DNA from: a virus
Reading direction: 5' to 3' (one strand)
IMG/VR virus record: IMGVR_UViG_3300039106_000063
Location: 1-20,814 of that record
Length of the DNA: 20,814 bases
A program made the translations under genes and the position numbers. The notes beneath the pieces are model-generated. The model searched no databases. It had not been told where the DNA came from and worked only from the letters and a program-made list of their open reading frames with translations. Positions 1 through 20,814 of the stretch are shown one piece after another (the first letter of the stretch is position 1; every line of letters starts with the position of its first letter).

Positions 1-1
1 T

Positions 2-775
2 GGTAACGCTTTGCTTACAGGTGCTTTGTACTGGAACACATCGACTAATAATCTTTTTGTGTGGACAGGTTCAACATGGGCTAATGCAGCGTTCACAGCA
101 GGTTCTTTTGCTACTTTGACAGGCACTGAAACCCTGACAAACAAGACTCTGACAAGCCCTGTCCTAACTACTCCTCAGTTGGGAACACCATCTAGCGGTA
201 CGCTTACTAATGCTACTGGCTTGCCTCTATCTACTGGTGTTACAGGAACGCTTCCTGTTGCCAATGGTGGTACAGGTGCATCTACTCTGGCAGGGGCTAA
301 CATTCCTGTTGTCAATGTCGCCAACACTTTTACTGGCACACAGACATTCTCAGGTACATCATCAACTACTGCCATTGTTCTAAACGATGCAGCAGAGGTA
401 GCTACAGTATCTGCAACAGCCGCTACAGGAACAATTAACTACGACATTACAACTCAGTCTGTCTTGTACTACACAAGTAACGCTTCTGCTAACTGGACAG
501 TTAACTTCAGAGGCTCTAGCGGTACTTCATTGAATACATTGATGAGTACAGGTCAGTCAATGACTGTAGCTTTCTTGGTGACTCAAGGCTCTACGGCTTA
601 TTACAACTCTGCTGTGCAAGTGGATGGCACTACATCTGGTGTTACAACTAGATGGCTAGGTGGTGCGCCTACTGCTGGTAATGCTAGTGGCATTGATAGC
701 TATCGTTATTTGATTATCAAGACAGGTAGTGCAACTTTCACAGTCTTGGCAAGCAACACACAATTTAAGGCTTAA
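2..775 (+). CDS. Tail fibre / tail collar-like protein, 3' part
   Basis: The frame is open from base 2 to the TAA at 773-775, so the gene begins upstream of the window; the first in-window start-like codon (TTG at 11) has no reason to be the true start. The visible part is Thr/Ser/Gly/Asn rich. It carries the low-complexity tail-fibre signature NKTLTSP ... [20 protein letters not shown] ... ANGGTG (about bases 150-290), which is frequent in phage fibre and baseplate-associated proteins. The C-terminal part is a predicted beta-rich domain with no recognisable catalytic motif. The next fibre gene starts 3 bases after the stop, so the two are probably co-transcribed. Role in host attachment is inferred from composition and position. 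Confidence 0.75.
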
Positions 776-778
776 ACC

Positions 779-2773
779 ATGCCATTACAAGCAACTTCTG
801 GTGCGGCTAGTTACGATGCCTTTGGTGGTGGTGTTCCTGCTGTGCCTAACTACATTGAGGAAGTGTTTAGCACATTCCTTTATACAGGCAACGACTCTAC
901 ACAGACCATAACCAATGGTATTGATTTGTCCACAAAAGGTGGAATGGTTTGGGTTAAAAGTAGAAGTCAAGCGGGTAACCCTACTATTATTGATACAGTT
1001 CGTGGTGTTAATAAAAATCTACCAACTAATCAAAATTATGCTCAAGACTCAGACCCTAGTGTTAGTAGTTTTAACAGCGATGGTTTTTCAATAAATTCTC
1101 TTTATAGTTTTATAAACGATACAGGAACTACCTACGCCTCTTGGACATTCCGCAAGCAACCAAAGTTCTTTGATGTTGTGACTTATACGGGGAATGGAGT
1201 TTCTGGTAGAGCTATTTCACATAATCTTGGTTCAACGCCTGGTTTTATTGTTGTTAAATGCACAAGTTCAGCGGCTCAGTGGATATGTTGGCATCGTGCT
1301 TATAACAGTGGAAATGGTTATGGTTATTTAAACGACACAACCGCTTGGTTTAACACAGGCGCAGATGTTTGGGGAAATGGAACAACATATACAGCCCCTA
1401 CATCAACAACTTTTACTGTCAATGGTGATACTGTAGGCAATTTAACCAATGGCACAGGCGACACCTACGTAGCCTACGTCTTCGCCCACAACGCAGGAGG
1501 CTTTGGCCTAACTGGTACAGACAATGTAATTTCGTGTGGGTCTTATACGGGTAATGGCTCTACTTCTGGGCCTGTAGTGAATCTTGGGTACGAGCCTCAA
1601 TGGTTGTTAATTAAAGAAGCTACACAAAGTGGTAACGCATGGAGTTTATTTGACAACATGAGAGGGCTATCTGTTTCTGGCCCAAGTGGTCATTTAAGAC
1701 CAAATGCATCTGATGCAGAAGATACTACATCTGTTGATGTTCGTCCTACGGCAACAGGGTTTCAACCAATTAGTTCATCAGGGCGAGTCAATAGAAGTGG
1801 CGAAACATTCATCTACATAGCCATTCGCAGAGGCCCGATGAAAGTGCCTACGAGTGGGACTAGTGTGTTTGCGCCTGTTTTAAACACAGGAACTAGCACA
1901 AATACATTTTATTCTAGCGGTGGTTTTGCGCCAGATATGTTGTGGAACAAAATAAGAACCCTTGCCTATGGCACAGAGGTATGGGATAAATTGCGTGGTG
2001 TTACACAAATCTTAACCACCTCAAATACAAGTGCTGAAACTAATGGATTGGCTGGGTACGACTTAATATCTTTTAATAATACTGGAGTAACTGAAGGTAA
2101 TAATAGCAGTTCAGTAATGAATGTTTCACCATATACATATGTTAACTATATGTTTGGTCGTGCCCCCAGCTTCTTTGATGAGGTTTGCTATAGCGGAAAT
2201 TCTGTAGCTGGGCGAACATTGACACACAACTTAGGTGTTGTTCCACAACTGATAATTGTAAAAGCTAGAACAATTGATGTTGGTTGGGCTGTGTATGCCG
2301 AACCAGCGGGTAATACAAAATATTCAGAGTTAAATGATACAGTACGTTTTACTACTGGTATTAACTGTTGGAATAATACAAGCCCAACATCTTCTGTGTT
2401 CTCTCTTTCAAGTAATGCACAAGTAAATAGAACTGGTGACACATATGTCGCATATTTGTTTTCAACGTGCGCTGGAGTATCTAAAGTTGGTAGTTACACA
2501 GGAACAGGGTCGTTGCAGACAATAAATTGTGGCTTTACTTCTGGGGCAAGGTTTGTTCTCATTAAAAACCAAGATGTTAATGGAAGTTGGTATGTATGGG
2601 ACTCAGCACGAGGTATTACGTCTGGAAATGACCCTTATCTGCTTTTAAACAGTACAGCCGCTGAAGTCACAAACACAAACTATGTGGATACTGACAGCAC
2701 AGGGTTCAAGGTCACAGGAAATACAGCGGTAAATACTTCTGGCGACACATACATCTTTTTGGCTATCGCATAA
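779..2773 (+). CDS. Modular tail fibre / receptor-binding protein (664 aa)
   Basis: Long beta-rich protein built from repeated modules. Module type A has the pattern YTGNGSxQTI ... LLIK ... W..D..RG (about residues 27-75, 250-296, 567-610, and a divergent copy near 365-425). Module type B has FFDxVxYxGNxVxGRxxxHNLGxxPxxIxVK (residues 125-160 and 460-495). Modules end in a GDTYVAY-type or GDTYIF-type strand. This arrangement is known to me from marine and freshwater phage fibres and is probably the DUF7483 family (named from memory). The ATG at 779 lies 3 bases after the previous stop. It probably recognises a surface receptor; no enzymatic motif is visible. Confidence 0.75.
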   Translation: MPLQATSGAASYDAFGGGVPAVPNYIEEVFSTFLYTGNDSTQTITNGIDLSTKGGMVWVKSRSQAGNPTIIDTVRGVNKNLPTNQNYAQDSDPSVSSFNSDGFSINSLYSFINDTGTTYASWTFRKQPKFFDVVTYTGNGVSGRAISHNLGSTPGFIVVKCTSSAAQWICWHRAYNSGNGYGYLNDTTAWFNTGADVWGNGTTYTAPTSTTFTVNGDTVGNLTNGTGDTYVAYVFAHNAGGFGLTGTDNVISCGSYTGNGSTSGPVVNLGYEPQWLLIKEATQSGNAWSLFDNMRGLSVSGPSGHLRPNASDAEDTTSVDVRPTATGFQPISSSGRVNRSGETFIYIAIRRGPMKVPTSGTSVFAPVLNTGTSTNTFYSSGGFAPDMLWNKIRTLAYGTEVWDKLRGVTQILTTSNTSAETNGLAGYDLISFNNTGVTEGNNSSSVMNVSPYTYVNYMFGRAPSFFDEVCYSGNSVAGRTLTHNLGVVPQLIIVKARTIDVGWAVYAEPAGNTKYSELNDTVRFTTGINCWNNTSPTSSVFSLSSNAQVNRTGDTYVAYLFSTCAGVSKVGSYTGTGSLQTINCGFTSGARFVLIKNQDVNGSWYVWDSARGITSGNDPYLLLNSTAAEVTNTNYVDTDSTGFKVTGNTAVNTSGDTYIFLAIA

Positions 2774-2782
2774 GGAATCACA

Positions 2783-3283
2783 ATGCAAATACGAACACAA
2801 TTAGGACAAGTAATGTACGAAGCAGAATTTCGTGCATACACAAAAGCCAATGGTGGCCCATCATGGGACATAACAACAACTGAAGTCTTAGAGGCTTTAG
2901 GTGCTGATGTAGTCTTTGAAGGCCCACAAGCTACAGGCGGTACTGTTTACCAATACTCTCAAGCCTCTGGCGTAGAGCAGATTGATGGCAAGTGGTACAC
3001 AAAGTATGTGCTTGGCCCTGTGTTTACCGATACAGCTGCCACTGAGACAGAGCCAGCCAAGACTGCTGCCGAGAATGAGGCTGCCTACAAAGCCACTAAA
3101 GATGCTGAACAGGCTAAGTCTGTGCGTCAGAGCCGTAGCGACAAACTAGCTGACTGCGATTGGACACAAGTAGCGGATGCTCCTGTTGACAAAGCAGTAT
3201 GGGCTACCTATCGTCAAGCCTTGCGTGATGTTACTACGCAGACAGGTTTCCCTTGGACAATTACATGGCCTGATGCACCATGA
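2783..3283 (+). CDS. Tail fibre assembly / tail assembly chaperone-like protein (166 aa)
   Basis: The C-terminal third has the pattern R-S-x-K-L-x-x-C-D-W-T-Q ... D-x-P-V-x-x-x-x-W-x-x-Y-R-Q-A-L-R-D-V ... F-P-W-T-I-x-W-P. This is the conserved end of phage tail assembly chaperones of the Phage_TAC/APC type (family named from memory). The N-terminal part is less conserved, as is usual for proteins matched to their own fibre. AAGGA lies before the ATG at 2783, and the gene directly follows the large fibre gene, which suggests that it helps fold or assemble that fibre. It ends with a 4-base ATGA overlap with the next gene. Confidence 0.75.
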   Translation: MQIRTQLGQVMYEAEFRAYTKANGGPSWDITTTEVLEALGADVVFEGPQATGGTVYQYSQASGVEQIDGKWYTKYVLGPVFTDTAATETEPAKTAAENEAAYKATKDAEQAKSVRQSRSDKLADCDWTQVADAPVDKAVWATYRQALRDVTTQTGFPWTITWPDAP

Positions 3284-3504
3284 GCGATGTAAGCCATGAG
3301 CAAATCTATGAGCGACTACTAGCTGTTGAAGCAAAGGTAGATGAGATAGATAAGAACACTAAAGACCTTGTGGAAGCTATTGACGCTGCCAAGGGTGCTG
3401 TAAAGGTTCTTAACTGGATAGCATCTATTGCTCAACCAGTTTTGTGGATTGGTGGGTTAGTCATTGCTGCTGGTGCAGTTTGGCAGACTTGGATTAAAAA
3501 ATGA
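3280..3504 (+). CDS. Holin-like / XhlA-like membrane protein (74 aa)
   Basis: The N-terminal 45 residues are a charged amphipathic helix with heptad character (EAKVDEIDKNTKDLVEAI). One hydrophobic segment follows at about residues 50-68 (PVLWIGGLVIAAGAVW), and the protein ends WIKK. A coiled-coil followed by a C-terminal membrane segment is the layout of XhlA-type haemolysin/holin accessory proteins. It starts with an ATGA overlap on the chaperone gene and leads into a run of membrane proteins before the endolysin, so a role in lysis is plausible. There is only one membrane helix, so it could instead be a membrane anchor or antiholin. Confidence 0.6.
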   Translation: MSDVSHEQIYERLLAVEAKVDEIDKNTKDLVEAIDAAKGAVKVLNWIASIAQPVLWIGGLVIAAGAVWQTWIKK

Positions 3505-3593
3505 AAGATTGGGCTTTAGCTTTTACGAGCGCAGCCCTTTTTTGCATTACTGTCATTTGGTGTGCCTACATTATTGTGTGGGCATGGTATTAG
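3501..3593 (+). CDS. Single-span membrane mini-protein (30 aa)
   Basis: Short frame starting at an ATG that overlaps the previous stop by 4 bases (ATGA). It reads MKDWALAFTSAALFC ... and ends VWAWY. About 22 central residues are hydrophobic, giving one membrane helix. It has the feel of tiny conserved phage proteins that begin MKDWA and sit next to holin genes. The ATGA coupling on its 5' side and the overlap with the next gene support a real gene. Function is unknown; it may be a holin or antiholin component. Confidence 0.6.
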   Translation: MKDWALAFTSAALFCITVIWCAYIIVWAWY

Positions 3594-3706
3594 CGTTTTT
3601 GTTGGCTGTAACTATTGAGTACAGGTGTGTCAAGTGGGTTTGGGTTGGCGATGTGTACAACCGAAAAGTCTACTGTATTGAATGGAAGAAGGTAGATAAG
3701 AAATGA
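3584..3706 (+). CDS. Conserved small phage protein (40 aa)
   Basis: The frame from ATG 3584 encodes a short hydrophobic start (MVLAFLLAV), then a Trp/Tyr/Lys-rich tail with VKWVWVGDVYNRKVYCIEW. The segment W-x-GDVYNRKV-x-C is one I associate with small proteins in other phage genomes. The same frame is open further upstream, but only inside the 3280-3504 gene, so 3584 is the preferred start. It overlaps the preceding 30-residue gene by 10 bases and the following gene by 4 (ATGA). Function unknown. Confidence 0.6.
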   Translation: MVLAFLLAVTIEYRCVKWVWVGDVYNRKVYCIEWKKVDKK

Positions 3707-4200
3707 TAGACCCCATAACCGCACTAGCTGGCATACAGTCAGCAATCAGCATGGTCAAGAAGGCAGCTAATGTTGCCAATGACTTAGGCTCACTTGCGCC
3801 CATGATTGGTAAGCTATTTGACGCAAAGTCTGTAGCTACCAAAGCAATGCTTCAAGCCAAGCAGTCTGGTAAAGGCTCGAACATGGGGACTGCCCTCCAG
3901 ATTGAGATGGCTCTGGAACAGGCTAGGGCCTTTGAAGAAGAACTGAAAATGCTGTTTATGCAGACAGGCAAGATTGACGTATGGAACAAGATTAAGGCTC
4001 GTCAAGCAGAGATGGACTTGGCAGATGCCAAAGAGATAAGCGCATTAAAGAAAGCAGAGAAAGCAGCCAAAGAGAAAGAGCAAGAACAATTAGAGATTGG
4101 TTTGGCAATAGGTGGAATCTGCTTTGTTCTGTTTCTAGTCTTTGTTGGCGTAAATGAGTTAATGGAATTCTGTGCAACTACTCGTAGATGTGGCAGATGA
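3703..4200 (+). CDS. Membrane-anchored coiled-coil protein (165 aa)
   Basis: Starts MIDPITALAGIQSAIS, a beginning seen in a widespread phage family of unknown function. The middle (about residues 60-130) is Ala/Lys/Glu-rich and predicted helical or coiled-coil. One strong membrane segment sits near residues 131-152 (GLAIGGICFVLFLVFVGV), followed by a short basic tail. It has an ATGA overlap upstream and a 4-base overlap (ATGA at 4197) downstream, so it belongs to the same operon. A structural or lysis accessory role is inferred from location only. Confidence 0.65.
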   Translation: MIDPITALAGIQSAISMVKKAANVANDLGSLAPMIGKLFDAKSVATKAMLQAKQSGKGSNMGTALQIEMALEQARAFEEELKMLFMQTGKIDVWNKIKARQAEMDLADAKEISALKKAEKAAKEKEQEQLEIGLAIGGICFVLFLVFVGVNELMEFCATTRRCGR

Positions 4201-4352
4201 ATGAGTACCAAAAGACTTTTGACCTATGCCTAAAGATATTCGTTTACGGATGTGTGGCTTTATACGCCCTTGGCTTCCTCAAATTTTTGCCTGATGACTT
4301 GTCAGACAGAATTGTCAATCTCCTACTTGGAAGGATTGGTTTAGGTAAATGA
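4197..4352 (+). CDS. Membrane mini-protein (51 aa)
   Basis: Frame from ATG 4197 (overlapping the previous TGA by 4 bases) to TGA 4350-4352. It begins MNEYQKTFDLCLKIFVYGC, continues with a hydrophobic stretch (VALYALGFLKFL) and ends in a charged amphipathic segment (DDLSDRIVNLLLGRIG). One membrane helix is predicted. Overlapping start and stop codons on both sides, and no other open frame between 4200 and 4349, argue that this is a real gene. Function unknown. Confidence 0.6.
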   Translation: MNEYQKTFDLCLKIFVYGCVALYALGFLKFLPDDLSDRIVNLLLGRIGLGK

Positions 4353-4549
4353 GATATTTATTGCTTCTTTTACTGCTAACTGGTTGCGAAGACAGGTATC
4401 GGTATTTTTGTCAGAATCCTGATAACTTTGTTGCTGAACAATGCCAAAAGCCAAGATGTTTGTTTACACAAACTTGTCCAGAATATTTAGTTGCACCAAT
4501 TCTGACAAAACAAATTGAAAATGTACAACCAGAGGAAGCAAAAAAATGA
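4349..4549 (+). CDS. Small Cys-rich lipoprotein (66 aa)
   Basis: Very short signal peptide MRYLLLLLLLTGC with lipobox LTGC (lipidated Cys at residue 13). The mature part, beginning CEDRYRYFCQNP, contains four further Cys (positions about 22, 32, 36 and 43). It would be exported and lipidated, so it is expected in the host envelope. It resembles a family of small phage lipoproteins of unknown function. It is unlikely to be the o-spanin, because a better Rz1 candidate is nested inside the Rz gene at 5311. ATGA overlaps on both sides. Confidence 0.65.
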   Translation: MRYLLLLLLLTGCEDRYRYFCQNPDNFVAEQCQKPRCLFTQTCPEYLVAPILTKQIENVQPEEAKK

Positions 4550-5103
4550 AAGTTGCTGAAGTTAAAAGCACCGAAGAACTTATAGAACTTCTGAAAGTTT
4601 GCGGTTGGCTTTTTGCGGTTGTTGTTGTCATGTTGGTTTTTGGCACGATAGTAGTAGCATTTTTGTATTCAATAATTTTTGTAACACAGCCAATTAAATC
4701 CCTTGCGCCTCTAGATGCCTCGGTACTTAAAATGTTAAATGACATTGTGCTTTTGTTGGTTGGCAGCATTACGACTCTGATTGGAATGTATGCGCTCAAC
4801 AAGGGGTCTAGAGCCATTGCAAATCGAATGATGCCGACTCCTCCTATGCAACCTATGTGTGGTAATTATGGAGGCTCACAGGGCGGTTATGGAGGGGGTT
4901 ACCAATCAAGTCCTCCAGCCTATAACCCTCAAGGTGCTTATGGCGGTTTGCCTAGTCAACCTTTTGGTGCAATGCCTGTTTGGACTAACCCTGAGTTAGA
5001 TGAATCGTGGACTCCTCCTCCTCCTCCGACTACTCCTCCAGATTTGCTAGAGGATGATGACGAGAGAGAACAATTAGCACAAGCTAGAAAAGAGACTGAC
5101 TAA
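4546..5103 (+). CDS. Two-span membrane protein with Gly/Pro-rich tail (185 aa)
   Basis: Two hydrophobic segments, about residues 20-46 and 64-84, follow a short charged N-terminus (KSTEELIELLK). The C-terminal half is soluble and low-complexity: GGSQGGYGGGY and NPQGAYGG repeats, then PPPPPTTPP and an acidic end (EDDDEREQ). Two membrane spans at this position, before Rz and the endolysin, would suit a class II holin, but the long disordered tail is unusual. It could also be a virion or membrane scaffold protein. The ATG overlaps the previous stop by 4 bases, and its own TAA shares one base with the Rz start. Confidence 0.5.
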   Translation: MKVAEVKSTEELIELLKVCGWLFAVVVVMLVFGTIVVAFLYSIIFVTQPIKSLAPLDASVLKMLNDIVLLLVGSITTLIGMYALNKGSRAIANRMMPTPPMQPMCGNYGGSQGGYGGGYQSSPPAYNPQGAYGGLPSQPFGAMPVWTNPELDESWTPPPPPTTPPDLLEDDDEREQLAQARKETD

Positions 5104-5600
5104 TGTTACCTTTACCTTTACCTTGGTTAATAGTTGGTGTTTTGGTATCTCTCTTTGGTACATACCGAGTAGGACACCATTATGGATGGCTAGAGCGTGA
5201 TGGCGACATGAAAATAGCCATTGCCAAAAAGAATGATGAGGCTCGTCAGATAGAGCAAAACATGAGCGAGAAACTTAACCAACAATCTGTGAAATTACAG
5301 GAGGCTACCAATGCTATCAATCAAAAGACTACTGCCCTTGCTGTCGCTAATCGTGCTGGCAAGCTGCGCCTCTGCCCCTCCAGTAACGTACAAGCCTCCA
5401 CAAGTGCCTCCGTTACCAGCGCAGATACAAAAGCAACCAGTCAACCTGACAGACCGACTGACACAGCTTCTGATGCCGAAAGAGCAACAATCGACGCCAT
5501 CGCAGAAATAGTTGCCCAAGGTGATAAGAATACTGCTGCACTCAATGCGTGTGTGGACTCGTATCAACAGATGAGAGATTTGATAAATGGTAACAAGTGA
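5103..5600 (+). CDS. Rz-like i-spanin (165 aa)
   Basis: An N-terminal signal-anchor helix (about residues 5-20, PWLIVGVLVSLFGTY) is followed by a long charged helical periplasmic region (residues 30-75) with coiled-coil character. After that come AVANRAGKLRL and a Ser/Thr-rich linker, with an ending NACVDSYQQMRDLI, which is typical for Rz-type proteins. I-spanins join the inner membrane to the o-spanin and disrupt the outer membrane at the last step of lysis. An Rz1-like lipoprotein is encoded within this gene in another frame, which strongly supports the call. The endolysin gene starts 14 bases before this stop. Confidence 0.8.
   Translation: MLPLPLPWLIVGVLVSLFGTYRVGHHYGWLERDGDMKIAIAKKNDEARQIEQNMSEKLNQQSVKLQEATNAINQKTTALAVANRAGKLRLCPSSNVQASTSASVTSADTKATSQPDRPTDTASDAERATIDAIAEIVAQGDKNTAALNACVDSYQQMRDLINGNK
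5311..5511 (+). CDS. Rz1-like o-spanin lipoprotein, nested in Rz (66 aa)
   Basis: Entirely contained in the Rz gene, +1 frame. It has its own perfect AGGAGG at 5299-5304, 6 bases before the ATG. Signal peptide MLSIKRLLPLLSLIVLASC ends in lipobox LASC (lipidated Cys at residue 19). The mature part is short and Pro-rich (APPVTYKPPQVPPLP), as in known Rz1 proteins. Embedded Rz/Rz1 pairs are known in phage lambda. The product would sit in the outer membrane and bind the Rz C-terminus across the periplasm. The strong ribosome binding site inside the Rz coding sequence is the best evidence that it is expressed. Confidence 0.85.
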   Translation: MLSIKRLLPLLSLIVLASCASAPPVTYKPPQVPPLPAQIQKQPVNLTDRLTQLLMPKEQQSTPSQK

Positions 5601-6186
5601 ACACCTAAAAAAGATGCACATTGACCCTGTGTGGGTTGACGCACTTAACGAGACTTTCCAGCGTTTCGATATATCTACACCTGTCAGGCAAGCATCGTTT
5701 ATTGGGCAATGTGGGCATGAGTGCGCTAACTTTAAGGTCTTGGAAGAAAACCTAAACTATCGTGCTGAAACCCTAATGAAACTATGGAAGTCTAGGTTTC
5801 CAACAATTGAGATAGCTAACGAATATGCTAGGAATCCAAAGAAGATTGCTAACAAAGTCTATTCTTCTCGTATGGGAAACAGGGATGAGGCTAGTGGTGA
5901 TGGGTATCGTTTCCGAGGCAGAGGGTGTATCCAGTTGACAGGTCATGCAAACTATTTTCACGCAGGTCAGGCTTGTGGTGAAGACTTTGTAATGCAACCA
6001 GACCTAGTAGCTACCCCTAAGTATGCTGCAATGACTGCTGGCTGGTTCTGGAACACCCACAAGATAAATCAGTTTGCTGATAGACAAGATTTCACACTAA
6101 TGACAAAAAAGATTAACGGAGGCACGATAGGATTGGATGACAGGATAAAGCATATCAATCATGCCTTGGACATATTAAATGGCTAA
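5587..6186 (+). CDS. Endolysin, glycoside hydrolase family 19-type (199 aa)
   Basis: Shows the hallmarks of phage GH19 (chitinase-like) lysozymes: FIGQCGHEC (residues 38-46, candidate catalytic Glu45), LEENLNYRAETL (52-63, Glu54 a second candidate), YRFRGRGCIQLTGHANY, and MTAGWFWNTHKINQFAD near the C-terminus. The enzyme is expected to cleave the peptidoglycan glycan backbone. There is no signal peptide, so it needs a holin from the upstream membrane-protein cluster. Length is normal for the single-domain family. It overlaps Rz by 14 bases and the next gene by 8, in one lysis operon. Confidence 0.9.
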   Translation: MVTSEHLKKMHIDPVWVDALNETFQRFDISTPVRQASFIGQCGHECANFKVLEENLNYRAETLMKLWKSRFPTIEIANEYARNPKKIANKVYSSRMGNRDEASGDGYRFRGRGCIQLTGHANYFHAGQACGEDFVMQPDLVATPKYAAMTAGWFWNTHKINQFADRQDFTLMTKKINGGTIGLDDRIKHINHALDILNG

Positions 6187-6553
6187 CATACCAACCCAAC
6201 AAGATGCAGAACTGTTTGCACAAAGCGTCAAAAAATGGCAACAGGTGCTAAGTCTTGGGGATTGGAGAATTGAAAAGGGCATGAAGCCAGCTAAGCAAGC
6301 TATGGCTTCTGTTGAGTTTAACCAGACAGCTAGGTTAGCTACCTACCGACTTGGTGACTTTGGTGCTGAGAAGATAACACCTGAGAGCCTAGATAAAACT
6401 GCACTTCACGAGTTACTTCATGTTTTCTTACATGACTTAATGTGTGTAGCCACAGACCCTAAGTCCTCTGATGAGGAAATAGAGATGCAAGAGCATAGGG
6501 TTATCAACTTGCTAGAAAACTTACTCTCTAAGGATTCCAATGGGAAGTGCTAA
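6179..6553 (+). CDS. Putative zincin-like HExxH protein (124 aa)
   Basis: Contains HELLH at residues 77-81 (His77, Glu78, His81), the zinc-binding and catalytic motif of gluzincin-type metallopeptidases. It is followed by VFLHDL (His85) and later QEHRVINLLE, where Glu105 could be the third ligand. The rest is about 70 residues with TARLATYRLGDF before the motif, consistent with the beta-strand that precedes the active-site helix. There is no signal peptide. It overlaps the endolysin by 8 bases and the next gene by 14. Its substrate is unknown; a role in virion maturation or an inactive zincin fold are both possible. Confidence 0.6.
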   Translation: MANIPTQQDAELFAQSVKKWQQVLSLGDWRIEKGMKPAKQAMASVEFNQTARLATYRLGDFGAEKITPESLDKTALHELLHVFLHDLMCVATDPKSSDEEIEMQEHRVINLLENLLSKDSNGKC

Positions 6554-7526
6554 CGAAACGTGCAGCGATGCTGAGTTTATACAACTGTGGGGTCAACATG
6601 AATCTGCCACAAGAGTTGCTGAACACCTTGGTATAAGTATTCGAGCCACTCATTTGCGTAGAAGGTGGATTGAAAAAGAATACAACATGGCACTTCCAGC
6701 AAAAGACTATCGTGGTGTTAAATACGATAAAAATAAACCCAAGTCATTCTCTCCTTTAAAGCAGATAGAACTAGGCATATTGGACGGAACAGTTATTGTG
6801 TTCTCAGATGCCCACTTTATCCCTGCACAGCGTACAACAGCGTTTAAAGGTCTTCTATGGGCTATCCAAGAGTTTAAGCCTAAAGCGATAATCTGTAATG
6901 GCGATGCTTTCGATGGGGCTTCTATATCAAGACACGATGTAACTGACCAACCACAGACTTCTGTTATCCAAGAGTTAAAGGCTTGTCAGGGTGCATTAGG
7001 TGAGATTGAAGAAGTAGCCAAGGCTGCTAGGCACAATGTAAAGTTACTGTTTACATGGGGTAACCATGACATTCGGTTTGGCAATCGTTTAGCGCAACAC
7101 GCACCACAATTTAAGGATGTTGTCGGGTTTAAGTTGACAGACCATATCCCAGATTGGGACTTCTGTTGGGCGGTGTGGCCTACCGAGCAATGTATTATCA
7201 AGCATCGTTACAAAGGTGGTGTTCACGCTACTCACAACAATACAGTTAACGCTGGTGTGTCAATCGTAACTGGACACTTGCACTCGTTAAAAGTTACTCC
7301 ATTTTCTGACTACAACGGATGTAGATACGGAGTAGATACAGGGACGCTGGCTGAGACTGATGGGCCTCAATTTACATACGCTGAGATAAACCCAAGCAAC
7401 CACAGGTCAGGCTTTGCGGTTCTTAACTTCTTTAATGGACAGTTACTAACACCTGAGTTAGTCCAGAAGTTTGACGAAAACCAGATTCAATTTAGGGGCG
7501 AAGTCATTGATGTAGGTGCATTTTGA
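6540..7526 (+). CDS. Calcineurin-like metallophosphoesterase with N-terminal HTH (328 aa)
   Basis: All motifs of a binuclear metallophosphoesterase are present: SDAHF (Asp90, His92), NGDAFD (Asp122, Asp125), WGNHD (Asn175, His176, Asp177), a VHATH segment and TGHLH (His246, His248). The first about 45 residues (CSDAEFIQLWGQHESATRVAEHLGIS) look like a small helix-turn-helix domain. Such phage proteins probably hydrolyse a phosphodiester in DNA, RNA or a nucleotide; the substrate cannot be read from sequence. It overlaps the HExxH gene by 14 bases, and its TGA overlaps the TTG start of the next small gene. Confidence 0.8.
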   Translation: MGSANETCSDAEFIQLWGQHESATRVAEHLGISIRATHLRRRWIEKEYNMALPAKDYRGVKYDKNKPKSFSPLKQIELGILDGTVIVFSDAHFIPAQRTTAFKGLLWAIQEFKPKAIICNGDAFDGASISRHDVTDQPQTSVIQELKACQGALGEIEEVAKAARHNVKLLFTWGNHDIRFGNRLAQHAPQFKDVVGFKLTDHIPDWDFCWAVWPTEQCIIKHRYKGGVHATHNNTVNAGVSIVTGHLHSLKVTPFSDYNGCRYGVDTGTLAETDGPQFTYAEINPSNHRSGFAVLNFFNGQLLTPELVQKFDENQIQFRGEVIDVGAF

Positions 7527-7666
7527 GTGCATGGCTCATCATTCTGACAGGTGCTATCTACGCCTATATCGCTGCTGAACAACTGTTCAGAGGTAACCCA
7601 AGCATGGCGGTGGTGTACGCAGGTTATGCGTTTTCAAATGTGGGTCTTTACCTGCTGGCTAAGTAA
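7523..7666 (+). CDS. Membrane mini-protein, TTG start (47 aa)
   Basis: Frame begins with TTG overlapping the previous TGA by 4 bases (TTGA) and reads (M)SAWLIILTGAIYAYIAAEQ, then a short charged patch (LFRGNP), then MAVVYAGYAFSNVGLYLLAK. Two short hydrophobic segments are separated by a loop, suggesting a two-span hairpin. The AVVYAGYAFSN segment is familiar from small phage proteins. Its stop overlaps the end of the convergent MazG-like gene by 8 bases. Function unknown; possibly an additional holin. Confidence 0.6.
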   Translation: MSAWLIILTGAIYAYIAAEQLFRGNPSMAVVYAGYAFSNVGLYLLAK

Positions 7667-7967
7667 CATCTCGTTGGAAGACTCCGTTAGGCAATAGTAT
7701 GCCCTTGCGATTCTTAATCTGGTCATACGCAACTTCCATGCAGTTTACTAGATTTATGTCTTGCAGCACACAGTAATTGATAAGACAGACCATAACATCC
7801 CCTACTGCGTCTATGACTGCTTCCTTATCGTGCTTGATGGTTGCGTCAGCTAGTTCACCCATCTCTGATACTGCTTTGAGTAGCTGAGACTCTGGGTTGC
7901 TATTAGGAATAATCTTTCTGGCTTCTGACCATTGGATTATTTTCATCTCTATATTTGCGTATGACAT
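7659..7967 (-). CDS. MazG-like nucleotide pyrophosphohydrolase (102 aa)
   Basis: Contains the metal-binding signature of the MazG/all-alpha NTP pyrophosphatase family: SEMGELADA (Glu35, Glu38) and DAVGDVMVCL (Asp53, Asp57). The family hydrolyses (d)NTPs to (d)NMP plus pyrophosphate, and phage members are thought to clean or adjust nucleotide pools. The frame can be extended upstream by 11 codons, but the start at 7967 is preferred because AAAGGA lies just before it and because the upstream gene ends at 7970. It is the last gene of the leftward operon, and its stop overlaps the convergent + strand gene. Confidence 0.8.
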   Translation of the reverse strand: MSYANIEMKIIQWSEARKIIPNSNPESQLLKAVSEMGELADATIKHDKEAVIDAVGDVMVCLINYCVLQDINLVNCMEVAYDQIKNRKGILLPNGVFQRDVT

Positions 7968-7969
7968 AA

Positions 7970-8350
7970 CTATCCTTTCGAGTTTGCAAATTCGTACCAC
8001 ATGACGTAGAAGTCTTTGAGGAAATCAAGACCCTCTCCTATCTTTACACACCTACCTAGAACAACTTGAAACACATCTCCAACTTCAGTTTGTTCTTTGT
8101 CTGTGTTACCGATAATGACTAACACAGTAAATTTAGGAACTTGAGCAAAAGCCTTGAGTAGCAATTGCTGACCAGTAGCCATGTTCTCATTAGGTTTCTT
8201 CCACTCTCCGATTAGGAAGTGTCCCTTTCTCTCGCAAATCATGTCTATATTGCTAGGCAAGAAATGCGTATTTTCGGGAATTACACCTCGGAAATCACGG
8301 AAGTCAGTATGGGTTGCATACTGATTTCTCATAGTGGTGAGGGTACTCAT
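7970..8350 (-). CDS. PD-(D/E)XK-like nuclease (126 aa)
   Basis: The core reads PSNIDMICERKGHFLIGEWKKP: Asp36 on one strand, then Glu49-x-Lys51, the D...ExK pattern of PD-(D/E)XK nucleases. It continues with ATGQQLLLKAF, whose Gln resembles the conserved Q of VRR-NUC and Holliday resolvase relatives. No sequence-recognition domain is visible. In a recombination operon next to an annealing protein it could act as an exonuclease or a resolvase-like enzyme. Start: ATG at 8350, with a weak GGACGAG upstream; an ATG six codons later is an alternative. Product class is inferred from motifs only. Confidence 0.5.
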   Translation of the reverse strand: MSTLTTMRNQYATHTDFRDFRGVIPENTHFLPSNIDMICERKGHFLIGEWKKPNENMATGQQLLLKAFAQVPKFTVLVIIGNTDKEQTEVGDVFQVVLGRCVKIGEGLDFLKDFYVMWYEFANSKG

Positions 8351-8398
8351 TGCTCGTCCGCAAGCCGAAAAAGCCTTTGCACAACTTTCCCCTCGTAA

Positions 8399-8644
8399 TC
8401 AAAATGGGGCGTCTTCATCAAAATCTTTTGGAGAACGCTTTGTAGGCTGCTTGGCTTCTTTTTGGTCTTTAGCTTTTATAGATAAAGACATAAATTTAGC
8501 ACCATCCTTGCTTTCTTTTAGCCATGCGCTAATCCAAAAATCTACACCCTCTACATTGAGTGAGCCTTTGTAATGAGGAAACTTCTCATCATCTCTGCGC
8601 TCATTCTTAAATAATGCGCCTCTGTTTTCATTGTTATATTCCAT
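8399..8644 (-). CDS. Small conserved phage protein with SSB-like acidic C-terminus (81 aa)
   Basis: Reads MEYNNENRGALFKNER early, then KGSLNVEGVDFWISAWLKES and KFMSLSIKAK. This layout resembles the DUF736-like group of small phage and plasmid proteins (named from memory). The last residues, DFDEDAPF, resemble the acidic tip ending in Pro-Phe of bacterial single-stranded DNA-binding proteins, which recruits replication and repair enzymes. It lies in the same operon as the annealing protein. Its ATG lies 11 bases inside the end of the homing endonuclease gene, which suggests that the endonuclease inserted directly upstream. A role in ssDNA metabolism is a hypothesis. Confidence 0.6.
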   Translation of the reverse strand: MEYNNENRGALFKNERRDDEKFPHYKGSLNVEGVDFWISAWLKESKDGAKFMSLSIKAKDQKEAKQPTKRSPKDFDEDAPF

Positions 8645-9137
8645 TTAATGCCCCTTTGTAAGCTGAAAATTCTTTATGCAACGTATTTGTTGCTTCTATT
8701 GCGACTAATTCAGCTAATTCTTTATCGTCATAGTAACCAAAACTATGGCACTTTGAATTAACTCTTATTTGTACATACCATTTTTTATCTCTTTTATGCC
8801 ACATTACTCCTTTGATTCCAGTTGTATTACGAGTGCTAACTTTTTGGTTCATGCAATTTTGAGATTTTGTTGCTTCTCTCAAATTTTCAATTTTGTTGTT
8901 TAATTTATTGTTATCAATGTGGTCAACAAACTTAGGCAAATATCCGTGGTGATACAAAAAAATAACTCTATGTTTTTTGTGTAATTTTGAGTTTATATGA
9001 ATTCTGTAATAACCAGTTTTTTCATCTAATGAGCCAGCAGGTTGACCAACTTTTACTACATTAGACTTTTGAACTTTCCAGTACAAAACTCCATCTACAT
9101 AATCAAAATAATCACGTACTTCTTTTTGCGTAAGCAT
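8634..9137 (-). CDS. HNH homing endonuclease with AP2 domain (167 aa)
   Basis: N-terminal half: HNH_3-type nuclease motif with HKKHRVIFLYHHGY (His56), FVDHIDNNKLNN (His73), and IENLREATKSQN (Asn85, Asn94). C-terminal half (about residues 105-150): AP2-type DNA-binding domain, TGIKGVMWHKRDKKWYVQI ... SFGYYDD. HNH plus AP2 is the classical layout of free-standing phage homing endonucleases. Base composition differs from neighbours: GC is 14/60 at 8881-8940 and 20/60 at 8701-8760, against 28/60 at 9421-9480 in the annealing gene. This points to recent arrival as a mobile gene. GGAG lies 7 bases before the ATG. Confidence 0.9.
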   Translation of the reverse strand: MLTQKEVRDYFDYVDGVLYWKVQKSNVVKVGQPAGSLDEKTGYYRIHINSKLHKKHRVIFLYHHGYLPKFVDHIDNNKLNNKIENLREATKSQNCMNQKVSTRNTTGIKGVMWHKRDKKWYVQIRVNSKCHSFGYYDDKELAELVAIEATNTLHKEFSAYKGALNGI

Positions 9138-9148
9138 AGTTCACTCCA

Positions 9149-9223
9149 TCAAGTGTCATCAAAAGGTTGTGGCAAGAAATGATGAGTTTCCTTTCGGGCT
9201 GCAGACCCTAGCCACACTTGCAT
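9149..9223 (-). CDS. Possible micro-gene between annealing protein and homing endonuclease (24 aa)
   Basis: A short frame begins at an ATG one base after the annealing-protein stop (TAA-A-ATG) and ends 11 bases before the homing endonuclease start. It reads MQVWLGSAARKETHHFLPQP ... and ends FDDT. There is no clear ribosome binding site beyond the coupling distance. It may be a genuine micro-protein or the remnant of a longer gene cut by the homing endonuclease insertion. No function can be assigned. Confidence 0.3.
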   Translation of the reverse strand: MQVWLGSAARKETHHFLPQPFDDT

Positions 9224-9224
9224 T

Positions 9225-9890
9225 TTACACACCTTTAGCGTTCTTTAACGCACTTCTTACTTTACTAGGAAGCAATGTCCAAAGAGCAACTTTCTGTTCG
9301 CTGTCTAAGTTCTCTGCTTCCAACTTCACCCAAGCACTCTTAGGTTCTTCTTTATCACAGAGAGCAATTAACTCCATTGCTAACTCTCTGAGATAATTCT
9401 GTTCATCCTCTGGGATGGTATCCATTGCACCCTGAGTAGGTGTGATGATTATCTTTTCTGGCTGTGCATCTTCATCTGGCAAATCCTGACCAGCGTAAAT
9501 GTATAACCCGAGTCCATGCAATCCAAGTGCTTTGGTCATGCAGCGCATGATGGCTGTGTTAACCGCAAACGCATCACACTCAACCCGATACTCTTTGCCA
9601 TACTTAGAGACTGCTGTATAGCCCTTTAAAGGAATTGCTTTGTTGCCTGAGTCCATCACAGGTAACTGGCAGGTCATAGGCTTGTCAAACATCGTGACAG
9701 TAACCCAGACCATTGCTGTGCCATTGATTTCCATGTAGCACTTGCCATCAAACATCTCTACTTTAAAAGTAGCTTTAGGGTCTGCTTTGAGTGCTTCTGC
9801 CCATGCCCAAGCCCATGACAGGTAGGTTAGGTTGGCTTTCTTTTCTGTGTGTTCATTGACGTTAGTCTTCAGTAGTGCTTCAATTGACAT
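9225..9890 (-). CDS. Single-strand annealing protein, DUF1071/Sak3-like (221 aa)
   Basis: The N-terminus has LTYLSWAWAWAEALKADP, followed by beta-strand segments (YMEINGTAMVWVTVTMFD), a conserved LPVMDSGNKAI stretch, and a helix with DAFAVNTAIMRCMTKALGLHGLGLYIYAGQDLP. This order is that of the DUF1071 family, which is related to phage single-strand annealing recombinases (called Sak3 in family descriptions, from memory). It would coat and anneal ssDNA in replication-linked recombination. The C-terminal 80 residues are a helical, acidic region likely to bind partners. It starts one base after the upstream stop in the leftward operon. Confidence 0.8.
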   Translation of the reverse strand: MSIEALLKTNVNEHTEKKANLTYLSWAWAWAEALKADPKATFKVEMFDGKCYMEINGTAMVWVTVTMFDKPMTCQLPVMDSGNKAIPLKGYTAVSKYGKEYRVECDAFAVNTAIMRCMTKALGLHGLGLYIYAGQDLPDEDAQPEKIIITPTQGAMDTIPEDEQNYLRELAMELIALCDKEEPKSAWVKLEAENLDSEQKVALWTLLPSKVRSALKNAKGV

Positions 9891-9891
9891 T

Positions 9892-10068
9892 TTATTTTCC
9901 TTTACTTAAATATTCTTCAATCATTGCTTCTTTGTCATCATCGTATAAATCCTCAAAAGGTACGAAGTGATTTTCTCCACAGCATGAGCCAGTTGTTTTA
10001 GGCTCAGTACAGTAGCAACAGTAGTCACCATGCGATAAATCTTTGATTGCGTCTTGTCTTGTAATCAT
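9892..10068 (-). CDS. Small Cys-rich phage protein (58 aa)
   Basis: Reads MITRQDAIKDLSHGDYCCYC, then TGSCCGENHFVPFEDL and an acidic helix ending EEYLSKGK. The cluster CCYC ... SCCGENH could bind a metal ion, but it is not a canonical zinc finger. The frame is open 11 codons further upstream (GTG at 10101), but the ATG at 10068 is chosen because it forms a 4-base ATGA overlap with the stop of the upstream 51-residue gene. Similar CC-rich small proteins occur in other phages. Function unknown. Confidence 0.65.
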   Translation of the reverse strand: MITRQDAIKDLSHGDYCCYCTEPKTTGSCCGENHFVPFEDLYDDDKEAMIEEYLSKGK

Positions 10069-10220
10069 TGGATTCTTTCGATAGGCTTTGCTACAAGCCA
10101 CTTGTCACCCAACTGGCGTACTGACTTCACCCATTGCTTTTGGTAGCTTCTAATGACCTGTGGAGGGGCATCGTAAGTGCGAAATATCTTACGGACATGA
10201 GTTAGATAGTGTGTGTTCAT
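10065..10220 (-). CDS. Small basic conserved phage protein (51 aa)
   Basis: Frame from ATG 10220 to TGA 10067-10065. It reads MNTHYLTHVRKIFRTYDAPP, then SYQKQWVKSVRQLGDKWLVAKPIERIQ. The stretch W-V-K-S-V-R-x-L-G-D-K-W-L resembles a small family seen in other phage early operons. Net charge is strongly positive. It overlaps the upstream gene by one base (TAATG) and the downstream gene by 4 (ATGA), so it is clearly part of a translationally coupled operon. Function unknown; nucleic acid binding would suit its charge. Confidence 0.65.
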   Translation of the reverse strand: MNTHYLTHVRKIFRTYDAPPQVIRSYQKQWVKSVRQLGDKWLVAKPIERIQ

Positions 10221-10312
10221 TAGCCTCTCCAAGCCAGTAGTACACCGATACCGCCAAAGATAACGATGGCTAACACATACTCAACTAGCGTCTGAATAAT
10301 CTTACTTTTCAT
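10220..10312 (-). CDS. Single-span membrane mini-protein, first gene of leftward operon (30 aa)
   Basis: MKSKIIQTLVEYVLAIVIFG ... ends LLAWRG: a short charged N-terminus, one membrane helix of about 20 residues and a basic end. AAGGAA (rc of 10319-10324) lies 6 bases before the ATG. It follows directly after the conserved promoter-leader and is the first product of the early leftward transcript. Stop and next start share one base (TAATG). A tiny membrane protein made early could modify the host envelope, but no function is known. Confidence 0.6.
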   Translation of the reverse strand: MKSKIIQTLVEYVLAIVIFGGIGVLLAWRG

Positions 10313-10393
10313 CTTGATTTCCTTAAAAATACCCACTTACGTTTTGTTGTGGGCTGAGTGCAGTATAGCAAAGTAAACAGACTATTGTCTAGG
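10313..10393 (-). promoter_or_regulatory. Leftward early promoter with conserved 5' leader
   Basis: On the minus strand: -35 TAGACA (rc of 10386-10391; 5/6 match to TTGACA), an 18-base spacer, and an extended -10 TGCTATACT (TATACT is rc of 10362-10367). The transcript would start near 10355 and carry a leader of about 45 bases, with a possible CCCAC/GTGGG hairpin and AAGGAA before the first ATG. Promoter, spacing and leader are repeated at 13584-13661 on the other strand. Confidence 0.65.
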
Positions 10394-10400
10394 TGCTTTC

Positions 10401-10439
10401 CCTAAGTCAACATTTTGTTGATTTTGCTATACTTCTTGG
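10401..10439 (+). promoter_or_regulatory. Promoter of the cro-like gene with palindromic operator
   Basis: Extended -10 TGCTATACT (TATACT at 10428-10433), the same element as in the leftward promoter; no good -35 is seen. A perfect inverted repeat, TCAACA-TTT-TGTTGA (10407-10421), fills the spacer and is a natural operator for a dimeric Cro-like protein. The ATG at 10440 is only 6 bases after the -10, so transcription should begin at or next to the start codon. Confidence 0.55.
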
Positions 10440-10592
10440 ATGGACAAACAAACTGCTATCACACTTGCTGGCTCACAGAGTGAGCTTGCTAGAATCCTCG
10501 GCATAACTAGGGCTGCTGTCTTTTTATGGAAGAAAGTTCCCCAGTTACGCATTTATCAACTAAAAGAACTCAGACCAGAGTGGTTCAAATGA
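10440..10592 (+). CDS. Cro-like transcriptional regulator (50 aa)
   Basis: Frame from ATG 10440 to TGA 10590-10592. It reads MDKQTAITLAGSQSELARIL, then GITRAAVFLWKKVPQLRIYQ and LKELRPEWFK. Residues 12-31 form a helix-turn-helix (SELARILGITRAAVFLWKK), and the ending R-x-x-Q-L-K-x-L-R-P-E-W-F is typical of DicC/Cro-type mini-repressors. The protein probably binds the palindrome in its own promoter and may also control the divergent leftward promoter. There is no ribosome binding site; the predicted mRNA is leaderless. The stop overlaps the next ATG by 4 bases. No CI-type partner is visible. Confidence 0.8.
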   Translation: MDKQTAITLAGSQSELARILGITRAAVFLWKKVPQLRIYQLKELRPEWFK

Positions 10593-10957
10593 CACAAGAA
10601 GCAGTTATCAGAGCATTACAAAACGGCCCACTTACATCCTACCAACTAGAGGATTTAACAGGCATACCCAGACTATCTATTGCAGCTTGTTGCACCAAGA
10701 TGAGTTACAAGAAGAAATTAAAAATTGGAAAAATCAAGATGGGTAGGTCTTGGGTTTCTCAGTACACGTTAGAGCCACACATGATTGAGGCTGAAAAGGC
10801 TGCCAATGATGAGCCTTACGACAAGCTAAATCCTTTCGACATTCGCAATGCTAAGGGCATCTTTAGCAAAGCTGAATATGCGGTAATGAACGCACAAGCT
10901 ACACGTTTGTTTGGTAAATCGTTTTCAGAAGATATTACAAACAACCAGTTTATTTGA
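10589..10957 (+). CDS. Winged-helix-like phage protein (122 aa)
   Basis: The start at ATG 10589 is chosen because it forms an ATGA overlap with the cro-like stop; the frame is open further upstream, but that region codes for the Cro-like protein in another frame. Residues 1-60 (TQEAVIRALQNGPLTSYQLE ... IPRLSIAACCTKMSYKKKLK ... SWVSQYTL) look like a winged helix-turn-helix of the kind that reads MTxEAVLxAL..GPMTxxELA. The C-terminal half is helical with FDIRNAKGIFSKAEY. It may be a transcription factor or replication accessory. The last codons overlap the promoter of the replication operon. Confidence 0.6.
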   Translation: MTQEAVIRALQNGPLTSYQLEDLTGIPRLSIAACCTKMSYKKKLKIGKIKMGRSWVSQYTLEPHMIEAEKAANDEPYDKLNPFDIRNAKGIFSKAEYAVMNAQATRLFGKSFSEDITNNQFI

Positions 10958-10963
10958 TACAAT
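10935..10963 (+). promoter_or_regulatory. Promoter of the replication operon
   Basis: Extended -10 TGATACAAT (TACAAT at 10958-10963, 5/6 match with an upstream TG), and a weak -35 TTACAA at 10935-10940 with a 17-base spacer. A start 6 bases downstream falls at 10969-10970, exactly the 5' base of the structured RNA. The promoter overlaps the end of the upstream gene. Confidence 0.55.
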
Positions 10964-10968
10964 GTTTT

Positions 10969-11036
10969 GAAACACGGCTAGGTACGAAGTCATGAGCGTA
11001 CCGAAAAGGGTTCACCCTTTCCCCTGCCGAGGTTTC
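10969..11036 (+). ncRNA. Three-way-junction leader RNA, C4-like candidate
   Basis: A 68-nt element whose ends pair: GAAAC-A-CGGC (10969-10978) with GCCG-AG-GTTTC (11026-11036). Inside are two perfect hairpins: GGTACG (10981-10986) with CGTACC (10997-11002), loop of 10; and AAAGGG (11005-11010) with CCCTTT (11015-11020), loop TTCA. TTCACC (11011-11016) is complementary to GGTGAA (11059-11064) just before the next start codon, and CCCTTT is complementary to AAAGGG at 11042-11047. This self-complementary design resembles phage C4 antisense RNA (from memory). It begins at the predicted transcription start. Not a tRNA: no anticodon or T-arm geometry. Confidence 0.6.
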
Positions 11037-11063
11037 TTTCCAAAGGGCGTTATAAAGCGGTGA
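10992..11063 (+). CDS. Possible upstream leader ORF (23 aa)
   Basis: An ATG in the loop of the first hairpin opens a 23-codon frame (MSVPKRVHPFPCRGFFPKGV ... IKR) ending in TGA at 11061-11063, 4 bases before the replication gene start. That distance would allow translational coupling. No good ribosome binding site precedes it. It may be translated as a leader peptide or simply be an accident of the RNA structure. Confidence 0.25.
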   Translation: MSVPKRVHPFPCRGFFPKGVIKR

Positions 11064-11067
11064 AATT

Positions 11068-11781
11068 ATGCTATTACAGCCAAAGAATTGGGCAGTCTTT
11101 CAACATTACAAAGACAGATGCCCTCCGTGGATAAAACTACATCGTGACCTGTTAAACGATAGGTCTTATATGCGCTTGCCTATTGCTAGCAAAGCACTAG
11201 CACCTATGCTCTGGTTGCTTGCAAGTGAATCAAAAGATGGTGTTTTTGATGGCTCACTAGATGAGCTAGTCTTTCGTCTGCACATTACCAAAAAAGAATA
11301 TCAAGATGGAATCAAGCCATTGATTGATAACGACTTTTTCATACTTGTTAGCGGAGTGCTAGCAGAACGCAAGCAAGATGCTATCCCAGAGACAGAGGGA
11401 GAGAGAGAGGGAGAGACAGAGAAAGAGACAGATACGCCAGAAGGCGTTTCAATTGAAGTTTGGGATTCTTTTGTCAAACAAAGAAAAGCACGAAAGGCTC
11501 AGATTACTGAACGAGTAATGAAGTCAATCCGAGAGCAAGCAAAAATTGCAGGTTGGACTCTGGATAACGCTTTAAACGAAATTGTTGTTCGTAACTGGCA
11601 AACATTTAAATCTGATTGGGTTGCTGTTAAACCAAACCCTGCCGACAGAGTGAGGCTCACAGTTGCGCCATCAAATGAGCCTGACCCTACATTGTTAAAA
11701 ATTAAAGAAGATGATTTAAAGGCATCTCGTCCATCGTTAGAAACTTTGGCAAAGATGGCTGAAATAAGGAGAAAAGCATGA
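11068..11781 (+). CDS. Replication initiator, lambda O / helix-turn-helix type (237 aa)
   Basis: The N-terminal domain (residues 1-95) reads FQHYKDRCPPWIKLHRDLLN ... LPIASKALAPMLWLLASES ... FDGSLDELVFRL ... KPLIDNDFF, a winged-helix module frequent in phage replication proteins. A repetitive Glu/Thr linker follows (TEGEREGETEKETD, about 108-122), then a helical C-terminal domain (VWDSFVKQRKARKAQIT ... EIVVRNWQTFKSDWV) typical of O-like or DnaT-like helicase-loading proteins. The start at ATG 11068 lies 4 bases after the leader ORF stop, with GGTGA as a weak ribosome binding site. Expression is probably controlled by the structured leader. It overlaps the methyltransferase by 4 bases. Confidence 0.75.
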   Translation: MLLQPKNWAVFQHYKDRCPPWIKLHRDLLNDRSYMRLPIASKALAPMLWLLASESKDGVFDGSLDELVFRLHITKKEYQDGIKPLIDNDFFILVSGVLAERKQDAIPETEGEREGETEKETDTPEGVSIEVWDSFVKQRKARKAQITERVMKSIREQAKIAGWTLDNALNEIVVRNWQTFKSDWVAVKPNPADRVRLTVAPSNEPDPTLLKIKEDDLKASRPSLETLAKMAEIRRKA

Positions 11782-12695
11782 ATAAGATTGAATTTGGTGA
11801 TTGCAGAGAAACAATGCGTAAGTGGGCTTCTGATGGCGTTAAAGCTCAAACTTGTGTAACCAGCCCTCCTTACTTTGGTTTGCGTGACTATGGGCATGAT
11901 GGGCAAATTGGTTTAGAAGAAACTCCAGAGCAATACATTTCTGCAATGGTTGAAGTTTTTAGATGTGTTTGGGATGTTCTTGAGGATGATGGGACACTTT
12001 GGCTAAACATTGGTGATAGCTATGCTGGCAATAACTCAAGAGCGTCTAACAATGGACGTGCTGGATTTGGTAACGCAAGGGAAAAAGTTGTTAATAGAAC
12101 TGGTGAGGGTTTAAAAACTAAAGACTTGATTGGCATACCTTGGATGCTGGCTTTTGCTTTAAGGGCAGATGGCTGGTTTTTGCGTCAAGACATTATTTGG
12201 CACAAACCAAACCCAATGCCAGAATCGGTGCAAGACAGATGTACCAAGGCGCATGAGTACATTTTTTTGATGAGCAAGTCTCAGAAGTATTACTATGACC
12301 ATGAGGCAATTAAAGAGCCTTTGAAGGGTGAGCCAGAGACACGAGATAAAAATGCTGAAGGTTATCAAGCTGATTACTCAAAAGGAGATAGGTTTAGTAA
12401 AGGTGAGAGAGTGTTTGGTGCTGATGGCATGGCAAACAAACGAAGTGTTTGGAGTGTTCCTGTAAAACCATACACAGGCGCACACTTTGCTGTTTTTCCT
12501 AGTGAACTTATTGAGCCTTGTATTCTTGCTGGCGCACCAGTTGGAGGGATTGTTTTAGACCCATTTATGGGTTCTGGAACTACTGCACAAGTATCTCAAG
12601 ACCTTGGTAGGCAATACATTGGATGCGAGTTAAATCCAGCATATGAAAAATTACAAAAGAAACGTACAGCACAAACTTCATTGGGGTTTGCATGA
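11778..12695 (+). CDS. DNA methyltransferase, beta class (N4-cytosine or N6-adenine) (305 aa)
   Basis: Motif IV TSPPYFGLRDYG (SPPY at residues 29-32) comes near the N-terminus, and the AdoMet-binding motif I, DPFMGSGTT (261-269), near the C-terminus, which is the circular order of the beta class. W-x-N-I-G-D-S-Y lies around residues 74-81, with a variable recognition region in the middle (about 160-235). SPPY is most often seen in N4-cytosine enzymes, but N6-adenine cannot be excluded. No cognate restriction enzyme is nearby, so it is an orphan methyltransferase that probably protects phage DNA from host restriction. Starts with an ATGA overlap on the replication gene. Confidence 0.9.
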   Translation: MNKIEFGDCRETMRKWASDGVKAQTCVTSPPYFGLRDYGHDGQIGLEETPEQYISAMVEVFRCVWDVLEDDGTLWLNIGDSYAGNNSRASNNGRAGFGNAREKVVNRTGEGLKTKDLIGIPWMLAFALRADGWFLRQDIIWHKPNPMPESVQDRCTKAHEYIFLMSKSQKYYYDHEAIKEPLKGEPETRDKNAEGYQADYSKGDRFSKGERVFGADGMANKRSVWSVPVKPYTGAHFAVFPSELIEPCILAGAPVGGIVLDPFMGSGTTAQVSQDLGRQYIGCELNPAYEKLQKKRTAQTSLGFA

Positions 12696-12713
12696 ATTTT
12701 CAATGGCCTACAA

Positions 12714-12929
12714 ATGACTCCAGCAGAATTAGAACACTTCAAGGACTGCGAAGCGAGAGAGTGGATACGCAGGTTCAACCAAAAGAAATTGACGATTGGC
12801 TCAAGCAAAGCGTTGCTCTGGTGGCAGGGTGTGTGCGTGGACTTGGAACGAATCAGAGGAAAGTCAGATACTTTGCTTTTGAGGGACAGAATGACGAGGC
12901 TACGAAATGAGGAGAGCAGCAAGAGTTGA
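12714..12929 (+). CDS. Small conserved phage protein, DUF7696-like (71 aa)
   Basis: Begins MTPAELEHFKDCEAREWIRR, then LLWWQGVCVDLERIRGK, and ends LRDRMTRLRNEESSKS. The pattern ECEAREWLRR ... W-x-x-V-x-x-D-I-E-x-R-R-G-K ... L-R-x-x-M-N is a small helical family common in phage ninB-region operons (DUF7696, from memory). There is no clear ribosome binding site before ATG 12714. A second frame over the same DNA (12692-12910) has better start and stop junctions but an unfamiliar sequence. This frame is preferred on family resemblance. It overlaps the nuclease gene by 23 bases. Function unknown. Confidence 0.65.
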   Translation: MTPAELEHFKDCEAREWIRRFNQKKLTIGSSKALLWWQGVCVDLERIRGKSDTLLLRDRMTRLRNEESSKS

Positions 12930-13173
12930 TGCTAACCAAGACCAGATAGTTTCTGCCTTGCGTGGCGCAGGTGCATACGTCTGGATTATTGGCTTACCAG
13001 TTGACTTACTGGTTGGCTACAAGGGTCACACCTTTCTGGTGGAGATTAAAACGGACTCTAAAAAGCGTTTAACGAAGCTACAAGCCGACTTTTTCGAGAA
13101 TTGGTCTGGTAGTACCTTGGCGAGAATAGATTGCCCAGAGGCAGCACTAAGAATGATTGGAGTAGTCAAGTGA
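12907..13173 (+). CDS. VRR-NUC / PD-(D/E)XK-like nuclease (88 aa)
   Basis: Short protein with RVDANQDQIVSALRGAGAYV, then GLPVDLLVGYKGHTFLVEIK: Asp33, Glu46 and Lys48 form the D...ExK nuclease core. Gln69-type residues follow in LTKLQADFFENW, as in VRR-NUC and Holliday junction resolvase relatives. Phage members of this size are thought to act on branched DNA. It sits directly before NinB, in a rightward recombination cluster. GAGG lies 7 bases before the ATG. It shares a 4-base GTGA overlap with NinB. Confidence 0.75.
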   Translation: MRRAARVDANQDQIVSALRGAGAYVWIIGLPVDLLVGYKGHTFLVEIKTDSKKRLTKLQADFFENWSGSTLARIDCPEAALRMIGVVK

Positions 13174-13571
13174 TTATCCATTTGGCAAGCACAGAACAGG
13201 CGAAAACCAGTATTCGCCACAATTGGGAAAAGATAACCAAGGCTCTGGACTCAGGCAAGCATCTGACGATGGAGATAAAGCTGGCAAGCAAAACTCGTGA
13301 GCAAGAAGAAAAGTATCACGCAATGATTAACGACATTGCCAAGCAAGCGCAGCATTTAGGTGCTAAGTGGTCAGCAGATGATTGGAAACGCTTACTGGTT
13401 GACCAGTTTATGCGTGACTGTGGTGACTCTGGTGGGAAGGTAATCCCTAACCTTGATGGCACAGGGATTGTCCAGTTAGGGTTTCAGACTCGTAAGTTCA
13501 CCAAAGAGCAAGCAAGCGAATTCGTAGAGTGGCTTTACTCTTGGTCAGCAAATAATGGAATAAATCTGTGA
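13170..13571 (+). CDS. ninB: NinB-like recombination protein (133 aa)
   Basis: The core EIKLASKTREQEEKYHAMIN-DIAKQ, then AKWSADDWKRLLVDQFMRDC, and the end GFQTRKFTKEQASEFVEWLYSW match the NinB family (lambda Orf), which binds ssDNA and SSB and substitutes for RecFOR functions in recombination. The start is set at GTG 13170, which overlaps the nuclease stop by 4 bases (GTGA); the frame is open upstream to 13131, but that part lies inside the nuclease gene. Length fits the family. It is the last gene before an internal promoter. Confidence 0.85.
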   Translation: MIIHLASTEQAKTSIRHNWEKITKALDSGKHLTMEIKLASKTREQEEKYHAMINDIAKQAQHLGAKWSADDWKRLLVDQFMRDCGDSGGKVIPNLDGTGIVQLGFQTRKFTKEQASEFVEWLYSWSANNGINL

Positions 13572-13583
13572 TTAGGGAAAGTA

Positions 13584-13661
13584 CCTAGTAGATATTGTGT
13601 TTAGTTTGCTATACTTACGTCAGCCCAAGCAATTCGCAAGGGTACTTTTAAGGAATAAATC
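13584..13661 (+). promoter_or_regulatory. Second copy of the conserved promoter-leader
   Basis: Extended -10 TGCTATACT (TATACT at 13610-13615), and CCTAG 26 bases upstream of the -10, exactly as in the leftward promoter at 10393. The leader shares TCAGCCCA and a GGGTA-TTTTAAGGAA ending with it, supplying the ribosome binding site for the gene at 13662. No good -35 hexamer is seen. Confidence 0.6.
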
Positions 13662-13907
13662 ATGAAATACGAATTTGACACAACAACTGGTGAAGGCTCT
13701 GTAATCGTTACTGTCGTGATGGAATACGAGCGTGACGAAGAAGGTACTTACAACGAGAACATTGATGAAGTCTGGTTTGAAGGACGTAACGTCATGGGCA
13801 TCTTTACTGACCAGCAGTTTAAAGAGTTAGAGATTGAGGGCTGTATGCGTCTTGCAAAGCACATCTTGGAACAGGCAGATGAAGCCAAGATAGCAACTTA
13901 TGAGTAA
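13662..13907 (+). CDS. Small acidic protein, unrecognised (81 aa)
   Basis: Starts MKYEFDTTTGEGSVIVTVVM with alternating hydrophobic strands, then an acidic stretch (EYERDEEGTYNENIDEVWFE) and a C-terminal helix (QFKELEIEGCMRLAKHILEQ). Predicted alpha/beta, net negative. AAGGAA lies 8 bases before the ATG. It has its own promoter-leader, a copy of that driving the early leftward operon, so it is probably made early and strongly. An acidic small early protein could be a DNA mimic or an inhibitor of a host enzyme, but nothing in the sequence proves that. Confidence 0.7.
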   Translation: MKYEFDTTTGEGSVIVTVVMEYERDEEGTYNENIDEVWFEGRNVMGIFTDQQFKELEIEGCMRLAKHILEQADEAKIATYE

Positions 13908-13986
13908 GACTTGGAAGTTAATTCTTATTTCACTAGCGACTTTTTGGTCGCTGGTGGTTTATTTCATAAGGGTTTGGTATGACTAG
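13900..13986 (+). CDS. Possible membrane mini-protein (28 aa)
   Basis: Frame MSKTWKLILISLATFWSLVV ... ends FIRVWYD: positive N-terminus, one membrane helix, short tail. It overlaps the preceding gene by 8 bases and the following gene by 8. It fills the only gap in an otherwise gapless operon, which supports it, but there is no strong ribosome binding site. Confidence 0.45.
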   Translation: MSKTWKLILISLATFWSLVVYFIRVWYD

Positions 13987-14206
13987 AGAAGACATTAAAA
14001 GCATGGCATTGAAATCAGAAGTTTCTATGTATGGCATTGGCGCAACATATAAGGGACTTGATGCAACTGAAGGTTTTGTAAATAGGCTTGAAGCCTTTGC
14101 CAAGCTAGTTGCTAAACAAGAGCGAGAGCGTATTGCTAAAAAAATAGAGCAATTACCCTTTGGTGATACTGCTGCCAGTTTTGGTGTTTATGTAAGAGAA
14201 GCATGA
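13979..14206 (+). CDS. Small conserved phage protein (75 aa)
   Basis: The central part, FVNRLEAFAKLVAKQERERI, matches a very common phage pattern (F-A-x-L-V-A-x-x-E-R-E) in small helical proteins of unknown function. The N-terminus is MTREDIKSMALKSE and the C-terminus is variable. AAGGG lies 7 bases before the ATG. The stop overlaps the next ATG by 4 bases (ATGA). It may be an adaptor or nucleic-acid-associated protein; nothing catalytic is visible. Confidence 0.6.
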   Translation: MTREDIKSMALKSEVSMYGIGATYKGLDATEGFVNRLEAFAKLVAKQERERIAKKIEQLPFGDTAASFGVYVREA

Positions 14207-14460
14207 ACAACAGACCCAATAACAGGGAACGACTCCACTTGGCAAAGATTAAAGAAATGCCTTGTGGGGTCTGCAATGCTTCTCCTCCAAGCGATGCACA
14301 CCACATTGTTCAGCATAATCAATACTTATGTATTCCTTTATGCAAGGATTGCCATACAAACAATTTTCTTGGTTTGCATGGTCAGAAACGTAATTGGGCA
14401 ATTTATAAGCAAGATGAAATGTCAGTTTTAAACGAAACATTGAGAAAAATGTTAGGATAG
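14203..14460 (+). CDS. HNH-type, Ref/RecA-dependent nuclease-like protein (85 aa)
   Basis: Two Cys pairs, PCGVC (Cys21, Cys24) and PLCKDCH (Cys47, Cys50), enclose an AHHI motif (His33, His34). This is followed by LGLHGQK (His59). The layout CxxC ... DAHHI ... PLCxDCH ... HG is that of the zinc-binding HNH domain of phage P1 Ref and related small phage recombination proteins. Ref cuts ssDNA D-loops with RecA. It ends the rightward operon that also holds NinB and the VRR-NUC protein, consistent with a recombination role. A terminator follows. Confidence 0.75.
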   Translation: MNNRPNNRERLHLAKIKEMPCGVCNASPPSDAHHIVQHNQYLCIPLCKDCHTNNFLGLHGQKRNWAIYKQDEMSVLNETLRKMLG

Positions 14461-14487
14461 CGTTACTCAGTTGCCATTGAGTTCTTT

Positions 14488-14514
14488 AGAGAGATTTGCG
14501 TCTCTCTTTTTTTT
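14488..14514 (+). terminator. Rho-independent terminator
   Basis: AGAGAGA (14488-14494), loop TTTGCG, TCTCTCT (14501-14507), then a T tract through 14514: a perfect 7-bp stem followed by eight T. It ends the replication/recombination operon 28 bases after the last stop codon. Confidence 0.85.
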
Positions 14515-14524
14515 GTGAGAAAAT
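14496..14524 (+). promoter_or_regulatory. Possible promoter overlapping the terminator
   Basis: TTGCGT (14496-14501) and, after 17 bases, GAAAAT (14519-14524) preceded by TG, a weak extended -10. A transcript would start near 14531, just upstream of AGGGA and the ATG at 14549. Plausible because the next operon needs a start after the terminator, but the match is modest. Confidence 0.3.
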
Positions 14525-14548
14525 AGCGCAAACTCCGTAGGGATAGCC

Positions 14549-15055
14549 ATGAGTGGATTACTAGAACCATCCGTAAAAATTGAGATTGAGATACAAAGCC
14601 AAGAGAAAAAAGGCGAAGCGTGTCCAGTTGCCACAGGCGATATAGAAGTCAATCTTGAGTGTCGCCAAAAAGCCATTGATAAGGCGAACTATGGCCCAAT
14701 GAATCCTAACGAGCCAAACGCTGATTACTGGCGTGATATTTCTAAGGCTTGGAGAATCTCACCTGCACAGGCTAAAAAGTCTCGTTGCGGTAACTGCGCT
14801 GCCTTTATCCAAACCCCTAAGATGCTTGCTTGCATTGAATCAGGTCTTGAGATGAATGGCACAGAGATGGATGCTTGGGAAGTCATTGATGCTGGCGACT
14901 TAGGCTATTGCGAAGTGTTTGATTTTAAGTGTGCTTCCAAGAGGACTTGTGAGGCATGGATTAGTGGTGGGCCAATAACCGAGGATGAATATGATGGGAA
15001 CGACAAACCAACAAGCGATGGAAATGATGCAGAAACTTATGCAGAAGAAGACTAA
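14549..15055 (+). CDS. Cys-rich phage protein with HiPIP-like cysteine spacing (168 aa)
   Basis: After a variable N-terminus, the region CPVATGDIEVNLECRQKAID ... NYGPMNPNEPN is followed by SRCGNCAAFIQTPKMLACIE, DAGDLGYCEVFDFKCASKRT, and CEAWISGGPI. Cysteines at 80, 83, 95, 121, 128 and 134 are spaced C-x2-C-x11-C-x25-C. The pattern CxNCxxF ... C ... GYC recalls high-potential iron-sulfur proteins. The family is known to me from other phage genomes, near structural genes, without assigned function. The C-terminus is acidic and disordered. AGGGA lies before the ATG. Confidence 0.65.
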   Translation: MSGLLEPSVKIEIEIQSQEKKGEACPVATGDIEVNLECRQKAIDKANYGPMNPNEPNADYWRDISKAWRISPAQAKKSRCGNCAAFIQTPKMLACIESGLEMNGTEMDAWEVIDAGDLGYCEVFDFKCASKRTCEAWISGGPITEDEYDGNDKPTSDGNDAETYAEED

Positions 15056-15116
15056 GCCCATGCCTGAGCGTGGTGAGCGTACTGCAAAGAACAAAGCAAA
15101 GAAGCCAAAAAAATGA
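15024..15116 (+). CDS. Very basic micro-protein (up to 30 aa)
   Basis: Frame MMQKLMQKKTKPMPERGERT ... ends KNKAKKPKK, almost half Lys/Arg. It starts inside the end of the upstream Cys-rich gene (ATGs at 15024, 15027 or 15039) and ends in an ATGATG junction with the next gene. Strong positive charge suggests nucleic acid binding. Start choice is uncertain and no family is recognised. Confidence 0.45.
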   Translation: MMQKLMQKKTKPMPERGERTAKNKAKKPKK

Positions 15117-15271
15117 TGGGCTTGTACGCAAATATCGCTGCAAAGAAGAAGCGTATAGAGGCGCAAAAAGCAGCAGGGAAGACCCCAGAGCGTATGCGTA
15201 AAATAGGCTCGAAGGGTGCGCCTACTGCTGATGCTTTTAAACAAGCAGCTAAGACTGCTAAAAAGAAGTGA
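15113..15271 (+). CDS. Small basic conserved phage protein (52 aa)
   Basis: MMGLYANIAAKKKRIEAQKA, then GKTPERMRKIGSKGAPTADA and FKQAAKTAKKK. The pattern LYANI-x-A-K-x-x-R ... M-R-K-x-G-x-K-G-A-P-T-x-x-A-F-K-Q-x-A-K-T-A-K is one I recognise from small phage proteins near structural genes. It begins at ATG 15113 or 15116, overlapping the previous stop, and ends with a 4-base GTGA overlap on the next gene. Highly positive; possibly virion- or DNA-associated. Confidence 0.65.
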   Translation: MMGLYANIAAKKKRIEAQKAAGKTPERMRKIGSKGAPTADAFKQAAKTAKKK

Positions 15272-15519
15272 TTAAGCGAGGCTCTGAGCAGTTTTCTGGC
15301 TATAACAAGCCCAAAGCTACTCCTAACCATCCCACTAAGTCTCATGCTGTATTGGCTAAGTCTGGTGAGGATGTAAAGCTAATCCGCTTTGGTCAACAAG
15401 GGGCTAAAGGCTCACCTGATGGCACGAAGCGTAACGAAGCGTTTAAGGCTCGTCATGCTGAAAACATTGCCAAGGGGAAGATGAGTGCAGCGTATTGGGC
15501 TAACAAGGTTAAATGGTGA
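15268..15519 (+). CDS. Conserved basic phage protein (83 aa)
   Basis: Starts at GTG 15268, overlapping the previous TGA (GTGA). It reads FSGYNKPKATPNHPTKSHAV, KLIRFGQQGAKGSPDG and FKARHAENIAKGKMSAAYWA-NKVKW. The order GYNKPKxTPxHPxKSH ... IRFGxQG ... FKARHxxNIxKGKMSAAYWAxKVKW is a well-conserved family in marine and freshwater phages (from memory), usually near terminase or portal genes and without known function. Positive charge again suggests DNA or virion association. Confidence 0.75.
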   Translation: MIKRGSEQFSGYNKPKATPNHPTKSHAVLAKSGEDVKLIRFGQQGAKGSPDGTKRNEAFKARHAENIAKGKMSAAYWANKVKW

Positions 15520-15523
15520 AACT

Positions 15524-15697
15524 ATGAAAACTCCTAAGATGAACAAAGCTGGTAAAGCTAAGATGGCTACTGTTATGAAAGAATTTGGCAAGGGTGAACT
15601 TCACTCTGGCAAAGGCGGTAAAGTAGTTAAGAATCCAAAACAAGCGGTTGCGATTGGAATTGCAGAAGCTGCTAAGAAAATGGGTAGGATGAAATAA
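15524..15697 (+). CDS. DUF6496-like small basic protein (57 aa)
   Basis: The ATG at 15524 is preferred over the upstream in-frame codon at 15485, which lies inside the previous gene. It reads MKTPKMNKAGKAKMATVMKE, FGKGELHSGKGGKVVKNPKQ and AVAIGIAEAAKKMG. The core FGxGxLHSGKGGKVVKNPKQAxAIxxxEA is the DUF6496 signature (from memory), a short, Lys-rich family found in phages and bacteria. Function unknown. It is followed directly by a terminator hairpin. Confidence 0.75.
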   Translation: MKTPKMNKAGKAKMATVMKEFGKGELHSGKGGKVVKNPKQAVAIGIAEAAKKMGRMK

Positions 15698-15703
15698 AAC
15701 CTT

Positions 15704-15728
15704 GGCTAGTGGTATAAACTAGCCTTTT
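15704..15728 (+). terminator. Rho-independent terminator
   Basis: GGCTAGT (15704-15710), loop of 7, ACTAGCC (15718-15724), then TTTT: a 7-bp perfect stem right after the basic-protein operon. The loop contains TGGTATAAA, which could double as an extended -10 for the downstream methyltransferase gene. Confidence 0.75.
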
Positions 15729-15760
15729 AACTTCACCAACCCGAAAGGGAGTGATACAAC

Positions 15761-16993
15761 ATGACACAAAATCGTAAATTAGAATGGCGTTCAGTATCAA
15801 CATTGATTCCTTACGCTAGGAACTCACGCACACATTCTGATGAACAGATTGCTCAGATAGCAGCAAGCATTAAAGAGTTTGGGTGGACTAACCCAATTCT
15901 TATTGATGGCGACAACGGCATCATTGCAGGTCATGGCAGACTCTCTGCTGCTCGTAAGCTAGGACATGAGGAAGTTCCAGTTATTGAGTTAAAAGACCTA
16001 ACCGAAACCCAACGCAAGGCATACATCATTGCCGACAACCGCCTAGCCTTAAACGCAGGGTGGGACAATGAAATGCTGACCATCGAGTTAAACGAATTAC
16101 TAGCTGACAACTTTGCTTTAGACATATTAGGGTTTGACCCTAAAGAGTTAGCTGCACTTCTTGAGCCAGATGTGGTGGAAGGTCTGACAGACGAGGATGC
16201 TGTTCCCGATATTCCTGATGAGCCAAAGACCAAACTAGGCGACATTTACCAATTAGGCAACCATCGATTGATGTGCGGTGACTCCACAAGCATTGACGCT
16301 GTGGATAAGTTGATGCCTGAGACAGCTAACATGATTTTTACTGACCCACCTTATTTGATGGACTTTACTGGTGGGATTCATGGCGATGGTTCTAAATCAT
16401 TCAATGCTAAACATGGCAGCATTAAAAACGACAAAATGTCTGATAAAGAAGGCGATGACTTTTTGGACGCTATTAACAGCGTTATTACATCTAAAGTAGA
16501 TGGTGCTTTTTACATAACATTTTATCGTTTAGGTATAAACAAATACTTTGCCAGTATGGAAAGAACAGGACTTAAATGCCGTTCTTTGGTAATTTGGGAC
16601 AAGGGAAACCATACTTTAAGCAATAGCGATTACATGAGTATGTATGAGCCTATGTTTTATGGGTGGGTAAACAACCACAAGTTTTATGGTGGGAAAAATG
16701 GAATGGACATTTGGCGTATTAAAAGAACTGCCAAGAATGACTTACACCCAACCATGAAGCCTGTCGAACTTGTCGAAAAAGCAGTTTTAGATGGTAGTGC
16801 TATAAATGGAATTGTTTTAGATTTGTTTGGTGGTAGCGGTACAACTATTGTTGCTTGCGAGAAACATAACCGACATTCCCGAATAATGGAATTAGACCCA
16901 AAGTATTGCGATGTCATAGTAAAGCGATGGGAAGACTTTACTGGTAAAAAAGCTATGTTAGTAAACGCTAACGAAGAACTTTCGGAGATATAA
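15761..16993 (+). CDS. ParB/Srx-like domain fused to adenine-specific DNA methyltransferase (410 aa)
   Basis: Residues 1-130 are a ParB-like domain: LIPYARNSRTHSDEQIAQIA, WTNPILID, GIIAGHGRLSAARKLG, and YIIADNRLALNAGWD. The second part, from about 155, is a beta-class methyltransferase with FTDPPYLMDF (DPPY at 195-198), a target region, LHPTMKPVELVEKAV, and DLFGGSGTT (motif I, 354-362). DPPY favours N6-adenine. ParB-methyltransferase fusions are known in phages. With no restriction enzyme nearby, its role is probably protection from host restriction or marking of DNA before packaging, since the terminase follows. GGGAG precedes the ATG. Confidence 0.9.
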   Translation: MTQNRKLEWRSVSTLIPYARNSRTHSDEQIAQIAASIKEFGWTNPILIDGDNGIIAGHGRLSAARKLGHEEVPVIELKDLTETQRKAYIIADNRLALNAGWDNEMLTIELNELLADNFALDILGFDPKELAALLEPDVVEGLTDEDAVPDIPDEPKTKLGDIYQLGNHRLMCGDSTSIDAVDKLMPETANMIFTDPPYLMDFTGGIHGDGSKSFNAKHGSIKNDKMSDKEGDDFLDAINSVITSKVDGAFYITFYRLGINKYFASMERTGLKCRSLVIWDKGNHTLSNSDYMSMYEPMFYGWVNNHKFYGGKNGMDIWRIKRTAKNDLHPTMKPVELVEKAVLDGSAINGIVLDLFGGSGTTIVACEKHNRHSRIMELDPKYCDVIVKRWEDFTGKKAMLVNANEELSEI

Positions 16994-16994
16994 A

Positions 16995-17321
16995 ATGCAA
17001 CAGGGTAAAAAATATGAGCCTACCGATGAGAACAAGAAGCTAGTAAAGACTCTGGCTGCTGTTGGCATTACCTTTGAAGACATAGCTACCAAGCTAGAGA
17101 TTAGTTCCGATACATTAGTAAAGTATTACAAGAAGGAACTGGATGATGGGCGCATCGATGCTAACGCTAGTATTGGGCAGACCTTGTTCCAACAGGCTAA
17201 GAACGGCAATACTGCTGCTGCTATCTTTTGGTTAAAGACTAGGGCTAGATGGAAAGAAACCCATGCTGTTGAGCATAGTGGGCCAGAAGGTTCTGAACTG
17301 GTCATTAAATGGCAGAGTTAA
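16995..17321 (+). CDS. Terminase small subunit-like protein (108 aa)
   Basis: Residues 10-50 hold an HTH-like segment (TLAAVGITFEDIATKLEISS-DTLVKYYKKE). The C-terminal part is DANASIGQTLFQQAKNGNTA and FWLKTRARWKETHAVEHSGP, a pattern typical of proteins encoded directly before the large terminase. It would recognise phage DNA and load the motor. It starts one base after the methyltransferase stop and overlaps the large terminase by 13 bases. Confidence 0.8.
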   Translation: MQQGKKYEPTDENKKLVKTLAAVGITFEDIATKLEISSDTLVKYYKKELDDGRIDANASIGQTLFQQAKNGNTAAAIFWLKTRARWKETHAVEHSGPEGSELVIKWQS

Positions 17322-18568
17322 TAATTCCTTATAAACCAAGAGAACACCAGTTAAGGGTGCATCAATTATTAGAAGGCAAACGCTTTGCGGTAGTAGTTGC
17401 TCACAGGCGGTTTGGTAAGACTGTTGCTGCCCTAAACCATATCATTCGTGAATCTTTGCTTAACCAAAAAGAAGCCCCAAGGTACGCCTATATAGCCCCG
17501 ACCTACGGACAAGCCAAGCGAGTGGCATGGGACTACCTTGTTAAGTACGCAGAGCCGTTAGGCGGTACGACAAACATCTCGGAGTTACGAGTTGACTTCT
17601 GGGGTAGGCGCATCCAGTTGTACGGCTCTGACAATCCCGATTCACTTCGTGGTCAGTATTTTGATGGGGTAATCATTGATGAGGTGGGTGACCAGAATCC
17701 TAAGATATGGACGGACATTGTTAGACCTGCACTAGCTGACAGAAAAGGCTGGTGTCTCTTTATTGGTACTCCAAAGGGACACAACCACTTCAAAGAACTG
17801 CGAGACAGGGCAGAGAAAGAGGATGGATGGGGATTGCTAGAGTTCAAAGCCTCAGAGACAGGTGTAGTAGATGAAACAGAACTAAAGGCTGCTAAGAATG
17901 AGATGGGTGAGGATAAATACCGCCAAGAATTTGAGTGTAGCTTTGACGCTGCTGTAGAAGGCTCTTACTATGGGCAAATCCTCAACGAGTTAGAAGAAAA
18001 GAAGCATATGCAAGAGATTCCCAGAGAGGAGTTGAGTAGGACTTTTACTGCTTGGGACTTGGGAATGGGTGACTCTACGTCTATCTGGGTGGCTCAGTTA
18101 GTGGGTACTGAGGTGCGTCTGCTTGACTACTACGAGAATCACGGAGTTGGACTAGACCATTACGTTAAGTGGATTAAGGACAACGACTATCTCAAAGCAG
18201 AGCATATTCTGCCCCATGACGTTAGGGTTAGGGAACTTGGCACAGGTAAGAGCAGAATGGAAATGCTTGAGGAGGCTGGACTAGAGGTCAAGATAGCCCC
18301 AAGGATGGGACTAGACGATGGCATCCAAGCTGTGAGAAGGTTGTTGCCAAGGTGCTGGTTTAATGTTCCAAAAGTGCAAACAGGACTGAACTGCCTGAGA
18401 AACTACCGCAGAGACTACGATGAGAAGCGTAAGATATTCTTTGAAAGACCACTACACGATTGGTCTTCTCACGGCTCTGACTCATTCCGTTACTTAGCCC
18501 TTGGATTGGATGAAGGACATTCAACGTGGTCTAAGCCGATTAACCAAACTCCGAAATGGATTGTCTGA
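17309..18568 (+). CDS. Terminase large subunit (419 aa)
   Basis: ATPase: Walker A-like AHRRFGKT (residues 31-38), an adenine-binding Q (EHQLRVHQ, 12-19), and Walker B DGVIIDEV (119-126; Asp124, Glu125), then a coupling motif around FIGTPKG. Nuclease domain: AWDLGMGDSTS (Asp250), ILPHDV, and HGSDSFRYLA (Asp391). This is the DNA-packaging motor and headful or site-specific cutter. Length is slightly short but complete. It starts in the end of the small-subunit gene, and its TGA shares one base with the next ATG. Confidence 0.95.
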   Translation: MAELIIPYKPREHQLRVHQLLEGKRFAVVVAHRRFGKTVAALNHIIRESLLNQKEAPRYAYIAPTYGQAKRVAWDYLVKYAEPLGGTTNISELRVDFWGRRIQLYGSDNPDSLRGQYFDGVIIDEVGDQNPKIWTDIVRPALADRKGWCLFIGTPKGHNHFKELRDRAEKEDGWGLLEFKASETGVVDETELKAAKNEMGEDKYRQEFECSFDAAVEGSYYGQILNELEEKKHMQEIPREELSRTFTAWDLGMGDSTSIWVAQLVGTEVRLLDYYENHGVGLDHYVKWIKDNDYLKAEHILPHDVRVRELGTGKSRMEMLEEAGLEVKIAPRMGLDDGIQAVRRLLPRCWFNVPKVQTGLNCLRNYRRDYDEKRKIFFERPLHDWSSHGSDSFRYLALGLDEGHSTWSKPINQTPKWIV

Positions 18569-18747
18569 TGTATGTATCAATGCAGGGTGTAAATCTAGCA
18601 CCTAAAGTAAAAGAACTTGAATTACGTCTTGAAATGTTGGAAAATGTGGTAAAAGCATTACAATTGGACAAACCCCGAATGGGTCGCCCTCCAAAGGACA
18701 AACATGGAACAGAACGAACTGAAGTCAATACTACAGTCAGAGATTGA
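18568..18747 (+). CDS. Coiled-coil mini-protein with AT-hook-like motif (59 aa)
   Basis: ATG 18568 shares a base with the terminase stop (TGATG). It reads MYVSMQGVNLAPKVKELELR, LEMLENVVKALQLDK, then PRMGRPPKDKHGTE. The middle is a coiled-coil with heptad Leu/Val, and RMGRPPK resembles an AT-hook. An alternative start is the ATG at 18580. It overlaps the portal gene by 44 bases, which reads a different frame. It may join terminase or portal to DNA; function unknown. Confidence 0.55.
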   Translation: MYVSMQGVNLAPKVKELELRLEMLENVVKALQLDKPRMGRPPKDKHGTERTEVNTTVRD

Positions 18748-20814
18748 TGATGCAATTGGCTTTATTGAAAGTGAAACTGTTGAACAACGCAAACAGGCTC
18801 TGGAGGCTTATCTACGACAGCCATATGGTAATGAAGTTGAGGGTAAGTCTCAAATCGTTACTGGAGAAGTGGCAGAAGCGATAGATGGTGCGTTGCCTAG
18901 CTTAGTTCGTATCTTTACAGGCTCAGACAATATCGTAGTCTTTGAGCCACAAGGCCCAAGGGATGAAGCCTCTGCCAAGCAAGCTACTGATTACTGCAAT
19001 TGGGTATTCAATCGTGATAACGCTGGTGTAGCCATTCTGCATGATTGGTTCAAAGATGCCTTGATGCAGAAGAACGGCATCGTTAAAGCATATTGGGAAA
19101 ACAAAGAAGACATTACTAAAGAGCGTTACTTTGACTTGTCTGATGACGAGTTAGCAATGCTGATGAGTGATGAGACTATGGAGATTGTCGAGCAAGATAC
19201 GACAGAGTTTCCAATTATTGACCCAATGGGTCAGCCAGTTATAGACCCGATGGGTATGCCTGTGATGGGTTCTACGCATAACGTAGTTGTTCAGCAGAAG
19301 AAAAAGTCAGGCAAAGTAACGATTGAGAATGTTCCTCCAGAGGAGTTTTTGATTAGCAAGAAGGCTAGAACTATTGCTGATTCACCTTTCGTAGCCCACA
19401 GGCAGATGTTGACTCGTAGTGACTTGGTTGCTATGGGTTTCAACAAGAAACAGGTAGAGAGTTTGCAGATGGGTGATGCTTTGGCATACACACCAGAGCG
19501 TGTGGCTCGTTATTCTGCTGGTGAGCAACCTTACCAAACGCAAACTGATGACCCCTCAATGCAAGAGATTGAGGTCTTTGAGTGTTATGTCAAAACTGAT
19601 ATGAACGGAAAGGGCATTGCTGCTCTGACTCAAGTCTTCTACGCTTCTAATGAGATTCTGCAAGATGAAGGTGGTAAGGAAATGGTTGAGGAAGTGGACT
19701 ACGTTCCTTTCCACTCAATCTGTCCTATCCCAATTCCGCACAAGTTCTTTGGTAACTCGTTAGCTGACAGAACAGTTGACCTACAGTTAATTAAGACCAC
19801 TATCACTCGTCAGATGTTGGATAATTTATATCTGACAAACAATGCTCGTGTGGTTGCGGTAGAAGGTCAAGTAAACCTTGATGACTTGCTGACTTCTACT
19901 GCTGGTGGTGTTATTCGTGCGAAGTCACAGGGTGCTGTTCAACAGTTAGTTGTTCAGAACGTGGCTAATCAGGCTTTCCCGATGCTTCAGTATCTGGACA
20001 CAGTACAGTCTAAGCGTACTGGTGTATCTGATGCTTCACAAGGTTTAGACCCTGCTATCTTGCAGAACGTGACTGCTGCTGCGGTAGCTTCTATGCAACA
20101 AGCTGGCGCAGGTAAGATTGAACTGATGGCTCGAATCTTTGCTGAGACAGGTGTTAAGTCTTTGTTCCAAGGTATCTTGCACTTGCTCTGTAAATATCAG
20201 GACAAGGCTCGTATGGTGCGTATGCGTGGTGAGTTCGTAGAGTTTGACCCTAGAACATGGGCTAACCAATACGATGTTTCTATCAACGTAGGTTTGGGTG
20301 CTGGAAACCGACAAGAGCAGATGGCTATGTTGTCTATGGTATTGGCTAAACAAGAACAGTTGATTGGTCAGTACGGCCCTGCCAATCCTTACGTTTCACC
20401 TGCTCAGTATCGTGGCACATTGGGACGCATGGTAGAGATTGCTGGCTTTAAAGATAGTGCTGAGTTCTACAAAGCTATTACGCCAGAGCAAGACCAAGCG
20501 TTGAGCAACCCTCCTCCACAACAGCAACAGATGCCTCCAGAAGTGCAAGCAATCATGGCTCGAACACAAGCTGAGATACAGGCTAACCAAGCCAAAGCAC
20601 AAGCTGACATTCAGTTGAAGCAACAGCAACAACAGATTGACATGGAGATGGCACAACAGAAGGCTGTTCTTGAAATGCAGATGATGCGTGAAAAGGAAGC
20701 TGCTAAGTTGCAATTAGAGCGTGAGAAACAACAGGCTTACTTTGCTATGAAGCAACAAGAGTTTGAAGCAGAAGCACAATTGAAAGCAATGAAGATTGGT
20801 GCTGGCATTACATC
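18704..20814 (+). CDS. Portal protein, P22-like type, 5' part (over 700 aa, runs off the window)
   Basis: Open from ATG 18704 (AAGGA 5 bases upstream) to the window end without a stop. Early parts VTGEVAEAIDGALPSLVRIF and NWVFNRDNAGVAILHDWFKD-ALMQKNGIVKAYW are the wing/crown region of P22-like portals. Later IPIPHKFFGNSLADRTVDLQ-LIKTTITRQMLDNLY and MRGEFVEFDPRTWANQYDVS are the characteristic core of this family. The C-terminal part from about residue 600 is a Gln/Lys/Ala-rich helix (KQQQQQIDMEMAQQ), comparable with the P22 portal barrel. A short repeat, IDPMGQPVIDPMGMPV, lies near residue 170. It forms the DNA entry ring and is the basis for suspecting a podovirus. Confidence 0.9.
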   Translation, partial: MEQNELKSILQSEIDDAIGFIESETVEQRKQALEAYLRQPYGNEVEGKSQIVTGEVAEAIDGALPSLVRIFTGSDNIVVFEPQGPRDEASAKQATDYCNWVFNRDNAGVAILHDWFKDALMQKNGIVKAYWENKEDITKERYFDLSDDELAMLMSDETMEIVEQDTTEFPIIDPMGQPVIDPMGMPVMGSTHNVVVQQKKKSGKVTIENVPPEEFLISKKARTIADSPFVAHRQMLTRSDLVAMGFNKKQVESLQMGDALAYTPERVARYSAGEQPYQTQTDDPSMQEIEVFECYVKTDMNGKGIAALTQVFYASNEILQDEGGKEMVEEVDYVPFHSICPIPIPHKFFGNSLADRTVDLQLIKTTITRQMLDNLYLTNNARVVAVEGQVNLDDLLTSTAGGVIRAKSQGAVQQLVVQNVANQAFPMLQYLDTVQSKRTGVSDASQGLDPAILQNVTAAAVASMQQAGAGKIELMARIFAETGVKSLFQGILHLLCKYQDKARMVRMRGEFVEFDPRTWANQYDVSINVGLGAGNRQEQMAMLSMVLAKQEQLIGQYGPANPYVSPAQYRGTLGRMVEIAGFKDSAEFYKAITPEQDQALSNPPPQQQQMPPEVQAIMARTQAEIQANQAKAQADIQLKQQQQQIDMEMAQQKAVLEMQMMREKEAAKLQLEREKQQAYFAMKQQEFEAEAQLKAMKIGAGIT

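Follow-up and report, generated by a model that had tools for sequence, protein, structure and literature searches.

Why should a phage carry what looks like one promoter and 5′ leader twice, on opposite strands, ahead of two different operons? The question is raised by a virus record of 20,814 bases, which was analysed whole and is referred to below as the window.

The paired leaders and a third promoter

The leftward leader (10405-10313, minus strand) and the rightward leader (13572-13661) align locally over about 88 nt with a score of 79, the best score in 60 Markov-shuffled windows being 33, and a repeat search of the window returns the pair as 56-nt arms of 80% identity. In both, CCTAG (10393-10389, minus; 13584-13588, plus) is followed after 16 nt by TTTGCTATACT, then by TCAGCCCA and GGGTA.TTTTAAGGAA (10334-10319, minus; 13640-13655, plus); the -10 lies 49 nt from the ATG in the leftward leader and 46 nt in the rightward one. 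The sequence-only reading had described the same promoter and leader used twice on opposite strands, and every element and spacing that it gave is exact. The match continues upstream of CCTAG as TTAGGGAAAGYACCTAG, which includes a palindrome and has two matches, a number reached in 0 of 100 shuffles. TTTGCTATACT alone is an extended -10 and is not rare, with 7 matches in the window at two mismatches against 9.4 expected; it is the entire ordered set of elements, not TTTGCTATACT by itself, that exceeds chance.

That reading had also called for a search for further copies. The search yields a third promoter copy that it had missed, this one with no hairpin leader: TTTGCTATACT recurs exactly at 10423-10433 (plus), 6 nt ahead of the ATG of the Cro-like ORF. 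We refer to this promoter as pR, to the leftward one as pL (extended -10 at 10372-10362, minus, with a -35-like TAGACA and an 18-nt spacer) and to the rightward one as pX (extended -10 at 13605-13615, plus). The usual distance from the -10 would put the start of transcription at the A directly 5′ of GCCC, and we infer that A10355 and A13622 are the starts at pL and pX; the -10 hexamer is 6 nt from this presumed +1 in most pL and pX units. A hairpin would then begin at +2 of each predicted transcript (GCCCACAACAAAACGTAAGTGGGT, 10331-10354, minus, at pL; GCCCAAGCAATTCGCAAGGGT, 13623-13643, plus, at pX), a position that, if the predicted start is right, would be within the few nucleotides of the 5′ end expected of an mRNA-stabilising stem-loop. 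At pR the cro ATG follows the -10 hexamer by 5-6 nt in 55/55 cases, and the cro mRNA is therefore predicted to be leaderless.

All 24 distinct leader hairpins are fully paired, and two inner pairs covary with a score that none of 500 shuffles reached. The outer pairs are invariant in this set as the units were picked by AGCCC...GGGT. In a search anchored on cro alone, the hairpin was found at the same place in 70/70 cases, six with an altered outer sequence (for example AACCCGC...GCGGGC), and three of these six carry a further A-T to G-C change. We base the case for the hairpin on covariation because folding of single sequences is only moderately better than that of shuffles (z -2.5 and -1.3). 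The loop occurs as AATTC, AAAAC, AAATC, AGATC, ACTTT and GAATT, and the hairpin is retained when the type of Cro and operator changes. It had been proposed that an RNA-binding protein recognises the leader; the stem is indeed conserved and covarying, but since the loop varies and the hairpin survives exchange of the regulator, a protein that reads the loop seems unlikely.

Operators and the type of Cro

Two palindromes recur around the promoters, A (TAGGTRTAAACACCTA or TAGGGAAAGYACCTA) and B (TCAACANNNTGTTGA and variants). The window has A sites at 10390-10404 (TAGGGAAAGCACCTA, read on the minus strand), between the divergent pL and pR, and at 13573-13587 (TAGGGAAAGTACCTA), upstream of pX; a B-type palindrome, TCAACATTTTGTTGA, lies at 10407-10421 directly upstream of the pR extended -10, and many relatives have the same site. 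The distance from the A site to the -10 at pX, pL and pR is 22-25, 32-34 or 42-43 nt, and no other. We note that two relatives (L015, 1418-1463; L022, 3186) have A-like palindromes in tandem pairs in the pL-pR interval, one example being TAGGGTTTGTCCTA beside the usual one.

The Cro-like repressor gene (10440-10592, plus; 50 aa) belongs to the P22_Cro family, its product scoring 37.9 bits against PF14549 where the curated cut-off is 30.2; it also matches a solved Cro chain, 1rzs, weakly (phmmer, E 0.008). We call genomes with this Cro class I. In class II genomes another small helix-turn-helix (HTH) gene stands in place of cro, A is absent from the pL-pR interval, and both this interval and pX have B-like sites; promoters that have lost A persist and retain the leader. 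TCAACANNNTGTTGA or a close variant is present at pX in 9/10 class II and 8/53 class I genomes (Fisher 9e-6), so that the tracking is imperfect, and a wider definition of B gives 10/11 against 12/62. In a tree built from the 400 nt that precede pX, Cro type is scattered, with 9 changes against 9.6 in shuffles, and the pX operator follows Cro type in 6.0 of 7 independent pairs, with 0.2 against (median p 0.03). Because Cro type is scattered on the tree and the pairs agree, descent of the neighbouring DNA does not explain the link between operator and Cro. Full loss of A goes in the same direction in the independent-pair test and is not significant (median p 0.125).

A coordinated regulon with a phage-specific operator had been suggested from the two leaders. 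A palindrome common to three promoters, of a type that follows the type of Cro, fits that suggestion and supports a single Cro-controlled early regulon, with Cro presumably acting at all three promoters. The winged-HTH (wHTH) gene that follows cro was considered as the source of the A-site binder and rejected, since some genomes of the two operator classes have nearly the same version of it. As a separate observation, the class II genomes examined (the 3344 region of L004, L017, L122 and others) have a gene for a small cysteine-rich protein (MSKLCADCNQEI...) between cro and the wHTH gene; this gene is not in the window.

First genes, their exchange and the phages that carry them

Conservation in related phages, set beforehand as a test of the duplicated leader, was borne out: the module is present in over 100 contigs from related aquatic phages. 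In the virus collection, a pattern scan matched the unit in at least 119 stretches, and among the matches listed the 33-nt leader is identical in 95 of 107 distinct downstream units; most letters of the leader were already set by the scan pattern, but loci found solely through the 81-aa ORF behind pX agree with this. Homologues of this ORF gave 80 loci, in which the leader precedes the ORF almost letter for letter where no gene intervenes. The sole leader match in the bacterial and archaeal genome collection (L192) is ordinary sequence of a Clostridia metagenome-assembled genome with no such promoter, and we regard it as chance. The nearest terminases are those of Manatee Spring podovirus (64%) and Methylophilales phage Venkman (61%), followed by HTVC010P-type pelagiphages (about 45%); in Venkman and ctXG6705 (terminase 61-64%) the corresponding places have no such leader or A site.

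The left operon encodes, in order, a 30-aa protein that is probably a single-helix membrane protein (10220-10312, minus), a Sak-like annealing protein, SSB and a MazG-like protein. The right operon encodes Cro, the wHTH protein, an O-like replication protein, a methylase and a ninB-like protein, after which come pX and the 81-aa ORF (13662-13907, plus). About 91 nt separate the pL leader from the cro ATG, with no repressor gene there, and no integrase (PF00589) was found in 10 contigs of 32-37 kb, all controls being positive; a lytic lifestyle is likely. Several other features of the region deserve mention. The Rfam int-alpA RNA (RF02996) scores above its gathering threshold at 10971-11047 (plus), between the wHTH and replication genes, and is absent at that threshold from the six relatives searched. 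A purine-rich AGAGACAGAGGGAGAG repeat at 11388-11432 (plus), within the O-like replication gene, is possibly an origin with iterons, and a strong terminator-like hairpin with a long T-run at 14488-14507 (plus) is probably the end of the pX operon. A 28-aa peptide, probably a single-helix membrane peptide, is encoded at 13900-13986 (plus), overlapping the end of the 81-aa ORF; it is apparently conserved in relatives despite changed DNA and resembles the 30-aa membrane protein first behind pL.

Each leader ends in TTTTAAGGA (10320-10328, minus, at pL; 13646-13654, plus, at pX), which would serve both as ribosome-binding site and as the joint to a gene cassette; elsewhere in the window the usual ribosome site differs from it. 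In the window both slots are empty and the leaders directly precede the core genes, that of the 30-aa protein at pL and the 81-aa ORF at pX. Across the relatives, 11 families of first gene are found behind pX and 13 behind pL, and five are common to both, on opposite strands. Alignments of the shared cassettes show a similar gene body between slot-specific flanks, with the break at TTTTAAGGA. The spacer from Shine-Dalgarno sequence to ATG travels with the gene in several cases, the stop codon TAA belongs to the TTTTAAGGA joint in some cassettes, and the similarity of some takes in their own 3′ hairpin, GGGG.CTTAGT.CCCC; of 33 distinct hairpins at cassette ends (GGGG.C.TAGT.CCCC), 31 stand ahead of TTTTAAGGA. 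A fresh search with a cassette of the largest shared family placed it at pL in four contigs, at pX in four and outside these leaders in four (12 contigs), and a second cassette turned up at pL in two cases and at pX in one. Neither Pfam nor PHROG gives a significant match for the cassette proteins tested. The contigs are metagenomic and fragmentary, so gene order could be hidden; the swaps recur in independent contigs.

As judged from these alignments, small genes are shown to have been exchanged between the slots during phage evolution. This exchange lay beyond the view of the sequence-only reading and is the most informative part of the analysis. We read the two leaders as interchangeable early-gene slots, which is new here. 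Because both leaders end in the same joint, cassettes can sit behind either. First early genes tend to include proteins directed against the host or its defences, as in the case of T7 gene 0.3. We see an even chance that the leaders are matched expression sockets: the joint of hairpin and TTTTAAGGA would let a large aquatic phage population move one-gene cassettes between the two regulated early sites, which face opposite ways on the two strands, and so maintain a standing pool of first-expressed genes, perhaps for host takeover or counter-defence.

A two-part early module and its place among known systems

We suggest, as the probable reading, a two-part early module that is present twice: a Cro-controlled operator-promoter, and a leader of hairpin and TTTTAAGGA with exchangeable first genes. 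The upstream part, common to pL, pR and pX, would consist of palindromic operators and a host-type promoter with an extended -10, pX being a third early promoter at which, past the ninB-like gene, a new operon begins. Most likely, the P22-Cro-like protein expressed from pR binds the operators and lowers the three promoters together after a first burst; repression by Cro is assumed here from its family. The downstream part would be a short 5′-terminal hairpin on the pL and pX transcripts and, behind it, the fixed, U-rich TTTTAAGGA; the two most likely protect the 5′ end and give strong translation of the first gene, whatever that gene is. The identical joint at both leaders would let one-gene cassettes fit first behind either, through recombination at the joint, perhaps by means of the annealing protein of the phage.

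The sequence-only reading had also offered a phage-specific activator. The A palindrome might instead bind an activator, either the phage Cro or a factor of the host, by which RNA polymerase would be brought to all three promoters. The centre of the site falls at about -42, -52 or -62, positions that differ by full turns of the helix, and the -35 hexamers are poor where A is nearest; both would also fit an activator. On the other hand, A lies over or next to the -35, where repressor sites lie too, and it disappears with the class I Cro, which is P22-Cro-like. An extended -10 can do without a -35, and the class II promoters outlast A with their leader in place; we consider activation unlikely, though the most serious of the alternatives. 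More doubtful still is the idea that the leader is an antitermination signal that modifies the polymerase, like lambda nut or HK022 put. The same RNA hairpin opens two early operons on opposite strands, and its GCCC/GGGT stem has a superficial likeness to boxB. Such elements are recognised by an RNA family model or a conserved protein-binding loop, but an Rfam search finds no known element at the leaders and the loop is not conserved; the pR transcript, that of a long early operon, is predicted to be leaderless and to have no hairpin. A terminator after the 81-aa ORF (13930-13957) would have favoured antitermination, but this terminator-like hairpin near the start of pX falls inside the conserved frame of the 28-aa membrane peptide. 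Least probable, to the point of being hardly credible, is a simple duplication of the promoter region with no shared function, which chance has preserved and recombination has kept uniform. The 80% identity of the arms and the free recombination among phages of this group are compatible with it; against it, many genomes in which both places are covered retain the two copies, the hairpin changes are compensatory and the operators switch in coordination.

The proposed module offers AGCCC-hairpin-GGGT-TTTTAAGGA as a sequence handle with which to list the first-expressed accessory genes of abundant, mostly uncultured freshwater phages, and it provides natural replicates in which repressor and operators have been exchanged at three promoters together.

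Parts of the module have counterparts elsewhere. The ompA mRNA of Escherichia coli has a stabilising stem-loop at its extreme 5′ end with a single-stranded ribosome site behind it. The order of 5′-terminal hairpin and ribosome site would be the same here, in leaders of phage origin that serve two operons with changeable cargo from a predicted start. The promoter early stem-loops (PeSLs) of T4-type phages (Arbiol 2010, Comeau 2014) are repeated motifs of promoter and stem-loop linked to shuffling of neighbouring genes (as cited in PMC4503421). The shuffling of adjacent genes is shared, with five families behind both leaders; PeSLs differ in occupying many intergenic places, where we find two fixed leader copies that appear operator-controlled, with the hairpin in the 5′ leader and no direct T-run, and with a joint that is the ribosome site. 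Cluster K mycobacteriophages have start-associated sequences, SAS and ESAS: the 13-bp SAS, GGGATAGGAGCCC, stands at translation starts in 11-19 copies, about half of them with an inverted repeat just upstream, and ESAS stays with particular gene families (PMC3203893). A conserved sequence at the translation start is common to both systems, but here the sequence is another, there are two copies, and the families change between and within slots. Phage PY54 has been shown by experiment to make a leaderless cro mRNA and to have a 16-bp palindromic Cro operator (PMC4488713). Our leaderless cro, predicted from sequence, resembles it; PY54, however, is temperate and has cI, and the passages of its description that we consulted mention no hairpin leaders like these.

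The arrangement also compares with the early region of lambdoid phages such as P22 and lambda, which likewise have a divergent pL and pR with shared operators, the Cro gene first behind pR, a left operon with a Sak-like annealing protein and SSB, and a right operon with O-like replication and ninB-like genes. Unlike the temperate lambdoid phages, the present ones have neither a repressor gene in the pL-pR interval nor an integrase in the 10 long contigs; they add a third early promoter, pX, that appears operator-controlled, a cro predicted to be leaderless, and hairpin leaders, which are confined to pL and pX. Their layout matches a lambdoid early region from which the lysogeny genes are missing.
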